Shown in pieces: positions 1 to 64,000 of a stretch of DNA of 64,000 nucleotides. Under the pieces are notes generated by a model, which was given only the letters and a program-made list of their open reading frames with translations, searched no databases and had not been told where the DNA came from. Source of the stretch: Rubrivirga sp. SAORIC476. GTDB taxonomy: Bacteria; Bacteroidota; Rhodothermia; Rhodothermales; Rubricoccaceae. A program made the translations under genes and the position numbers. Numbering within the stretch: the first letter of the stretch is position 1; every line of letters begins with the position of its first letter. The stretch spans positions 1 through 64,000 of the forward strand of contig NZ_MVOI01000015.1 in NCBI RefSeq assembly GCF_002283555.1, given 5' to 3'.

Positions 1-153
1 GTCGATCTCGTCGAAGCCCTTGGCGACGCCGCCCGACTTCTCGGCGAGCACCTTCGTGATCGCCGCCGTCAGCGTCGTCTTGCCGTGGTCGACGTGGCCG
101 ATCGTGCCCACGTTCACGTGGGGCTTGTTCCGCTGGAATTGTTCCTTCGCCAT
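1..153 (-). CDS. tuf: Elongation factor Tu, N-terminal part (partial)
   Basis: EF-Tu carries aminoacyl-tRNA to the ribosomal A site in a GTP-dependent way. The ATG is at 153 on the minus strand and 51 codons are visible before the window edge. The start [17 protein letters not shown] and the P-loop GHVDHGKT (about residues 19-26) are diagnostic. The gene follows four tRNA genes on the same strand, the classical tRNA-tufB arrangement, so it is probably transcribed from the promoter upstream of the first tRNA. The remaining roughly 345 codons lie outside the window. Confidence 0.97.
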
Positions 154-217
154 GGGTCTGTGTCGTTACTGCGCGCAGCGCAGGTTGAGGAGGTCACGGA
201 CGCGGCCGGAGCCGCAG

Positions 218-289
<72 letters not shown>

Positions 290-328
290 GATGTGCGGGA
301 TGGCCCCGCGGGGCCGTCTGGCCCTCAG

Positions 329-401
329 AGCGGGAGACCGGGCTCGAACCGGCGACATTCACCTTGGAAGGGTGACGCTCTACCAACTGAGCTACTCCCG
401 C
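329..401 (-). tRNA. tRNA-Gly (anticodon TCC)
   Basis: The minus strand gives a cloverleaf with acceptor GCGGGAG/CTCCCGC and T-arm loop GGTTCGAGCC. The anticodon stem TCACC/GGTGA encloses CTTCCAA, anticodon TCC. It is third in the tRNA-tuf cluster, with no encoded CCA. Confidence 0.96.
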
Positions 402-477
402 AAAACCGACCGCGGACGCGCAGCCATGTGCCCGACTGCGTCGAGAACACGACTGCCGTCCGCAGACAGCTTCATCG

Positions 478-560
<83 letters not shown>

Positions 561-604
561 GGTGAAAGAACATGCGATGCTCGGATCGGAGCGCCCATCG
601 GCGG

Positions 605-677
605 AGCTGACGGAGGGACTCGAACCCACGACCTGCTGATTACAAATCAGCTGCTCTACCAACTGAGCTACGCCAGC
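605..677 (-). tRNA. tRNA-Thr (anticodon TGT)
   Basis: The acceptor GCTGGCG pairs with CGTCAGC with one G-T wobble. The anticodon stem GCTGA/TCAGC encloses TTTGTAA, anticodon TGT. It is the first tRNA of the tRNA-tuf transcript, about 20 nt downstream of the predicted -10 element. Confidence 0.96.
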
Positions 678-697
678 AGCGCGGGCATCGCGAAGTG

Positions 698-729
698 CGA
701 AGCTAGCCCGGCCGGACGCCGGAGGTCAA
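698..729 (-). promoter_or_regulatory. Promoter of the tRNA-tuf operon
   Basis: On the minus strand, TTGACC (724-729) and TAGCTT (700-705) are separated by 18 bases. The second element extends to TAGCTTCG (698-705), identical to the octamer upstream of valS. The -35 element overlaps the stop codon of the dedA-like gene, so the tRNAs have their own promoter although the upstream genes run in the same direction. The assignment rests on sequence and position only. Confidence 0.55.
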
Positions 730-1388
730 CCGCCGGAGGGGGGCAATGCGGCTCCGGGAGGGTCTCTTCGCGGTGAGTTCTTCGGTCGACGCCGCCAACG
801 CCTGATTGTGACGCCCAGGAGGCACATCGCGAGAAGGGCCGTCACCACACGGCCGTACTGAGCGAGCCACTCCAGCAACCGGTCGTACTCGCGGCCGAGC
901 AGCGCGCCTCCCCAGACCAGCAGCACGCTCCAGGCGATCGCGCTGACCGTGGCCCAGACCATCGTCGGCCTCCAGCGCAGCGCCGACGCGCCAGCCAGGA
1001 GGCCGATCACGGCCCGACCGCCTGCGAGGAACCGGTTGGCCGCGATCACCGCATAGCCCCACCGGTCCAGCCAGCCCTCCACCCTCGCCAGCGCACCGCG
1101 TGGAATCCAACGCCACCGCGTCGGGTCGTGGATGGCTACGCCCAGACGTCGTCCGGCAGCGAACACGGTCAGGAAGCCAGCTGCTCCCCCCAGCGACGCC
1201 AGCGCGACCGTCGGCCAGAACGAGAGCACGCCGAGCCCGACCAGGGACCCGCAGAGGACGATCACGGTGTCCCCCCAGATCGGCGGGACGAGGTTTTCGC
1301 CGTAGGCCACGCCCAGGAGCACCGCGTAAATCCCGACCGGCGGCAGTGCCTCCAGCCACGCGATGAAGTCGGGGACCCAGGTCTCCAC
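726..1388 (-). CDS. DedA/VTT-domain integral membrane protein
   Basis: A 220-residue multi-pass inner membrane protein of the DedA (SNARE-associated/VTT) family, proposed lipid transporters needed for membrane homeostasis. Family signs are the N-terminal ENLVPPIWGDTVI stretch (about 31-43), a Gly-rich membrane segment, and NRFLAGGRAVIGLLAG (about 118-133), which matches the conserved DedA R-F-x-P-x-x-R motif region. A short Arg-rich tail ends the protein. Translation probably starts at GTG 1388, one base after the ispF stop at 1390, so the two genes are cotranscribed. It ends the queA-ispD-ispF-dedA block. Substrate cannot be assigned. Confidence 0.8.
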   Translation of the reverse strand: METWVPDFIAWLEALPPVGIYAVLLGVAYGENLVPPIWGDTVIVLCGSLVGLGVLSFWPTVALASLGGAAGFLTVFAAGRRLGVAIHDPTRWRWIPRGALARVEGWLDRWGYAVIAANRFLAGGRAVIGLLAGASALRWRPTMVWATVSAIAWSVLLVWGGALLGREYDRLLEWLAQYGRVVTALLAMCLLGVTIRRWRRRPKNSPRRDPPGAALPPSGG

Positions 1389-1389
1389 C

Positions 1390-1863
1390 TTAGGCCTGGA
1401 TCAAGAGACACACGGCGTGTGCCGCTGCGCCCTCGCCCGTCCCGACGAATCCCATCCCCTCCCCCGTCGTGGCCTTGACCGATACCTGCCCGAGGCCGAC
1501 GCCCAACGCCGCAGCCAGCGTCTCGCGCATGGCGTCGATGTGGGACCGCAGCTTGGGCCGCTGCAGCACGACCGTCGCGTCCACGTTGCCGACGCCCCAG
1601 CCCGCCTCGGAGACTCGCTGCACGACCGCGCGAAGCAGGCCGATGCTGTCGGCCCCCTTCCACTCGGCGTCGGTATCCGGGAAGAGGGCTCCGATGTCGC
1701 CGAGGGCCGACGCCCCGAGGAGGGCGTCGATGATGGCGTGCGTCAGCACGTCGGCATCGGAGTGGCCGTCGAGGCCGACCTCGGAGGGCACGGTCACGCC
1801 GCCCAGGATCAGCGGGCGCCCTGCGACGAGGCGGTGAACGTCGTAACCGTGGCCGATGCGCAT
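1390..1863 (-). CDS. ispF: 2-C-methyl-D-erythritol 2,4-cyclodiphosphate synthase
   Basis: Catalyses the cyclisation step of the MEP pathway of isoprenoid precursor synthesis, releasing CMP. The 157-residue product begins [11 protein letters not shown], which carries the metal-binding D-x-H of the family, followed by [11 protein letters not shown] and [10 protein letters not shown], and near the end [10 protein letters not shown]. Its length is normal. The ATG at 1863 is preferred over an upstream in-frame ATG at 1920 because it places the conserved start at residue 1. It lies downstream of ispD and directly upstream of the dedA-like gene. Confidence 0.95.
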
Positions 1864-1935
1864 AGGGGTGGAGATGGGGACCCGCAAGATGACTCCGAAA
1901 TGGGACCGCCGACCGAACATCGTACCAGTACGTCC

Positions 1936-2685
1936 TCACTCCTCACTCGCTGCCCAGTCCGGCCAGAGTGCCTCCGCCAGCTTCCAGTCCGAGGGGCGGG
2001 TCAGCTTCGTGTTGCGCGCGTCCCCCTCCACGATCCAGACCGGGTGCCCCGCATGCTGGAGCAGGCCGACCTCGTCCGTGGCGAGGTGCCCCGCCGCGTT
2101 GGCCGCCGCCCGTACGAGCCAGTCACGGCGCGCTCCCTGTGGGGTCTGCATGGCCCACAGCCCCTCCCGAGGCACCGTCGTCCCGAAGAGGGGTCCACGT
2201 CCTCCCTGGCGGAGGGTGTCGGCGACCGGCAGCGCCGCCGCGGCCGCGCCATGCGCGAGGACAGCCTGGAGGACAGATGCAATAACGGCCTGCGAGACGA
2301 ACGGCCGAACGGCATCGTGCACGAGCACCGTCCGCACGGCTGGGGGCAGGGCGCGGACCCCGTGGGCCACGGACGCCTGTCGGCTCGGCCCTCCCGTCAC
2401 CACGTCTGCCTCGGCACCGTACTCGGCCAGAAGCGCACGGGTGGCGGCCTCCTCCCCGACCGGGACCACCACCACGGCGACATTGACTGCGGGGTGCCGG
2501 TGGAACGCACGCAGTGTCTGCACCAGCACCGGAGCGCCTCCGAGGCGGCGGAACTGCTTCGGCGGCGCGCCTGCCTCCGCCATCCGAGACCCGGACCCGC
2601 CTGCGGGCAACACCACGCCCACGCTCGGGCCGGGCGGCGGACTCGCATCCGACGGGCCTCCCGCGTCCCGTACCCCGTGGCCCAT
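1936..2685 (-). CDS. ispD: 2-C-methyl-D-erythritol 4-phosphate cytidylyltransferase
   Basis: Transfers CMP from CTP to MEP, upstream of IspF in the MEP pathway. The 249-residue protein shows the nucleotide-binding LPAGGSGSRM motif, with HDAVRPFV and LWAMQTPQG further on, all typical of IspD. A short N-terminal tail rich in Pro and Ser precedes the core. ATG 2685 lies two bases after the queA stop, arguing for translational coupling. The open frame runs further upstream into queA, but that part is only the queA shadow. ispE is not in the window. Confidence 0.94.
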   Translation of the reverse strand: MGHGVRDAGGPSDASPPPGPSVGVVLPAGGSGSRMAEAGAPPKQFRRLGGAPVLVQTLRAFHRHPAVNVAVVVVPVGEEAATRALLAEYGAEADVVTGGPSRQASVAHGVRALPPAVRTVLVHDAVRPFVSQAVIASVLQAVLAHGAAAAALPVADTLRQGGRGPLFGTTVPREGLWAMQTPQGARRDWLVRAAANAAGHLATDEVGLLQHAGHPVWIVEGDARNTKLTRPSDWKLAEALWPDWAASEE

Positions 2686-2687
2686 CT

Positions 2688-3770
2688 CTACAACACCAGC
2701 ATCGCGTCGCCGAACGAAAAGAGGCGGTACTCCTCGCGGATCGCGGTCTCGTATGCCTCCACCAGCAACTCGTAGCCCATGTAGGCCGCCACCATCATCA
2801 TGCGCGGCGAGCGCGGCCGGTGGAAGTTGGTCAGCAGCCGGTCGGCGATGTGGAACGTGTGGATCGGGTAGATGAACTTGTCCGTCCAGCCCCGCCCCAC
2901 CTTGAGCGTCTTCGCGGCGGACAGCGTGGACTCCATGGCGCGCAGCACCGTCGTCCCGCACGCGGTCACCGTGGCATCCGGGTCGGCCATGGCACGGTTG
3001 ACGCGCTCGACGGCCTCCGGGCGGACCTCGAAGTACTCCGAGTCCATCCGGTGCTTCGAGAGGTCCTCGACCTCGACCGGCTGGAACGAGCCCAGCCCGA
3101 GGTGGAGCGTCACGTTGGCGACCTCACACCCCTTGTCCGTCATCGCCTGAAGCAGGTCGGGCGTGAAGTGGAGCCCGGCGGTCGGGGCAGCCACGGCCCC
3201 GCGGCGGCGCGCGAACAGCGTCTGGTAGCGGACCCGGTCGGCGGGCTCGGCTTTGCGGCGCAGGTACGGCGGGATCGGCGTCTCCCCGATCGCGTCGATG
3301 GCCTCGTAGAGAGCCTCCGGCGAGCCGTCGAACATGAACCGGAGCGTCCGCCCGCGGCTGGTGGTGTTGTCGATCACCTCGGCGGCGAGCGTGTCGCTGA
3401 AGACCAGTTTGTTGCCGACACGCACCTTCCGCGCAGGGTCCACGATGGAGTCCCAGAGGCGGTGCTCGGAGTTCAGTTCCCGGAGCAGAAACGCCTCGAT
3501 CTTGGCGCCTGTGTTCTCCTTGATGCCGCGGAGCCGGGCCGGGAACACCATCGTGTCGTTGGCCACGAACACGTCCCCGGCGCCGAAGTACTCGGGAAGG
3601 TCGCGGACCGTCCGGTGCTCGATGGTGCCGCTGGCTCGGTCCACCACCATCAGCCGTGCGCTGTCCCGCGGTTCCGCGGGGTACGCCGCCACGAGTCCCT
3701 TGGGATACTCGAATCCGAAGTCGGACAGGCGAAGGGCGTGTTGCCGAAACGAGTGGTGAGCAACCTGCAT
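2688..3770 (-). CDS. queA: S-adenosylmethionine:tRNA ribosyltransferase-isomerase
   Basis: Adds and rearranges the ribosyl part of SAM onto 7-aminomethyl-7-deazaguanine in tRNA, giving epoxyqueuosine. The 360-residue product has the family pattern LSDFGFEYP near residue 16, then AEPRDSARLMVVDR, and later AAPTAGLHF, HLGLGSFQPV and the C-terminal NFHRPRSPRMMMVAAYMG. Length fits (about 340-360). About 12 extra residues precede the usual start, so an internal start is possible. It is the first gene of the queA-ispD-ispF-dedA run; a TATATTCA element at 3855-3862 is a weak promoter candidate. Confidence 0.95.
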   Translation of the reverse strand: MQVAHHSFRQHALRLSDFGFEYPKGLVAAYPAEPRDSARLMVVDRASGTIEHRTVRDLPEYFGAGDVFVANDTMVFPARLRGIKENTGAKIEAFLLRELNSEHRLWDSIVDPARKVRVGNKLVFSDTLAAEVIDNTTSRGRTLRFMFDGSPEALYEAIDAIGETPIPPYLRRKAEPADRVRYQTLFARRRGAVAAPTAGLHFTPDLLQAMTDKGCEVANVTLHLGLGSFQPVEVEDLSKHRMDSEYFEVRPEAVERVNRAMADPDATVTACGTTVLRAMESTLSAAKTLKVGRGWTDKFIYPIHTFHIADRLLTNFHRPRSPRMMMVAAYMGYELLVEAYETAIREEYRLFSFGDAMLVL

Positions 3771-3868
3771 GCGGAGCGGTTTCCGTGACGCGATGCGACC
3801 GCCGGGGCGGTCTGGGGAGGCACGGGCCGGCGGTGGGGACCGCCCGAATGCGCCTGAATATAGGGGCC

Positions 3869-5182
3869 TTACGAAGCCAGAGGGAGGCCGCCAGCCGTGG
3901 AGTCAGAGGGAAGGATGGTCCCCGTGACCTCTCCGAACCCGATTCGAAGGTCGCCTCGGACGGCTTCGCCGGAGAGCAGAACACGATCTCCATCGCGCAG
4001 GAACGTCCGGGTGTCGCCGTCCGGGAGGCTGAGGGGCCGGGTGCCGCGCCAGGAGAGTTCCAGGAACGATCCGTAGCTGCCGGGCTCCTCCCCACTGATC
4101 GTCCCCGACGCCATCAGGTCGCCGGGGCGCGCGTTGCAGCCGTTCACGGTGTGGTGGACGAGTTGCTGCTCGGGGCTCCAGTAGAGGTTCTTCGCGTTCG
4201 AGGTGGCCACGACGTGCGGGTCGGCGCCGGCCTCGCGCATCGCGGCCGTCTCCAACGCCACCGTCAGGTCGATGTCGAGGCTTCGCGGCTCGGGCTGGCG
4301 GAGGTACGGCAGCGGCTCGGGGTTGCCCGCCGACGCGTCCTGCGCCTCCCCCGGAATCCGGAACGGCTCCAACGCGGCGTACGGGACCACCCAGGGCGAG
4401 ACCGAGGTGGCGAAGTTCTTGCCCAGGAAGGGCCCCAGCGGCACGTACTCCCACTTCTGGATGTCGCGCGCGCTCCAGTCGTTGACCAGCACGAAGCCGA
4501 AGATCTGCCGGCCTGCCTCGGCCATCGGGAGGGGCGATCCGAGGTCGTTGCCAGGCCCGACGAAGAAGCCGAGTTCCAGTTCGATGTCGAGCAGCTTCGA
4601 CGGACCGAACACCGGCGGCGCGTCGTCGTCGGGCCGCTGCTGGCCGCTCGGACGGACGACATCGGTCCCGCTCACGACCACCGAGGACGCCCGGCCGTGG
4701 TAGCCCACCGGCAGGTGCAGCCAGTTCGGCATGAGGGCGTTCTCGGGCCCGCGAAACATGGTCCCGACGTTGGTCGCGTGCTGCCGCGACGAGTAGAAGT
4801 CGGTGTAGTCTCCGATCTCGGCCGGGAGGTGCATCGTCACGTCCGCGAGCGGGACGATGGCGTGCTCGCGCAGTGTCGCGGAGTCCCTGAGATCCGGCGC
4901 TCCATCCGCGCGCAGCAGATCCTGCAGGCGGGAGCGGACGGCATCCCACGCGTCAGCCCCGAGCGCCATGAAGGCGTTCAGCGACGCGTGGCTGAACACG
5001 GGCCCGCGCCCGGCCCCGGCAGCGGCGATCAGACCGTGCTGTTCCAGCACATCGAGGTCCACCACCCAGTCGCCGAGGCGGACGCCCACGCGGGCAGGGT
5101 GGCCGGCTGTCGAGAAGACGCCATACGGCAAGTTGGCGAGGCCGAAGCCGGAGTCGGAAGCGAGGTCGAGAAAGGGAGTCAT
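3869..5182 (-). CDS. fahA: Fumarylacetoacetase
   Basis: Hydrolyses fumarylacetoacetate to fumarate and acetoacetate, the last step of tyrosine/homogentisate breakdown. The 437-residue protein has the full FAH architecture: an N-terminal SH3-like domain (about 1-120) and the FAH fold. Signature stretches include DFYSSRQHATNVG, LHLPVGYHGRASSVV, the metal-binding IELELGFFVG, VLVNDWSARDIQKWEYVPLG and the late GTISGEEPGSYGSFLELSW. ATG 5182 gives the standard N terminus. It lies downstream of an unidentified gene on the same strand (124-base gap). No other tyrosine-degradation gene is in view. Confidence 0.95.
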   Translation of the reverse strand: MTPFLDLASDSGFGLANLPYGVFSTAGHPARVGVRLGDWVVDLDVLEQHGLIAAAGAGRGPVFSHASLNAFMALGADAWDAVRSRLQDLLRADGAPDLRDSATLREHAIVPLADVTMHLPAEIGDYTDFYSSRQHATNVGTMFRGPENALMPNWLHLPVGYHGRASSVVVSGTDVVRPSGQQRPDDDAPPVFGPSKLLDIELELGFFVGPGNDLGSPLPMAEAGRQIFGFVLVNDWSARDIQKWEYVPLGPFLGKNFATSVSPWVVPYAALEPFRIPGEAQDASAGNPEPLPYLRQPEPRSLDIDLTVALETAAMREAGADPHVVATSNAKNLYWSPEQQLVHHTVNGCNARPGDLMASGTISGEEPGSYGSFLELSWRGTRPLSLPDGDTRTFLRDGDRVLLSGEAVRGDLRIGFGEVTGTILPSDSTAGGLPLAS

Positions 5183-5306
5183 CAGAAAAGGTGAGCCGGC
5201 GGTCGGGAGGGCCCGACGGAAAAGAGAACGGGGGCCTGGCGCACACCCTGAACACCGGAAGGCGTCTCCAGGAGTGTCACGGGCCAGGGAGGCGTCGGCT
5301 CCGGAT

Positions 5307-6254
5307 CTAGATCCAGCCGAGCGCGCGGAGGTCGTCGATGGGCTCGTCGAAGGAGCACGAGCCGAAGCTGAGTGCAGCCTGCTGGCGCGCATCGGCGACC
5401 TCGGCCGCCGATGCGCGCAGCGACCGCCACTGGAGATCGTCGCCGGCGGACCACGCGGAGGCGTCGTCGTCGGCCAGGATCTCGGCGAGGTCGTCCGGTC
5501 CGAGGCTGTGGAGGCGGGCGAGCGCCGCGCCCCCGAAGACACCCAGGAAGCCGAACATCCGCGCCCCGACCGCCTCGTCGTCGTTGGGGAGCGGGTGATG
5601 GAGGCCCGCGGTCGCCTTGAAGGGAGCGCCCGCCCGCAGCGCATCCGTCAGGGCAGTCGCGAGCGTCTCGACGCCAGGCACGAGGTCCGGCGTCACCCCG
5701 CCGCAGCGGAACTTGAGCGCGAACGAGGGCCGCCCCGCTCGCCCGTTGGCATCGGCGACGGCCTGCGCGGCTGGAGCGACGCTGTCGGGCGCGTCGAGAA
5801 CCGGCACTTCGAGGGCAGCCCGCGGCGCGGCGCCCGTGCCGAAGGCGTCGTCCAGCGCGCCCAGCATCCCGGCGAGCGCGTCCGCGTCACGAGCGAGATC
5901 GGCGGGCAGCTTCAACTCGAACCGGTCGCACCGGAGACGGTCGGGGTGGGCCGCCTCGGTGGCGCGGGCGGCGTCGAGCGTCCGTCGCGCGGCGCCGAGC
6001 CAGTCGTCGCCCTCCGGGGGCAGCCCGAGGACGGAGAGCGCCCACGGACCGGAGACCTGTGCCTCGTCCATCGCCTCCACCAGCGCGCCGAGGCGGCTGG
6101 CCGGGAGGATGAAGCGAGCGAGCAGGCCCGCCTCGGCGCTGCGCCGGTGCCGGGCGTAGGCCGCGACGGCGGGCGGCAGGTCGAGCGAGGCGGGCGGAAA
6201 CAGGCCCGCGTAGTCGATGAGGCCGTCGGTGAGGGCGTGCGCGGCGGGAGTCAT
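5307..6254 (-). CDS. Conserved protein of unknown function upstream of fahA
   Basis: A 315-residue soluble protein with no signal peptide or membrane segment. It begins MTPAAHALTDGLIDYAGLFPP and carries a late FKATAGLHHPLPNDD stretch and a C-terminal GSCSFDEPIDDLRALGWI. I recall such sequences as conserved hypothetical proteins in several bacterial phyla but cannot attach a function. The alternating strand/helix pattern with a Lys in FKATAG and paired His could fit a TIM-barrel enzyme; that is speculation. ATG 6254 was chosen because the upstream in-frame extension overlaps the promoter region of the divergent TPR gene. The fahA neighbour hints at catabolism. Confidence 0.7.
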   Translation of the reverse strand: MTPAAHALTDGLIDYAGLFPPASLDLPPAVAAYARHRRSAEAGLLARFILPASRLGALVEAMDEAQVSGPWALSVLGLPPEGDDWLGAARRTLDAARATEAAHPDRLRCDRFELKLPADLARDADALAGMLGALDDAFGTGAAPRAALEVPVLDAPDSVAPAAQAVADANGRAGRPSFALKFRCGGVTPDLVPGVETLATALTDALRAGAPFKATAGLHHPLPNDDEAVGARMFGFLGVFGGAALARLHSLGPDDLAEILADDDASAWSAGDDLQWRSLRASAAEVADARQQAALSFGSCSFDEPIDDLRALGWI

Positions 6255-6298
6255 GGATAAGAAGCCTGTGGAGGACGGGCGAAGCCGGACCCAGGCGG

Positions 6299-6306
6299 TA
6301 GGTTGG
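6299..6306 (+). promoter_or_regulatory. Candidate promoter element for the TPR lipoprotein gene
   Basis: TAGGTTGG matches the TAnnTTTG-like element seen before several genes of this window. It lies about 80 bases before the ATG at 6387. No convincing upstream element is seen. Confidence 0.3.
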
Positions 6307-6386
6307 GCGTGGAAGGGTACGACCCACCCGACCCGCCTCGTGATCCCCCGAGGCGCTTCTCCCGCGTTTCCGCCCGCCACCTCATC

Positions 6387-7541
6387 ATGCCCTCACGCAT
6401 CCCCACTCTCCTCCTCGCCCTCGTGTTCGCCCTCCTCGCGGGCGGAGCCGACGGCTGCTCCAGCGACCCCAACGTCGAAGGCGCCAAGCTCGACCTCCGC
6501 AACGGCGACTACGAGCGCGCGCTCGAGAACATCGACGAGGCCCTCGCCACCAACCCGGACAATGTCGAGGCGCTCCAGCTGCGCGTCGAGATCCTCCGCC
6601 AGCAGTACGAGAACACGCCGGGCGCCCAGCCCAAGGCAGCCTTCCTGGCGGCCAACTTCGACGACATGGTCTCGACCGCCGAGCGCGCTGCGTCACTCGC
6701 GCCGGATGACCCGACCAACGAGACGGTCAACCTGTCGCTCTGGGTGCTCGCCATCAACGCGGGCAACGAGCTGATCCGCGACCCGCAGGCGGATGTCGCC
6801 GATGCGATCGGCTACTTCCAGCGCTCCACGCAGCTCGTGCCGGACTCGTCGCAGGGGTACCTCGGCCTCGGCCTTGCCAACCTCCGCACCGGCGACGCCG
6901 CTCAGGCGCTCGCGCCGCTGGAGCGCGGCGTCGAGGTCGCTCCGGACGACCCGATCCTGGCCTACTACTACGGCCGCGCCCTCGTCCTCTCCGACCGTCC
7001 CTCGGACGCCGTCACGTTCCTCGAAGGCGCCCAGTCGCGCTTCCCCGAGGACGAGGACGTGCAGACGATGCTCTTGAACGCCTACACGCTCGCCGGTCAG
7101 ACCGACCAGGCCATCGACCGCTACGCGGCCGTCGTCGACCAGCAGCCGACCAACCCGACGTACCGCTACAACTACGGCGCGCTCCTGCTCCAGGCCGAGC
7201 GCTACGACGAGGCCGTCGAGCAGCTCACCGAGGCGACCCGGCTCGCGCCTGACAACTCGGACGCGTTCTACAACCTCGGCGCGGCCTTCCAGAACCGCGC
7301 GGCGGCTCTCAACGAGCAGTACATCGCCGACCCGGAGGCCGACGGGGCGGACGCGCTCATCGAGCAGCGCAACGAGAACCTGGAGATGTCTGTCGCTCCG
7401 CTGATGCAGGCGCGCACGCTCTCCGCGGGCACCGAGGACGAGGCGGGCGTCTGCGACGCGCTCTTCCGCGTCTACACGCAGCTCAACCGCGTCGACGAGG
7501 CCCAGGCCGTCTCGGAGTGCGCCGGCATCTCGATGAACTAA
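6387..7541 (+). CDS. TPR-repeat lipoprotein
   Basis: A 384-residue envelope protein. The N terminus has a hydrophobic signal (about residues 6-24) ending in GGADGCSS; Cys as the likely lipidation site is plausible although the lipobox is weak. Tetratricopeptide repeats follow, recognisable by the spacing of A/L/Y residues and phrases such as NGDYERALENIDEALATNPDN, GLANLRTGDAAQALAPLERG and AERYDEAVEQLTEATRLAPDN. TPR arrays bind partner proteins; the partner is unknown. ATG 6387 is chosen because it starts just before the signal peptide. A strong hairpin terminator follows at 7568. Confidence 0.82.
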   Translation: MPSRIPTLLLALVFALLAGGADGCSSDPNVEGAKLDLRNGDYERALENIDEALATNPDNVEALQLRVEILRQQYENTPGAQPKAAFLAANFDDMVSTAERAASLAPDDPTNETVNLSLWVLAINAGNELIRDPQADVADAIGYFQRSTQLVPDSSQGYLGLGLANLRTGDAAQALAPLERGVEVAPDDPILAYYYGRALVLSDRPSDAVTFLEGAQSRFPEDEDVQTMLLNAYTLAGQTDQAIDRYAAVVDQQPTNPTYRYNYGALLLQAERYDEAVEQLTEATRLAPDNSDAFYNLGAAFQNRAAALNEQYIADPEADGADALIEQRNENLEMSVAPLMQARTLSAGTEDEAGVCDALFRVYTQLNRVDEAQAVSECAGISMN

Positions 7542-7567
7542 GGTCCGACTCCGGATCGCCTGACCCC

Positions 7568-7603
7568 GCGGGGGCGTGGTTCGCCGCGCCCCCGCTTCTG
7601 TTT
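7568..7603 (+). terminator. Rho-independent terminator after the TPR gene
   Basis: A perfect 9-bp inverted repeat, GCGGGGGCG (7568-7576) and CGCCCCCGC (7587-7595), with a 10-base loop, is followed by the T-rich TTCTGTTT. It separates the TPR gene from the PLP-enzyme gene. Confidence 0.7.
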
Positions 7604-7616
7604 CCCCCTGCCCCTC

Positions 7617-8837
7617 ATGTCCGACTCCCTCTCCCTCGGCGCCGACGCCCCCGGCTTGGCTGACGCCGACTTTCAGTTCGGCACCCGCGCCATCCACGCG
7701 GGCCAGCAGCCTGACCCGACCACCGGCGCCATCATGACGCCGGTCTTCCAGACCAGCACCTACGTCCAGGAGGCGCCGGACGTCCACAAGGGCTACGACT
7801 ACGCCCGCGTCGGCAACCCGACCCGGACAGCTCTGGAGGAGAACCTCGCGTCGCTGGAAGGCGCTGCCCACGGCATCGCGTTCGCGTCCGGCGTCGCAGG
7901 CATCGATGCCATCCTGCGGCGGCTCCGCCCCGGCGACCACGTCGTCTCGACGAGCGACCTCTACGGCGGGACCTACCGCCTGATGACGCAGATCCACCAG
8001 CCGATGGGCGTGGAGTTCACGTTCGTCGACCTCGCCTCGCCCGACGCGCTCGCCGACGCGATGACAGACGCGACGAAGCTGGTCTGGATCGAGACGCCGA
8101 CCAACCCGCTGCTCCGCATCTACGACATCGAGGCGCTGTCGGCGGTCGCCCACGACGGCGGTGCGAGCGTCGCCGTCGACAACACATTCGCGAGCCCGTA
8201 CCTCCAGCAGCCGCTGGCCCTCGGCGCCGACCTCGTGCTGCACTCCACCACGAAGTACATCGGTGGCCACTCCGACGTGATCGGCGGCGCCGTGCTCACG
8301 TCCGACGAGGACTGGACCGAGCACCTTCGCTTCCAGATCAAGTCGGTCGGCGCGGCGCCCGCGCCCCAGGACTGCTTCCTGCTGCTCCGGTCCACCAAGA
8401 CCCTGCACCTCCGCATGGAGCGCCACTGTGCCAACGCACGGGCGGTCGCCGAGTACCTCCGCGGTCACGACGCCGTCGCCCGTGTCCTGTACCCGGGCTT
8501 CGAGGATCACCCCGGCCACGCCATCGCAGCCAAGCAGATGCACGACTTCGGCGGCATGGTGTCGCTCGTCCTCGCCGACGATACCCTCGACACAGCCGTC
8601 CGCTTCATGCAGTCCACGAAGCTGTTCTCCCTGGCCGAGAGCCTCGGCGGCGTCGAGAGCCTCGTCTCCCACCCCGCATCGATGACGCACGGCTCGATCC
8701 CGGCGGAGGTGCGTCGCGCGGCGGGCCTGCCCGACAGCCTCGTGCGCCTCAGCGTCGGCGTGGAGGACGAGGCGGACCTGATCGCGGACCTGGACCAGGC
8801 CCTCGCGACGGTCCACGACTCGGCCGTCTCCGCGTAG
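7617..8837 (+). CDS. Cystathionine gamma-synthase/lyase family PLP enzyme
   Basis: A 406-residue Cys/Met-metabolism PLP enzyme acting in transsulfuration or methionine synthesis. Signs are GTRAIHAGQQPDP near the start, the substrate-binding YDYARVGNPTRTALE, SGVAGIDAI, ETPTNPLLRI, VDNTFASPYLQQP and the PLP-lysine motif HSTTKYIGGHSDV (Lys about residue 213), then SLGGVESLVSHPASMTH and RLSVGVED at the end. Family members (MetB, MetC, MccB, MetY) cannot be separated safely by eye; its length favours gamma-synthase or gamma-lyase. The leader is C-rich with no clear Shine-Dalgarno, and a terminator-like hairpin follows. Confidence 0.9.
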   Translation: MSDSLSLGADAPGLADADFQFGTRAIHAGQQPDPTTGAIMTPVFQTSTYVQEAPDVHKGYDYARVGNPTRTALEENLASLEGAAHGIAFASGVAGIDAILRRLRPGDHVVSTSDLYGGTYRLMTQIHQPMGVEFTFVDLASPDALADAMTDATKLVWIETPTNPLLRIYDIEALSAVAHDGGASVAVDNTFASPYLQQPLALGADLVLHSTTKYIGGHSDVIGGAVLTSDEDWTEHLRFQIKSVGAAPAPQDCFLLLRSTKTLHLRMERHCANARAVAEYLRGHDAVARVLYPGFEDHPGHAIAAKQMHDFGGMVSLVLADDTLDTAVRFMQSTKLFSLAESLGGVESLVSHPASMTHGSIPAEVRRAAGLPDSLVRLSVGVEDEADLIADLDQALATVHDSAVSA

Positions 8838-8851
8838 CGCCGGGTGCCCAG

Positions 8852-8900
8852 ACCAGACGCGGGGCGCACGCTCCGGGAGGGTGCCCGCCCTGCGTCTGGT
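8852..8900 (+). terminator. Hairpin after the cystathionine enzyme gene
   Basis: ACCAGACGC (8852-8860) pairs perfectly with GCGTCTGGT (8892-8900). Partial inner pairing between GGGCGCAC and GTGCCCGCC extends the stem. There is no clear T-run, so the terminator role is inferred from position. Confidence 0.45.
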
Positions 8901-8934
8901 ACGGATGTCACAGGAGAGCCGATAACACTCCGGT

Positions 8935-8942
8935 TACCTTCG
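8935..8942 (+). promoter_or_regulatory. Candidate promoter element for the CDP-alcohol transferase gene
   Basis: TACCTTCG lies 14 bases before the GTG at 8957. The same octamer occurs upstream of lipA, and TAGCTTCG occurs upstream of valS and the tRNA operon. The transcript leader would be very short. Confidence 0.35.
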
Positions 8943-8956
8943 CGTCTCCCTCCGAC

Positions 8957-9739
8957 GTGCCCGACGTGCCCTCCCCTTCCCCGACCGTTCTCGAAGAGCC
9001 CGCTCCGGTGGCCCCCCCTCCGGCGCCGAAGCGGCGCGTCAACGACATCCTGCTGGGTCGCTTCGAGCGCTGGGCGCTGCCGCGCATGGCCGCCCGGCTG
9101 CCGGACTGGATGACGCCGGACGGGCTGACGAGCATCGCCATCGTGGGGTCGTTCCTGTCAGCCGTCGCCTACGGTCTGGCTGGCTCGAACCCCGTCTGGC
9201 TCCATGTCGCGTCGCTGGGTCTCGTGATCCACTGGTGGGGTGACAGCCTCGACGGCACGCTGGCCCGCGTTCGCCAGATCCGTCGCGAGAAGTACGGCTT
9301 CTTCGTCGACCACCAGGCGGACGCCATCTCGACGGTCGCCCTGTGCGTGGGCCTCGGGGCCGGTGGGCTCCTGAAGATGGAGATCGCCCTGGCCGTCTGC
9401 GTGGGCGTGCTCATGCTGATGTTGCTCGTCAACATGGTGACGATCGCGCGGGACGTATTCAAAATCTCGTTCGGCCTCCTCGGGCCGACCGAGCTCCGGC
9501 TGATCGCCATCGGCTTCAACACGCTTGCGTGGGCCGCCGGTCCGCGCGAGTGGGCCGCCTTCGGCACCACCTGGACGCTCTTCGACGCACTCGGTGTTCT
9601 CAGCGTCGTCCTGCTGGCGGTCGTATACCTCGTCGGCCTCGTGCGTGAGACGCGCCTGATCGGCCGCCTCGACCCGACGCCCGAGGCAGGGCAGGACGGC
9701 ATTCCCTACGACCCGACCGGGCAGGAGCGGACCGACTGA
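8957..9739 (+). CDS. CDP-alcohol phosphatidyltransferase family membrane protein
   Basis: A 260-residue integral membrane enzyme that would exchange CMP on a CDP-alcohol for a second alcohol in phospholipid synthesis. The signature is complete: WGDSLDGTLARVRQ followed by YGFFVDHQADA, giving the D-x2-DG-x2-AR-xn-G-x3-D-x3-D pattern (about residues 94-124). About five to six hydrophobic segments follow a Pro-rich N-terminal tail of about 28 residues. The acceptor alcohol cannot be told from sequence. Start is GTG 8957; a GTG nine bases later would also serve. It converges on the MOSC gene. Confidence 0.85.
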   Translation: MPDVPSPSPTVLEEPAPVAPPPAPKRRVNDILLGRFERWALPRMAARLPDWMTPDGLTSIAIVGSFLSAVAYGLAGSNPVWLHVASLGLVIHWWGDSLDGTLARVRQIRREKYGFFVDHQADAISTVALCVGLGAGGLLKMEIALAVCVGVLMLMLLVNMVTIARDVFKISFGLLGPTELRLIAIGFNTLAWAAGPREWAAFGTTWTLFDALGVLSVVLLAVVYLVGLVRETRLIGRLDPTPEAGQDGIPYDPTGQERTD

Positions 9740-9761
9740 ATCGTGCCGCCGCCGGCGCCTC

Positions 9762-10241
9762 TCAAACGGATGAGTCCACGCCGCTCTCCACGACGGAGAC
9801 CGCATCCCCCGGACGGACGATGCCTTCGGTCAGCACGCGAGCGTACCAGCGGGTCTCGTCGGGCGCTCGGTCCGGCTTGATGCGCTTGAACGCCCGGTCT
9901 GCGAAGAACGCCGCGATGGTATTGCAGGGCTCGACGCGCTGGGTCAACTGGAGCCGCGCCTCTCCCACGTCCAGCACATCGCCGACCTCCAGTGCCGGCC
10001 AGTCGAGCCCCGATACGGTCAGGTTCTCGCCGATGGCGCCCGGGAAGATCGGGTGCCCCTCCGCTTGAAGCGCCTGGATCAGTTCCAGCGAGAACAGGCA
10101 GACGGCCCGCTCGGGGCCTCCATGCACCTTCGGGTGGTTGACGCTGTCGCCGCTCAGCCCCTCGCGGCCGACATGAGCTTCGGCTACGGCGAGCTTCGGG
10201 ACCCCACCGGGAGACGTGTTGACCTGGAGGACAGTGGGCAT
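9762..10241 (-). CDS. MOSC-domain protein
   Basis: A 159-residue protein made of a single MOSC (molybdenum cofactor sulfurase C-terminal) domain, a sulfur-carrier/Moco-associated fold also found in YiiM. Visible features are NHPKVHGGPERAVCLFS, FPGAIGENLTVSGLDWPALEVGD and the conserved Cys in QRVEPCNTI. Length matches small single-domain MOSC proteins. ATG 10241 gives the expected MPTVLQVNTSPGGVPK start; it directly follows a heptamer tandem repeat through which the frame stays open. The substrate is unknown. Confidence 0.87.
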   Translation of the reverse strand: MPTVLQVNTSPGGVPKLAVAEAHVGREGLSGDSVNHPKVHGGPERAVCLFSLELIQALQAEGHPIFPGAIGENLTVSGLDWPALEVGDVLDVGEARLQLTQRVEPCNTIAAFFADRAFKRIKPDRAPDETRWYARVLTEGIVRPGDAVSVVESGVDSSV

Positions 10242-10243
10242 GG

Positions 10244-10285
10244 AGGCGTGAGGCGTGAGGCGTGAGGCGTGAGGCGTGAGGCGAA
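10244..10285. repeat. Heptamer tandem repeat next to the MOSC start codon
   Basis: Five perfect copies of AGGCGTG run from 10244 to 10278, followed by a decayed copy AGGCGAA. Read on the coding (minus) strand this is a CACGCCT array ending two bases before the ATG at 10241, where a ribosome binding site would be expected. The unit length is not a multiple of three. Confidence 0.95.
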
Positions 10286-10319
10286 GATGCCCACCTCGGC
10301 ACGCGCGCGCCACCTCAGA

Positions 10320-11141
10320 CTACCGCGCCCGGTTGACCGTCCAGTCGTAGGCGAATGTCACCGTCCGGTCCCTCCGGAGTTGGGCGGCCGTCTTGCCCGC
10401 CAGCCGCGACCGGAGCGACGACGCCCGCGAGGCGGGCATGGCGGCGAGCAGCACATCCCCGACGGGCCGAGCGGCCTCGAAGTCGTCTGCGAACCAGTCG
10501 AACAGGGACGACAGCACGAGTCGGCGGCCGTCAAGGCGAGCAGCGCGGGCCGACCCGGCGAACGCACGGAAGCGGGCGTCGAGGTCGGCGTCGAGCGACG
10601 AGGCGCGAAAGGCGCGACCAGCGAGCGGCGGGCACGAGACCGCGGCGCAGTTCAGCGCGGCGTGGATGCGGTAGTCGACCCGGCTCGGCCGCAGGCGCCC
10701 CAGCGCGGCCGGGACCGCGGCCCCATTCACCCGCGACTGCCGGCGCAGGACGCCATGCTCCAACTGGTCGAGCGTCATCCGCAAGCCTGCGACCGCGACC
10801 GGCTGCCGGAAGAACGCCCCGAAGAGATCCTGCCGTTCGAGGTTCGTCGCCCGCGGCGAGGCGAGGACGCGCGCCAGCACGTGGGCGTTGTAGGCGTTGA
10901 CCAGGAACGCCGTCTTCTGAGCGTCCGAGCGGAGCGCGGCGGGGTCCTGCGAGGCGACGGCTGCCAGCGCCGCGTCGAGGTCGGCACGATGGAGCGACGC
11001 GAGGCGAGCGTAGTCCACTCGCCCATCGGACTGGACGACGCCTGCGAGGACGCGCGTCAGCGGCGCCTCGACAGACGCCTGGGACGCGGCCGCCCCGGAG
11101 AGCAGGAGGACGAGGACGGCAACGAGCGGGAAGCGGATCAT
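10320..11141 (-). CDS. Secreted DUF547 protein
   Basis: A 273-residue exported protein. A signal peptide (about 1-22, LVAVLVLLLSGAAASQA) precedes a DUF547 domain with its marks KTAFLVNAYNAHVL (about 85-98) and VDYRIHAALNCAAVSCPPL, which holds the conserved Cys pair. The family's function is unknown; some plant members are fused to TPR or leucine-zipper segments. It is third in the E1-DUF1573-DUF547 run, 30 bases downstream of the DUF1573 gene. Confidence 0.85.
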   Translation of the reverse strand: MIRFPLVAVLVLLLSGAAASQASVEAPLTRVLAGVVQSDGRVDYARLASLHRADLDAALAAVASQDPAALRSDAQKTAFLVNAYNAHVLARVLASPRATNLERQDLFGAFFRQPVAVAGLRMTLDQLEHGVLRRQSRVNGAAVPAALGRLRPSRVDYRIHAALNCAAVSCPPLAGRAFRASSLDADLDARFRAFAGSARAARLDGRRLVLSSLFDWFADDFEAARPVGDVLLAAMPASRASSLRSRLAGKTAAQLRRDRTVTFAYDWTVNRAR

Positions 11142-11171
11142 GCCCCTCGAACGCGCCCGAGGCGCGCGGTC

Positions 11172-11915
11172 TTACTCGCTGTCCGGAAGCGTCCGGGCGG
11201 GTCCTACGCGGCCGACCATGCGGACCCGCTTGACGGGCTCGTCTGCGTCGGTGGTGTGCAGGACGATCTCGACCGAGACCGCGCCATCCACGGCGAGCGC
11301 GGCGGGGTCGGCGATGGAGACGAACAGGCCGCCGAGATGATCGGGAAAGAACGGACGCGGCGGCGCCGCCACCTCCACGCCCTCGGGCGCCTCGACGCGC
11401 TCGATGCGCACGGGCCGGTCTCCCGCGTTGGCGAACTGGAATGCCGCCTGGAGCGGCTCGCCGAGTGGCGCCTCTCCCCCATCCGCCTCCAGATGATCGA
11501 ACGCGAGCGACCCGATGCGCTCCCCGATGTCGGCCAGCGCAGGGCGGACGACGCCGGTGATGCGGAGCGTCACCGCCGACGGCTCGGCGCCCTCCGCCAC
11601 CACGGAAACCGTCTTCTCGAAGTCGCCCGGCCGGCCGTCGGGGTCGTACACGACGCGTACCTCACCCGTTGCGCCCGGCGCGACGGCCTCGCTCGTCCAA
11701 TCCGGCGTGGTGCAACCGCAGGCGGCGTGGACCTCCGTCAGTTGCAGCGGCGCGTCGCCCGCGTTCGTGAAGTGGAACGTGTGGTCCGCCGGTCCGTCGG
11801 CCTCGGCGATGGCGCCGAAGTCGTGGACGGGCGCCTCGAACACGAGCCGCGCCTGCGCCTGGCTGGGGAGCGAGGCGAGGACGGCGAGAAACAGCAGAAG
11901 AGGAATGCGAGTCAT
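11172..11915 (-). CDS. Secreted DUF1573 protein
   Basis: A 247-residue exported protein. After a signal peptide (about 1-22) comes a DUF1573 Ig-like (HYDIN/ASPM type) domain: PVHDFGAIAEADGPADHTFHFTNAGDAPLQL, and the diagnostic VHAACGCTTPDW Cys pair. A second, more degenerate copy of the fold occupies about 130-240. ATG 11915 lies three bases after the E1 stop, so it is probably translationally coupled to E1, although no metabolic link is evident. A periplasmic or surface location is expected. Confidence 0.85.
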   Translation of the reverse strand: MTRIPLLLFLAVLASLPSQAQARLVFEAPVHDFGAIAEADGPADHTFHFTNAGDAPLQLTEVHAACGCTTPDWTSEAVAPGATGEVRVVYDPDGRPGDFEKTVSVVAEGAEPSAVTLRITGVVRPALADIGERIGSLAFDHLEADGGEAPLGEPLQAAFQFANAGDRPVRIERVEAPEGVEVAAPPRPFFPDHLGGLFVSIADPAALAVDGAVSVEIVLHTTDADEPVKRVRMVGRVGPARTLPDSE

Positions 11916-11918
11916 CGG

Positions 11919-14900
11919 TCAGTACGCGAGGAGATCGCGGGCGGCGGCGAGCACGTCGTCGTCCTGTGGGAGGACGGCCTTCTCCAGCGCGTCGGCGTAG
12001 GGGATGGACGAGAACGCCCCGGCGACCCGCTTGACCGGGGCATCGAGGTGGCCGAAGGCCGCGTCGGAGACCTGGGCGGCCACCTCGGCGCCGAAGCCCA
12101 TGAACTCGTGATCCTCGTAGGCGACGAGCACGCGGCCCGTCTTGCGCGCCGACGCGAGCACGGTCTCGCGGTCGAACGGCAGGATCGAGCGCACGTCGAC
12201 GACCTCGACCGACACGCCCTCCTTCTCCAGCGCCTTGGCCACGTTGAGCGCCTTGTACACGATGGCGCCCCACGTCACGATGGTCAGGTCGGTGCCCTCG
12301 CGGGCGACCACCGCCTTGCCTAGCGGCACGAGGTACTCGGCGTGCGGCTCGGGGCGCCGCGCCGGACCCTGGCGGTAGAGCGCCTTGTGCTCCAGGAAAA
12401 TGACCGGGTCCTGCCCGCGGATGGCCGTCTTCAATAGACCCTTCGCGTCGGCCGCGTTGGACGGCATCACGACATGGAGACCGGGCCAGTGGCTGAACAT
12501 CGCCTCGACGTTCTGGCTGTGGCACAGGCCGCCGTGGATGTAGCCACCGCACGGCACGCGGAGGACCATCGGGTTGGCCCACGTCCCGTTGGAGCGGTAG
12601 CGCATCGACGCGACCTGGTTCCGGAGCGGCTGCATGCCGGGCCAGATGTAGTCGGCGAACTGGATCTCCACGACAGGCATGTAACCGGACGCGGCCAGTC
12701 CGACAGCGCTCCCGATCACGGAGTGCTCGGCGAGCGGGCTGTTGAAGCAGCGGTGCCGACCGTGCTTCTCGGTGAGTCCGCGCGTGGCAGTGAACACGCC
12801 ACCCTTGCCGCCTCCCACGTCCTCGCCGTAAACGAGAACCCGCTCGTCGCGGGCCATTTCCTCGTCGAGCGCGTGGTTGATGGCGTCCACCATCACGATC
12901 AGGTCGCCGGTCTCACCGTCGACCTCGTACTGCCGCTCGTCCGGCCCCTCGTAGTACACGTGACGGAGGGCGTCCGACGGGTCCGGGTCAGGCTCGGCCT
13001 CGACGGCTCGCGCCAGGCGGTCGATCTCGGCCGCGATGTCCACCTGCATCGCCTCGATCTCGTCCTCGGTGAGGATGCCCGCCTCGACGAGGCGCGCGGC
13101 GAGGCGCGGGATCGGGTCGCGGGCGGCGTCGGCCTCGATGGCCTCGGCCTCGCGGTATTTGCGGTGGTCGTCCGACGACGAGTGCGGCAGCAGGCGGACG
13201 AGGTCGGCATGGAGCGCGACCGGCCCGTGCCCGGCGCGGATGTGGTCCATCGCGGCACGCGCCGCCGCGACCGACTGGAAGAAGTCGGTGCCGTCGTACC
13301 GGATCCGCTGGAGCCCGGCGTAGCCGCCGAGGAGGTGCCAGATCGAGCCGCCCGCGGTCTGCTCATCCACCGGGACCGAGATCGCGAACTTGTTGTCCTG
13401 CACGTGGAAGAGCACCGGCAGCGCCTCACGCGCGGCCCAGTTGAGTGCCTCGTGGAAAGCGCCCTGGCTCGTGGAGCCCTCGCCACCAGAGACGTAGACC
13501 GCGCGGCTCGACGCACCGTCCGACACCGCCTCGGCATCCTCGCGCTTGACGCCCAGCGCGAAGCCGACCGCGGGCACGTACTGTGCGGCCACCGACGACG
13601 ACGTGGACAGGATGTTGAGATCGCGGTGCCCGAAGTGCTCAGGCATCTGGCGCCCGCCGCCGAACACGTCGGCCGCCTTGCCGAAGTGGGCGCGGAGCAC
13701 CTCCGTCGGCGTCACGCCGACCGTGAGCGCCGTGGCGAGGTCGCGGTAGTAGAAGCAGAACCAGTCCTTGCCGCCCTCGAAGTGACGCGCGACGGCGATC
13801 TGGCTCGCCTCGTGCCCGGCGGACCCGATGTGGAAGAAGCCCTTCCCCTGCTTCAGCAGGGTCAGCATCTTCTGGTCGAGACGCCGCGAGACCATCATCG
13901 TGCGGAGAGCCTGGCGCAGTTCCTCAGGCTCAAAGTCCTCCGGGCCGAGGGTCGGGACTTCCAGGGTGCCCTCGGGGCTCCCGAGGCCAGGCGCGTCGGC
14001 CTTCTCTGCGTCAGCCTGAGCCTCGAACGCGTCGTCGACGGCGTCGGTGGTCGCTGCGGTCTCTTCGGTCTCGGCGGTCGCTTGAATCACAGGAGGGTGG
14101 GTCGTCGGTGTGGCCACGCCCGCCTCGGCGGTCGGCAGCTCCACCGCATTCGGTTCGGCGTCGGGGAGGGCCACGTCGGCGTCGGGCATCGTCTCCACCG
14201 ACGTGGCGGGAAGGAAGGTCGGGATGTCACTGTCGAGCGCCTCCTGCTCGGCCGCGGTCGCGTCCGTTGGCAACACCTCAGACGCCGAGGCGTCCGGGGT
14301 GGCGCTCGTGGCTTCGGTCATCGTGAACGCGTCGAAAGAGAGCGCCTCCGAAGCGATGGGCTCGCCGACGGAAGGCTCCGCTCCGGAGTCCTTCGGCAGG
14401 GTCGCGCCCTCTCCGAGGCCGTCGAATCCGGCGGCGGGCAGGGCATCGGCGTCCTGCAGGCCGGTGAAGGCGTCGTCGGAGTCTGCCTGGGCGAAGTCGC
14501 CCTCAGCCACCGTCCAGTCCGTGTCGAGGGCCTGAGCGGACGCCGGCGCGTCTTCAGCCTCAGCATCGGGAGCCGACGAGCCCGTCTCCGACACCGCGTC
14601 GACAGGAAGCGCTTCCAGGTTCTCGCTCATCATCGGCGCGGCGGCGTCCAGGTCACCGGGGACCGGCTCGGGCACATCGCCGGCAGCCCAGACGAAGGCC
14701 GGAGTCTCCGCCTCGGGCGTGGGCACGTCGGACACGAACTCGGACGCATCGGCGCGGACGAGCGCGTCGAGGGCATCGTCGTCGACACCACCGGTGCCGA
14801 ACGACTCCGGGGCGAGGTCATGGGCGCGCGCACTGCCGTCGCCGGGCTCGTCCCCCGAACGGGGCACGTCATCCTCGGGGCTCAGGAACGTCCGCATCGA

Positions 14901-14945
14901 GAAGCGCGAGCGGGAGTCGTCGGGGCGGCGGTCGTCGGAGGCCAT
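11919..14945 (-). CDS. 2-oxoacid dehydrogenase E1, alpha-beta fusion with long acidic N-terminal extension
   Basis: Thiamine-diphosphate-dependent decarboxylase (E1) of a lipoate-using 2-oxoacid dehydrogenase complex, most like the branched-chain/2-oxoisovalerate type. Of 1008 residues, about 336-665 are the E1 alpha half (GKGFFHIGSAGHEASQIA, FYYRDLATALTVG, TPP motif GGEGSTSQGAFHEALNWAA) and about 680-1005 the beta half (VYGEDVGGGKGGVF, FNSPLAEHSVIGSAVG, EIQFADYIWPGMQ). Fusion of the two chains is known in Bacteroidota relatives. The first about 330 residues are low-complexity, rich in Ala, Asp, Glu, Pro and Thr, and look disordered. ATG 14945 is the first start after the divergent promoter region. 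lipA at 35955 could supply lipoate for the complex. Confidence 0.92.
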   Translation of the reverse strand: MASDDRRPDDSRSRFSMRTFLSPEDDVPRSGDEPGDGSARAHDLAPESFGTGGVDDDALDALVRADASEFVSDVPTPEAETPAFVWAAGDVPEPVPGDLDAAAPMMSENLEALPVDAVSETGSSAPDAEAEDAPASAQALDTDWTVAEGDFAQADSDDAFTGLQDADALPAAGFDGLGEGATLPKDSGAEPSVGEPIASEALSFDAFTMTEATSATPDASASEVLPTDATAAEQEALDSDIPTFLPATSVETMPDADVALPDAEPNAVELPTAEAGVATPTTHPPVIQATAETEETAATTDAVDDAFEAQADAEKADAPGLGSPEGTLEVPTLGPEDFEPEELRQALRTMMVSRRLDQKMLTLLKQGKGFFHIGSAGHEASQIAVARHFEGGKDWFCFYYRDLATALTVGVTPTEVLRAHFGKAADVFGGGRQMPEHFGHRDLNILSTSSSVAAQYVPAVGFALGVKREDAEAVSDGASSRAVYVSGGEGSTSQGAFHEALNWAAREALPVLFHVQDNKFAISVPVDEQTAGGSIWHLLGGYAGLQRIRYDGTDFFQSVAAARAAMDHIRAGHGPVALHADLVRLLPHSSSDDHRKYREAEAIEADAARDPIPRLAARLVEAGILTEDEIEAMQVDIAAEIDRLARAVEAEPDPDPSDALRHVYYEGPDERQYEVDGETGDLIVMVDAINHALDEEMARDERVLVYGEDVGGGKGGVFTATRGLTEKHGRHRCFNSPLAEHSVIGSAVGLAASGYMPVVEIQFADYIWPGMQPLRNQVASMRYRSNGTWANPMVLRVPCGGYIHGGLCHSQNVEAMFSHWPGLHVVMPSNAADAKGLLKTAIRGQDPVIFLEHKALYRQGPARRPEPHAEYLVPLGKAVVAREGTDLTIVTWGAIVYKALNVAKALEKEGVSVEVVDVRSILPFDRETVLASARKTGRVLVAYEDHEFMGFGAEVAAQVSDAAFGHLDAPVKRVAGAFSSIPYADALEKAVLPQDDDVLAAARDLLAY

Positions 14946-15012
14946 GATGGAGCAGGAAGGGACAAAAAGAAGTGTGCGACGCGCAGCCTCGGACAGGGGG
15001 CAACGGACGCCG

Positions 15013-15020
15013 GAAAGATA
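15013..15020 (-). promoter_or_regulatory. Candidate promoter element for the E1 gene
   Basis: On the minus strand TATCTTTC matches TAnnTTTG in seven of eight positions and lies about 67 bases before the ATG at 14945. A similar TATCTTCC sits at 35809-35816 before the lysine transaminase gene. No clear upstream element. Confidence 0.3.
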
Positions 15021-15127
15021 CGAGGCGCTGCAACGCGTCCCGGCCGGGTCCGGTGCCCCGCGCCTCACGAAACCCCGCTGTGCCATGCCGAAACGGGCCT
15101 CCATTCGGAATTGACACCTACGCCCCC

Positions 15128-15135
15128 TAGATTGC
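15128..15135 (+). promoter_or_regulatory. Candidate promoter element for the 15159 gene
   Basis: TAGATTGC lies 23 bases before the ATG at 15159 in the divergent region shared with E1. A TTGACA at 15111-15116 is only 11 bases upstream, too close to be its partner. Confidence 0.35.
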
Positions 15136-15158
15136 GGCCTCCTCGTCCCCCCACCGAG

Positions 15159-15740
15159 ATGCCTGCTGCCCGATGGCTGACCGCCGTGCTGGCGGTCCTG
15201 TTCGTGGTGCCCGTCGCCGGCGCCCAGCCCCTGCGCCTGAGCGCGAGCAGCCCCCGCGTGCTGTTCAGCGTCTCAGACTCGGTCAAGACCGACCGCGGCG
15301 TCCGCGAGCGCGTCACGCGGACGGTGACCTACGACCCCGTCGCGGGCACGACGACCGACCGCACCACGGGCACGGACGGGCACGTCTTTCGAGAGTCGGT
15401 TCGGATGTCGTCCGTGATCGCCCCGACGCCCGACGAGGCCGAGGCCGCGCGCACGCTCACGGCCTCGCACTCGGACATCGCGCCCCTGATCGCTGGTGCA
15501 CGCGGGACGGTCCACGTCGAGGGCGGCTTCCCGCTCGTCCGCGAGGACGGCCACCCGTGCGGCCCCGGCGGGCGCTGCGTGTTGATGGATGTGTTCGAGA
15601 CGACCCCCGGCCGGCCCGCGGAGCGTCTTCGCTACGTGATCGTCGACCTCCGCACGCTCCGCGTCCTCGACGCCGATGCCGACCCCGAGGCGGACACCAA
15701 CCTCGCCCACCCGGCTGCGCGTCGGCAGTCCCGCTTGTAG
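15159..15740 (+). CDS. Secreted protein of unknown function
   Basis: A 193-residue protein with a signal peptide (about 1-22, WLTAVLAVLFVVPVAGAQ) and an otherwise polar mature part. I recognise no family. It has two Cys in EDGHPCGPGGRCVLMDV (about 128-144), possibly a disulphide, and many Thr/Asp residues. It is followed two bases later by the copper-amine-oxidase-like gene, so the pair is probably cotranscribed. No sorting domain is present. Confidence 0.65.
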   Translation: MPAARWLTAVLAVLFVVPVAGAQPLRLSASSPRVLFSVSDSVKTDRGVRERVTRTVTYDPVAGTTTDRTTGTDGHVFRESVRMSSVIAPTPDEAEAARTLTASHSDIAPLIAGARGTVHVEGGFPLVREDGHPCGPGGRCVLMDVFETTPGRPAERLRYVIVDLRTLRVLDADADPEADTNLAHPAARRQSRL

Positions 15741-15742
15741 CC

Positions 15743-17149
15743 ATGTTCCGACACTCCCGCATCGGGCCGGTCGCCCTGCTCGGCCTCGGCCTGCTCCTGG
15801 CCCCGGCCGCCCTCGCCCAGATCGAGTTGACGGAGGGCACGTGCCAGACCAGCAGCCGGTATTTCGAAGGGCCCCCGGAGCCGACCGTCCCCAACGGCCA
15901 CATCGCCTGGCCGGCGGACGCTCCACTCTGGGAGTTCGACCTGTACCGCCCCGCCAACCGGACCTCGCTCAACGGCGGCGGGCTCGAACTCCGCGACGTG
16001 TTTTACCGGGGGCGGCTCGTGTTCGCGCGGGCGAGCGTGCCCGTCCTCAACGTCGAGTACGACGAGGGCGGCTGCGGCTGCTTCCGCGACTGGCAGGACG
16101 AAGAAGCCCTCATCGACGTAGGCGCCGACGCCGTGCTGACGCTCCCCTGCCTCGCCCAGGCTCAGCCGGGCGCGGTGCAGACGGCGTGCGAGGCCAACGG
16201 TCCCGCCAACCCGACCCCCGGAGGCGACGTGGGCGACTTCACGGGCGTCTCGGTCGAGGACTACGGCGACGAGCTGGTGCTGACCGCCCACATGCAGGCC
16301 GGCTGGTACCGGTACCGGATGAAGTGGCACCTCTATGCCGACGGCCGCATCTGGCCCGAGTTCTCGTTCGCCGCCGCGGACGCGATCTGCACCCAGACCG
16401 GTCACCGCCACCACGCCTACTGGCGCTTCGACTTCGACCTCGACGGGACGCCGGACAACGATGTCATTCGGGAGCACCCGACACCGGGCAGCACCGGGCT
16501 CCGCTTCACGACCGAGGCCTCGCGGCTCCTCGCGGGCGCCGCGGACCCGACCTACTTCAGCATCGTCGACGCCGACACAGGCATCGGGTATGAGATCCAC
16601 CCTGGCGAGGAGGACCGGCGCCTCCCGGCAGACGTGTTTTCCAAGACCGACGTGCTCGTCCTCCGCTACAAGATGGACGAGATCGACGACGGCCAGACCG
16701 TCTCGACCGGGTGCGCCTTCGAGTTCGAACCGTTCGTGGACGCAGAGTCCATCGAGAACGAGGACACGGTCTTCTGGATTCGGTCGGGCGCGCTGCACAG
16801 CGAGGGCCAGCCGTATGAGTGCGACATCGTCGGCCCGATGCTGAGACCCATCGGGTTCAACGTGTCGACCGTGCCGGGTGTCGTCGGGGTCGAGTTCGAG
16901 TCGGCGCGGCCAAACCCGTTCCAGGGTGCCACGACGAGCCGCTTCCGGGTCGAGACCACGCAGCCGGTCCGAGCCGAGCTGTACGATCTCGCAGGTCGGC
17001 GCGTGCAGATCCTGTTCGACGGCATCGCGCCGCGCGGCGAGTGGCAGACGATCCGCATCGATGGCCGTGAGTTGCCCGCAGGCACGTACGTCGTCCGCCT
17101 TCGCGGCGAGACCGCCCGGGGGACGACACGCGTCGTGCTGGTGCGCTAG
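15743..17149 (+). CDS. Secreted copper-amine-oxidase-like protein with T9SS sorting domain
   Basis: A 468-residue exported protein: signal peptide (1-25), a central domain (about 60-290), and a C-terminal T9SS type A sorting domain (about 390-468: ARPNPFQGATTSRF, LYDLAGRRVQ, LPAGTYVVRL). The centre resembles the copper amine oxidase catalytic domain: a GCGC Cys cluster near 110, MQAGWYRYRMKWHLYADG (about 184-201) where the family has its N-Y-D/E cofactor tyrosine, and GHRHHAYWRFDFDLDG (about 220-235) matching the copper-binding H-x-H. The cofactor motif reads W-Y-R (Tyr189), so activity is uncertain. It sits between a secreted protein and lhgO. Confidence 0.65.
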   Translation: MFRHSRIGPVALLGLGLLLAPAALAQIELTEGTCQTSSRYFEGPPEPTVPNGHIAWPADAPLWEFDLYRPANRTSLNGGGLELRDVFYRGRLVFARASVPVLNVEYDEGGCGCFRDWQDEEALIDVGADAVLTLPCLAQAQPGAVQTACEANGPANPTPGGDVGDFTGVSVEDYGDELVLTAHMQAGWYRYRMKWHLYADGRIWPEFSFAAADAICTQTGHRHHAYWRFDFDLDGTPDNDVIREHPTPGSTGLRFTTEASRLLAGAADPTYFSIVDADTGIGYEIHPGEEDRRLPADVFSKTDVLVLRYKMDEIDDGQTVSTGCAFEFEPFVDAESIENEDTVFWIRSGALHSEGQPYECDIVGPMLRPIGFNVSTVPGVVGVEFESARPNPFQGATTSRFRVETTQPVRAELYDLAGRRVQILFDGIAPRGEWQTIRIDGRELPAGTYVVRLRGETARGTTRVVLVR

Positions 17150-18343
17150 ATGCGCGCGGACCTCATCGTGGTCGGCGGCGGCCTCGTCGGGCTGGCGACG
17201 GCACGCGCGGCGCTGGCGGCACGTCCCGGCCTCCGCGTCACTGTGGTCGAGAAGGAGCCCGCCGTCGGGCGCCACCAGTCGAGCCGCAACTCGGGCGTGC
17301 TCCACGCGGGGCTCTACTACCGGCCCGGCAGCCGCAAGGCCGCGCTCTGCCAAGCGGGCAAGGCGCGGATGGAGGCCTTCTGCGACGCCGAGGGCATCCC
17401 GTTCGTCCGCTCCGGAAAGGTGGTCGTGGCCGTCGACGCCTCCGAGGTGCCCCGTCTCGACGCGCTGCAAGAGCGGGCCGCCCAGAACGGCGTGGCCGTC
17501 GAGCGGCTGGACGCCGACGGACTCCGGGAGCACGAACCCCACGCGGCGGGCGTCGCCGCGCTCTGGGTGCCGTCCACCGGCGTGACCGATTTCGGTGCCG
17601 TGGCCGACCGCATGGCGCTCCGCCTGCTGGAGGCGGGCGCGGAGTTGCGCACCGGCACGTCGGTGGTGGGCGGACGCGAGACGGCTGCGGGCGTGGTCGT
17701 GGAAACCGACCGCGGCCCTATCGAAGCGCGTGCGCTCGTGACCTGCGCGGGCCTCTGGGCCGACCGCGTCGCGAAGCAGTTCGGCGCCCGGCCGTCCGTG
17801 GAGCTGGTCCCCTTCCGAGGCGAGTACGTCGCGCTCCGCCCCGCGGCGGCCGGCCTCGTGCACGGGCTGATCTACCCGGTGCCGGACCCCGCCCTCCCCT
17901 TCCTCGGCGTTCACCTCACGCGCCGCATCGATGGGACCGTGGACGCCGGGCCGAGCGCGGCGCTGGCGTTCGCCCGCGACGGCTACCGTCTCCGCGACGA
18001 TCGCCTGGGCGACCTCGGCGAGGCGCTCGGGTCGGTTGCGTTCCGGCGGCTCGCGCGGCGGCACCTGCGCTCCGGGCTCGGCGAGCTGGGCCGGTCGCTG
18101 AGCCTGCGCGTGTTCTGGAACGCTGCACGGCGGCTCGTCCCGGAGTTGGCGCTCGACGACCTCGTCCGCGCCCCGTCCGGCGTCCGCGCTCAGGCCCTCC
18201 ACCCTGACGGCACGCTGGCGGACGACTTCGTCATCGAGTCCACTGCGCGGGCGGTCCACGTGATCAACGCGCCCAGCCCGGCGGCGACGGCGTCCCTCGC
18301 GGTCGGGGAGGTGATCGCGGAGCAGGTCCTCGCCCGGCTGTAA
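17150..18343 (+). CDS. lhgO: L-2-hydroxyglutarate oxidase
   Basis: FAD-dependent oxidation of L-2-hydroxyglutarate to 2-oxoglutarate, a metabolite-repair or lysine-catabolism role. The 397-residue protein starts with the dinucleotide-binding VVGGGLVGLATARA, then VVEKEPAVGRHQSSRNSGVLHAGLYY, a strong LhgO mark, ALVTCAGLWADRVA, VPFRGEYVAL and the C-terminal INAPSPAATASLAVGE. Length is normal. The ATG starts at the base after the stop of the preceding T9SS gene. Confidence 0.92.
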   Translation: MRADLIVVGGGLVGLATARAALAARPGLRVTVVEKEPAVGRHQSSRNSGVLHAGLYYRPGSRKAALCQAGKARMEAFCDAEGIPFVRSGKVVVAVDASEVPRLDALQERAAQNGVAVERLDADGLREHEPHAAGVAALWVPSTGVTDFGAVADRMALRLLEAGAELRTGTSVVGGRETAAGVVVETDRGPIEARALVTCAGLWADRVAKQFGARPSVELVPFRGEYVALRPAAAGLVHGLIYPVPDPALPFLGVHLTRRIDGTVDAGPSAALAFARDGYRLRDDRLGDLGEALGSVAFRRLARRHLRSGLGELGRSLSLRVFWNAARRLVPELALDDLVRAPSGVRAQALHPDGTLADDFVIESTARAVHVINAPSPAATASLAVGEVIAEQVLARL

Positions 18344-18413
18344 GGGGCACCTGCGACGTGATCTCCGACGGGTCCGGCTGCGAGCCAGCCCGGCCACTCC
18401 CCCCTTCCGGCGG

Positions 18414-18689
18414 TCAGGGACTGGCAGGCCCGACGTCGAGCGTGCCGGCGGCCCGCTCCTGTATCGCCCGTTTTTCGTCTTCCGAGAAGCTCGCCCAGTG
18501 ACGGTCGTCCAGCGCGCCGACGAGGGCATAGAGCAGGTGCCGCGTCGCGCCCGCATAGCGGTGCCGGACCATCCGATAGGCCATCACTGCGCCTACCTCG
18601 CGGAGGTCGTCGGCGGAGTGGATGCCTACGTCGGCGAGCATCCAGTCGGAGACCGGCCCCAGGTTGCGGAGGCTCGACGGGAGGGCCAC
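18414..18689 (-). CDS. TfoX C-terminal-domain protein
   Basis: A 91-residue stand-alone TfoX/Sxy C-terminal domain. The match is clear in SLRNLGPVSDWMLADVGIHS and LREVGAVMAYRMV, then LLYALVGALDDRHWASF and the final EDEKRAI. In gamma-proteobacteria TfoX promotes competence gene expression; the C-terminal domain alone is widespread and its role is undefined. The GTG start at 18689 lies five bases after the BLUF gene stop, making it the last gene of a regulator-kinase-BLUF-TfoX operon. It might relay the BLUF or kinase signal; that is inference. Confidence 0.85.
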   Translation of the reverse strand: MALPSSLRNLGPVSDWMLADVGIHSADDLREVGAVMAYRMVRHRYAGATRHLLYALVGALDDRHWASFSEDEKRAIQERAAGTLDVGPASP

Positions 18690-18694
18690 GCGAC

Positions 18695-19078
18695 CTATGC
18701 GGGTGGCGGGCCGAGGCGGTCGACGAGGTGGTCGAAGCCCTCGGGGTCGTCCGCGGCGCGGCGCTGGAAGGCCATCGTCCAGTCGCCGAAGGTGCGCTGC
18801 CGGATCGCTCCCTCCATCTTGACCTCCACGTTCACGTGTCGCGTCGCCGGGAGGATGCGTTGCTCGAACACGTCGCGCACGGCGTCTCGCGGTCCCTCGA
18901 TCCGCTGGACGAAGGTGCCGGGACGCTCCTCGGCCACGGGGTCCTCGTAGGCGAGGAAGCCGGTCACGCCGAGGCGGCGGTTGTAGGCGCGCGACACCTC
19001 CAGGAGGGTGTCCAGTTCGGCCTCCGTGAACGGGCTGACCGCCTCGGAGACGTAGACGAGGGCGTAGAGATCGTCCAC
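18695..19078 (-). CDS. Short BLUF-domain blue-light photoreceptor
   Basis: A 127-residue protein consisting of one BLUF (blue light using FAD) domain. The residues needed for the photocycle are visible: Tyr9 in ALVYVSEA, Asn33 in YNRRLGVTG, Gln58 in TFVQRIEGP, and Trp100/Met102 in GDWTMAF. A nine-residue insertion (about 45-54) lengthens the loop before the Gln strand. Short BLUF proteins have no output domain and act through partners. Start is GTG 19078, three bases after the histidine kinase stop. The TfoX-like gene follows after five bases, and these partners are the natural candidates for its output. Confidence 0.9.
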   Translation of the reverse strand: MDDLYALVYVSEAVSPFTEAELDTLLEVSRAYNRRLGVTGFLAYEDPVAEERPGTFVQRIEGPRDAVRDVFEQRILPATRHVNVEVKMEGAIRQRTFGDWTMAFQRRAADDPEGFDHLVDRLGPPPA

Positions 19079-19081
19079 AGC

Positions 19082-20578
19082 TCAGGCGGTTTCCGTGCGC
19101 GCGCTCACCGCCGCGCCGTCGCCACCGGGCACCGACTCGGCGAGCGGCAGTTCGAACCAGAAGCGCGTGCCTCGGTTCTTGGTGCTCTCGACGTGGATCG
19201 TCGAGCCGTGCGCTTCGAGGATCTGGCGGACGATGGCGAGGCCGAGCCCGGTGCCCCCCTCCTTGCGCGAACGCGCCGTGTCGACCCTGTAGAAGCGCTC
19301 GAAGATGCGGTCGAGGTGCTCCTCGGGGATGCCGCGGCCCGTGTCGACGACCTCCACGCGCGCCTTGTCCATGTGGCGGCGCATCCGGCAGCGTACCGAC
19401 CCTTCGTCGGAATACGCGATGGCGTTGTCGATCAGGTTGGTCAGCACCTGCCGGATCCGGTTGCGGTCGGCCACGACCAGCAGCGGGTCGTTGGCGTAGG
19501 TCAGTTCCAGCCCCTTCGCCTCGGCCTTCGGGTCGAGCATCTCCCCGATCTCGCCGATGAGGTCCTGGAGGTCGAACTCGGTCGGGCGGATCGAGTCCTC
19601 ACGGTACTCCAGCTTGGCGATCTCGATCAGGTCCGAGAACAGGCTGTTGAGGCGCTGAAGGTTCGCCAACCCCTTCTGAGCGTAGCGTTTGCGCTGTTCG
19701 GTGGGTAGCGTGTCTGAGCCGAGCGCTTCGAGGTAGCCGAAGACGGCGAAGATGGGGTTCTTCACCTCGTGGCTCACGTTGCCGATGAACTCGTTCTGGA
19801 TGCGCTGCATCCGCCGGAGTTCGTGGATGTCCGCCCGGAACCGGCCCGCCATGTGGTTCAGGCTGCGGGCGAGGTCCTGAAACTCGGCAGCGCGCGTGCG
19901 GACCGTGATGCGGCCGTCGAGGTCGCCTTCGTTGATCTGCTGCGCGCTCCGGGTGATCGCCGTCAGCGGGCGCGTGACCTGACGGGCGGCCGTCCACGCG
20001 CCGACGAGCGCCGTCAGCAGCGCCAGCACCATGCCCACCGCCAGCGCCGCCTGGAGCGACTGGATGGCCCGGAGCAGTTGCGGCACTGGCTCTCCGATGC
20101 GGACGATCAGGCCCGACTCGGGCCGCACGAGCGCCATGTGGAGTTGCATGCCTCCATCGACGCCCCGCCGCTCGGCGAAGCCGACCTGGTCGTCTGCGGC
20201 GAGTGCCTCGACCACCTCCTCGCGCTCGAAGAACGGGGTCGGGTCGCCGCCGAGGTCGGCAGAGGGCCCGAAGTCGCCGATGACCTCGTCGCGGGTGGCG
20301 ATCCCGACATCGACCTGCGTCAGCTCAGCGATTTGCTGCGCGAGGTCCAGCCGCGACGCGCGGTCGGGCTGGGCTTCGAGCTGGACGGCGAGTCGCTCGG
20401 CCTGCTCGCGGACCGTCTCCCGGGCGGCATCGCGGACCTGCCCCTGGAGGATCAGGAATGCGTACAGCCCGACGCCCACCACCGCCAGCCCCACGAAAAA
20501 GGCAAACGTGAGCATCATCCACGTCTGGGTCGAGGCCCGACGTGGATAAACGAGTTCGCGGACGTTGCGCCAGCGCAT
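19082..20578 (-). CDS. Membrane sensor histidine kinase
   Basis: A 498-residue HAMP-HisKA-HATPase sensor kinase. One transmembrane segment (about 18-40) precedes a periplasmic sensor region (to about 165) and a second segment. Then come HAMP (RQVTRPLTAITRSAQQINEGD), HisKA with phospho-acceptor in NVSHEVKNPIFAVFGYL (His about 269), and the ATPase boxes DNAIAYSDEG, DTGRGIPEEHLDRIFERFY and GGTGLGLAIVRQI. ATG 20578 is chosen over GTG 20638 because a perfect hairpin lies between them. The cognate response regulator is directly upstream and BLUF/TfoX genes are downstream. The signal is unknown. Confidence 0.92.
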   Translation of the reverse strand: MRWRNVRELVYPRRASTQTWMMLTFAFFVGLAVVGVGLYAFLILQGQVRDAARETVREQAERLAVQLEAQPDRASRLDLAQQIAELTQVDVGIATRDEVIGDFGPSADLGGDPTPFFEREEVVEALAADDQVGFAERRGVDGGMQLHMALVRPESGLIVRIGEPVPQLLRAIQSLQAALAVGMVLALLTALVGAWTAARQVTRPLTAITRSAQQINEGDLDGRITVRTRAAEFQDLARSLNHMAGRFRADIHELRRMQRIQNEFIGNVSHEVKNPIFAVFGYLEALGSDTLPTEQRKRYAQKGLANLQRLNSLFSDLIEIAKLEYREDSIRPTEFDLQDLIGEIGEMLDPKAEAKGLELTYANDPLLVVADRNRIRQVLTNLIDNAIAYSDEGSVRCRMRRHMDKARVEVVDTGRGIPEEHLDRIFERFYRVDTARSRKEGGTGLGLAIVRQILEAHGSTIHVESTKNRGTRFWFELPLAESVPGGDGAAVSARTETA

Positions 20579-20604
20579 GGTGTCGCGGAACGTAGGACGC
20601 AGAG

Positions 20605-20628
20605 CGTGGGGGGCGGTCTCCCCCCACG
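20605..20628. other. Perfect intercistronic hairpin between regulator and kinase genes
   Basis: CGTGGGGGG (20605-20613) pairs with CCCCCCACG (20620-20628) across a six-base loop. It lies between the response regulator stop (20645) and the likely kinase ATG (20578). No T-run follows on the minus strand, so attenuation or mRNA processing is as likely as termination. Confidence 0.6.
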
Positions 20629-20644
20629 TTCTACGCACGACGGC

Positions 20645-21349
20645 CTAGGCCTCGGACTCTGCCTCTTCGACGAACCGGTAGCCGACGCCGCGGACCGTCT
20701 GGATGTGCTTGGCGAACTCGCCCAGCTTCTCCCGGAGGTTCTTGATGTGCGCGTCGACGGTCCGCTCGGTCACCATCATGGCGTCCTTCCAGATCGTCTC
20801 AAGCAGTTGCTGGCGGGTGAACGCCTTGCGAGGGTGGCGGACGAGGTAGCGAAGCAGTTCGAACTCCGTCAGCGTCAGACCGAGGTCGTCGCCGTCGAGG
20901 GTGGCGCGGTACTCGTCCTCGTAGATGGTGAGGCCAGCGACGGACAGCGTCTTGCTCTCCTCGGTGCCCGTCCGGCGCAGCACGGCCCGGATGTTGGCGA
21001 GCACGACCTTCGGGCTGACCGGCTTGGTCAGGTACTGGTCGGCGTTGGCGAGGCCCTCCAGCTGGTCGGACTCCTCCGTCTTCGCCGTCATCATGATGAT
21101 CGGGATCTTCTCCGTCTCGACACGGCCGCGGAGGCGCTTGGCGATCTCGAAGCCGCTCATGCCAGGGAGCATCACGTCGAGGAGGATCGCGTCGATGTCC
21201 GGGCTGGCCTTCGAGAGAGCCTCGTCGGCATCGTAGGCGGTGAGGACGTTGTAGCCCTCCTCGCGGAGGAAGTGGGAGATGATCTCGACGACGTCCTCCT
21301 CGTCATCGACGACGAGAATGGTGATCTCCTGCGGGGTGGAGGTAGCCAT
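20645..21349 (-). CDS. OmpR/PhoB-type response regulator
   Basis: A 234-residue two-component regulator. The receiver domain (about 8-125) has the acidic pair in VVDDEED, phospho-acceptor Asp58 in AILLDVMLPG, Thr88 in MMTAK and Lys109 in YLTKP. The winged-helix DNA-binding domain follows (about 140-230: LTLTEFELLRYLVRHPRKAFTR, VTERTVDAHIKNLREKLG, TVRGVGYRF). ATG 21349 gives the usual short N terminus. It is the first gene of the operon with the histidine kinase, BLUF and TfoX genes. A TATATCGA sequence lies in the upstream spacer, a weak promoter candidate. Confidence 0.94.
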   Translation of the reverse strand: MATSTPQEITILVVDDEEDVVEIISHFLREEGYNVLTAYDADEALSKASPDIDAILLDVMLPGMSGFEIAKRLRGRVETEKIPIIMMTAKTEESDQLEGLANADQYLTKPVSPKVVLANIRAVLRRTGTEESKTLSVAGLTIYEDEYRATLDGDDLGLTLTEFELLRYLVRHPRKAFTRQQLLETIWKDAMMVTERTVDAHIKNLREKLGEFAKHIQTVRGVGYRFVEEAESEA

Positions 21350-21464
21350 GGGGCGAGGGGGGTGGGTGCGGGTGAGGGAAACCCTCAAGCCGAGGGCGTG
21401 ACTCGATATACACAGCCGGGCGGCTCGGGTTCTGCCATCTTCACATTCGACTGCCTCTGGCCGG

Positions 21465-22574
21465 TCAGCCCTCCCGCAGGACGCGGTGGACGCGCGCCGT
21501 GAGCCCCGTCGGGAGGGTGTACGCGAAGGTCCCGGCGCTCGCCGCCGCCTCTTCGATGCTCGGCCCGCCCGGCCCGAACACGACCGCCTCGGCGCCGACC
21601 TCGACCGAGCCTCCCCACCCGCCGGGGTCGCCGAGGGAAACCATCGTCATGTCCATGCAGACGCGCCCGACAATCGCTGCCCGCCGTCCCGCGATGCCGA
21701 CCTCGCCGCGGTTCGAGAGCGACCGCGGGATCCCGTCGGCGTACCCGACCGCCAGCGTGGCGATGCGCGTCGGGCGCTCGGCGACCCACGTCCGCCCGTA
21801 GCTGACCGACTCGCCGGGGGCGACGGTCTGGAGGTGGACCACGCGGGCGATGAGCCGCATCGCCGCGCGGAGATCGGTCATCGCGGGGGCCATCGACGGG
21901 TCGGACGCCATTCCGTAGAGGACGCCTCCGAGGCGGGTCAGCGCGGGACGCGACGTGACGGGCGGCAGGCGAACGTGCGCCGGGCCGTTGGCGACGTGCA
22001 CCAGCGGCGGCGCGTCCGCGCCGAGGTCGCGCAGGACGCCGTCGAAGCGGCGGACCTGGAGGAACGCGAAGCTGGGGTCGGCGGCGTCGGCCGTGGCGAG
22101 GTGTGTCCACAGGGCCACCACCTCGACTCCGGCCGCGGTCAGGCGCCGCACCGTCTCGGCGGCCTCCCCCGGCGCCACGCCGAGGCGGTGCATGCCGGTG
22201 TCCACCTTGACGTGGACCCGCACCGACGGCGTCCGCGCGATCACAGCCTCAGCCCCCTCCGGGGACGCCACGACTGCGTCGAGGCCGTGGCGTTCGTAGG
22301 CGGGCAGGAAGTCTGGGAGCGGCGCCGCAAGAACCAGGGTGCGGGCCTCGATCCCTGCATCGCGCAACGCGATGGCCTCGGGCAGCGTCGCGACCGCCAG
22401 CCACGTAACACCCTCCGCCAGCAGCACGCGTGATACGGGGACCGCCCCGTGGCCGTAGGCGTTGGCCTTGACGACGCCCATCACGGCGTCCCGACGAAGC
22501 GCGGCGAGCGTGCGGACGTTGTGGCGGATGGCGCCGAGGTCGGTCTCGGCGCGCAGGGCGACGGGCGGGAGCAC
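21465..22574 (-). CDS. alr: Alanine racemase
   Basis: PLP-dependent racemase that supplies D-alanine for peptidoglycan. The 369-residue protein shows the PLP lysine in GVVKANAYGHG (Lys36), KVDTGMHRLGV, the second catalytic region SVSYGRTWVA, LAVGYADGIPRSLSNRG and GRVCMDMTMV. Length is normal. Start is GTG 22574. It is upstream of the two-component operon on the same strand but separated by 115 bases. Confidence 0.95.
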   Translation of the reverse strand: MLPPVALRAETDLGAIRHNVRTLAALRRDAVMGVVKANAYGHGAVPVSRVLLAEGVTWLAVATLPEAIALRDAGIEARTLVLAAPLPDFLPAYERHGLDAVVASPEGAEAVIARTPSVRVHVKVDTGMHRLGVAPGEAAETVRRLTAAGVEVVALWTHLATADAADPSFAFLQVRRFDGVLRDLGADAPPLVHVANGPAHVRLPPVTSRPALTRLGGVLYGMASDPSMAPAMTDLRAAMRLIARVVHLQTVAPGESVSYGRTWVAERPTRIATLAVGYADGIPRSLSNRGEVGIAGRRAAIVGRVCMDMTMVSLGDPGGWGGSVEVGAEAVVFGPGGPSIEEAAASAGTFAYTLPTGLTARVHRVLREG

Positions 22575-22675
22575 AGGTCAGGGGGGAGACGGAGCGCCCG
22601 AACGCCGTGTCGGTGGGTGGGGCTCCGCGAGGACGCGTCACCACGACCTCGGGGGCAGCACAGTGCACCAGGACG

Positions 22676-23254
22676 ATGCAGCTTATCGACATCCTGAACA
22701 GCTCGCAGGGCAGCCGCATCCAACGGATCCAGACGACCTACAACCGGAGCGGGAGCGCTGCGACCACCGTCGCCAACGCGGAGCCGCTCGCCGACGGCCG
22801 CGGCGCGTCGGACGTGATCGGCTGCCTCGGCGGCCATCCGACGCACATGCACGTCACGCGGGTACCCGGCGGCCGCACCGCCAGCGGCTTCAACTTCGCC
22901 GGCACGGACGGCGCCGCGTGGACCGAGCGCGGACTACGAAGCGAGGCCGACCGCCTCGGGGTCAGCCCCGCTTCCGCAACGGCCCCGACTGGGCGGCTCT
23001 CAGCGATCGTCGCGCCGAACCCGATCACCGGTGACCGCCTCCGCTTCCAGGTCGTGGCCGAGCCGGGGATGCGCGTCCGGGCCGAGGTCTACGACGTGGT
23101 CGGGCGGGCCGTCGGCGAGGTCGCCGTCGCCACCGGGCCCGCGGGCCGGACGCCCGCGACGGTGGGCCTGGACGGGCTCGCGCCTAGCCTGTACGCCCTC
23201 CGGCTGACGGCGGGCGACGAGGTCGCGACCCAGACGTTCGTCGTCGTACGCTAG
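22676..23254 (+). CDS. T9SS sorting-domain protein lacking a signal peptide
   Basis: A 192-residue product from ATG 22676. The last about 85 residues are a T9SS type A sorting domain (IVAPNPITGDRLRFQV, VRAEVYDVVGRAVG, LAPSLYALRLTAGDEV). The front part (MQLIDILNSSQGSRIQR...) has no hydrophobic signal and no recognisable domain. A T9SS domain without a Sec signal cannot be exported normally. The gene may be a truncated remnant, or the true 5' end lies in a sequence not identifiable here. It is followed after four bases by a lipoprotein gene. Confidence 0.55.
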   Translation: MQLIDILNSSQGSRIQRIQTTYNRSGSAATTVANAEPLADGRGASDVIGCLGGHPTHMHVTRVPGGRTASGFNFAGTDGAAWTERGLRSEADRLGVSPASATAPTGRLSAIVAPNPITGDRLRFQVVAEPGMRVRAEVYDVVGRAVGEVAVATGPAGRTPATVGLDGLAPSLYALRLTAGDEVATQTFVVVR

Positions 23255-23258
23255 GGCC

Positions 23259-23801
23259 ATGCGTCTTCGCATCCTGGTGCTCGGGCTCCTCACAGCCGGC
23301 TGCTCTCCGGAGCGGCCGGCCGAGTCCGCGCCCCCCGTGTCGAACGCCCGCGCCGTGCCCGAGGCCGCGCGCCCCGACAGTCTCCCCTCCACCGTGGCCG
23401 AGACGCGCGCCGTGATCCTGGCCGCCGCGGCACGAGAGGACTGGGCCGCCCTCGACTCGCTGGCGGCCTGGACACCCGGGCCGGGCCAGAGCCCGTTTCT
23501 CTACACCCTCGGCCCGACGTTCGGGCCCCCCTCCATCTTCTGGCGAACCCACGGCGGCGAGGGCTTGCTGGACGAGATGACGGCCGTGCTCCAGTCGACC
23601 CCCCAGCTTTCCGACGGGGGGGCTGGCTGGCCGACGTGGGCGTGGACCCCGCCCACGGACTTATCGCCCGCCGACCGCGCCTTGTTCGAGGGCGCCGTAC
23701 CAGACCCGTCAGCGGCATTCACGGCCGAGGGCGACTACGTCGGCCCCGTCACGTTTATCGACTCGACCGGGCGCTGGCTACGCTACGTGGCTGGGGAGTA
23801 G
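23259..23801 (+). CDS. Predicted lipoprotein of unknown function
   Basis: A 180-residue protein with a short lipoprotein signal, MRLRILVLGLLTAGCS, Cys15 being the lipidation site. The mature part is rich in Pro, Ala and Trp, with no family I recognise. It lies four bases after the sorting-domain gene and converges on the 24488 gene with a three-base gap. Confidence 0.65.
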   Translation: MRLRILVLGLLTAGCSPERPAESAPPVSNARAVPEAARPDSLPSTVAETRAVILAAAAREDWAALDSLAAWTPGPGQSPFLYTLGPTFGPPSIFWRTHGGEGLLDEMTAVLQSTPQLSDGGAGWPTWAWTPPTDLSPADRALFEGAVPDPSAAFTAEGDYVGPVTFIDSTGRWLRYVAGE

Positions 23802-23804
23802 GCG

Positions 23805-24488
23805 CTACTCGCCGTTCTTCAAGAGCCGGATGCCGTCGTGAAAGCGCAGCATCGTGGCCCGGTGCCGCTCCGCGGCCGACTGCGAGGTGAAGGTCGTGAC
23901 CTGGAGCGCGCCCTCGTCGGTGCCGAACACGGACGTGATGAACACGAACTCGACCCCGTTCTCCGCCATGCCCTCGAACTCCAACTGGATGCCTTCGCCA
24001 CCGGGCACGCGGAACGGCCGCTCCGAGAGCAGCGACACCGGATGGCCCGTGCCCAACTCGGCATTCGTCAGCACGAAGTCGCGGACCTGCTTGTTGGTCG
24101 ACGGGAAGGCCTCATAGATCGACATCGCGTAGCCGCCCGAGAACGGCAGCGACAGTTCGAACTCGGTCTCCTCGTTGACGCGGTTGCGAGGACGGCTCCA
24201 GGCCGTCGGGTCGTACGTGAGCGCGTAGGTCCCGCTCGCGCTCGTCAGCGTGCGCACAGAGGACGGCGGAGGAGCAGGCGGCGGCGGAGGAGCAGGACCG
24301 GCCGAAAGGTCGAGGTCCACGACCTCCGCAGCGGGCGGCGGCGAGCGTCGGTCCAGGCGCCACGTGCCGTCGCCATACACGAGGATGGCCCGCCCGTCCT
24401 CGGTGGTCGCGCGGACCGGGTCGTCGGCAGACTGGGCGAGCGCGGACGGAACCGCGAGCAAGGCCAGCAAAAACAGGAGAGTGCGCAT
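23805..24488 (-). CDS. Secreted protein with Pro-rich linker, downstream of ald
   Basis: A 227-residue exported protein: signal peptide (1-18, TLLFLLALLAVPSALAQ), then a short GDGTWRLDRR segment like the small beta modules of envelope proteins, a Pro-rich linker (about 65-77), and a C-terminal domain of about 145 residues whose pattern (strands with a late RHRATMLRFHDGIRLL helix) resembles lipoprotein-like LpqN/PsbP folds. That likeness is only an impression. Its ATG overlaps the alanine dehydrogenase stop (TGATG), so it is translationally coupled to ald. Confidence 0.65.
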   Translation of the reverse strand: MRTLLFLLALLAVPSALAQSADDPVRATTEDGRAILVYGDGTWRLDRRSPPPAAEVVDLDLSAGPAPPPPPAPPPSSVRTLTSASGTYALTYDPTAWSRPRNRVNEETEFELSLPFSGGYAMSIYEAFPSTNKQVRDFVLTNAELGTGHPVSLLSERPFRVPGGEGIQLEFEGMAENGVEFVFITSVFGTDEGALQVTTFTSQSAAERHRATMLRFHDGIRLLKNGE

Positions 24489-25708
24489 CAGATACCAGAG
24501 GCGATCAGCAACTCAATATCGCGATGCGGCATCCCGAACATGGCCGCGAGGCTCTTCTTCGTCAGGTGTCGACGGTAGACGTAGGCGCCGGTCCGCAGCG
24601 AGACGTTGGACCAGAGGGCATCGTTGATGCTGCCCGCCTCGCCGATCTCCAGCACATACGGCGTGAGCGCGTTCGAGAGCGCGTAGGTGCCCGTCCGCGC
24701 CACCGAGGACGGCAGGTTCGGGACGCAGTGGTGGACGACGCCGTGCGCCACAAAGGTCGGCTCGTCGGGCGTCGTCGGGCGGCTCGTCTCCACGCAGCCG
24801 CCCTGGTCGATGACGAGGTCCACGACGACGGACCCGGAGCGCATCGCGGCCACCATGTCTTCGGTCACCACCACGGGCGAGCGCTGCCCGACCGACATCG
24901 CGGCGCCGATCACCACGTCGGCGTTCTGAACGGCGCGCTTCACGTAGGTCGGGTTGGCCATGGCCGTCGTCACGCGCCGGTCGAGGACGTGCTCGATGGC
25001 CCGCAGCGCCGTCAGGTCGGTGTCGAGCACGATGGTGTGCGCCCCGAAGCCGATGGCGGTCCGCGCCGCCCACTCGCCGATGACGCCCGCACCCAGGATG
25101 ACGACCGTCGCCGGGGGCACGCCCGAGATGCCGCCCAGCATCACGCCGCGCCCCCCCTCGCTCGACTCCAGCAGCCGCGCCGCCGTCTGCACTGCCATCG
25201 ACCCGGAGATCTCGTGCATCATGCGGACGATGGGCAGCGTCCCGTCGGCGTCGGCGATGAACTCGAAGCCGATGCCGGTGATGCGGAGTTCCATCAGGCG
25301 CCGGAGCGTCTCGGCCTGGAGGCCGCCGAGGTGGAGCGCCGAGATGAGCACCTGGCGCTCGCGCATCAGGTCGAGCTCGTCGGCCCGTGGCGGGAACACC
25401 TTCACGATCAGGTCGCACTCGGAGTAGACCTCGCCCGGCGTGTCGACCACGTCGCAGCCCGCGTCTGCGTACTCGCTGTCGGCGAACTGGGCCTCGGCGC
25501 CCGCGCCCGCCTCGATGCGGACCTCGTGCCCGTTGGCGACGAGCAGGGCGGCAGCATAAGGGGCCAGCGCGACCCGGCGCTCGTCGTTGCCGGATTCGCT
25601 CGGCACACCGATGCGCAGGCGCTGGGTACGCTCACCGATCTCGGCGGGCTTTTCGAGCGGCAGGAGCGTCGACTCGACGCTGAGACCCTGGAAGGCGGGG
25701 ATTTCCAT
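24488..25708 (-). CDS. ald: Alanine dehydrogenase/PNT-family protein
   Basis: NAD-dependent oxidoreductase of the alanine dehydrogenase-transhydrogenase alpha family, expected to convert alanine and pyruvate. The 406 residues show IGVPSESGNDERRVALAP, IVKVFPPRADE, the nucleotide-binding VVILGAGVIGEWAARTA, then DVVIGAAMSVGQRSPVVV, VDLVIDQGGCVETSRPTT and VPNLPSSVARTGTYALSNAL. The N terminus is about 30 residues longer than usual. ATG 25708 follows a TAGCTTGC element by three bases, so the mRNA is probably leaderless. The downstream secreted-protein gene overlaps by one base. Confidence 0.88.
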   Translation of the reverse strand: MEIPAFQGLSVESTLLPLEKPAEIGERTQRLRIGVPSESGNDERRVALAPYAAALLVANGHEVRIEAGAGAEAQFADSEYADAGCDVVDTPGEVYSECDLIVKVFPPRADELDLMRERQVLISALHLGGLQAETLRRLMELRITGIGFEFIADADGTLPIVRMMHEISGSMAVQTAARLLESSEGGRGVMLGGISGVPPATVVILGAGVIGEWAARTAIGFGAHTIVLDTDLTALRAIEHVLDRRVTTAMANPTYVKRAVQNADVVIGAAMSVGQRSPVVVTEDMVAAMRSGSVVVDLVIDQGGCVETSRPTTPDEPTFVAHGVVHHCVPNLPSSVARTGTYALSNALTPYVLEIGEAGSINDALWSNVSLRTGAYVYRRHLTKKSLAAMFGMPHRDIELLIASGI

Positions 25709-25711
25709 GCC

Positions 25712-25719
25712 GCAAGCTA
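25712..25719 (-). promoter_or_regulatory. Candidate promoter element directly at the ald start
   Basis: TAGCTTGC on the minus strand ends three bases before the ald ATG. With the usual six to seven bases from the -10 hexamer to the transcription start, the mRNA would begin at or next to the ATG. Confidence 0.4.
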
Positions 25720-25833
25720 CGGGAGGCGCCCCTGCGGAGCCCACGCCCGTCGTCAGACTCTGCCCCATCCTCACCGGCGGCGGGACCTCGCCGGTCGGGG
25801 CCGCGTGCAGACCGTCCATCCACCGCTCGCGCC

Positions 25834-26313
25834 GTGCAGCTCGCTCCCATCGCCCTCGCCGCTCTCATGATCGCCGCGGGCGTGCTGGTAACCGCCCAGT
25901 CGCGCGCAGACCCGCAGCCGTCTGCCGACCTCCGTCCTGCCGAGGTGGTCCGCATCCAGGTCGAGGCGCTCCAGCACAACGACGACCCCACGCCCGACGC
26001 GGGCATCGCGACCACATTCCGGTTCGCGTCGCCGTCCAACAAGGCCGCCACCGGCCCCCTCGACCGCTTCGCGCGGATGGTGCATGGACCGGCCTACGAC
26101 GACATGCTGGACGCCGACCGTGCGGCGTACGCGCCCATCGCCATCGACGGCGACCGCGCTGCCCAGCGCGTCACGCTCTTTCATGACGACGGGCGGCGCG
26201 CGACGTACGTGTTCCAGCTCTCCCGCCAGGTGGGCGGATCGTGCGACGGCTGCTGGATGACCGACGGCGTCGCCCGCGAGGCGCCACACCAGAGTAGAAC
26301 GACCAGGATCTGA
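25834..26313 (+). CDS. Secreted DUF4864-like protein
   Basis: A 159-residue protein with an N-terminal hydrophobic signal (IALAALMIAAGVLVTAQS). The rest resembles DUF4864: VVRIQVEALQHNDD, then FRFASPSNKAATGPLDRFARMV, a segment like the FAFASP-x-R motif of the family. A late GSCDGCWMTDGVA carries a Cys pair. DUF4864 is related to the NTF2/SnoaL-like fold; its function is unknown. The GTG start at 25834 places the signal peptide first. It diverges from ald. Confidence 0.65.
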   Translation: MQLAPIALAALMIAAGVLVTAQSRADPQPSADLRPAEVVRIQVEALQHNDDPTPDAGIATTFRFASPSNKAATGPLDRFARMVHGPAYDDMLDADRAAYAPIAIDGDRAAQRVTLFHDDGRRATYVFQLSRQVGGSCDGCWMTDGVAREAPHQSRTTRI

Positions 26314-26384
26314 GGCGTCACCCCGACGGCCCCGTCCGCTTCAGTGCCGAGGTGGAGGATGTCGACCGGCAGGCTCCCCCTGCC

Positions 26385-27194
26385 CTATCCCAGCCAGCGC
26401 GACATCAGGACGGCGCCCGCGACCGCCACGTTGAGCGACTCGACGCCCCGCGGCTGGCCCCCCTCGACGCCAGGGATGAACACGAACCGGCTCCCCACAG
26501 GGGGCTGCCGACGAAGCCAGTCGGAGACCTCCGGCGACAGTCCGTGCGCCTCGCTGCCCATGACGAGCGCTGCCGACGCGCCCGGCCCCCATTCGCCCAC
26601 CGACGTCCCCCCGAGGTCGGCGCCCCACGCGGTCACGGCCGCCTCGGCCAGGCGGCCGAGCACCGGGACGAGCGACGGCACGCGGGCCAGCGCCACGTCC
26701 CAGATCCCCCCCATCGACGCGCGGACGGCCTTGGGAGACTCGAAATCCGCCGTGGCCGTGTCTCCCACGACCGTGCGAATCCCGAACCAGGCCGCCGTCC
26801 GCACCAGCGCGCCGACGTTGCCGGGGTCCTGGACGCCGTCGAGCAGAAGCAGAGGCGCCTCGAGGGAGTCGAGATCGTCGCGGACCACGGAGCGGGCGAC
26901 GGCGAGGACGCCCTGCGAGGTCCGAGCGTCCCCGATGCGCTCGAGATCGCGCGCGGCGATCGTGTGCACCTCGGCGTCGGTCTGGGCCACGAGCCGCCCG
27001 AGGCGGGGGTCGTCGGCGGCCTCAGCAGTGACGAGGACGGCCTCCAGCGGTGCGGAGGCCTGCACCGCCGCCTCCACTGACCGGAGCCCCTCGACGAGGA
27101 AGCGCCCATGCTCCCGCCGGGCACGGCTCCGCGTGAGCGCGGCGAGGTCCTTGAGTTGCTGTCGAGTCACGTGTGCGGCGGGGAGCGAGGGCAC
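26385..27194 (-). CDS. SpoU/TrmH-family RNA 2'-O-methyltransferase
   Basis: SAM-dependent SPOUT methyltransferase that modifies a ribose 2'-OH in rRNA or tRNA. The 269 residues have an N-terminal substrate-binding domain ([18 protein letters not shown]) and the trefoil-knot catalytic domain with [39 protein letters not shown] and the C-terminal [13 protein letters not shown]. Closest in layout to the RlmB/TsnR-like group; the modified nucleotide cannot be told. Start is GTG 27194. The 216-base region to the divergent gdh gene holds the promoters. Confidence 0.88.
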
Positions 27195-27321
27195 AAGATG
27201 GCCCCGAAATACGCGCCGTGGATGAGATCGGACGGAACAGCGCCGGCGACGCCCGCCCCTCCCTCACGCGTGAACGCCTCGCAGAGATGGAACGGAGCGG
27301 CCGACCGGACGATACGAGCCG

Positions 27322-27329
27322 TAGATTTG
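27322..27329 (+). promoter_or_regulatory. Candidate promoter element for gdh
   Basis: TAGATTTG is an exact match to the Bacteroidota-type TAnnTTTG element and lies 81 bases before the ATG at 27411. No TTG element is seen 19-21 bases upstream. Confidence 0.4.
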
Positions 27330-27410
27330 CCGCCGTCGCACTTGGAAGCGCTTCCGACTGCTTCCTGGCGGCCCGTTCCCCCCGCCCTCCCCCCGGTCCG
27401 CCGGGATGCC

Positions 27411-28724
27411 ATGCAGACCCCCTTCAAGCGCGACATCGAGAGCCGCGCGATCTACCAGGAGCCCACCCCGCCCATCGACAAGGACAACCCGTTCCAGTCG
27501 ATGATGGAGCGGTTCGACGTCGCCGCCGAGTTGCTCGAACTCGACTCGGGCCTCTACGACGTGCTCCGGTCCCCCTCGCGCATCCACATCACCAGCATCC
27601 CGGTCGTCATGGACGACGGCTCGCTGAAGGTGTTCGAGGGCTACCGCGTGATCCACTCCGAGGTCCTCGGGCCCTCCAAGGGCGGCATCCGCTTCGCGCC
27701 CGACGTGCACGTGGACGAGGTCAAGGCGCTGGCGGCGTGGATGACCTGGAAGTGCGCCGTCGTCGGCGTGCCGTTCGGGGGCGCCAAGGGCGGCGTCACG
27801 TGTGACCCCAGCACGATGTCGCCCGGCGAAGTCGAGCGCCTCACCCGGCGCTACACGGCCAACCTGATCGACGTGTTCGGGCCGGACAAGGACATCCCGG
27901 CGCCCGACATGAACACCAACGAGCAGGTCATGGCCTGGCTGCTCGACACCTACTCGATGCATGCCCGTCGTACCGAGACGGCCGTCGTGACCGGCAAGCC
28001 GCTGCTCATCGGCGGCTCCGAGGGACGGCGCGAGGCCACCGGCCGCGGCGTCATGACGACGACGCTCGGCGCGATGAACCGCCTCGGCATGCGTCCCGGC
28101 CAGTCGACGGTCGCCGTGCAGGGCTTCGGCAACGTCGGCTCCGTCGCGGCACAGCTGCTCCGCGAGCAGGGCTGCACCATCGTCGCGGTGAGCGACGTCT
28201 CGGGCGGCTACTACAACGCCAAGGGCATCGACATCGACGCCGCGATCGCCTACGCCGACACGCACGGCCGCTCGCTGGCGGGCTTCGAGGGCGCCGAGCC
28301 GATCTCCAACGAGGAGCTGCTCGCGCTCGACGTGGACGTGCTCGCGCCGTGTGCCAAGGAGAACCAGATCACCGCCAAGAACGCGGGCGACGTGAAGGCA
28401 AAGATCGTCGCCGAGGGCGCCAACGGCCCGACGACCCCCAACGCCGACACGATCCTCAACGACAACGGCGTGCTCGTCATCCCGGACATCCTCGCCAACG
28501 CGGGCGGCGTCACGGTCTCCTACTTCGAGTGGGTCCAGGACCGCCAGGGCTACTTCTGGACCAAGGACCGCGTCAACCGCCGCCTGGACCGCATGATGCG
28601 CGCCGCCTTCGACCGCGTCTACGACGCCGCCGAGCGCTACGACACGTCGATGCGGATCGGCGCGTACGTGATCGCCATCGAGAAGGTCGCCGGGGCGCTC
28701 AAGATGCGCGGCATCTACGCCTAG
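27411..28724 (+). CDS. gdhA: Glutamate dehydrogenase (Glu/Leu/Phe/Val family)
   Basis: Reversible oxidative deamination of glutamate to 2-oxoglutarate. The 437-residue protein has [22 protein letters not shown], catalytic-lysine region [32 protein letters not shown], the Rossmann [17 protein letters not shown] and the C-terminal [15 protein letters not shown] and [15 protein letters not shown]. Length and motifs are those of the short hexameric NAD(P) enzymes. The first 25 residues are slightly extended. ATG 27411 is preferred; the upstream in-frame stretch has no domain content. yidD follows after a hairpin. Confidence 0.95.
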
Positions 28725-28736
28725 ACCGTGGATCGT

Positions 28737-28770
28737 GGGGCGTGGAGTCCCGTACGAATCTCCACGCCCC
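28737..28770. terminator. Hairpin between gdh and yidD
   Basis: GGGGCGTGGAG (28737-28747) pairs perfectly with CTCCACGCCCC (28760-28770), loop 12 bases, beginning 12 bases after the gdh stop and ending eight bases before the yidD ATG. No T-run follows; it may attenuate read-through rather than terminate. Confidence 0.4.
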
Positions 28771-28778
28771 TCTCCACG

Positions 28779-29066
28779 ATGACGCGAGCCTTCGACCTGA
28801 TCTGGCGCTTGCCGCGGCTGGCCCTCGTAGGGGTCGTCCGGTTCTACCAGGGCGCGATCTCGCCGTGGCTCCCGCCGACCTGCCGGTACTCGCCGACGTG
28901 CTCCGAGTACGCCGTGCAGGCCCTCCGCGAGTACGGAGCCGTCCGCGGCGGCATCCTGGCGACGTGGCGCATTCTGCGCTGCAACCCGTGGGGCGGCCAC
29001 GGCCACGACCCGCCGCGCTGGTTCGGCGAGCCCGCGCCCGGAACGGACGACCCGACGAGTGGGTGA
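28779..29066 (+). CDS. yidD: Membrane protein insertion efficiency factor
   Basis: A 95-residue YidD protein, a small membrane-associated factor that assists YidC-dependent insertion. The signature [38 protein letters not shown] with its three Cys is complete, followed by [18 protein letters not shown] 28779 gives the standard N terminus. It is not beside rnpA/yidC here, the usual neighbours, but between gdh and moaB. Confidence 0.95.
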
Positions 29067-29088
29067 GAGCGGCCCCGACCGTTTCCCC

Positions 29089-29673
29089 ATGTCCGCTGAT
29101 ACCCACCGCCGCCTCTCCCGGGACACTCCCGTCACGTGCGCCGTCGTGACCATCTCCGACACGCGCACCGAGGCGGACGACACGAGCGGCAAGGCCCTCG
29201 CCGACGGGCTGCGCGCGGCCGGGCACACGCTCGAGTTCTACCGGATCGTGCCGGACGACGGCGAGGCCATCCGGGCGGTGCTCCTCCACCTCGCGGGCCG
29301 CGTGGAGGCGGTCGTGACCACGGGAGGGACCGGCATCGGACGACGGGACCGGACCATCGAGGTCGCCGAGCGGCTCATCCAGAAGCCCCTCCCGGGGTTC
29401 GGGGAGTTGTTCCGGATGCTCTCATACCAGGACATCGGCGCCGCAGCCATGATGTCGCGCGCGACCGCCGGACTGTTCGGCCCGGAAGACGCCGACGCCG
29501 ACACGCTCCTGTTCTGCTGCCCCGGCGCCGAACCCGCCGTCCGTCTCGCCCTCGACGCGCTCATCGTGCCCGACCTTCCGCACCTCGTGTGGGAGGTGCT
29601 GCGTCAGCCCCCGCCGCCGCCGTCGCGGCCCCTTGAGTTCCCCGTCGACCCGGCCGCGCCTGGCTCAGTCTAG
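29089..29673 (+). CDS. moaB: Molybdenum cofactor biosynthesis protein MoaB/MogA family
   Basis: A 194-residue single-domain MoaB/MogA protein, which adenylylates or otherwise handles molybdopterin. Marks are AVVTISDTRTEADDTSGKAL, VVTTGGTGIGRRDRTIEVA, and the FGELFRMLSYQDIGAAAMMSRATAG stretch. The C-terminal tail is Pro-rich (about 173-194). ATG 29089 is preferred over GTG 29059, which overlaps yidD. The MOSC protein at 9762 is the only other Moco-related protein in the window. Confidence 0.9.
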   Translation: MSADTHRRLSRDTPVTCAVVTISDTRTEADDTSGKALADGLRAAGHTLEFYRIVPDDGEAIRAVLLHLAGRVEAVVTTGGTGIGRRDRTIEVAERLIQKPLPGFGELFRMLSYQDIGAAAMMSRATAGLFGPEDADADTLLFCCPGAEPAVRLALDALIVPDLPHLVWEVLRQPPPPPSRPLEFPVDPAAPGSV

Positions 29674-29742
29674 CAGCAGCCGCGTACGAAGACGGCCGCC
29701 CCCGGATTCCAGGGACGGCCGTCGGAGGCACCAGAGCGCGGG

Positions 29743-30549
29743 CTAGCGCCGTCCGTTGTGGCGGTTGGTCCGCTTCGTGTTCGCCTCGTCCGCCTGATCC
29801 GTCTGGGGGAGGCTGTCGCGGGAGGCTTCCCCGTACCAGACGGCCAGGGCAAGGGCCAGCGCCACGTCCTCGTGGTCGCCGAGGTCCACGGTCGCGCCGG
29901 TGTCCGCCGCGATGCGGGCCCGATTCTCGCGGGCGTCGACGGCGAGGGCCGTCGCCTCGTCGCGGGACAGCGGAGCGTCGATGACCTCGGTCGAGACGTT
30001 GGCCTCGCGGCCGGACTGTTCGACGACCGTCGGGGACGGGCCGTCGCCGGACACCGAGGTGCCGGCGAGCGTGGTCGAGGCCCCGTCGAGATCGCCGTCC
30101 GCGTCCCGATCCGAGTCGGGTGCGGCGGCCTCCAGGTCGGCGGCCGAATAGATAGCGTCGACGGCCTCCGAGGCCGCGTCGAGGGAACCCGGGACGTCGA
30201 CGGCACCATCGCGGTAGAGGCGCTCGAAGGTGTCCACGAGCACCTGAGCGGTCACATCGTGGGCGTCGGCGTCGCCCGAGCCTAGGGTCACGGCGACAGC
30301 GCTCGGCCCGACCGCGTGGATGGCGTCGGCCGAGGCCTGGCCGCCCGAGGTCACCACGACGGTCTGGCCGACGTACTGGCGCTCGCTCGTGAGCGAGTTC
30401 AAGACCGACTGGATCGCATCGTCGCCGGAGACGCGGCGGAGGTCCCGGACGGCGTAGGTGGGCGTGTCTTCGTCGTTCTGGACCTCGACGAGGGCGTAGG
30501 AGAGCGGGGCGGCGTCTGGGGCGTGGACGGCACAGAGGAAGCGGGCCAT
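29743..30549 (-). CDS. Orphan protein resembling a degenerate terminase-type RNase H fold
   Basis: A 268-residue soluble acidic protein with no signal peptide. The order of elements recalls the nuclease domain of phage large terminases: an initial hairpin (residues 3-35), a strand plus helix GQTVVVTSGGQASADAIHAVG, a helix VLVDTFERLYRDGAVDVPG, and near the C terminus GDHEDVALALALAVWYGEA, close to the terminase H-D-D-L-V-x-A-L-A-L-A motif. The position of the second catalytic Asp reads T-S, so it may be inactive. About 65 residues of Asp/Ser/Thr-rich sequence (145-210) look like an inserted linker. No phage gene is nearby. Homology is by eye only. Confidence 0.5.
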   Translation of the reverse strand: MARFLCAVHAPDAAPLSYALVEVQNDEDTPTYAVRDLRRVSGDDAIQSVLNSLTSERQYVGQTVVVTSGGQASADAIHAVGPSAVAVTLGSGDADAHDVTAQVLVDTFERLYRDGAVDVPGSLDAASEAVDAIYSAADLEAAAPDSDRDADGDLDGASTTLAGTSVSGDGPSPTVVEQSGREANVSTEVIDAPLSRDEATALAVDARENRARIAADTGATVDLGDHEDVALALALAVWYGEASRDSLPQTDQADEANTKRTNRHNGRR

Positions 30550-30667
30550 GGGTGCAGAGGGGGAGTGATCAGAAAGGGCCCTGGCTACGGGCCCCTCCTC
30601 CCCCCCGTTCCGCTGGTGGCGGCCCTCTCAGGGCGTCCCCGGTGCTCGACGCTTCGCCTCGGCTCGG

Positions 30668-32116
30668 CTACAGATGGTCCTCGCCGAGCGACGACACGTG
30701 GACCATGTTGGTCCGCCCCATCGCCGGGAGCGGGAGACCCGCCGTGATAATGATGCGCGTGCTCGGGAGGTAGTCGCCGCGGTCGAGCAGGGTCTGGTGG
30801 ACCGTCCGGATGCCGTCGTCGGTGTGCTCCTGAAACGGGATCTCGATGGGCTCGACGCCCCACGAGAGGGCGATGTGGCCGAGCGCCGCACCGTCGTCGG
30901 TGAAGGCGTAGATCGGGACCGCCGGCCGGTGGCTCGCGATGGCACGGGCGGTCGAGCCGGAGTGGGTCAGGCAGCAGATCGCCTCGGCCTGGGTCTCGCT
31001 GGCGAGCGTGACGGCCGTGTACGAGATGGCGTCCGTGACGGGGTCGTCGGTGTCGGTGACGGCCACGAGTGCCTGCCGCCCGCCGAGGTCGCGGCGGTTG
31101 GCCTCCGCCTCCCGCACGATCTCGGCCATCACGCGGACCGCCTCGATGGGATACTTCCCCGCCGCCGTCTCGCCGGACAGCATGACCGCGTCGGTCCCGT
31201 CGAGCACCGCGTTCGCGACGTCGGTCGCCTCGGCGCGCGTCGGGCGCGGGTTGTCCATCATCGACTCCAGCATCTGGGTCGCCGTGATGACCGGCTTGGA
31301 CGCCTCGAGGCACTTGCGGATGAGCCGCTTCTGGACGATCGGCACCTCCTGCATCGGGATCTCGATGCCGAGATCGCCTCGGGCCACCATGACCCCGTAG
31401 GTAGCCTCCAGGACGGCGTCGAAGTCGGCGACGGCCTCGGGCTTCTCGACCTTCGCGATCACCGGGATGGCCTTGCCCGCGGCGCGGATGCGGCGGTTGA
31501 TGTCGTCCACGTCGGCCCCCGAGCGGACGAACGAGAGCGCGATCAAGTCGACGTCGTGCTCGAGCCCGAAGGCGAGGTCGGCGAGGTCCTTGTCGGTGAG
31601 CGACGGCCGGGCGGTCTTGAGGGCCGGGAGGTTGACCCCCTTGCGACTGCGGAGCGCTCCGCCCACGACCACCTCGGTGTGGACATCGGGCCCGTCGATC
31701 CGCGTGACGCGGAGTTCGAGGTTGCCGTCGTCCAGGAGGATCCGGTTGCCGACGGCGACCTCCTCCGCGAGCGCGTCGTAGCTCACGTGGACGCGCTGGG
31801 CGGTCCCCTCCTTGACCCGCTCGCTGGTCAGCACCAGCGAGTCGCCGTTGGAGATCTGGGTGTCCTCGGCCACGAGCCCGAGGCGGATCTTGGGGCCCTG
31901 CAGGTCCTGCATGACGGGCACGATCCGCCCGACCGCGGCGGCCTCCTCCCGGACGATCTCGATCATCCGGCGGTGGTCGTCGTGGCTCCCGTGGGAGAAG
32001 TTCAGCCGGGCCACGTCCATGCCGGCCCCGATCAGGGCCCGCACGCCCTCACGCGACGAGACGGCCGGGCCGAGGGTGCAGACGATCTTGGTGCGACGAG
32101 GAGTCGGTCGGGGCAT
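30668..32116 (-). CDS. pyk: Pyruvate kinase
   Basis: Final ATP-forming step of glycolysis. The 482-residue enzyme shows RTKIVCTLGPAVSSREG, DVARLNFSHGSHDDH, MQDLQGPKIRLG, the PK signature IPVIAKVEKPEAVADFD, GVMVARGDLGIEIPMQ, and TATQMLESMMDNPRPTRAEATDVANAVLDGTDAVMLSGETAAGKYP, with a full C-terminal allosteric domain. Length is normal. Preceded by a TAGGTTGC promoter candidate 28 bases upstream. Confidence 0.96.
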   Translation of the reverse strand: MPRPTPRRTKIVCTLGPAVSSREGVRALIGAGMDVARLNFSHGSHDDHRRMIEIVREEAAAVGRIVPVMQDLQGPKIRLGLVAEDTQISNGDSLVLTSERVKEGTAQRVHVSYDALAEEVAVGNRILLDDGNLELRVTRIDGPDVHTEVVVGGALRSRKGVNLPALKTARPSLTDKDLADLAFGLEHDVDLIALSFVRSGADVDDINRRIRAAGKAIPVIAKVEKPEAVADFDAVLEATYGVMVARGDLGIEIPMQEVPIVQKRLIRKCLEASKPVITATQMLESMMDNPRPTRAEATDVANAVLDGTDAVMLSGETAAGKYPIEAVRVMAEIVREAEANRRDLGGRQALVAVTDTDDPVTDAISYTAVTLASETQAEAICCLTHSGSTARAIASHRPAVPIYAFTDDGAALGHIALSWGVEPIEIPFQEHTDDGIRTVHQTLLDRGDYLPSTRIIITAGLPLPAMGRTNMVHVSSLGEDHL

Positions 32117-32144
32117 GGAGCGGGTCGGGCAGACGGAGGGTCTG

Positions 32145-32152
32145 GCAACCTA
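32145..32152 (-). promoter_or_regulatory. Candidate promoter element for pyk
   Basis: TAGGTTGC on the minus strand lies 28 bases before the pyk ATG. The same octamer occurs at 49705-49712 before a response regulator gene. Confidence 0.35.
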
Positions 32153-32265
32153 CGGAGCCCCCGCGCGCACCGGCGCGCGAAATCCTGCCCGCCCTGACGA
32201 AGCCCTCGTCCCGCTTCACCCCAGGGCAGCGTGCCGGAGCCAGCGCCTAGAGTGCCCGGCGCGCG

Positions 32266-32823
32266 TCATCCGCGAATCCGCACGGCGGCGCCTCGGCCGG
32301 ACTGCTCGGCGCGGACCGCTCCGGTCCCGTCCCCGGTCCGGAGCCCCGGCGCGGCGACGACGACAGGCGCGGGCGCCAGACTCGTCTGTCCCTCCTCCAT
32401 GAGGGTCTTGCCCGCCGCCTCCACCGCGGCCGGGACGTGGACGGCCTGCGTCGGCGCAACCGTCGCACGAGGAGAGGGCGACTCGGCCTCGGCCATGGCG
32501 ATCTCACCGCCGAGGCACGTCATCATGCTCTCGATCAGGACCCCCGAAACCGCGGTGATGTCCTCAGGAGCATCGTCATCGATTCCGAGGGAGGCCGTCT
32601 CCCCCTGGCTGTGGAGGTAGGCGACGTAGCGGTCGAGGTCGGCTGAGGTCAGCGTGGAGGCCAGCGACTGGGTCTCGGTGCATCCGCAGATGGAGGCCAC
32701 AGCGTCCACCGACAGGGAGGCGTCGCGCTCGCCCGAGGCCATGCAGGCCGTCAGGAAGCGACTCTGCGCGGACGCCGGGACGGCGGCGAGCAGGAGGAGG
32801 AGCAAACCGAGGGTCAGGCGCAT
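32266..32823 (-). CDS. Secreted paralogue A with invariant C-terminal tail
   Basis: A 185-residue exported protein. The signal peptide (1-20) ends PASAQ and is followed by RFLTACMAS, ICGCTE, ADLDRYV and ESMMTC; four Cys are shared with its neighbour. A low-complexity linker (about 115-158) leads to the tail GLRTGDGTGAVRAEQSGRG and AAVRIRG. The last 16 residues are identical to those of the gene at 32944-33405 although seven of 16 codons differ synonymously. Function is unknown; the tail could be an anchoring or recognition sequence. ATG 32823 is chosen because the signal peptide starts there. Confidence 0.72.
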   Translation of the reverse strand: MRLTLGLLLLLLAAVPASAQSRFLTACMASGERDASLSVDAVASICGCTETQSLASTLTSADLDRYVAYLHSQGETASLGIDDDAPEDITAVSGVLIESMMTCLGGEIAMAEAESPSPRATVAPTQAVHVPAAVEAAGKTLMEEGQTSLAPAPVVVAAPGLRTGDGTGAVRAEQSGRGAAVRIRG

Positions 32824-32848
32824 GGTCGAGGAGAGAGAGGACTTCTCC

Positions 32849-32881
32849 CCTATCGCCCTTTCAGCCCATGCCTCCAATCAA
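32849..32881 (-). promoter_or_regulatory. Conserved upstream element of paralogue A
   Basis: On the minus strand TTGATTGG (32874-32881) and GCGATAGG (32849-32856) are 17 bases apart. The same two octamers, 16 bases apart, precede paralogue B. This may be a shared promoter or operator; it does not resemble the TAnnTTTG element used elsewhere. Confidence 0.45.
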
Positions 32882-32943
32882 TCGGAGCGCGCGTCGCGCC
32901 GGGCGTGCGTCCGGGCCTGCTATCAGGATCGGCGGGCGGGCGC

Positions 32944-33405
32944 CTATCCGCGAATCCGGACCGCCGCGCCGCGGCCGGACTGTTCCGCGCGAACCGGGGC
33001 CCCGCCATCGCCCGTGCGGATGCCGACCGGCGGTGCGGCGGGTGACCGGGCTGGCCCCCCGGTGGTCGGGGATGCCTGCTGGGCGACGCCCTCACGCGGC
33101 TGCCCGTACACGTCGTGAGCGCAGGAGGCCGTCGACTCCATCGCGACCCGCGCCACGACCTGGATCTCCGGCGGGGCCGTCTGAAGGCCTTCCGACGAGT
33201 AGTCGATGCTGCGGTCGAGGTCCGTCGCGGGGACCCCGCGCTGGATCGACCGTGCGGCGATGCACTGGCAGAGCGCCCCGCCGTCGAGCCCCTCGATCTG
33301 GGCGATCTCAGGCGACGCGGCACAGGCCTGGACAAACCGCGCCTGGGCCGACGCCGGAGCCGCGATCACCGCGAAGAGAGCCAGCAGGCTGAAGAGTATG
33401 CGCAT
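32944..33405 (-). CDS. Secreted paralogue B with invariant C-terminal tail
   Basis: A 153-residue exported protein, related to paralogue A. Signal peptide (1-20, ending PASAQ), RFVQACAAS, LCQCIAARS, ATDLDRSIDYS and MESTASC align with A. The linker is shorter, and the tail GIRTGDGGAPVRAEQSGRG plus AAVRIRG ends the protein. I know no named family. The pair lies in tandem on the same strand with 120 bases between them and similar upstream regions, so they arose by duplication of a whole transcription unit. Confidence 0.72.
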   Translation of the reverse strand: MRILFSLLALFAVIAAPASAQARFVQACAASPEIAQIEGLDGGALCQCIAARSIQRGVPATDLDRSIDYSSEGLQTAPPEIQVVARVAMESTASCAHDVYGQPREGVAQQASPTTGGPARSPAAPPVGIRTGDGGAPVRAEQSGRGAAVRIRG

Positions 33406-33433
33406 CGTGGAGGAGCGAGGACGAGGTGTGTCT

Positions 33434-33465
33434 CCTATCGCTCCTCCGGCCTCCGCCCCAATCAA
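33434..33465 (-). promoter_or_regulatory. Conserved upstream element of paralogue B
   Basis: TTGATTGG (33458-33465) and GCGATAGG (33434-33441) on the minus strand are 16 bases apart, ending 28 bases before the ATG at 33405. This matches the block upstream of paralogue A (ending 25 bases before its ATG). Confidence 0.45.
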
Positions 33466-33504
33466 CGGGGCGGATGCGTCGCGCAGGTCGGTCTCGCGGC
33501 GCTG

Positions 33505-34188
33505 CTATCCCGCCGTAACGCCCATCGACCGGCTCGTCCAGTCGTAGGCGAACCGCGCCAGCTCGGAGCCGCTCCGGAGGCCGAGCTTGCGCTTGACGTT
33601 GGCGCGGTAGCTCTCGACGGTCTTGACGGAGAGGTTCAGTTCGTGGGCCACCTCGCGCGTCGACAGGCCGTCGCCGATCAGGCGCACCACCTCGGTCTCG
33701 CGGTCGGAGAGTTCCTCCGACGGCGGCCGACTGGCGTCGGGGCCCTCGACCGCCCGGCGGACGAGTTCGTCGGCGAGGCCCGCGCTGAGGTAGAGGTCGC
33801 CGCTCAGGATGCGGCGGATGGCAGGCACGATCTCAGCCGGGTCGCCCTGCTTCATGACGTAGCCCTGAGCGCCCGACCGCAGCACGCGCTCGGCATAGAA
33901 CCGCTCCTGGTGCATCGAGAGGACGAGGATGGGCAGGTCGGCGCGACGCGCGCGGATCTGGCCGATCACGTCGAGCCCGGAGCCCTGCTTCAGACCGATG
34001 TCGAGGATCACGAAGTCGACGCCCCCCTCGTCGATCGCCTCCAGAGCGCCGTCCGCCGTGGCGGCCTCGGCGACGACCTGGAGGTCCGATTCGGCAGCGA
34101 CCAGCCGGTCGAGGCCCTGACGCACGATCGGGTGATCATCCACCACGAGGATGCGGGTCGGGGACGACACAGAGACAGGGAGAGTCAT
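33505..34188 (-). CDS. NarL/LuxR-type response regulator
   Basis: A 227-residue regulator: receiver domain (about 12-130) with VVDDHP, phospho-acceptor Asp63 in FVILDIGLKQGSG, LSMHQE and the Lys in GYVMKQGDP, then a LuxR-type helix-turn-helix (about 155-215: LSDRETEVVRLIGDGLSTREVAHELNLSVKTVESYRANVKRKLG). ATG 34188 begins the receiver; upstream in-frame sequence has no domain. No histidine kinase is adjacent. It is upstream of the two tail-sharing secreted proteins on the same strand, a possible regulatory link that is only inferred from position. Confidence 0.93.
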   Translation of the reverse strand: MTLPVSVSSPTRILVVDDHPIVRQGLDRLVAAESDLQVVAEAATADGALEAIDEGGVDFVILDIGLKQGSGLDVIGQIRARRADLPILVLSMHQERFYAERVLRSGAQGYVMKQGDPAEIVPAIRRILSGDLYLSAGLADELVRRAVEGPDASRPPSEELSDRETEVVRLIGDGLSTREVAHELNLSVKTVESYRANVKRKLGLRSGSELARFAYDWTSRSMGVTAG

Positions 34189-34311
34189 GGAAAAGACATG
34201 TGAGGGTGCATTGAGGCTACCGACCCACCCGGTAGCGAGCAAGGGGGGAGTACCGGAGCACCCACCGGGGGATCCCCCATCGCCACCCACCGACCGGCGA
34301 CGAACACCGGG

Positions 34312-34348
34312 CGGGCAGGCCCACTCCTCTCCGAAGCGCGCCTGCCCG
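34312..34348 (-). terminator. Hairpin downstream of the lysine transaminase gene
   Basis: CGGGCAGGC (34312-34320) pairs perfectly with GCCTGCCCG (34340-34348), loop 19 bases, 25 bases after the lat stop. No T-run, so termination is only likely from position. Confidence 0.35.
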
Positions 34349-34372
34349 TTCCCGTTGTCCTGCGAGCGCGCC

Positions 34373-35719
34373 CTACCCCTCCAGGCTGGTCACCAGCGCC
34401 CCCTCCAGGATCTCCAGTCCCGCGTCCAGGTCGGCCTGCGAGATCGTCAGCGCCGGTCGGAAGCGGATCGAGCGCGGGCCGCAACCCAGCGCCATCAACC
34501 CCTCGTCGTAGGCCGCCTTCAGGACCGCGTTGCGCGACGCCGTGTCGGGCAGGTCGAACGCGCAGAACAGCCCCCGGCCGCGCGCGTCGGTGACGCCCTC
34601 GAACCGCTCCTCCATCGCTCCGAGGCGGGCCATGAGGTGCGCGCCCTGGGTGTTGACGTTGCCGATCAGGTCCTCCGCCTCGATGACCTCGAGGATGCGG
34701 TCGAAGCGGACCATGTCCACCAGGTTGCCACCCCACGTCGAGTTGATGCGGCTCGACGTCTGGAAGACGTTGCCGTCCACCTCGTCCACCCGCGGCCCGG
34801 CCAGGATGCCGCACACCTGCGTCTTCTTGCCGAAGGCGATGATGTCCGGCGTCACGCCGAGGCCCTGCCACGCCCAGAAGGCGCCCGTCAGGCCGACGCC
34901 CGTCTGGACCTCGTCGAAGATCAGCAGCGCGTCCTGCTCGTCCGCCAGATCGCGGAGGCCCTGCAGGAACTCGGGCCGGAAGTGGTTGTCACCGCCCTCG
35001 CCCTGGATCGGCTCCAGGATGATGCACGCGATCTCGTCCGGGTGGTCCATGAACGCCTGCCGCGCCTGCCGCAGCGCGATCTCCTCCCGCATCTCCACGC
35101 CGCCGCCCCGGATCTTGGGGTTCGAGATACGCGGCCAGTCGAACTTGGGGTAGCCCGCGACCTTGTTCGGGTCCGTGTTCGTCAGCGACATCGTGTAGCC
35201 GCTCCGCCCGTGGAACGCCTCGCGGAAGTGGAGCACCTTCGAGCCGCGCTCGCCCGAGTAGCCCTTCGCGCGGTTCTTCCGCACCTTCCAGTCGAACGCC
35301 ACCTTGAGCGCGTTCTCGACGGCCAGCGCGCCGCCCGAGACGAAGAAGGCGTGCGGCAGCTCCGCCGGGATGCCCACCCGCCCGAACGTCTCCACGAAGC
35401 GCGCGAAGTGCGGCGTGTAGACGTCCGAGTTGGCCACCTTGTTGAGCGCCGCGTCCATGAGCCGGTCCCGGAAGCCGACCGCCTCGTGCGAGTCGCCCGC
35501 TAGCCCGTCGTGGTTCATGCCCAGCGGGTTCGAGGCGTAGAACGTGAAGAAGTCGATGTAGTCGCGCCCCGTCGTCGCGTCGCGGAGCCGCGCCCCCCGG
35601 CTCTCCTCCATGTCGAGGACGATGTCGAAGCCGTCGGCCAGGATGTGGCGGCCGAGGATGCCGCGCACGTCGGCGGAGGCTGGAAGCGCTTTGCGCGTGG
35701 CGTCGGAGAGGATCTGCAT
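34373..35719 (-). CDS. lat: L-lysine 6-transaminase
   Basis: PLP aminotransferase that moves the epsilon-amino group of lysine to 2-oxoglutarate, giving 2-aminoadipate semialdehyde. The 448-residue protein matches the Lat branch of class III aminotransferases: GFDIVLDMEESRGARLRD, YIDFFTFYASNPLGMNH, FVSGGALAVENALKVAFDWK, LHFREAFHGRSGYT, EPIQGEGGDNHFR, IFDEVQTGVGLTG and the PLP-lysine IIAFGKKTQVCG. ATG 35719 starts just before the conserved core. TATCTTCC at 35809-35816 is a promoter candidate. The product can feed lysine catabolism or secondary metabolites. Confidence 0.93.
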   Translation of the reverse strand: MQILSDATRKALPASADVRGILGRHILADGFDIVLDMEESRGARLRDATTGRDYIDFFTFYASNPLGMNHDGLAGDSHEAVGFRDRLMDAALNKVANSDVYTPHFARFVETFGRVGIPAELPHAFFVSGGALAVENALKVAFDWKVRKNRAKGYSGERGSKVLHFREAFHGRSGYTMSLTNTDPNKVAGYPKFDWPRISNPKIRGGGVEMREEIALRQARQAFMDHPDEIACIILEPIQGEGGDNHFRPEFLQGLRDLADEQDALLIFDEVQTGVGLTGAFWAWQGLGVTPDIIAFGKKTQVCGILAGPRVDEVDGNVFQTSSRINSTWGGNLVDMVRFDRILEVIEAEDLIGNVNTQGAHLMARLGAMEERFEGVTDARGRGLFCAFDLPDTASRNAVLKAAYDEGLMALGCGPRSIRFRPALTISQADLDAGLEILEGALVTSLEG

Positions 35720-35893
35720 GGACGGGAGTCGGAGGTCGTGGAGCGTCGGTCGGGGGGCGCAGGGAAAGGCTCTGGGGCGTCGGCCCACGCACCACGTCCT
35801 GCGCTCCGGGAAGATAGCGGACCGCCTCGGGGGAAACCCTTCCCGCCCGCCGCCGTGAGGCCCACGCTCACGCAGACCTCACGACCGGCTCCG

Positions 35894-35901
35894 TACCTTC
35901 G
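35894..35901 (+). promoter_or_regulatory. Candidate promoter element for lipA
   Basis: TACCTTCG lies 53 bases before the lipA ATG and is identical to the octamer before the CDP-alcohol transferase gene. Confidence 0.35.
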
Positions 35902-35954
35902 GCGTACGGATTGCCGCCCGTCCCGCGTCTCCCCCGCCCCCCACCTCCCTCCCC

Positions 35955-36941
35955 ATGGAGACCGCCCGCCCCGCTGCCCGCCGACCCGGAGAGGTCGCCC
36001 TCAAGCAGGCCCCCGTCGCCGCCGACCTCGCCATCGAGTCCGAAGGCGACGGCTTCGCCCTCGAACTGCCCGTCGTCCAGAAGCCGCAGGTCGCCAACCG
36101 GCCCGGCGGACGCCCGAAGTGGCTCCGCGCCAAGCTGCCCTACGGCGAGACCTTCCGCGACGTTCAGAAGACGATCGAGGAGTTCGACCTGCACACCGTC
36201 TGCTCGTCCGCCCGCTGTCCCAACATGGGCGAGTGCTGGAGCGCGGGCACGGCGACGTTCATGATCCTGGGCAACGTCTGCACGCGCGGCTGCTCGTTCT
36301 GCGCCGTGCTCACGGGCCGCCCCGAGCAGAAGGAGCTCGACATGGACGAGCCCCGCCGCGTCGCCGAGGCGGCCCGCCTGATGGGCCTCCAGCACGTCGT
36401 GGTGACCTCCATCAACCGCGACGACCGCGAGGACGGCGGCGCGCCGGTCTTCGCCGAGACCATCCGCCTGGTGCATGCCCAGGGCCAGACCATCGAGGTG
36501 CTGATCCCCGACATGCGCGGTGTGCGCTCGGCGCTGGAGACCGTCTTCGAGGCCCGCCCGGAGGTCCTCAACCACAACGTCGAGACCGTCCCGCGCCTGT
36601 ACCGCCGCGTCCGCCCCCAGGCCGACTACCAGCGGTCGCTCGACGTGATCCAGCTCGCCAAGACCGAGTACGGCCTCCGCACCAAGTCCGGCATCATGGT
36701 CGGCCTCGGCGAGACGCAGGACGAGGTCGTGAGCCTCATGGCCGACTTCGCGGCGCACGGCGTCGACGTGATGACCATCGGCCAGTACCTCCAGCCGACG
36801 CGCCATCACCTGCCGGTTGAGGAGTTCGTCCACCCGGACGTGTTCGCGTGGTACAAAGAGCAGGGCGAGGCCCTCGGCATCGAGCACGTCGAGAGCGGCC
36901 CGCTCGTGCGGAGCTCCTACCACGCCGAGCGACATGTTTAG
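35955..36941 (+). CDS. lipA: Lipoyl synthase
   Basis: Radical-SAM enzyme that inserts two sulfurs into the protein-bound octanoyl group to make lipoate, the cofactor of 2-oxoacid dehydrogenases. The 328-residue protein holds the auxiliary-cluster motif [12 protein letters not shown] and the radical-SAM CTRGCSFC, with [26 protein letters not shown] and [13 protein letters not shown]. The N-terminal about 40 residues are longer than in E. coli. The leader before ATG 35955 is C-rich. The lipoprotein gene at 36964 follows; an alternative start for it would overlap the lipA stop. Confidence 0.97.
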
Positions 36942-36963
36942 GCGGAGGGATACGGGAGGCGGC

Positions 36964-37473
36964 ATGGAGGGAGGCCGGACGCGCTCCTCGCTCCGTTCCC
37001 TCGGCCTCCTCATCCCTCTCGTCGCCGTGTCGGGCTGCACCACCGTCGTGGACACCGTCGCGGCGGTGTTCGGCCCCGGCGAGGTCGGCGGCGTCGTGGA
37101 CGCGCACGTGGTCTACCGCCTGCGTGACGACTGCCCCGCGCTCATGGCGCGCACCATCAACCACGGCTACACCGTCCTCACCCCGCTCGGCCTGCTGGCC
37201 GACGAGGGCGACCCGATCCCGCTCCGGGCGCCGGTCGAGGAGACGGGCCTGTTCGAGGGCCCCGTGCGCACCGGCCAGAGCATCTACCGCTACATCGCCC
37301 CGGCGGACTCCGACACCTGGGCGGGCGAGCCGGTCGACATCGTCGCCGAGGTGGACGCGGTCCGCCTCGACGTGGACGAGGCCGCGGCCCGCCTCGTCGC
37401 CCTCTGCGGCCCCGAGCCCCTGCCGGTCCCCACCGACCCGGATGTCCCGCGCCTCCCTCCCGTCCAGCGATGA
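36964..37473 (+). CDS. Predicted lipoprotein of unknown function
   Basis: A 169-residue protein with an Arg-rich n-region, hydrophobic core and lipobox VAVSGC (Cys about residue 22). The mature part has strand-rich stretches (VVDAHVVYRLRDD, GQSIYRYIAP) and a short Pro-rich end. No family is recognised. ATG 36964 is chosen to place the signal correctly; ATG 36934 is in frame and overlaps the lipA stop. The gene overlaps the next one by four bases (ATGA). Confidence 0.65.
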   Translation: MEGGRTRSSLRSLGLLIPLVAVSGCTTVVDTVAAVFGPGEVGGVVDAHVVYRLRDDCPALMARTINHGYTVLTPLGLLADEGDPIPLRAPVEETGLFEGPVRTGQSIYRYIAPADSDTWAGEPVDIVAEVDAVRLDVDEAAARLVALCGPEPLPVPTDPDVPRLPPVQR

Positions 37474-38012
37474 CCCCGCTCCCCGCCTACGACGCCAACG
37501 ACCCGGCCGCCTACGTGGCCTCCCGCCTGGCGCTCGTCGGCGACCGCGACCCGGTCCCGCTGCTGGCCGCCGCGCCCGACCGCATCGCGGACGCCGTGAC
37601 GCACCTGTCGGACAACGCCGCTCGCCGTCCGGAGGCCCCCGGCGCGTGGTCCGTGCTCCAGGTCGTCCGCCACCTCGCCGACTCGGAGGTCGTCTACGGC
37701 TACCGCCTCCGCCTGCTCGTCGCCGCCGACCCCGGCCGCATCCCCGACATTCCGGGCTACGACCAGGAGGCCTGGGCCGAGCGCCTCTCGTATCTGCGCG
37801 GCACACTCGACGAGGCCGTCGAGGACTACGTGGCGGGGCGCCGCATGACCATTCGCTTCCTCCGCACTCTCACCGAGACCGACTGGACGCGCGAGGGGCA
37901 CCACAGCGAGCGCGGCATCGAGAGCGTCCGCCAGATCGTGACGCTGCTGGCGGCGCACGACATGGGCCACGAGCAGCAGATCGTCCGCATCCGGGAGACG
38001 CTCGGCGCCTGA
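37470..38012 (+). CDS. DinB-family four-helix protein
   Basis: A 180-residue DinB/YfiT-fold protein, a metal-binding four-helix bundle often acting as a thiol (e.g. bacillithiol) transferase or of unknown role. The three metal-ligand regions are visible: WSVLQVVRHLADSEVVYGYRL (His in HLADSE) and late LAAHDMGHEQQIVRIRE with His pair. Length is typical. Its ATG overlaps the preceding lipoprotein stop, so the two are coupled. It converges on the UbiG-like gene across a perfect palindrome. Confidence 0.83.
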   Translation: MTPLPAYDANDPAAYVASRLALVGDRDPVPLLAAAPDRIADAVTHLSDNAARRPEAPGAWSVLQVVRHLADSEVVYGYRLRLLVAADPGRIPDIPGYDQEAWAERLSYLRGTLDEAVEDYVAGRRMTIRFLRTLTETDWTREGHHSERGIESVRQIVTLLAAHDMGHEQQIVRIRETLGA

Positions 38013-38017
38013 CTCCA

Positions 38018-38037
38018 CCGCCTCGGCGCCGAGGCGG
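38018..38037. terminator. Perfect palindrome between convergent genes
   Basis: CCGCCTCGGC joined directly to GCCGAGGCGG forms a perfect 20-base palindrome between the DinB stop and the methyltransferase stop. It could act as a bidirectional terminator; no T-runs are present. Confidence 0.45.
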
Positions 38038-38043
38038 GCGCGG

Positions 38044-38781
38044 TCAGGACCGCACGGCCGTCCCCATGTAGCCGACCGCCAGCGAGCGGACCGTCGTGAA
38101 CGAGAACGCCGGATCCACGCGACGGCGCAGCAGCGACCGGCCGAACGCCCCGTCCAGCGTCGGGCGGACGCCGTGGACCTCCTCGACCGTCAGCCCATGC
38201 GGCGCGGCGAGGTCCGCCAGGTCGGTTGGCGGCAGGAACAGGCGCCAGACGTGGATGTGATCCGGCGCCTCGCGGACGACGAACTTGAAACCCTTCACCG
38301 CGACGAGCCACGCAAGCGGCGTCCGGTTGAACGTGTTGAACAGCACCACGCCACCCGGCTTCACGACCCGCGCGGCCTCGGCGATCACGCCCGCCTGGTC
38401 CTCGACGTGCTCCAGCATGTCGAACAGCAGCACCGCATCGTACGTCGCGTCCTCGGCCTCCAGCGCCGTCGCGTCGCCTACCCGGAACGTGGCGTCGGCG
38501 CCCTCGGGGACGCGCCGCCGCGCCTCTTCCAGCGAGTTCCCCGACAGGTCGATGCCCTCGACCCGGTAGCCCGCCTCGGCCAGCGGGAGCGCGATCAGGC
38601 CGCCGCCGCACGCCACGTCCAGCACGCGGGCGCCCGGCCCAATGCCGTGCCGCGCGAGCACCTCGTGCGTGTACGCCAGCTTCAGCCGCCCCTCCGCCCG
38701 CAGCAGCGCGATCGCGTGCCCGTCGTCCTCGAACCAGCGGTGGCCGAGGTCGTCGTAGAAGGCGTTGTTGATCTCTGGCAT
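38044..38781 (-). CDS. UbiG-like SAM-dependent methyltransferase
   Basis: A 245-residue class I methyltransferase whose sequence is closest to UbiG (O-methyltransfer on a polyprenyl phenol). Motif I is ARVLDVACGGGLIALPLAEAGY, followed by GIDLSGNSLEEA, DAVLLFDMLEHVEDQ and VLFNTFNRTPLAW. Because it lies 118 bases downstream of a type III polyketide synthase on the same strand, its substrate may be a phenolic polyketide product rather than a ubiquinone intermediate; this is inference. Bacteroidota relatives use menaquinone, which does not need UbiG. Confidence 0.82.
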   Translation of the reverse strand: MPEINNAFYDDLGHRWFEDDGHAIALLRAEGRLKLAYTHEVLARHGIGPGARVLDVACGGGLIALPLAEAGYRVEGIDLSGNSLEEARRRVPEGADATFRVGDATALEAEDATYDAVLLFDMLEHVEDQAGVIAEAARVVKPGGVVLFNTFNRTPLAWLVAVKGFKFVVREAPDHIHVWRLFLPPTDLADLAAPHGLTVEEVHGVRPTLDGAFGRSLLRRRVDPAFSFTTVRSLAVGYMGTAVRS

Positions 38782-38899
38782 CGAGGCTGGGAACGGAGTG
38801 GCGGAGACAAGTAACCCTCTCCCCTGCCGCTCCGACGTGAAAGCCGCACGCCGACGGTAGCAGATGGCTACTCGCCGAGGCCATTCCGCGTCAGTGAGA

Positions 38900-40048
38900 T
38901 CAGACCTTCTGCAACAGGTTCGTCGCCACCGTCAGCCCCGGACCGAAGGCCACCGAGCAGACGACCGCGCCCGACGCAATGGTCTCGTCCTGTGCGATCC
39001 GGTCCCAGATGTGGGGCAGCGTCGTGGACGACATGTTGCCGCGCTCGCGGAGCACGTCGTGGCTGTGACGCGCTTTGACGGCGTGGTCCACCCCGAGCGC
39101 CTCGGCGGTGCTCTCGATCACCCGCGGGCCGCCCGGATGGATGGCCCACACGTCCACGTCCTCGACGGCAAGGCCGTGACGGGCGAGGAACGCCTCGATC
39201 ACGCCCGCGACGTTCGCCTTGATGTGATCTGGCACGGCGCGGCTGAGCGTCATCCGAAACCCGTCCGAGGCGGGGCGCCACGTCATCTCGCCGAGCGTGT
39301 CCGGGATCATGGCCTCGCTGTGGTCGATCAGCGCGAACGTCGCCTCGCCCGGCTGGGCCGTCACGTCGATGCGGATCGCGCCGTCGGCGAAGAGGCACTG
39401 CTGGACGATCTGCTCGGGGTCGGTCGTCGCTGGGTAGTGGTGGAGCGTGCAGAACTCGATGTCCACAAGGGTGGCGCGGGCGTCGCCGTCGGCCTTGCGC
39501 CCCGCCTCGGCGGTCACCACGTCGGCCGCGGTCGCGACGGCCGGGAGCGCGGCGTAGCAGCCCATGTGACCGACCGTCAGCACGCGGACGTCGCCCGACC
39601 AGCCGCGATCCGCCAGTGCCCGCTGCACCGCGGAGGGGCTGTCGTAGCCGGTGCACGAGACCTGCATCGCGATGTCCGGCGGCGCGTCGTCGGCGGCGAA
39701 GGCATCGCGGGCGACCTGCTCGGCGGTCTCGCAGTAGAGCGCCATCCGGCGGTCCAGCGGCGCCTGATGCCACGGCGCCGGAAGGCCGTCCTCGCCCGTC
39801 GCGGGAGCGTGGAGCGCCATCCGGTCCCAGTCCTGGTGCGTGTAGTCGTCGATGGCCGAGTAGCGGTTCTCGATGCTCGACCGCCGTGAGACGATGTCGT
39901 AGTACCGGATCGCGCGGTCGGCGTCGATCGACTCGTCCTCAGCCGCGGCCCGACGGAGGGCGGCCTTCATCCACTCGACCCCGGCGGCCTGATCGAGGTG
40001 GTATCCGAACGGCAGCGGTCGGACGGAGAGGTAGGCGCGAGGAGTCAT
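38900..40048 (-). CDS. Type III polyketide synthase (chalcone synthase-like)
   Basis: A 382-residue homodimeric condensing enzyme that extends an acyl-CoA starter with malonyl-CoA. The catalytic triad is intact: Cys164 in VGHMGCYAALPA, His304 in AIHPGGPRVIES and Asn338 in RERGNMSSTTLP, with the terminal GPGLTVATNLL as in the family's GFGPG loop. Bacterial relatives make alkylpyrones or alkylresorcinols from fatty starters; the starter here is unknown. ATG 40048 is followed by MTPRAYLS. The downstream UbiG-like gene suggests a methylated phenolic or quinone lipid. Confidence 0.9.
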   Translation of the reverse strand: MTPRAYLSVRPLPFGYHLDQAAGVEWMKAALRRAAAEDESIDADRAIRYYDIVSRRSSIENRYSAIDDYTHQDWDRMALHAPATGEDGLPAPWHQAPLDRRMALYCETAEQVARDAFAADDAPPDIAMQVSCTGYDSPSAVQRALADRGWSGDVRVLTVGHMGCYAALPAVATAADVVTAEAGRKADGDARATLVDIEFCTLHHYPATTDPEQIVQQCLFADGAIRIDVTAQPGEATFALIDHSEAMIPDTLGEMTWRPASDGFRMTLSRAVPDHIKANVAGVIEAFLARHGLAVEDVDVWAIHPGGPRVIESTAEALGVDHAVKARHSHDVLRERGNMSSTTLPHIWDRIAQDETIASGAVVCSVAFGPGLTVATNLLQKV

Positions 40049-40147
40049 GACGGGAGGAGGCGGGGCGCATACACGCCGCCCGAACCCGCTTGGTGCCCGG
40101 TGCGGCCGCCCGGCCGAAACCTCATCTCTGCCCTGACCCGCTCCTCA

Positions 40148-40468
40148 TCAGTTCACACCGACGTACTTCAGCTTGGCCGCCCCCGCCTGGAGGTCCAGCC
40201 GCTGCTCGAAGCGCGCCGAGTCCCCATCGGCCACGTTGCGGACCTGGACCAGCACGTCGTCCATGGGTCGGTTCTGGGCGTCGTAGAGCGTCACGAACAC
40301 GTCGGCAGACGAGATCGCCCCTGGTCCCCGGTTGACGAGTGTGCCCTGAAGCGTCGGGTAGGCGGTGCCCTCGCGCTGGAGCCGCAGGCCGGTGACGTCC
40401 GCCGCGGGCGGTTCACTGCCGCAGGCGGCGAGCACGAGAACGAGGACGAGCGGGAGAAGACGAGTCAC
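40148..40468 (-). CDS. FxLYD-domain lipoprotein
   Basis: A 106-residue lipoprotein. The signal TRLLPLVLVLVLAACGSEP gives a good lipobox (LAAC). The mature part is one FxLYD-type beta domain: TLQGTLVNRGPGAISSADVFVTLYDAQNRPMDD and the closing ARFEQRLDL. Such domains are common on envelope proteins of unknown function. Start is GTG 40468. It follows the DUF6174 pair on the same strand after 100 bases. Confidence 0.75.
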   Translation of the reverse strand: MTRLLPLVLVLVLAACGSEPPAADVTGLRLQREGTAYPTLQGTLVNRGPGAISSADVFVTLYDAQNRPMDDVLVQVRNVADGDSARFEQRLDLQAGAAKLKYVGVN

Positions 40469-40568
40469 GGCGTCGGGGGGGGGAAATCGGGGCTCAAGAA
40501 CGCGCCGGACCGCCCGGCTTGTCTGAGGGGGATCTGTGGAGCGGTTGAAGAATGGCGACGCTCCGCCG

Positions 40569-40997
40569 CTACCGGGCGTCGAACGAGAGCACGCGGTAGC
40601 CGATCTCCTCGTCGGCGATGGCCTCGTCGTAGTCGATCCAGATGTCGGCGGGCACCCGCGGCTCCGTCGCCGAGACGGTGGCCCGCACCAACGCGGCATC
40701 CTGGCGGTAGGCGTCGAGCACGAGATCGTAGAGGCCGAGCACCGTCAGCGGGGCGGCCTCGTAGCTCGTCCACGACACGTCGGCCACCGCTCCGTCGGCC
40801 ACGCGGACCTCGACCTCGTTGGGCGGGCAGAAGCAGTCGATGGCGTAGCGCAGCACGTACGAGTCGGCGCCCGAGGCGACGAAGCTGGCGCGGGCGGCCT
40901 CGACCTGGCCCCGCGTCAGCGCCTCGCCGCCGACGATGGGGTCGGTGTCGCAGCCCGCGACGAGGAGGAGGCCGAGGATGAGAGGCAGGGCGCGCAT
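40569..40997 (-). CDS. DUF6174-like lipoprotein (second of a tandem pair)
   Basis: A 142-residue lipoprotein with signal MRALPLILGLLLVAGC. Features shared with its neighbour: YVLRYAIDCFCPPNEVEV (a C-x-C pair), VRVADGAVADV, and the C-terminal WIDYDEAIADEEIGYRVLSF. These match the DUF6174 family, whose role is unknown. ATG 40997 is two bases from the stop of the paralogue at 40999, so the two are coupled. Confidence 0.75.
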   Translation of the reverse strand: MRALPLILGLLLVAGCDTDPIVGGEALTRGQVEAARASFVASGADSYVLRYAIDCFCPPNEVEVRVADGAVADVSWTSYEAAPLTVLGLYDLVLDAYRQDAALVRATVSATEPRVPADIWIDYDEAIADEEIGYRVLSFDAR

Positions 40998-40998
40998 G

Positions 40999-41493
40999 CT
41001 ACCGGTCGGACGCGCGGAGGTCGGAGACACGGTAGGCGATCTCCTCATCCGCCATCATGGTGTCGTAGTCGATGCCGAGGCTCGTGGGGTAGCCGAGCTC
41101 GGGGTGGAACTCCAGCTCGACCCGCGCCGCGTTGCGCTCGTAGGCCTCCTCGATCAGCGCGAAGAGGTCGTCCACCGACACCCCGCGCTCGTCGTCCACC
41201 GTCGCGCCGTCGAGGCGGACCGTCTCGACCGCGCCGTCACGCACGGTCACCTCGAACGGACCCGTGTAGTCGGGCGACGGGCAAAAACAGATGCGCTGGA
41301 GCGTCATCGTGTAGGCGTCCAGTCCAGCGTCGGCCCAGCGCTCGCGGGCGGCGTCGAGGTCCGGCGAGCGCTCCGCGGCCGGGCCGGACGGGATCTGGGG
41401 GCCGATCACGGGCCCGTCGCCGGGATCGACCTGGGCGGGCGCGGAGCACCCGACGAACGGCAGAAGGGCAGCGAGCAGAAGGGGGCGGAGCAT
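40999..41493 (-). CDS. DUF6174-like lipoprotein (first of a tandem pair)
   Basis: A 164-residue lipoprotein: signal MLRPLLLAALLPFVGC, Pro-rich linker (about 20-42), then the DUF6174-like domain with YTMTLQRICFCPSPDYTGP, VTVRDGAVETVRLDG and the closing GIDYDTMMADEEIAYRVSDL. The aligned C-x-C and D-Y-D-x3-A-D-E-E-I-x-Y-R-V patterns show that it and the 40569 gene are duplicates. The upstream spacer to the valS stop is 99 bases. Confidence 0.75.
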   Translation of the reverse strand: MLRPLLLAALLPFVGCSAPAQVDPGDGPVIGPQIPSGPAAERSPDLDAARERWADAGLDAYTMTLQRICFCPSPDYTGPFEVTVRDGAVETVRLDGATVDDERGVSVDDLFALIEEAYERNAARVELEFHPELGYPTSLGIDYDTMMADEEIAYRVSDLRASDR

Positions 41494-41559
41494 GGGTGCT
41501 GTGGCGGGAGACGGGTCCGGGTAACGTCTCGATCCTCCGGTTCGTTCACCGCCTCGTTT

Positions 41560-41585
41560 CCCCCGCCGCGGTGCCGAGGCGGGGG
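41560..41585 (-). terminator. Hairpin downstream of valS
   Basis: CCCCCGCC (41560-41567) pairs with GGCGGGGG (41578-41585), loop 10 bases, a few bases after the valS stop. There is no T-run on the minus strand. Confidence 0.4.
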
Positions 41586-41592
41586 AGGTCCG

Positions 41593-44328
41593 TCATCCGA
41601 GGTCGGCGAGGTTAGCCTGCAGCGCCGCGATCTCGGCCTTCGCGTCGTCCGCCTTCTGCCGCTCCTTGGCGACGACCGCCTCGGGCGCGCGGCTCACGAA
41701 CGCCTCGTTCAGGAGCTTCTTCTCGACGCCGCCCAGGAAGCCCCGCTTGGCGTCGATCTCCTTCTGCAAGCGCGCCCGCTCCACGTCGAGGTCGATCATG
41801 CCTTCCAGGGGCACGTAGACGATGTGCGGCCCCACGACGACCGCGGCGCTCGCCTTCGGCTTGTCCAGGTCCGCGCCGAGCGTCAACGCGGAGAGCCCGG
41901 CCAGGCGCTCGACGTACTCACGCGCGCCTTCCAGCGCCGTCGCCGTGGCGGCGTCGCCGGTCACAATGAGCGCGCGGACGTCCTGGGACGGCGGCACGTT
42001 GTACTGGGCGCGCACCTGGCGGATGGCTGTCACCAGGTCCTGCACCGTCGCGAACGTCCCGGCCGCCTCGGCGTCCGTCTCGGCCGGGTCGGGCGCGGGC
42101 CACGCGGCGGCGATGAGCGCGTCGCCCGGCTGGCGCGGACGGAGCGTCCACCACAGTTCTTCCGTCACGAACGGCATGAAGGGGTGGAGCAGTTGGAGGA
42201 TCTGCTCGAACACCTCGGTCGAGAGCGCCAGCGTCTCGCGGCTCGGCGTTTCGCCGTGCGGCGCCTTCGACACTTCGAGGTACCAGTCACAGAAGTCGCG
42301 CCAGACGAAGTCGTAGGCGAGATGCGCGGCCTCCGAGATCCGGTATTTGTCGAGCGCCTCGGTGACCGCTTCGGTCGTCTCGTGGAGCCGCGTCAGCAGC
42401 CAGCGCTCGGCCAGGTCGAGGTCGGCGAAGTCGCGCTCGCGGCGCAGGTCCTCGGTCGGGCGCCCGGCGGCGTCCTTCTCCACGAAGCGGCCGAACACGC
42501 GGGACGCGTTCCAGATCTTGTTCGCGAAGTTGCGGCCGCCCTCGAACTTGCCCTCGTCGAGCTTGATGTCCTGGCCCTGCGCGCAGAGCACGGCCAGCGT
42601 GTAGCGGACCGCGTCGGCGCCGTAGGTCTCGATCATGTCGAGCGGGTCGATGCCGTTGCCCAGCGACTTCGACATCCACCGCCCCTGCTTGTCCTTGATC
42701 ATGCCCGTGATGAACACGTCGGTGTAGGGCACCTCGTCGAGGAAATGGGTCCCGGCCATGATCATGCGCGCGATCCAGAAGAACAGGATGTCGTACCCGG
42801 AGACGAGCACCGAGCCCGGGTAGAACGCCTTCAGCGCGTCCGTCTTCTCGGGCCAGCCCAGCGTCGCGAAGGGCCAGAGCCAGGACGAGAACCACGTGTC
42901 GAGCACGTCCTCGTCCTGCACGTAGCCCTCGCCGGGCGAGTCGACCGACACCACGAAAGCGTCCTCGTCGCGCACGCCGTCGGCGTCGACGGGGTACCAG
43001 ACCGGGATCCGGTGGCCCCACCAGAGCTGGCGCGAGATCGGCCAGTCGCGGATGTCCTCCAGCCAGCGTCGGTACTCGTTGGCCCAGCGGCTTGGGTGGA
43101 ACGTGATCGTGCCGTCGTTGACGACCGCCAGCGCCTTGTCGGCGAGCGGCTGCATCGCGACGTACCACTGGGGCGACAGCAGCGGCTCGATGACGGCCTT
43201 CGAGCGCGACGAGATCGGGACCGAGTTGACGTGCTCCTCGGTCTTCACGAGCTGGCCGTTCGCCTCCAGGTCCGCGACGATGGCCTTCCGCGCGTCGAAG
43301 CGGTCCAGGCCCGCGTACGGGCCGCCCTCCTCGTTGAGCGTCCCGTCGAGGTTCATCAGCGACACGGTTTCCAGGTCATGCCGCCGCCCGATCTGGAAAT
43401 CGTTCTCGTCGTGGCCCGGCGTCACCTTGAGCGCGCCCGCGCCGAAGTCCATCTTGACGTAGTCGTCGGCGATGATGGGCACGATGCGGCCGACCATCGG
43501 CACCTTCACCGTCTTGCCGACCAGCGCGGCGTAGCGCTCGTCCTCGGGGTGGACCGCGATGGCGGTGTCGGCCGGGATCGTCTCCGGCCGCGTCGTCGCG
43601 ATGTCGATGGTCTCCCCAGTCGGTGTACCGTCCGCGTCCACGACGGGGTACCGGACGGTCCACAGGTGCCCGGGCCGCTCGACGTTGTCGACCTCCTCGT
43701 TGGAGATCACCGTCTGGTTGTCCGGGTCCCAGTTGACGAGGTACTCGCCGCGGTAGACGAGGCCCTGCTCGTGGAGCGTCACGAACACGTCCTGGACGGC
43801 GCGGCTCAGGCCGTCGTCCATCGTGAAGCGCTCGTAGCGCCAGTCGCACGAGTCGCCGAGGCGGCGCTTCTGCTGCAGGATGATGCCGCCGTACTCCTCC
43901 TTCCAGTTCCAGACGTGCTCCAAGAACGCCTCCCGGCCGATGGCCTTGCGGTCGACGCCCTCCTTCTTGAGGGTCCGCTCGACGACGTTCTGGGTCGCGA
44001 TGCCCGCGTGGTCCATGCCCGGGATCCAGAGCGCCTCGAAGCCCTGCATCCGCTTGTAGCGGATGAGCAGGTCCTGGACGGTGTCCTGCAGGCCGTGGCC
44101 CATGTGGAGGCGCCCGGTCACGTTGGGCGGCGGCATCGGGATCACGAACGGCTGCTTGGCGCCGGAGGTGACCGCCTCGGGGTCGGCGTGGAAGAAGCCG
44201 CCGTCCTCCCAGTAGCGGTACCACGTCTGCTCGACGGCGTCGGGCTCGTAGGGGCCGTCGGCGGAGGCCGGGGCGGGCGTCTCGGGGGTCGCAGGCTTGG
44301 AGCCTCGGTCGCGGGGGATCTCGGTCAT
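41593..44328 (-). CDS. valS: Valyl-tRNA synthetase
   Basis: Class I synthetase charging tRNA-Val, with editing of Thr-tRNA-Val. The 911-residue protein contains the HIGH-type motif PMPPPNVTGRLHMGHG, ALWIPGMDHAGIATQ, editing-domain TTRPETIPADTAIAVHPED, WWGHRIPVWYP, and the KMSKS-type RWMSKSLGNGIDPLD. The anticodon-binding domain follows, and a C-terminal coiled coil (about 850-911) closes the chain. ATG 44328 is chosen because it lies 37 bases after a TAGCTTCG element and just before the conserved core. A short Pro/Ala tail precedes the core. Confidence 0.97.
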   Translation of the reverse strand: MTEIPRDRGSKPATPETPAPASADGPYEPDAVEQTWYRYWEDGGFFHADPEAVTSGAKQPFVIPMPPPNVTGRLHMGHGLQDTVQDLLIRYKRMQGFEALWIPGMDHAGIATQNVVERTLKKEGVDRKAIGREAFLEHVWNWKEEYGGIILQQKRRLGDSCDWRYERFTMDDGLSRAVQDVFVTLHEQGLVYRGEYLVNWDPDNQTVISNEEVDNVERPGHLWTVRYPVVDADGTPTGETIDIATTRPETIPADTAIAVHPEDERYAALVGKTVKVPMVGRIVPIIADDYVKMDFGAGALKVTPGHDENDFQIGRRHDLETVSLMNLDGTLNEEGGPYAGLDRFDARKAIVADLEANGQLVKTEEHVNSVPISSRSKAVIEPLLSPQWYVAMQPLADKALAVVNDGTITFHPSRWANEYRRWLEDIRDWPISRQLWWGHRIPVWYPVDADGVRDEDAFVVSVDSPGEGYVQDEDVLDTWFSSWLWPFATLGWPEKTDALKAFYPGSVLVSGYDILFFWIARMIMAGTHFLDEVPYTDVFITGMIKDKQGRWMSKSLGNGIDPLDMIETYGADAVRYTLAVLCAQGQDIKLDEGKFEGGRNFANKIWNASRVFGRFVEKDAAGRPTEDLRRERDFADLDLAERWLLTRLHETTEAVTEALDKYRISEAAHLAYDFVWRDFCDWYLEVSKAPHGETPSRETLALSTEVFEQILQLLHPFMPFVTEELWWTLRPRQPGDALIAAAWPAPDPAETDAEAAGTFATVQDLVTAIRQVRAQYNVPPSQDVRALIVTGDAATATALEGAREYVERLAGLSALTLGADLDKPKASAAVVVGPHIVYVPLEGMIDLDVERARLQKEIDAKRGFLGGVEKKLLNEAFVSRAPEAVVAKERQKADDAKAEIAALQANLADLG

Positions 44329-44365
44329 CGTCGGGCGGGCCGCCACGGCGGCGTGCGTGTGCCGC

Positions 44366-44373
44366 CGAAGCTA
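44366..44373 (-). promoter_or_regulatory. Candidate promoter element for valS
   Basis: TAGCTTCG on the minus strand is identical to the -10 region of the tRNA-tuf promoter and lies 37 bases before the valS ATG. TTCACC occurs 21 bases upstream of it. Confidence 0.42.
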
Positions 44374-44483
44374 CCGAGGCGGGCGGGGAGAGCCGGTGAA
44401 GCGTGGGGCACCCGGCGCACCGTCGTTCGCCTGGCGCCGGGGCGAAAGCACAGACGGCGGTTTCAGCGGCGCGCGAACCCGGG

Positions 44484-44506
44484 GAATCACATCATCGGGT
44501 GACGCG
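44484..44506 (+). promoter_or_regulatory. Shared 23-base element upstream of the OmpA-like gene
   Basis: GAATCACATC-ATCGGGTGACGCG agrees with 50470-50492 at 20 of 23 positions. Its end is 48 bases before the ATG at 44555, almost the same spacing as in the second copy. It may be a promoter or regulator-binding site common to two envelope genes. Confidence 0.45.
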
Positions 44507-44554
44507 GCGGAACGGGGCGGCCGGCGACACTGGGGGACCGTCTCCCAGACCGCC

Positions 44555-45865
44555 ATGCCGACCCGCCCCCTCCTCCTCGCCGCCGTGGCCTTCGGGCTCG
44601 CCGCCTGCTCCCCTGGCGCCATCGCCGACCGCGTCCAGACGCGCGTCGGCAATGACATCGACCGCCGCGTCGAGCAGCGCGCGCTCGACATCGCCAACCG
44701 GACGCTCGACCTCGCCGAGGGCGCCATCGTGTGCGTCGTCACCGATCAGGCGTGCATCGACGACGCCCGCGCGCACGGCCAGGAGCCCGTCGTGGTGGAC
44801 GCCGACGGCGAGCCCGTCTCCGGCTACGAGCCCGCGGGCAGCACCGGCAGCGCCACGGGGAGCCCCTCGATGGCCGCCCCGCAAGGCGTCTGGGCCAACT
44901 ACGACTTCGTCCCCGGCGAGCGCGTCCTCTTCGTCCACGACTTCGAGGGCTCGCGGGTCGGCAACTTCCCGTCCCGCCTCGGCTACATCGCGGGCAACCT
45001 CGACGTGGTCGTGCTCGGCTCGGGCGACGACGCGACCCGCGTGCTCCGCGTCGGCGAGAGCGACACGCGCGGGGGGAACGGGTGCTTCACGATCTCGCTC
45101 CCCGAGACGCTCCCTGAGCGGTTCACCCTCGAGTTCCGCACGATGACCACCGACCCGCAGCGTCGGGACCGGATCTACCTCTTCTCCGACGGCTCCGACG
45201 ACACGCCCGACACCCGCTGCACCTACCCGCCCCCGACCCACCTCTACGCCAGCACGCAGAACACCGGCCTCACGTGGCCGGGCACCGACCAGGTGTCGGC
45301 CAGCGGCTACGGCGCCAACGAGTGGGGCTCGGTCGCGCTCGGCTGCGACGGCGACTACTGCAAGGTGTTCGTCAACGGTGTTCGCAAGGCGAACGTGCCG
45401 CGCTGGGAGTTCCCCCGCGCGTCGGAGTTGCACGTGTTCATGAACGTGTACCGCCACAGCCTCTACATCGACGACCTCCGCATCGCCGAGGGCGGCCAGC
45501 GCTCGCTGTACGACGACCTGGAGGCCGATGGCGAGATCTCGACCACGGCGATCCGCTTCGACACCGGCAGCGCGACGCTCCGCCCCGAGTCGGGTGGCTA
45601 CCTCGCCCAGGTCGTCGAGATGATGGAGCAGCACCCCGACCTCCGCCTCGAAGTCCAGGGCCACACCGACGCCGACGGGTCGGACGCCACCAACCAGTCG
45701 CTCTCAGAGCGCCGCGCGGCGGCCGTCGCCGCCTATCTCGCGGGCCAGGGCATCGACCGGGGGCGGATGACGACGGTCGGCTTCGGGGAGAGCCAGCCCG
45801 CCGCGTCCAACACCACGGCGGAGGGCAAGGCGCAGAACCGACGCGTTGTCTTCAGGCGGCTGTGA
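44555..45865 (+). CDS. OmpA-like lipoprotein with LamG-like middle domain
   Basis: A 436-residue envelope protein. Signal and lipobox: LLLAAVAFGLAACSP. An amphipathic region (about 25-65) and a Ser/Gly linker precede a beta-sandwich domain (about 110-320) with the pattern FVHDFEGSRVGNFPSRLGY, GGNGCFTISLPE and NVYRHSLYIDDLRI, resembling LamG/concanavalin-like domains. The C-terminal OmpA domain (about 325-436) binds peptidoglycan: IRFDTGSATLRPES, LRLEVQGHTDADGSDATNQSLSERRAAAV, GFGESQPAASN, and KAQNRRVVFRRL. It probably anchors the outer membrane to the wall. Confidence 0.88.
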   Translation: MPTRPLLLAAVAFGLAACSPGAIADRVQTRVGNDIDRRVEQRALDIANRTLDLAEGAIVCVVTDQACIDDARAHGQEPVVVDADGEPVSGYEPAGSTGSATGSPSMAAPQGVWANYDFVPGERVLFVHDFEGSRVGNFPSRLGYIAGNLDVVVLGSGDDATRVLRVGESDTRGGNGCFTISLPETLPERFTLEFRTMTTDPQRRDRIYLFSDGSDDTPDTRCTYPPPTHLYASTQNTGLTWPGTDQVSASGYGANEWGSVALGCDGDYCKVFVNGVRKANVPRWEFPRASELHVFMNVYRHSLYIDDLRIAEGGQRSLYDDLEADGEISTTAIRFDTGSATLRPESGGYLAQVVEMMEQHPDLRLEVQGHTDADGSDATNQSLSERRAAAVAAYLAGQGIDRGRMTTVGFGESQPAASNTTAEGKAQNRRVVFRRL

Positions 45866-45879
45866 CGCGGGGAGGAGGC

Positions 45880-46560
45880 ATGGAGGACGAGACTCCAGCA
45901 CCCGTCCGCTGGCCTCCGCTCCTTCTGGCGATGCTGGCGCTCTGCCTCACAGGGACCGTGTCCGCTCAGCACGGCCTCCCCGGCGTGGCCCCCGCCCAGC
46001 CCCTCGGTCTCGGGCTGGCCGTCGCCCGGGTGACCGACGCGCCCGCCCCGCTGGGCCTCTACCCCCCTCCAGACCTCGACGCCGACGCCGAGGCGGGTGC
46101 ACCCGCGGACAGCGTGACGTTCGTGCCCCGTCGCGGACGGGCCTCGGTGGGGACCGCGCCCCCGTGGTTCCTGCCGGAGGTGCTCGACATCGCCCGCGGC
46201 CACATCGGCCTGCGCGTGCGGACGCTCGCCACCGGCTGGGTGGAAGTCGTCACCAACCGGTCCGACGGGCGGACGGCCTGGCTCCGCCGCGACCGCGTAG
46301 AGGTGCTCGGCTGGCCCGACGTGTTGCTCCAGTCCCTGCTCACCGTCGACCCGGAGCGGACCCCGCTGCGCTCCCGGCCTTCGAGCGACGCGCCTCTTCT
46401 CGCCACGCCGCTCGCCGACGTCCGCCTCCGTCCTCTCGCCGTCCGCGGCAACTGGGTTCGGGTCTCGACGCTCGGCCTCGCCGGCCCCCGCCCGCCGGCG
46501 GGCTGGCTCCGGTGGACGGATGGGGAGCGGCTGTTCGTCGGCGGCATCGGCCAGGAGTAG
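45880..46560 (+). CDS. Secreted SH3-like protein
   Basis: A 226-residue exported protein. An N-terminal signal (about 10-30, LLLAMLALCLTGTVSAQ) is followed by a Pro-rich segment and two SH3b-like stretches: VRTLATGWVEVVTNRSDGRTAWLRRDRVEV and a second, PLRSRPSSDAPLL with GNWVRVSTLG and PAGWLRW. Bacterial SH3 domains often bind peptidoglycan or metal. It lies 14 bases after the OmpA-like gene and three bases before the kinase GTG, so all three are likely cotranscribed. Confidence 0.72.
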   Translation: MEDETPAPVRWPPLLLAMLALCLTGTVSAQHGLPGVAPAQPLGLGLAVARVTDAPAPLGLYPPPDLDADAEAGAPADSVTFVPRRGRASVGTAPPWFLPEVLDIARGHIGLRVRTLATGWVEVVTNRSDGRTAWLRRDRVEVLGWPDVLLQSLLTVDPERTPLRSRPSSDAPLLATPLADVRLRPLAVRGNWVRVSTLGLAGPRPPAGWLRWTDGERLFVGGIGQE

Positions 46561-46563
46561 CGC

Positions 46564-49500
46564 GTGGCGTTCGCGGAGCCCGCTCTATCCTCTGAGGTCC
46601 GGCCCCGTTGGCCCGTGCGCCTGCTGCTCCTCCTTTCCCTCGCCACGCTGGCCGTCGTCGGCCGCGCGCAGCCCGGCACCGCCCTATTCGAGCGGGCCGT
46701 GGTCATCGAGCCGCGCCTCCCGCAGTCGTCGGTCTACGAGGTGCTGGAGGACCGGCAGGGGTTCCTGTGGTTCGCCACGCGCGAGGGGCTGGGCCGCTGG
46801 GACGGCTACACCATGCGGACCTGGCGCCGCCAGGCGTTCGACGCGGGGTCGCTGCCCGGCAACGTGGTCCGCCAACTGATCGAGGACGCCACGGGCGACC
46901 TCTGGGCGGTCACCGAGGCCACGGACCAGCGCCCCACCGGGGTCGCCCGGCTCGTCGGCCCCGCCCATGACGAGGTCCGCCGCTACGAGCACGCGCACGT
47001 CCGGCTGTTCGTCGGGCCGGACGGTGCCGCCTGGCTGGCGGACTCGCTGGCGCTCCACCGCTTCGACGCGGCCCAGGACCGCTTCGTCCGCGTCCGCTCC
47101 CGGCTCCAGCGGACCGCGCCGACCGGTGGGCTCGCGACCCGCGATGGGACCCTCTGGGTGACCTCCGACGACGGTCTCGAAGCCTACGCCCCCGACGGCC
47201 GCGCGCGACGCGTCGACGCCCCGCCCGGGTGGGGGCACCCGACCGGCTCGTCCGACGCCTTCCACGCCCTCGCCGAGGCGCCCGACGGGACCCTGTGGGT
47301 CGGGGGCGTCCACCTCGGGCGGCTCGACCGAGAGCGCTGCGCCATCGAGAGGGTCCCCGGCCCCATGCCCGTGGTGCAGGGCTACGGCACCGGGCTGGCC
47401 GTCGGCACCATTCTCCCGGACGCGACCGGCCTCTGGCTCGCCACCTACGACGGCGTCTACCGATTCTCCTTCGCCGACGGCACCTTCGCGCGCCACTCGC
47501 TCCGCCTCCCCGGCGACATCCCCACCCAGAACTGGGTCTCGGCGCTACACCACGACCGGACGGGCACCCTCTGGGCGGGAACCGTCTGGGGTCTCCACCG
47601 CGCCGCGCCCGCGCCCCCTCCGTTCCGGCTCCTCGCCCACGACCCCGACGACCCGAACTCGCTCGGCAGTGGCATCATCCTCTCCATACACCGCGACGCG
47701 CAGGGGACGATGTGGGTGGGCACCCTCGGTGGCGGCCTCAACCGGATCGGGGCAGACGGGCGCGTCACGCGCTACCGCTCGGGTCCGGCTGGCAGCCCGA
47801 CGCACGACTGGATCTGGGCCCTCGCCAGCGACGACCGCACCCTCTGGATCGGGACTGGCCTCAGCCTCGACGCCGTCGACCTCGACCGGCCCTCCAGGGT
47901 CCGACGCGTCGCTCTCGATGCAGGGCAGGACCCGCACAACCCCGAGGGCGCCCAGGGGCTCTGGACCGACGCCGACCAGACCCTCTGGTTCGGGTTCCGA
48001 GGCCGGCTCTGGAGGAAGACCGCACGCGGCGACACCGCCTCGACGGCGGCGCCCTTCGCGAGTGGCATCCAGGCCATCCGGACGGTTCCCGGCGGCGCCT
48101 GGGTCGGGACCTCCGATGGCCTCTACCGCTACGACACTGCCCGCGACGCGTTCGAGGGATTTCGTCACGACCCGGACGACCCGACCTCCCTCTCCGACGA
48201 CGCCACCATCGCCCTGCACCTCGACCGCCGGGGTCGGCTCTGGGTCGGGACGCAGGGCGGGCTGAGCCGCTACGAGGGGGATGGACACTTCAGTCACCTC
48301 ACCGCGGCCGACGGCCTGCCCAGCAACGTGGTCTACGGCATCCTCGAAGACGACGCCGGGCGGCTGTGGATCTCGACCAACCGCGGTCTCGCCCGCTACG
48401 ACGAGTCCGCCACGCCCCGCATCCGGGCGTTCACCGTCGAGGACGGGGTCGGCAATGTCGAGTTCAACCGGGGGGCCGCCTTCCGCGACGCCGACGGGAC
48501 GATGTACTTCGGCGGAGACCGCGGGGTGACCGTCTTCCACCCCGATGCGCTCGATGCCCCCGCGCCCGTCTCCCCCGTCGTGCTGACGGCCGTCCACCGA
48601 TCGACACGGGCCGGGACGACCACCGAGCGGTACGTCGGGCCGGAGGGCGTGTCGCTAGCGCCCGACGAGACGACGGTCGAGATCGAGTTCGCCGCGCTCG
48701 ACTTCCTCAACGGTCACCAGAGCCGCTACGCGGTCTGGCTGGACGGCTGGGACGACGGCTGGGTCGAGGTCGGCGACCGGCGGCGGGTCAACTTCACCAA
48801 CCTCCCCCCCGGTCGGTACGCCTTCCGGGTGCGCGCCGCCAACGCGGACGGCATCTGGGGGGCCGAGACCGTGGTGCCCCTCGTCGTCCGCCCGGCGCTC
48901 CACCAGACGGCCTGGTTCCAGTGGCTCACGGCGCTGGCGCTGCTGGGGTTGGTGGCGGGCGTCGGCTGGGACGTATCAAGGCGACGGTACCGGCGCGAGC
49001 TGGCCGCGCTGGAAGCGCAGCGGGCGCTGGAGGCCGAGCGGTCGCGTATCTCGCGCGACATGCACGACGAGGTGGGCGCGAGCCTGAGCGAGATCGCGGT
49101 GCTGTCCGAGGTGGCGCGGCGCCAGCTCGGCGAGGCGGCGGTGACCGAGGAGCGGCTGACTCGCATCGCCGACTCGTCGCGGTTGATGCTGGAGCGCCTC
49201 GGGCAGATCGTGTGGGCGGTCAATCCGCGCAACGACCGCCTGCCTGCGCTGGCAGGCTACCTGCGTGAGCACGCGGCCCGCTACCTCGACGCCCACGCCC
49301 TGACGGCCCGCCTGGCCTTTCCCGCTCGCCTGCCCGACGTGCCGGTTTCCGCGGAGATCCGCCGGACAGCGCTCCTCGTGCTGAAGGAGGCGCTACACAA
49401 CGCGGCCAAACACGCCGAGGCGAACGCCGTCGGCGTCTCGTTCGAGGTGGTCGCAGGGCGGGTCCTCCTCACCATCCGCGACGACGGCCGCGGCTTCACC

Positions 49501-49707
49501 GAGGCCGGCGGGGACGGCGCGGCGGCCCGGTTCATCGGTGGCAACGGACTCGGCAACATGGCCTCGCGCGCACGCGACGCAGGCGGCACCCTCGCCGTGA
49601 CCTCGGCGCCGGGGACCGGCTGCACGGTCAGGCTCGACATTCCGCTCGTCAGCCCGCCGGGCGGATCGTCCGTTGATGTGAGGCCCCGCATGGAGACCGC
49701 GCCCTAG
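46564..49707 (+). CDS. Beta-propeller sensor histidine kinase (two-component, HisKA_3)
   Basis: A 1047-residue sensor kinase. After a signal/anchor (about 16-35) come two-component-regulator propeller repeats (about 45-690: VLEDRQGFLWFATREGLGRWDG, DGTLWVGGVHLGRL, RDAQGTMWVGTLGGGLNRI, RRGRLWVGTQGGLSRYEG), a Y_Y_Y domain (about 700-770), a membrane helix (about 786-806), HisKA_3 with RISRDMHDEVGASLSEI (His about 834) and an ATPase domain (LKEALHNAAKHAEA, IRDDGRGF, GNGLGNMASRARDAGG). Such kinases often sense polymers outside the cell. GTG 46564 follows the SH3-like gene by three bases. The LuxR-type regulator at 49734 is the likely partner. Confidence 0.92.
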   Translation: MAFAEPALSSEVRPRWPVRLLLLLSLATLAVVGRAQPGTALFERAVVIEPRLPQSSVYEVLEDRQGFLWFATREGLGRWDGYTMRTWRRQAFDAGSLPGNVVRQLIEDATGDLWAVTEATDQRPTGVARLVGPAHDEVRRYEHAHVRLFVGPDGAAWLADSLALHRFDAAQDRFVRVRSRLQRTAPTGGLATRDGTLWVTSDDGLEAYAPDGRARRVDAPPGWGHPTGSSDAFHALAEAPDGTLWVGGVHLGRLDRERCAIERVPGPMPVVQGYGTGLAVGTILPDATGLWLATYDGVYRFSFADGTFARHSLRLPGDIPTQNWVSALHHDRTGTLWAGTVWGLHRAAPAPPPFRLLAHDPDDPNSLGSGIILSIHRDAQGTMWVGTLGGGLNRIGADGRVTRYRSGPAGSPTHDWIWALASDDRTLWIGTGLSLDAVDLDRPSRVRRVALDAGQDPHNPEGAQGLWTDADQTLWFGFRGRLWRKTARGDTASTAAPFASGIQAIRTVPGGAWVGTSDGLYRYDTARDAFEGFRHDPDDPTSLSDDATIALHLDRRGRLWVGTQGGLSRYEGDGHFSHLTAADGLPSNVVYGILEDDAGRLWISTNRGLARYDESATPRIRAFTVEDGVGNVEFNRGAAFRDADGTMYFGGDRGVTVFHPDALDAPAPVSPVVLTAVHRSTRAGTTTERYVGPEGVSLAPDETTVEIEFAALDFLNGHQSRYAVWLDGWDDGWVEVGDRRRVNFTNLPPGRYAFRVRAANADGIWGAETVVPLVVRPALHQTAWFQWLTALALLGLVAGVGWDVSRRRYRRELAALEAQRALEAERSRISRDMHDEVGASLSEIAVLSEVARRQLGEAAVTEERLTRIADSSRLMLERLGQIVWAVNPRNDRLPALAGYLREHAARYLDAHALTARLAFPARLPDVPVSAEIRRTALLVLKEALHNAAKHAEANAVGVSFEVVAGRVLLTIRDDGRGFTEAGGDGAAARFIGGNGLGNMASRARDAGGTLAVTSAPGTGCTVRLDIPLVSPPGGSSVDVRPRMETAP

Positions 49708-49712
49708 GTTGC
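49705..49712 (+). promoter_or_regulatory. Possible internal promoter element before the LuxR-type regulator
   Basis: TAGGTTGC overlaps the kinase stop codon and lies 21 bases before the GTG at 49734. It equals the pyk element. The regulator may thus have its own promoter in addition to the operon transcript. Confidence 0.25.
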
Positions 49713-49733
49713 CCCACGCTCCCCGCCACCCCC

Positions 49734-50378
49734 GTGTCCATCTCCGTCGCCATCGTCGAGGACCTCGAAGACGTCCGCGAGGGCCTCGCGGCGCTGGTCG
49801 ACGCGGCCGACGGCTTCGCCTGCGCGGCCACCTTCGCCGACGCCGAGGCCTTTCTGGACGCCCTCTCCCCCCCGCGCGGGGGCGGCCTCCGCCTCGACGT
49901 CGCGCTGATGGACATCGGCCTGCCGGGCATGAGCGGCATCGAGGCCGTCCGCGAGCTGACGCGGCGGCGATCGACCGTCCAGGCGATGATGCTGACGGTC
50001 TACGAGGACAACGACTCGGTCTTCGAAGCCCTCCGCGCCGGAGCGACCGGCTACGTCCTCAAGACGACCCCGCCGGACGAGTTGCTGGACGCCATCCGGA
50101 AACTCGTCGCGGGCGGCTCGCCGATGTCGAGTGGCATCGCGCGCCGCGTCGTGGAGGCGTTCCACCGCCCACCGCTTGTGCCGGTCGACGAGACGCCGCT
50201 GACGCCGCGCGAGCATGAGATCCTCGACCTGCTGGTCCAGGGCCACCGCTACCGTGAGATCGCCGACCAGCTGTTCATCTCGCTCGACACGGTCCGCACC
50301 CACGTTCGCCACGTGTACGAGAAGATGCACGTCCGCTCCCGCGCCGAGGCGGCGGCCAAGGTGCTGGGGCGGGTGTGA
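49734..50378 (+). CDS. NarL/LuxR-type response regulator
   Basis: A 214-residue regulator. Receiver domain (about 3-130) with VAIVEDLEDVREG, phospho-acceptor Asp60 in VALMDIGLPGMSG, MLTVYEDND and the Lys of GYVLKTTPP. LuxR helix-turn-helix (about 148-205): LTPREHEILDLLVQGHRYREIADQLFISLDTVRTHVRHVYEKMHV. The GTG at 49734 is 26 bases after the kinase stop, so the two form a cognate pair. Targets may include the neighbouring envelope genes, which is unproven. Confidence 0.94.
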   Translation: MSISVAIVEDLEDVREGLAALVDAADGFACAATFADAEAFLDALSPPRGGGLRLDVALMDIGLPGMSGIEAVRELTRRRSTVQAMMLTVYEDNDSVFEALRAGATGYVLKTTPPDELLDAIRKLVAGGSPMSSGIARRVVEAFHRPPLVPVDETPLTPREHEILDLLVQGHRYREIADQLFISLDTVRTHVRHVYEKMHVRSRAEAAAKVLGRV

Positions 50379-50469
50379 GGCGTGTGGAGCGGTGCGCCCG
50401 TCTCGGCGGACGCGGCAGCCCCTCTGCCATCGCGCGGTGCCTGCCGCCCGCACGCACAGCGGACGACCC

Positions 50470-50492
50470 GAATCACATCGACGGGTGAGGCG
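50470..50492 (+). promoter_or_regulatory. Shared 23-base element upstream of the 50540 gene
   Basis: GAATCACATC-GACGGGTGAGGCG matches 44484-44506 at 20 of 23 bases and ends 47 bases before the ATG at 50540. It lies just after the two-component pair, in the 161-base spacer. Confidence 0.45.
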
Positions 50493-50539
50493 ACGAGGCT
50501 TCGGATCCGAGAGGTTTCGGCACCCTCCCCGATTCGCCC

Positions 50540-51652
50540 ATGCGCTGGCTTCTCTGGCTCCTCCTGCTCCCCTTCGTCGCGCTGGCCCAGCCCGACCCGT
50601 CTCCGCTCGCACCCGGCACATTCGACCTGACGATCACGGAGGCCGACGGCGCCGAACGCCTCGTCGAAGGCTGGGCGGCGGTCCACGCCTACCCGGCAGC
50701 CCTCGGTGGCTGGACGCTCGTGCTGGACGACGGCGAGGACCTCGTAGCCATCGAACGGGCCACCGCGCCCGACCTCGATGGCGCGGCCTTCGCCGACGCC
50801 CGCGACGTGGTGGAGGACGATGCCGCCCGCGCCTACCTCCGCCTCGGCGACCTCTCCGTTGGGGCCTACAGCAGCGGCGCCCAGTCACCGCGCTCTCGAA
50901 ACCGCCTCACCATCACCGAGACCGACGACGACCACACTCTCGGCGCGTTCGACTTCGCCGCCGTGCGCGTCGAGGCGGACGCCACCGAGACCTCCATCCG
51001 GCTGGTCGGGCGCTTTCATGCCATCACCGACCCCGACGGACCAGGCGGCGGGGAGGGCGATGGCGACGGGGGGTTCCCTCCCATCGTGACCTCCGGCGAC
51101 TGCCCGGACATCTGGGACACCCTCGGTGGCATCCACGGCGGCCTGGGCTCGTGGACGGGCTTCGCCAACGAGACCAACGTGGGCGGCCCCGTGTTCTTCG
51201 TCAACGGGGCCATGATGGGCGCGCCCGGCTGGCAGTTGCAACTCACCAACGGCTGCAACCTGAACTACCCCGGCACCTACACCATGACGGTCGGCCACAC
51301 CGCCACGCCGCTCCGAGCCGGGATCTACCGGATCCTCAATGCCTTCTCGGAGACCCCGCCTGGGCCCGGCGAGGTACTCAGCGGACTTTCGGCGCCGTAC
51401 GACCGATCCTACGTCTACACGTCCGGCTACGTCTGGATCTCCTCCATCTCGGACGGACGCGTGCGCGGCACCTACAGCGGCTACGCCACCCCCATTCCAC
51501 ACCCCACCCGACCTCCCACGCCGACCCTGTTCTCCTACGGTCGGTTCTCAGCCCGCGACAGCAGCCCGGCGGGGATCACGCTCCCGCCCGGCGTGGATCT
51601 CCCCCCCGGCACCCGACTGCCGCTGGGAATCCGGACCGGGCAGAACGACTGA
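50540..51652 (+). CDS. Secreted protein of unknown function heading a lipoprotein operon
   Basis: A 370-residue exported protein with signal peptide MRWLLWLLLLPFVALAQ. A first domain (about 20-165) is rich in beta-type sequence and acidic residues; a Gly/Asp linker (about 170-185) leads to a second domain (about 190-335) with VTSGDCPDIWDTLGG and one further Cys at NGCNLNYPGTY. The C terminus is Pro-rich, with a short duplicated LPPG pattern. No family or sorting domain is recognised. Its stop overlaps the next ATG (TGATG). Confidence 0.68.
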   Translation: MRWLLWLLLLPFVALAQPDPSPLAPGTFDLTITEADGAERLVEGWAAVHAYPAALGGWTLVLDDGEDLVAIERATAPDLDGAAFADARDVVEDDAARAYLRLGDLSVGAYSSGAQSPRSRNRLTITETDDDHTLGAFDFAAVRVEADATETSIRLVGRFHAITDPDGPGGGEGDGDGGFPPIVTSGDCPDIWDTLGGIHGGLGSWTGFANETNVGGPVFFVNGAMMGAPGWQLQLTNGCNLNYPGTYTMTVGHTATPLRAGIYRILNAFSETPPGPGEVLSGLSAPYDRSYVYTSGYVWISSISDGRVRGTYSGYATPIPHPTRPPTPTLFSYGRFSARDSSPAGITLPPGVDLPPGTRLPLGIRTGQND

Positions 51653-52068
51653 TGCGGTCCGGTCTCCTCGTCGCGGCCTTGCTCCTGGGTGGGTGCGCCT
51701 CGGCGCCGCCCGAGGCCGCCCCGCCGGGCGTCCGCGTCGAGGTGGTGCAGGCCGACGGTGCGGTCCAGCCGCCGGTGTTCCGGTGGGACGCGCCCGTCGC
51801 GGCCCGGGTGACGGTCCTACGTGGGCCGACGGTCGTGTGGGAGGTCGCCGAGGGTGACACCTCCCACGGCGCCCAGCGGCGCGGGCCGATCGTGCCGCCG
51901 CTGACCTACGGCGAGCGGTACGACCGCCACCTCGGCCCCCGCCCTCGCGTCCTGGTCCCCCCCGCTGCGCTGACGCCCCGGACCGTGTACACCGTTTCGG
52001 TGGTGGGCTACGACGGGACGGTCTACAGAGGCCGCTTCAGCGTGAACGAGCGGGTCGACGTCCGGTGA
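51652..52068 (+). CDS. Lipoprotein with fibronectin III-like fold
   Basis: A 138-residue lipoprotein (signal SGLLVAALLLGGCAS). The mature part reads like one Ig/FnIII sandwich: PPVFRWDAPVAARVTVLRG, TVVWEVAEGD, a long loop with YGERYDRHLGPRP, and LTPRTVYTVSVVGYDGTVYRGRFSV. It resembles the product of the next gene, so the two are probably paralogues. Starts are overlapped on both sides (TGATG before, GTGA after), so the three genes form one coupled operon. Confidence 0.68.
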   Translation: MRSGLLVAALLLGGCASAPPEAAPPGVRVEVVQADGAVQPPVFRWDAPVAARVTVLRGPTVVWEVAEGDTSHGAQRRGPIVPPLTYGERYDRHLGPRPRVLVPPAALTPRTVYTVSVVGYDGTVYRGRFSVNERVDVR

Positions 52069-52505
52069 GAACACGCCTTCTCCTCCTCGCGGGGCTGTTG
52101 GCTGCCTGCGCCTCGCCCCCGCAGGCGCCTACCCACTCCCCCGGACACCCGGCTGCGCAGGTCCGTCAGACGGCCGGCGGGACCGTTGAGATCGCCTGGG
52201 GGGAGGCCGGAGCGCTCTGGGTCGAGGTTCGCCACGCCGCCACCGGGCGGATCATGTGGCGAGCGACGGCCGGTCCTGCGCACCCCCGACGAGGGCCGGA
52301 TCTGCTGGAGCCCCCACTCGCCGTCCGCGCGCTGGGTCCGCCACCGGGCATCTACCCGCCCGACGGGCGCGGCGCCGAGGCGGGCGAACCGGAGCCCTTC
52401 GTGCCCGGCGACGCCTACACCGTCACGGTCCTGCCGTGCCGCACGACGCCGACGGGATGCGAGCCGCTCCCACTCCACACCGTGTCGTTCACAACCCGGC
52501 ACTGA
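52065..52505 (+). CDS. Second FnIII-like lipoprotein
   Basis: A 146-residue lipoprotein with signal MRTRLLLLAGLLAACAS. After a Pro-rich spacer comes a domain like that of the previous gene: VEIAWGEAGALWVEVRHAATGRIMWRA, LGPPPGIYPP and FVPGDAYTVTVLPC, closed by HTVSFTTRH. It carries two Cys (CRTTPTGCEP) that may pair. The GTG start overlaps the previous stop by four bases. Confidence 0.66.
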   Translation: MRTRLLLLAGLLAACASPPQAPTHSPGHPAAQVRQTAGGTVEIAWGEAGALWVEVRHAATGRIMWRATAGPAHPRRGPDLLEPPLAVRALGPPPGIYPPDGRGAEAGEPEPFVPGDAYTVTVLPCRTTPTGCEPLPLHTVSFTTRH

Positions 52506-52514
52506 CCGCCTCAG

Positions 52515-53087
52515 TCAGCGCCTCGGGCTGATCGGTACCTCGAAGCTCCCCTCGACACGCGCGATCCGCGTCGAGTCGCCCGGCGTCGGGTAGCGGTAGG
52601 CGTCCATCTCGAAGGTCCCGACGAGCCATCCGCGACGGTCGCGCGCCACGTCCATCGTCCCAATGGGCAACCACTCGCTCAGCGTCGTGCGGGCCCCGGG
52701 GTCGGCCGCGTCCAGCCCGGGCACGTTGGTGATGTGGAAATAGGCCTGGACCCACTCCCGGTCCGGGTCCCAGAACCGCGTCTCGAACGCGCCCATCACG
52801 GGCGACGACTGGTAGGGCTGGTTGAACGCGATCGCGACCTCCATCGCATCGGGCGTCGGCGAGGGGTAGACGTGCCGCGTCCCGAAGAAGAAGTAGTCGT
52901 GGTCGGACGCGTTCTTCCCAGCGTACGCCTCCCCCTCGGAGCGGAACGCGAACGTCGAGCCGTCCGGCAGAGTCGCCACACCTTCGACGAACGACCCGTC
53001 CGGGATGCGGGCCTGGGGCTCGGTGGAGTCGACGGCGTCACAGCCGACGAGCAGGGCGAGGAGGACAAGAAACGGGGCGATGCGCAT
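52515..53087 (-). CDS. Predicted lipoprotein of unknown function
   Basis: A 190-residue lipoprotein: signal APFLVLLALLVGC, then a mature part with strand-rich sequence such as GSTFAFRSEGEAYAG, DYFFFGTRHVYPS and WVQAYFHITNVPG. No family recognised. It converges on the FnIII-like lipoprotein gene with a nine-base gap and is divergent from fadD, sharing a 143-base upstream region. Confidence 0.62.
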   Translation of the reverse strand: MRIAPFLVLLALLVGCDAVDSTEPQARIPDGSFVEGVATLPDGSTFAFRSEGEAYAGKNASDHDYFFFGTRHVYPSPTPDAMEVAIAFNQPYQSSPVMGAFETRFWDPDREWVQAYFHITNVPGLDAADPGARTTLSEWLPIGTMDVARDRRGWLVGTFEMDAYRYPTPGDSTRIARVEGSFEVPISPRR

Positions 53088-53230
53088 GGGAGTCGGGCTG
53101 GAGGCACCACCAGGATCGCGCGCCCCGGGGTCCGTGCCCTGATGCAGACTCACTACCCGTCCCAGGAGCCGGGACGAGTCGGACAGCGCCCCTTCGTTCG
53201 TAGCCTTCCCGTCGCCCTCCTCCAGCCGAC

Positions 53231-55105
53231 ATGCCTGCCGTCGTCCCGTTCGAGACCGCGCCCCAGCTCTTCCACCGCCTCTCCGCCCACTACGCCGGGA
53301 CGGGCAAGGCGGCGCTGGGCTACAAAGACAGAGCGACCAAGACCTGGACCGACATCCCGTGGGAAGATCTCCACGAGCGGGTCCACCAGCTGGCCGGGTT
53401 CCTGCACGCACGCGGCGTGCGCGCGGGCGACCGCGTCGCCATCCTGAGCGAGAACCGTCCCGAGTGGGCCGTCGCCGACCTCGCCACGCAGGTCCTGGGC
53501 GCGGTCACCGTCGCCCTGTACACGACCACGCCCGCCAGCCAGGTGGCGTACGTCGTCCGCGACAGTGGCGCCGTCGTGCTGATCGTCTCGACCGGCCTCC
53601 AACTCCGCAAGGCCGACCGCGCCTACGACGACTGCCCCGATCTCCGGGCCATCGTGTCGATGGCGGAGCCGCGCAAGGCCCGCCCCGACACCCCGGTCAC
53701 CACCTGGGCCGACGCGCTCGCCGAGGGCGCCCGCCACGCGGTGACGCTCGACGAGGCCGTGGTGACGCCCGACGACCTCTCGGCGCTCATCTACACCTCC
53801 GGCACCACGGGCGAGCCGAAGGGCGTCATGATGACGCATCGCAACCTGATGTCGAACGTCCACGCGGCGCTGGAGCGGATCGACGTGACCGAGGACGACG
53901 TGCACCTGTCGTTCCTGCCCCTCAGCCACGCCTTCGAGCGGACGGCCGGGTACTCGACCGTGCTGGCGGCGGGCGCGCAGATCGTCTACGCCGAGTCCAT
54001 CGACGCCATCTCGAAGAACCTCCCGGAGGTCCGCCCCACGCTGATGGTGTCGGTGCCGCGCCTGTTCGAGCGGGTGTACGCGACCATCCAGCGGTCCGTG
54101 GCAGAGGGCTCGCTGGTCAAGCGCGGCCTGTTCGCGTGGGCGGTCGACGTGGGAACGGCCGTCGCCCGGCGGGAGGCTGAGGGGCGGACGGTCTGGCCGC
54201 ACCTCCGCGCGCAGCACGCGGTCGCGCAGCGGCTCGTGTTCTCGACGCTGCACGAGAAGCTGGGCGGGCGCATCAAGTACGCCATCAGCGGCGGGGCCGC
54301 GTTGCCGGAGGAGATCGGCGCGTTCTTCCAGGCCGCGGGCATCCGCCTGATCGAGGGCTACGGCCTGAGCGAGACGGCGCCCATCCTGGCTGCCAACCCC
54401 ACCGATGCGCCGCAGTATGGCACGGTCGGCTGGGTGATGCCCGGCGTGACGGTCGGCATCCGGTCGCTCGACACCGGTCACGTGCTCGCCGAGGTGGAGG
54501 GCGATGCCTACCCGCTCGACGTGACCACGGCGCCCGGCGAGATCCTGGCCCGCGGCCCCGGCGTGATGCCCGGCTACTGGGACCGCCCCGAGGACACCGC
54601 CGCGGCCTTCGACGCCGACGGCTGGTTCCGCACCGGCGACGTGGGGCGTTTCGAGGGCGGCTACCTCCGCATCACCGACCGGATCAAGCACATGATCGTG
54701 ACCGGGGGCGGGAAGAACGTCTACCCCGGCCCCATCGAGGCCGCGCTCTCGGCCAGCCCCCTCGTGGCGCAGTTGATGGTCGTCGGCGAGGGGCGGCCGT
54801 TCCTGTCCGCGCTCGTCGTGCCCGACCTGGACGTGCTGGCGCTGGAGGCGAACGCACGGGACCTCCCGACGGGCCCGCGGGAGCAGATGCTGGCCGAGCC
54901 TGCGCTCCTGTCCCTGTTCGACGACGTGTTCGCAGCCTACAACGCCGGCGCCGCGAGCCACGAGCGCGTCCGCACCTACCGCTTCGCGCCGGAGCCCTTC
55001 ACCGTCGACAACGACCTCATGACGCCGACAATGAAGTTGAAGCGGCGTCTCATCGAGGACCGCTTCGCGGAGCTGGTCGAGACGATGTACGAGTCCGACC
55101 GGTAG
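53231..55105 (+). CDS. fadD: Long-chain acyl-CoA synthetase (AMP-forming)
   Basis: Activates fatty acids to acyl-CoA through an acyl-adenylate. The 624-residue protein belongs to the FAA1-like group: phosphate loop LIYTSGTTGEPKGVMMTH (about 190-207), LSFLPLSHAFERTAGY, KYAISGGAALPEEIGAFF, LIEGYGLSETAPILA and the hinge FRTGDVGRFEGGYLRITDRIKHMIVTGGGKNVYPGPIE. Length is typical of the bacterial long form. ATG 53231 sits right before the conserved start. It could supply starter units to the type III synthase at 38900, which is speculative. Confidence 0.93.
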   Translation: MPAVVPFETAPQLFHRLSAHYAGTGKAALGYKDRATKTWTDIPWEDLHERVHQLAGFLHARGVRAGDRVAILSENRPEWAVADLATQVLGAVTVALYTTTPASQVAYVVRDSGAVVLIVSTGLQLRKADRAYDDCPDLRAIVSMAEPRKARPDTPVTTWADALAEGARHAVTLDEAVVTPDDLSALIYTSGTTGEPKGVMMTHRNLMSNVHAALERIDVTEDDVHLSFLPLSHAFERTAGYSTVLAAGAQIVYAESIDAISKNLPEVRPTLMVSVPRLFERVYATIQRSVAEGSLVKRGLFAWAVDVGTAVARREAEGRTVWPHLRAQHAVAQRLVFSTLHEKLGGRIKYAISGGAALPEEIGAFFQAAGIRLIEGYGLSETAPILAANPTDAPQYGTVGWVMPGVTVGIRSLDTGHVLAEVEGDAYPLDVTTAPGEILARGPGVMPGYWDRPEDTAAAFDADGWFRTGDVGRFEGGYLRITDRIKHMIVTGGGKNVYPGPIEAALSASPLVAQLMVVGEGRPFLSALVVPDLDVLALEANARDLPTGPREQMLAEPALLSLFDDVFAAYNAGAASHERVRTYRFAPEPFTVDNDLMTPTMKLKRRLIEDRFAELVETMYESDR

Positions 55106-55216
55106 CCGAGCGGGTTCGTGCGCGCTTCACCGGGCCGCAGGGTCGGTGCGGCTCGCGGCGTGCGTATCATGTCGCTCGCCGGTTCGCCCGGCCCCGGATT
55201 CCGGCTCGCCGGACCT

Positions 55217-55293
55217 CGGGATGTAGCGCAGCCCGGTAGCGCGCCTCGTTCGGGACGAGGAGGTCGTGGGTTCGAATCCCGCCATCCCGACCA
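55217..55293 (+). tRNA. tRNA-Pro (anticodon CGG)
   Basis: Acceptor CGGGATG/CATCCCG, T-arm GGTTCGAATCC, anticodon stem CCTCG/CGAGG around TTCGGGA, anticodon CGG. Here CCA is encoded (55291-55293), unlike the four tRNAs at the window start. A strong terminator follows at once. Confidence 0.96.
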
Positions 55294-55325
55294 CGGCCCT
55301 CTTGCTTCGGCGAGAGGGCCGTTTT
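55294..55325 (+). terminator. Rho-independent terminator of tRNA-Pro
   Basis: CGGCCCTCT (55294-55302) pairs with AGAGGGCCG (55313-55321) over a 10-base loop and is followed by TTTT. It starts directly after the CCA of the tRNA. Confidence 0.85.
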
Positions 55326-55329
55326 GCGT

Positions 55330-55417
55330 TCACCCCTCCCGGACGAACGTCTCGAAGCGGAACGCGGGTCGGCCCGCCTCGGCAGGGTGGGCGACCGACT
55401 CGCCGAGGCGGAAGGGG
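55330..55417 (-). pseudogene. Duplicated 3' fragment of folA
   Basis: Positions 55343-55417 match 56178-56252, the C-terminal coding part of folA, at 72 of 75 bases. Read on the minus strand it still encodes the tail from PFRLGESVAHPAEAG to RPAFRFETFVREG and then a stop at 55330. There is no start or core domain, so it is a non-functional fragment. It sits just downstream of the repeat gene at 55432-56160. Confidence 0.8.
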
Positions 55418-55431
55418 ACGCAAGTGCCGGG

Positions 55432-56160
55432 TCAGTCTCCGGCGTCGTCCTCGCCACGCGCCCAGGCCTCGCGCTCCAACTGGACCTCCAGGCGGACGCG
55501 GCGGTAGCGCACCATCCGTTCCGCGTGCGGGATGTCCGGGTTCGGGGAGAACATGATCGACCCATCCTCCAGGGGCGTCACGAGGTCGCCGACCGCTTCG
55601 GCCTCACGGATCGACATCTCTCGGTAGGGCACGGAACGCGTGCGCACAATCTCGTCGAACCGGGGGTTGACGGGCCAAACGGTGACGTCGTCGGGAAGCC
55701 GGGCGCGGTGCATGAAGCCCCACTGGAAGCCGTCAGGCGTCAGGGTGCCATAGGTCTCCTTGACGTAGGGGCGGTTGCCGTCACCGGGTGCGTACGTCGC
55801 CGTCAGGTAGACACGCTCCTCGGGCGAGACCTCACGCGCCGTCCCGTCGTGGTTGACGTAGATCATCGGGAAGCCCGTGTCGGTCCGCGCCGTGTGGGTC
55901 TCGAACGGCAGCCGACGCGCATTCCACGTGTCCTGACGGCGCTTGACCGACCGGACAGGCGTTCCCGGAGGGAGGTTCGCGCGTGCCATGAACCCAGACA
56001 CCTGCCCCTGCCCGTCCCGGTCCTCCATCGCCGCCTTCACGTACGGGCGGGTGCCGTCGTCCGGCGCGAACGTCGTCGTCAGGAAGGCCTGCTCGCTGTC
56101 GGTGACCTCGCGCACCGTCCCATCGTGGTTCACGTGGACGAAGGGGAAGGCATCGTCCAT
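55432..56160 (-). CDS. Two-repeat protein of unknown function between folA and its duplicated tail
   Basis: A 242-residue cytosolic protein without signal peptide. Two tandem repeats of about 65 residues are plain: FVHVNHDGTVREV, TRPYVKAAMEDR, GFMARANLPPGTPV (about 6-70) against IYVNHDGTAREV, NRPYVKETYGTL, GFMHRARLPDDVTV (about 97-162). A third region (about 170-242) is helix-rich and ends in an acidic tail. I know no named family. ATG 56160 lies four bases after the folA stop, so it is coupled to thyA-folA. Both flanks carry folA 3'-end sequence, pointing to insertion by recombination. Confidence 0.72.
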   Translation of the reverse strand: MDDAFPFVHVNHDGTVREVTDSEQAFLTTTFAPDDGTRPYVKAAMEDRDGQGQVSGFMARANLPPGTPVRSVKRRQDTWNARRLPFETHTARTDTGFPMIYVNHDGTAREVSPEERVYLTATYAPGDGNRPYVKETYGTLTPDGFQWGFMHRARLPDDVTVWPVNPRFDEIVRTRSVPYREMSIREAEAVGDLVTPLEDGSIMFSPNPDIPHAERMVRYRRVRLEVQLEREAWARGEDDAGD

Positions 56161-56164
56161 CGGC

Positions 56165-56743
56165 CTACCGGTCGCGTACGAACGTCTCGAAGCGGAACGC
56201 GGGTCGGCCCGCCTCGGCGGGGTGGGCGACCGACTCCGCGAGGCGGAAGGGGCCGCCGTTCTCGGCGAGCAGGTGACGGTACGGCGGAAAGAACGTGTCG
56301 CCGGAGAACGTGCCCTCCACCAGCGTCAGCTCCAGCCGGTCGGCCTGGACCGGGCTCTCGGGGTCGAGCACGGACGCGTATACGCCCGCGCCGCCGCCGA
56401 TGAACACGCGCTCGCGGTCGGCGAACGCGTCCATGGCCTCTGGCAGCCCGCTGTAGACGTGAATGCCGGGATGGTCGACGTGCGTCGGGTGCCGGGTCAG
56501 GACGACGTTCTCGCGGTTCGGGAGCGGTCCGCCGAACTGGTGGAGCAGGCTCTCGAACGTCCTCCGCCCCATCACGAGCGGATACCCGAGCGTGAGCGCC
56601 TTGAAGCGCTTCAGGTCCGCCGGGAGGTGCCACGGCAGGTCCATGCCGTCGCCGATGAGCCGGTCGCCCTCCGTGCCGGGCGCCTCGGCGACCGCGGCGA
56701 TCAGGACGACTTCTGGAGTGTGGCGTGTGGGGGGCGTGATCAC
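56165..56743 (-). CDS. folA: Dihydrofolate reductase
   Basis: NADPH-dependent reduction of dihydrofolate, regenerating the cofactor used by the adjacent ThyA. About 192 residues from GTG 56743: VLIAAVAEAPG, DGMDLPWHLPADLKRFKALT, VMGRRTFESLL, NVVLTRHP and VFIGGGAGVYASVL give the complete DHFR pattern. GTG 56743 is preferred over GTG 56773 because a perfect hairpin (56758-56782) lies between. The last about 29 codons are duplicated downstream at 55330-55417. Confidence 0.93.
   Translation of the reverse strand: MITPPTRHTPEVVLIAAVAEAPGTEGDRLIGDGMDLPWHLPADLKRFKALTLGYPLVMGRRTFESLLHQFGGPLPNRENVVLTRHPTHVDHPGIHVYSGLPEAMDAFADRERVFIGGGAGVYASVLDPESPVQADRLELTLVEGTFSGDTFFPPYRHLLAENGGPFRLAESVAHPAEAGRPAFRFETFVRDR
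56178..56252 (-). repeat. folA 3'-end direct repeat, copy within folA
   Basis: This 75-base stretch inside the folA coding region is repeated at 55343-55417 with three mismatches, in the same orientation, 835 bases apart. The interval holds only the two-repeat gene. Confidence 0.9.
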
Positions 56744-56757
56744 GACAGAGGATGCGA

Positions 56758-56782
56758 GCGGGCTGCGCAACACGCAGCCCGC
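56758..56782. other. Perfect hairpin between thyA and folA
   Basis: GCGGGCTGCG (56758-56767) pairs with CGCAGCCCGC (56773-56782) around a five-base loop, starting six bases after the thyA stop on the minus strand. No T-run follows; attenuation or mRNA stabilisation between the two genes is possible. Confidence 0.6.
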
Positions 56783-56788
56783 GACAGG

Positions 56789-57721
56789 TTAGACCGCGAC
56801 CGGGAAGCGGATGGCGGGCTGGGGGGCGTAGCCCTCCAGCGTCACGTCGTCGAAGGCCAGCTCGTCAGGCTCCTTGGCGCGACCGTCGGCGTGGCGGGCG
56901 AGGACGAGGCGCGGAGCGGGCGTGGGCGTTCGCGAGAGCTGCTCCCGGAGCCCGTCCACGTGGTCAACGTAGATGTGGGCGTCGACGAGGGTGTGGGCAA
57001 AGTGGCCGGGGCGAAGGCCGGCGGCCTCGGCGAGGACCTGGGTGAGGAGCGCGTAGCAGGCGAGGTTGAACGGGACGCCGAGGGCGAGGTCGGCCGAGCG
57101 CTGCGTCAGGTGGCAGTTCAAAAGATCCGGCCCGTCGGCGGACGGCGTCACCTGGAACGCAAACGTGTAGTGGCACGGCGGCAGACGGCTGACGGCCGCG
57201 TTGGCCGGGTGCCACGCGCTGACGACGAGGCGGCGGCTCATCGGATCGCGCCGGAGCGTGTCGAGGACGTAGCCGATCTGGTCGAACGAGAGCGACCCGT
57301 CGGCCTCGCGGCGGACGTTCGGGTGGTCGGTGTCGGCCCAGACCTCGCCGCCCAGCGCGGCGCCGGACGCGGGGACCGGGAAGCGGCGCCAGAAGCGGCC
57401 GTAGGCGGTCTGCAGGTCTCCGGCCTCGTCGGCCCAGGCGTCCCAGATCTTGGTGTGCTGGCGGAGCTCGCGGATGTGGTCGGCGCCGGAGAGGTACCAG
57501 AGCACCTCGCGGAGCATGGACGCGAAGTAGACCTTCTTGGTGGTCAGCAGCGGGTAGCCCTCCGCGAGGTCGACGCGGTAGTGCTCGGCGAACGAAGCGA
57601 TCGTGTCCATCCCCGTCCGGTTCGTCTTGCGGACGCCCGACGTCAGCACGCGCTCGACGACACCGAGGTAGGCCTCTTCGGCGGCGGTCGTGGTGGCGGG
57701 CGGGGCGTCGACGGTGGGCAT
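56789..57721 (-). CDS. thyA: Thymidylate synthase
   Basis: Methylates dUMP to dTMP with methylene-tetrahydrofolate, producing the dihydrofolate that FolA reduces. The 310-residue protein shows RTGMDTIASF, FPLLTTKK-type sequence (YPLLTTKKVYFASMLREVLWYLSG), the catalytic Cys in RLPPCHYTFAFQV, DLLNCHLTQRSADLALGVPFNLACYALL and the terminal HIYVDHVDGLREQL. ATG 57721 gives the expected MPTVDAP start; it is directly preceded by a nine-copy heptamer repeat, so no Shine-Dalgarno exists. The frame stays open through the repeat. Confidence 0.95.
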   Translation of the reverse strand: MPTVDAPPATTTAAEEAYLGVVERVLTSGVRKTNRTGMDTIASFAEHYRVDLAEGYPLLTTKKVYFASMLREVLWYLSGADHIRELRQHTKIWDAWADEAGDLQTAYGRFWRRFPVPASGAALGGEVWADTDHPNVRREADGSLSFDQIGYVLDTLRRDPMSRRLVVSAWHPANAAVSRLPPCHYTFAFQVTPSADGPDLLNCHLTQRSADLALGVPFNLACYALLTQVLAEAAGLRPGHFAHTLVDAHIYVDHVDGLREQLSRTPTPAPRLVLARHADGRAKEPDELAFDDVTLEGYAPQPAIRFPVAV

Positions 57722-57789
57722 ACGGGGTACGGGGTACGGGGTACGGGGTACGGGGTACGGGGTACGGGGTACGGGGTACGGGGTACGGG
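57722..57789. repeat. Heptamer tandem repeat abutting the thyA start codon
   Basis: Nine perfect copies of ACGGGGT (57722-57784) plus a partial copy. On the coding strand this is an ACCCCGT array that touches the ATG. The number of copies is prone to slippage, and 7 is not a multiple of 3, though three units give a seven-residue in-frame repeat. Confidence 0.97.
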
Positions 57790-57942
57790 AAGATCCGGTC
57801 GCTCCGCGCCGGGCGCCACCCGCCCCGCCCCTTCGGTCCCCACATTCCGTCCACCTCGGCAGCGCGACCGAGGCCGGCCGGCTCGGCGGAAACAAATCTG
57901 CGAGATCGGCCCATCACCCCTCAGTCCACCACCCCTCACCCC

Positions 57943-58206
57943 ATGGATCCCGGCCTCCACGTCAAGCAAGCCATCAACCACCTCAACAAGGTGCTCGCCT
58001 ACTATCCGTACGTCGCGGCCGACGGCGAGGCGACCGTCGCGCTCACGCCCGAGGACTGGGGCGTCGTCGCCGACGCGTTCTTCCACATGGGCACGCCGCC
58101 GGAGGTCTTCCCCGACGCGATCGCCGCGTACCGCCTCAGCGACGACGGTTCGGAGATGCTGGTGACGGCGCAGGACGGGACGGTCATCCGCATCCAGGCC
58201 GGCTGA
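57943..58206 (+). CDS. Small conserved-looking protein of unknown function
   Basis: An 87-residue soluble protein, MDPGLHVKQAINHLNKVLAY..., with a helical first third and a strand-rich end (EMLVTAQDGTVIRIQ). There is no signal peptide or known motif. ATG 57943 is preceded by a C-rich leader with CACCCCTCACCCC units and no Shine-Dalgarno. It diverges from thyA. Codon use is normal for the window, supporting a real gene. Confidence 0.6.
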   Translation: MDPGLHVKQAINHLNKVLAYYPYVAADGEATVALTPEDWGVVADAFFHMGTPPEVFPDAIAAYRLSDDGSEMLVTAQDGTVIRIQAG

Positions 58207-58210
58207 CCCG

Positions 58211-58260
58211 TACCGGGGCGTCCGCCTCGGTGCCGGGGCGTCCGCCTCGGTGCCGGGGCG
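58211..58260. repeat. 20-base direct repeat between convergent genes
   Basis: The unit TGCCGGGGCGTCCGCCTCGG occurs at 58231-58250, with a one-mismatch copy at 58211-58230 and a half copy at 58251-58260. It lies between the stop of the 87-residue gene and the stop of apaG. Role unknown. Confidence 0.9.
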
Positions 58261-58267
58261 GGCGGCC

Positions 58268-58651
58268 TCAGTTCGCCAGGGCGACGAGGTGGAACAGCGG
58301 GATCCGTGCGGAGAAGCGGCTGCCGCCCTCTCGCTGCATCAGGTAGGTCCCCTCCATCGTCCCCTCGAAGGTGCGGAGGACGCACATCGAGTGGTACTCG
58401 TGCGCCTCGCCCGCCGCGATGACCGGCTGGCGGCCGACGACGCCCGCGCCCTCCACGTGCTGCACGTGGCCGTCGGCGTCTGTGATGGTCCACGTCCGGC
58501 GCAGCAACTGCACCTCGTCCGCCCCGTGGTTCTCGATGCGGACGAAGTAGGCGAACACGAACTGCTGCTCAAGCACGTCCGACTTGCCGTCGAGGTAGGC
58601 CGGGCGGACGGAGACCGTGACGGTCTCGGTGGTAGCGTCGTAGGAAACCAT
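58268..58651 (-). CDS. apaG: Co2+/Mg2+ efflux protein ApaG
   Basis: A 127-residue ApaG protein, a small FnIII-like sandwich; genetics in enterobacteria links it to cobalt/magnesium, but the molecular role is unclear. Marks: FVFAYFVRIENHGADEVQLLRRTWTITDADGHVQHVEGAGVVGRQPVIAAGEAHEYHSMC, EGTMEGTYLMQ, and FSARIPLFHL. Length is normal. ATG 58651 lies 10 bases after the stop of the BtpA-family gene, so the two are probably cotranscribed. Confidence 0.93.
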   Translation of the reverse strand: MVSYDATTETVTVSVRPAYLDGKSDVLEQQFVFAYFVRIENHGADEVQLLRRTWTITDADGHVQHVEGAGVVGRQPVIAAGEAHEYHSMCVLRTFEGTMEGTYLMQREGGSRFSARIPLFHLVALAN

Positions 58652-58661
58652 GGGGGCGGGG

Positions 58662-59444
58662 CTACTGGCGGACCTCCTGTCCGCGCGCATATTCGACGGC
58701 GCCGATCAGCCGCCGCACCTCGGCTTCGGAAACGGGCGCCTGCCAGCGGCGGTCCTCCTTGAGGCCGCTGCCGACGAAGAAGCCATCCGCGGCGCCGAGG
58801 TAGTCGAGCAGGTTGTGGCCGTCGAGGCCGCCACCGCAGAACAGGGGCAGCGAGGCCACCTCGCAGGCCGCGTCCACCACGCCGGGGGGCGACGGGTACC
58901 CGACCGCGGGGCCGAGCACGATCAGCGCGTCGGGATGGGTCACCTCGGTGGCGGCGACGAGGCTGGCCACGTCCTCGACAGACGAGGGGCGCAAGTCGGC
59001 GAGGACGGGGATCGCGGTGGCACCCAGGGACTCGCGGTACCGGTGGAAGCGGCCCGCCGAGGCAGGGTCCTCGGCCCAGCCGTCCACGCGGACGAAGTGG
59101 CAGCAGGCGCCCAGCGCCACGGCCAGCGCCGCGCGATCGGCGTGGAGCACGCGGACGCCCACGGGCAGGCGCCGAGCGTTGCGCCGGACGGCGAGGGCCA
59201 CGTGGGTCATGTAGGCGACCACCTCCGGCCCGGTCTGGTCGTCGCCGAGCGCGGGCGCGTCGTGGGCATTCTCGACCAGCAGACCGTCTACCCCGAGTTC
59301 CACGAGGAGGCGTGTCTCCGCGACCGCCCGGTCTACCGCAGCGCGCACTCCGCTCCCCCCCGGAACACCCGGTGAGGGCCCCGCATGGATCACCGCGACG
59401 ACGGGCTTGGGGCGGGCGAACAGGTCGTGGACGAGGTCTGACAT
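58662..59444 (-). CDS. BtpA-family TIM-barrel protein
   Basis: A 260-residue soluble protein of the BtpA/SgcQ family; BtpA was first noted for photosystem I stability in cyanobacteria, and other members are presumed TIM-barrel enzymes of unknown activity. Marks: VVAVIHAGPSPGVPGG near the start, VELGVDGLLVENAHDAP, HFVRVDGWAED, and the Gly-rich end LPLFCGGGLDGHNLLDYLG and DGFFVGSGLK. ATG 59444 fits. The 246-base upstream region to korA holds no gene I trust. Confidence 0.83.
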   Translation of the reverse strand: MSDLVHDLFARPKPVVAVIHAGPSPGVPGGSGVRAAVDRAVAETRLLVELGVDGLLVENAHDAPALGDDQTGPEVVAYMTHVALAVRRNARRLPVGVRVLHADRAALAVALGACCHFVRVDGWAEDPASAGRFHRYRESLGATAIPVLADLRPSSVEDVASLVAATEVTHPDALIVLGPAVGYPSPPGVVDAACEVASLPLFCGGGLDGHNLLDYLGAADGFFVGSGLKEDRRWQAPVSEAEVRRLIGAVEYARGQEVRQ

Positions 59445-59690
59445 GGGGGGGCACGTCGCCGGAGGACGGCAGCGGATCGTTGGGGGCGTTAACCGGCCGT
59501 CGCCCCTCCGCTGTTCCATGAATACCCTCGGACAGCGCACCCATCTGCAGCTCGCCCTCCGGCAGCACAGCCTGCCGCCCCTGACCCGGCAGCGGGTTAA
59601 AAGGGCGCGAACCGTCCCCAGGGAGCGGCGGAGGGCTTCCCACACCGGCGAGGCGAGAATCACGGTCCGCTCGCGTGCGTACGGACCGCC

Positions 59691-61598
59691 ATGACCGATG
59701 CCCTCACCCCGGACCGCCCGTCCCTCCCCGGCGGGGTCCCCACCCTCGCCCTCGACGATGTCGTGGTCCTCTTCGCCGGAGACTCCGGCGACGGGATGCA
59801 GCTCACCGGCAGCCAGTTCACGCTGGCGACCGCGCACGCCCGCAACGACCTCGCGACGCTCCCCGACTTCCCGGCCGAGATCCGCGCCCCCGCGGGCACG
59901 CTCTACGGGGTGTCGGGCTTCCAGCTCCACTTCGGCAGCGCCGCCGTCCTCACGCCCGGCGACGAGGTGGACCTGCTGGTGGCCATGAACCCGGCCGCGC
60001 TGAAGGTCAACCTGGCGCGCGTGCGACCGGGCGGTGCGGTGCTGGTCAACACCAACAGCTTCACCGCGCGGGACCTGTCCCTGGCGGGCTACGACGTGAA
60101 CCCGCTGGAGGATGGCACGCTCGACGGCTACGAGCGCCACGACGTGGAGCTGACGAGGCTGACCCACGAGGCGCTCTCCGAGACCGGCCTCAGCAAGCAG
60201 GAGATGGACCGGGCGAAGAACATGTTCGCGCTCGGCCTCTCGCTGTGGATGTACACGCGCCCGATCGAGCCCGCGCGGGCGTGGATTCGGACCAAGTTCG
60301 CGAAGGTGCCCGAGATCCGGGACGCCAACCTCCGTGCGCTCGACACGGGGTATCACTACGGCGACATCTCGGAGAGCTTCGTCGCTCGGTACGAGGTCGC
60401 CCCGGCCGACCTGCCCGCGGGCACGTACCGGGCCATCAAGGGCAACGAGGCCCTGGCGCTCGGGCTCGTGGCCGCTGGCGTCAAGTCCGGCCTGGACGTG
60501 TTCTACGGGACCTACCCCATCACGCCCGCCTCGGACCTGCTGCACGCGCTCGCGAAGTACAAGGCGTACGGCGTCAAGACCTTCCAGGCCGAGGACGAGA
60601 TCGCAGCTATCGGCAGCGCCATCGGTGCCAGCTTCGGCGGGGCGCTCGGCGTGACGGCCACCTCCGGACCCGGCATGGCGCTCAAGGGCGAGTTCCTCGG
60701 CCTCGCGACGATGGTGGAGCTCCCGCTCGTCGTGATCGACGTGCAGCGGGCCGGGCCGAGCACCGGGATGCCGACCAAGACGGAGCAGAGCGACCTCCTG
60801 ATGGCCCTCTACGGCCGCAACGGCGACGCGCCGACGCCGGTGATCGCGCCGAAGACCCCCGGCGAGTGCTTCCTGGCCGCCTTCCACGCCGCCCGCATCG
60901 CGCTCCAGTACATGACGCCGGTCGTGGTTCTGTCGGACGGCTACCTCGGCAACGGCTCCGAGCCCTGGCTCCTGCCGGATGTCGACGCGCTGCCCGACAT
61001 CCCGGTCGCCTTCGCCGAGGTGGGCACAGCGGCGGTCACCGACGAGGGCGCCTTCCTCCCATACGTCCGGGACGAGGACACGCTGGCGCGCGGCTGGGCG
61101 ACGCCCGGCACAGCGGGCCTGGAGCACCGCATCGGCGGGCTCGAGAAGGACGCCCGGACCGGGGGCGTCTCCTACGACCCCGAGAACCACCAGCGGATGA
61201 CCGAGACGCGCGCCGAGAAGGTCGCCCGCATCGCCGACGCCTTCCCGGACGTGGAGGTCGAGGGTGACGCCGAAGGCGACGTGCTGGTCGTCGGCTGGGG
61301 CTCCACGTACGGGTCCATTAAGAAAGCCGTCCAGGGCGCGCAGGCCCGCGGCCTCCGCGTGGGACACGCCCACCTGCGCTGGCTCAACCCCCTCCCCCCC
61401 GGCCTCGGCGACGCGCTGGGCCGGTTCCGCCACGTGCTCGTGCCCGAGCTCAACGGCGGCCAGCTCGTCCACGTCCTCCGCGACCGGTTCCTGGTCGATG
61501 CCCAGGGTCTGTCGAAGGTCCAGGGCCTCCCCTTCTCCGCCCTCGAGGTGGAGGCGAGCATCGTGGAGCTGGCTGCCTCTCCCACTGACAGCGACTGA
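59691..61598 (+). CDS. korA: 2-oxoacid:acceptor oxidoreductase, alpha subunit (gamma-alpha fusion)
   Basis: With korB forms a 2-oxoacid:ferredoxin oxidoreductase, most like the 2-oxoglutarate type. The 635 residues hold a gamma domain (about 20-200: VVVLFAGDSGDGMQLTGSQF, SGFQLHFGSAAV) and an alpha domain (about 240-600: IKGNEALALGLVAAGVKSG, YGTYPITPASDLLHALAKY, FQAEDEIAAIGSAIGASFGG, TATSGPGMALKGEFLGLATM, QRAGPSTGMPTKTEQSDL). ATG 59691 follows an inverted repeat CGGTCCG/CGGACCG by two bases. korB follows after 79 bases. The enzyme can run in either direction depending on ferredoxin state. Confidence 0.94.
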   Translation: MTDALTPDRPSLPGGVPTLALDDVVVLFAGDSGDGMQLTGSQFTLATAHARNDLATLPDFPAEIRAPAGTLYGVSGFQLHFGSAAVLTPGDEVDLLVAMNPAALKVNLARVRPGGAVLVNTNSFTARDLSLAGYDVNPLEDGTLDGYERHDVELTRLTHEALSETGLSKQEMDRAKNMFALGLSLWMYTRPIEPARAWIRTKFAKVPEIRDANLRALDTGYHYGDISESFVARYEVAPADLPAGTYRAIKGNEALALGLVAAGVKSGLDVFYGTYPITPASDLLHALAKYKAYGVKTFQAEDEIAAIGSAIGASFGGALGVTATSGPGMALKGEFLGLATMVELPLVVIDVQRAGPSTGMPTKTEQSDLLMALYGRNGDAPTPVIAPKTPGECFLAAFHAARIALQYMTPVVVLSDGYLGNGSEPWLLPDVDALPDIPVAFAEVGTAAVTDEGAFLPYVRDEDTLARGWATPGTAGLEHRIGGLEKDARTGGVSYDPENHQRMTETRAEKVARIADAFPDVEVEGDAEGDVLVVGWGSTYGSIKKAVQGAQARGLRVGHAHLRWLNPLPPGLGDALGRFRHVLVPELNGGQLVHVLRDRFLVDAQGLSKVQGLPFSALEVEASIVELAASPTDSD

Positions 61599-61677
61599 GT
61601 CGCCGTTGCGCGTTCCGCGTCGCGTGCCCGGTGAGGCGTCGCGGTCGGACCCCGCACCCCGAACCACGCCACACACT

Positions 61678-63015
61678 ATGGCCTCCCTCCCTCCCGACGA
61701 CGCCGACCTCCCGGACACCTCCGCTGCACGTCCGGGCGGCGAGCCCCCCACGTCCCACGGTGAAGGCGCGGATCCCGACGTGCCGCAGCCCGCGGGGAAG
61801 AGGCATCCGGTGGACGCCCCCGCCGTGCCGGCCTCGGGCGGCGCCCCGGCGCTCCCTCCGATCCCCGAGACGGGCCCGGACGACGGCGCAGCGCCCCGGA
61901 AGCCGACCCTCCCCCCGATCAAGAAGCCCGCCCGCCCGCCTGGCGCCAAGCGCCCGCCCGTGCCCGCGAAGGCGCGGACGGTGGACCCCGAGGGGGACGG
62001 CGCGGCCCTGGGCCTGCCCGTCCTCACGCGCAAGGACTTCGTTTCCGGCTCCGACGTGCGCTGGTGCCCCGGTTGCGGCGACTACGCCGTGCTGGCCGCC
62101 GTCCAACGGGCCCTGCCCGAGCTCGCCGAGACGCGCGAGAACGTCGTGTTCATCTCCGGCATCGGCTGCTCCAGCCGTTTTCCGTACTACATGAACACGT
62201 ACGGCTTCCACAGCATCCACGGCCGCGCGCCTGCCGTGGCGACCGGCCTGAAGAGCACCCGCCCGGAGCTCGACGTGTGGGTGGTCACCGGCGACGGCGA
62301 CGCGCTCTCCATCGGCGCGGGCCACACGGCCCACATGCTGCGCCGCAACGTGGACCTGCAGGTGTTGCTGTTCAACAACCAGATCTACGGCCTCACGAAG
62401 GGCCAGTACTCGCCCACGAGCGAGGTCGGCAAGGTGACCAAGTCCTCGCCCTTCGGGTCGCTGGACCACCCGTTCAACCCGGCCGCGCTGGCGCTCGGCT
62501 CCGACGGCACCTTCATCGCTCGGACGCTCGACCGCGACCCGAAGCACATGCAGACGGTCCTCAAAGCCGCCCACGAGCACTGCGGCACGTCGTTCGTCGA
62601 GATCTACCAGAACTGCAACATCTTCAACGACGGCGCCTTCTTCGACTTCACCGAGCGCGACTCGAAGCCGCTGCGGACGCTGTTCGTGGAGGACGGCAAG
62701 CCGATGACCTACGCCAACGGGACGAAGGGGCTCGTTTTGGATGGCCTGCGCCTGCGCTCGGTCGACCTCGGCGGTGTCCGTACCGAGTCGGACTGCGTGG
62801 TGTACGACTCGACCGACAAGGCGCTCGCGCTGCTCGTGGTGGATCAGATGTTCTGGTCCGGCGACCTCCCCCGCCCGTTCGGCGTTCTCTACCGCGAGGA
62901 CCGGCCGACGTACGACGCGCTCCTCAATGAGCAGGTCGACGCGGTCCGCGAGGCGAAGGGACCGGGCGACCTGAAGGCGCTGCTGGCGCAGGGCGAGACC
63001 TGGACCATCGAGTAG
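61678..63015 (+). CDS. korB: 2-oxoacid:ferredoxin oxidoreductase, beta subunit with Pro-rich N-terminal extension
   Basis: The TPP-binding and Fe-S beta subunit partner of KorA. The conserved core starts near residue 115: DVRWCPGCGDYAVLAAVQRAL (cluster Cys pair), FISGIGCSSRFPYYMNTYGFHSIHGRAPAVATG, TPP motif VVTGDGDALSIGAGHTAHMLRRN and LLFNNQIYGLTKGQYSPTS, FVEIYQNCNIFND. Family length is about 340; this chain has 445, the extra about 115 residues being a Pro/Ala/Gly-rich, partly basic extension without a domain. ATG 61678 is the only start in the spacer. Confidence 0.93.
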   Translation: MASLPPDDADLPDTSAARPGGEPPTSHGEGADPDVPQPAGKRHPVDAPAVPASGGAPALPPIPETGPDDGAAPRKPTLPPIKKPARPPGAKRPPVPAKARTVDPEGDGAALGLPVLTRKDFVSGSDVRWCPGCGDYAVLAAVQRALPELAETRENVVFISGIGCSSRFPYYMNTYGFHSIHGRAPAVATGLKSTRPELDVWVVTGDGDALSIGAGHTAHMLRRNVDLQVLLFNNQIYGLTKGQYSPTSEVGKVTKSSPFGSLDHPFNPAALALGSDGTFIARTLDRDPKHMQTVLKAAHEHCGTSFVEIYQNCNIFNDGAFFDFTERDSKPLRTLFVEDGKPMTYANGTKGLVLDGLRLRSVDLGGVRTESDCVVYDSTDKALALLVVDQMFWSGDLPRPFGVLYREDRPTYDALLNEQVDAVREAKGPGDLKALLAQGETWTIE

Positions 63016-64000
63016 TCAGCGTGCCACCACGAGGCGGCCCGTGCCTGCGGGCCGTCCGCCCAGCGTGAGGCGGTAGACATAGAGCCCGGCCGGCCACCCG
63101 GCCACGTCCACCTCGGGGCGGTAGAGGCCTGCGCCGAGGACGCCATCCAGCGGCACGGCCACGCGGCGGCCGAGGGCGTCGAACACCTCCAGCCGGACGT
63201 CCGCCTCGGTGGCGAGGTCGAGTGAGAGGCGCGCCACGCCGATGGCGGGCGACGGCCAGGCGGTGCTGGCGAGGGCGTTGCGGCCCGGCCCGGGGACCGG
63301 GTCGGCGGGTGTGGTGACCACGCCCGGCAGATCCCCGAGGCGGAGGGTGGCGAGGTCGGGGTCGGGCGCGAACGGGACCGTCTGGGCCGCGGGGGCGGCC
63401 TCCAGCACCAGCCGGTTGACGGACGCGAGGGCCCCCTGCTCGGCCCTCGCCCACAGGTAGGCTGTGTCGACGGTGTACGTCTCCCCGGGCATCATATCGA
63501 AGGGACCATGGCTGGCGAGGATGCGCACGTCCGCGGGCCGATCCGTCCTCCCCGCACCATTCGTGTTGCGCTGACTCCAGTAGGAAGGCGGCAGGCCCGG
63601 GTAGACGTAGGTGGAGAATGTGGTCGCACCCGGGTTGTAGCCGTCGCCGCCGTAGGTCTGCGGCACGCCGTCGCAGTGCAGGCTTTGCAACTCGCGGTAG
63701 GCGGAGTGGCCACGCCCACCCATCTCAGCGCAAAAGTACCCGATGAGCGAACTCCCGCTCACCGGCACGAGCGACCCGGACAGCGCGCGCGCGGCGGGAC
63801 CGCTCAGAATGCGGAGCGCGGAGGCGGGCGGCGAGGCGCCGTAGAGGGTGTCGATGTCCGTTCCATTGTACGCGATCACGAGGTCCTGCTCCGGGACCGT
63901 GCCGACGTGATCGTCGCTGAACACACCGATGTCTGGGTCGACGTGGAAGCCCACGTAGGTGTCCGCGAGGGGCACCTCGCTTCGGTAAGTCAGGGCGTGG
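63016..64000 (-). CDS. C-terminal part of a large T9SS-exported protein (partial)
   Basis: An open frame runs off the right edge; 327 codons are visible. The C-terminal about 85 residues form a T9SS sorting domain (LSLDLATEADVRLEVFDALGRRVAVPL, WPAGLYVYRLTLGGRPAG, ending RLVVAR). The upstream part has YVGFHVDPDIGVFSDDHVGTV, LVIAYNGTDIDTLYG, and GPFDMMPGETYTVDTAYLWA, the kind of sequence seen in large secreted Bacteroidota/Rhodothermota proteins of unknown function. It converges on korB with no gap between the stops. The start and signal peptide lie outside the window. Confidence 0.8.
   Translation of the reverse strand, partial: HALTYRSEVPLADTYVGFHVDPDIGVFSDDHVGTVPEQDLVIAYNGTDIDTLYGASPPASALRILSGPAARALSGSLVPVSGSSLIGYFCAEMGGRGHSAYRELQSLHCDGVPQTYGGDGYNPGATTFSTYVYPGLPPSYWSQRNTNGAGRTDRPADVRILASHGPFDMMPGETYTVDTAYLWARAEQGALASVNRLVLEAAPAAQTVPFAPDPDLATLRLGDLPGVVTTPADPVPGPGRNALASTAWPSPAIGVARLSLDLATEADVRLEVFDALGRRVAVPLDGVLGAGLYRPEVDVAGWPAGLYVYRLTLGGRPAGTGRLVVAR

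Follow-up and report, generated by a model that had tools for sequence, protein, structure and literature searches.

A short BLUF photoreceptor gene, probably a private insertion, in a WalK/PhoR-like two-component operon of Rubrivirga sp. SAORIC476

The four-gene locus

The window, a stretch of 64,000 nucleotides from Rubrivirga sp. SAORIC476, contains four consecutive genes on the minus strand. They are listed here in the direction of transcription, followed by the upstream neighbour on the same strand and by the convergent gene that bounds the operon.

20645..21349, minus strand: OmpR/PhoB-type response regulator, 234 aa; Response_reg (1e-24) and Trans_reg_C (1.2e-25) in Pfam
19082..20578, minus strand: WalK/PhoR-like membrane histidine kinase, 498 aa; HAMP, HisKA and HATPase_c in Pfam, start placed by homologues and codon usage
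18695..19078, minus strand: short BLUF photoreceptor, 127 aa; PF04940 (1.9e-21), between kinase and TfoX_C in the window genome only
18414..18689, minus strand: stand-alone TfoX_C-domain protein, 91 aa; PF04994 (1.3e-21)
21465..22574, minus strand: alanine racemase gene alr, upstream neighbour; TIGR00492, 277.9 bits against a cut-off of 168
17150..18343, plus strand: L-2-hydroxyglutarate oxidase, convergent; NF008726, 489 bits against a cut-off of 299

The four open reading frames, their strand, their order and their short gaps are as reported in the preliminary description of this DNA, and the Pfam searches confirm the identities of the products. Both the GC content of the third codon position (0.85-0.93) and a codon-usage gene caller indicate that all four are coding. 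The BLUF gene follows the kinase gene after 3 bases, its GTG start being the last codon of TGA gct GTG, and the TfoX_C gene follows after 5 bases in the same manner (TAG gtcgc GTG). These two gaps had been described correctly, whereas the kinase start had been placed at GTG 20638; homologues and codon usage favour ATG 20578, which gives a protein of 498 aa and leaves a gap of about 66 bases between regulator and kinase. The Rfam search returned no element at the locus.

The two-component pair

The kinase contains two transmembrane helices, an extracytoplasmic sensor of alpha/beta type, and the HAMP, HisKA and HATPase_c domains, according to Pfam and the predicted model. Its H, N and G boxes are present as invariant alignment columns, and the best Foldseek match of the model is WalK. 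However, every listed cut-off of the NCBIfam equivalogs was missed (PhoB, 227.7 against 296; WalK, 222.9 against 725), so that neither the name PhoBR nor the name WalKR can be assigned. The PhoB cut-off is passed by no regulator of the window genome, the next-best PhoB-like ones included. The identification of the pair as PhoBR was considered and rejected, given these scores and the location of the PhoU gene on another contig.

The comparison set comprised the window genome with 79 other genomes of the order, and 395 genomes sampled from the phylum. A match to the kinase was found in all 80 genomes of the order. Of the loci around its orthologues in the order, 29 were examined; all have the regulator immediately upstream, and 26 have alr upstream as well. 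The regulator itself is 96-97% identical in the congeners. Regulator and kinase form an ancient, order-wide WalK/PhoR-like two-component pair behind alr.

Integrity of the BLUF sensor

Most BLUF proteins belong to the short type (PMC4844311). The 127-aa product of the window is one of these, BLUF being the sole domain detected (76.4 bits against a Pfam cut-off of 25), with no fused effector domain. The residues Tyr9, Asn33, Gln58, Trp100 and Met102, which had been read as intact from the sequence, align with the photocycle residues of the solved structures of Tll0078, BlrB and AppA. Across the 35 BLUF domains of the order, Tyr9, Asn33, Gln58 and Met102 are invariant, and Trp100 is present in 34. 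Two features of the protein stand out: the hairpin leading into the glutamine strand is longer by seven residues (at about positions 47-53), and the tail is short, with about 25 residues following Met102. A model built from the single sequence is of poor quality (pLDDT 54), yet BLUF chains make up all of its twenty best PDB matches. The aligned and conserved photocycle residues, together with these structural matches, make it likely that the protein is photoactive, flavin binding and a red-shifted signalling state being predictions.

The position behind the kinase

In contrast to the pair itself, the gene that follows the kinase varies. Only in the family of the window species, and only in part of it, does TfoX_C occur behind the kinase. 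In two congeners (G003 and G001), the GTG of TfoX_C comes immediately after the stop codon of the kinase gene, and in the window the BLUF gene sits exactly at that junction. TfoX_C also lies close behind the kinase in G005 and G008, with no BLUF gene between, while in G006 it is found about 2.9 kb from the kinase, with two large genes in between. The convergent L-2-hydroxyglutarate oxidase gene is placed alike in G003, G001, G005 and G008. Of the eight other members of the family, three (G002, G004 and G007) lack TfoX_C. The TfoX_C frame of G008 (L100:7575-8007) is a decaying or disrupted copy whose two fragments lie about 200 bases from each other. In G007 (L092:5796-6020) and G004 (L170:7830-8054), a 74-aa gene overlaps or abuts the kinase stop, in the slot that otherwise holds TfoX_C. 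Since the gene found there differs between genera, the slot behind the kinase behaves as an accessory position.

Among the 79 other genomes of the order, 15 carry BLUF genes, in no case close to the kinase or to TfoX_C. Likewise, no BLUF-TfoX_C neighbourhood was found in the other genomes checked, and TfoX_C is missing from all of 27 additional genomes of the phylum that carry BLUF. The order of regulator, kinase, BLUF and TfoX_C, whose conservation had been proposed as a check, is thus found in the window genome alone; the relatives examined have no BLUF gene at this place. A conserved four-gene functional unit was accordingly rejected, as the neighbourhood comparison places BLUF in one genome and shows TfoX_C retained without it.

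Origin of the BLUF gene

Neither the 79 other genomes of the order nor the 395 genomes of the phylum sample yielded an orthologue of the operon BLUF gene; the best match in that sample reached about 46% identity. In the tree of the BLUF domains of the order, it forms a single long branch. The search for a close relative on mobile elements gave a best plasmid match of 43% identity, and no match at all in phages.

The window genome harbours three other BLUF genes, two of them arranged head to tail, which have relatives throughout the genus. These three are the established BLUF proteins of the group, and the operon BLUF is the newcomer. The pair consists of two related short BLUF genes (L162:6609-7443; G000:C3, ~1540.6-1541.4 kb) and is arranged likewise in G002 (L175), while in G001 (L177) and G003 (L164) the two members lie near each other. 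It is this pair, not the operon gene, that the genus conserves as its BLUF set. Close to the pair is a nucleotidyltransferase-like gene (MDAMILAAGLGTRLRPL...), and G004 and G007 have a similar one close to BLUF genes that belong to a different subfamily.

As no relative examined has a BLUF gene at the junction, an intact short BLUF gene was probably gained there, precisely between kinase and TfoX_C, as a private insertion in the window lineage. The outgroups that have kinase and TfoX_C but no BLUF make a gain in this lineage the simplest history. The BLUF arrangement is known from one genome, and it could, though less probably, be a long-standing combination of kinase, BLUF and TfoX_C that was lost in the other lineages. 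The best reading is that of a BLUF gene recently gained, probably photoactive, and expressed with a housekeeping two-component operon.

Proposed mechanism and possible partners

In some members of the family, a small TfoX_C gene accompanies the kinase as an accessory immediately downstream of it. At this kinase/TfoX_C junction, the window lineage alone would have acquired its complete short BLUF gene. The precision of this insertion suggests that the gene is most likely co-transcribed with the operon and translated by coupling, both being predictions. Blue light would switch the flavin hydrogen-bond network (Tyr9-Gln58), and this would alter the contact with a partner protein, by analogy with other short BLUF proteins.

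Regarding the partner, the evidence for a coupling of the BLUF protein to the kinase or to TfoX_C is their membership in one operon. We somewhat favour the operon as a mere slot for expression, the partner being encoded elsewhere or held in common with the other three BLUF proteins of the genome, over gating of either neighbour by the BLUF protein. Genes spaced 3-5 bases apart are often functional partners, which counts against the expression-slot reading. Neighbouring genes can be BLUF targets, as illustrated by Spongiibacter, in which a BLUF gene beside a chemotaxis cluster controls that cluster (PMC8805636).

A broader proposal is that, in this one species, a separate short BLUF protein has been plugged into the WalK/PhoR-like system, with or without TfoX_C as intermediary, so that an envelope regulator would gain a blue-light input without any fusion; we regard this as unlikely. 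More specifically, the BLUF protein could act as a light-input subunit that binds the cytoplasmic HAMP/DHp region of the kinase in one light state, shifting the kinase/phosphatase balance and adding blue light to the extracytoplasmic signal. The position of the BLUF gene directly behind the kinase, after a 3-base gap, is consistent with this, and a kinase with an extracytoplasmic sensor of its own could receive a second input from a cytosolic protein. Nevertheless, the kinase occurs without an operon BLUF in all relatives seen, and the relative-rate test gives no acceleration for it in the window lineage (21 private changes against 15, p 0.4). A histidine kinase gene also precedes one other BLUF gene of the order, at a distance of about 100 bases (L010, G078), but that kinase is of a different type and only about 31% identical. 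Taken together, direct gating of the kinase is unlikely. The locus in question (L010:2-1917; G078:C16) comprises a soluble-type histidine kinase gene and a 247-aa reading frame in which an N-terminal region precedes the BLUF domain.

It is quite unlikely that BLUF and TfoX_C form a light-dependent pair, in which TfoX_C would be a small helix-hairpin-helix-like effector binding DNA or protein. The 5-base gap between the genes speaks for such a pair, as does the fact that TfoX_C, the sole copy in the genome, has changed somewhat faster in the window species (11 private changes against 4 in the congeners; p 0.12, not significant in the relative-rate test). This excess could be an adaptation to BLUF, which would argue against the expression-slot reading. 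However, the congeners keep an intact TfoX_C without an operon BLUF, and none of the other genomes checked places the two genes together. The relative-rate tests gave no significant sign of co-evolution of the kinase or TfoX_C with BLUF.

Finally, control of competence (DNA uptake) by blue light through TfoX, raised in the preliminary description, is highly improbable: it derives from the Pfam domain name and nothing else, and the genome contains no TfoX_N domain, hence no two-domain regulator of the Sxy/TfoX type. The identity of a TfoX/Sxy competence regulator (TfoX_N plus TfoX_C) was rejected, as TfoX_C alone was found, and we know of no competence role for stand-alone TfoX_C proteins.

Significance

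A light-gated pathway of WalK/PhoR type in the window species is possible. If the BLUF protein gates the kinase, the mere insertion of a gene would have given a conserved two-component pathway a light sensor, a natural case relevant to optogenetics and to how signalling evolves, with the BLUF-free congeners as a clean control. If it does not, the gene would be an accessory riding on a housekeeping operon.

Comparison with known systems

The literature search yielded no paper treating BLUF together with TfoX, or Rubrivirga together with BLUF, and the view that no system of such composition had been described agrees with the literature searched. The composition is undescribed, the genes are real and the sensor is intact, but the arrangement is peculiar to one genome and is probably a private insertion, not a conserved system.

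The BLUF protein resembles PixD (Slr1694/Tll0078), BlrB and BlsA in being a stand-alone BLUF domain with the full set of photocycle residues. It differs from them in its gene position, in a two-component operon behind the kinase, as well as in the 7-residue insertion and the short tail described above. The regulator and kinase share with WalK/WalR and PhoR/PhoB a membrane kinase with an extracytoplasmic alpha/beta sensor, HAMP, HisKA and HATPase_c, and an OmpR-type regulator, but fall below every listed equivalog cut-off. The TfoX_C protein is similar to the stand-alone TfoX_C-like proteins of PDB entries 3bqt and 3mab, which consist of a single small domain of about 90 aa, and is distinguished by the placement of its gene behind a two-component operon. 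The principle of a histidine kinase under blue-light input is common to LOV histidine kinases and to the system considered here; the former carry the flavin domain within the kinase polypeptide, whereas in the window the BLUF protein is separate and its coupling to the kinase is hypothetical.
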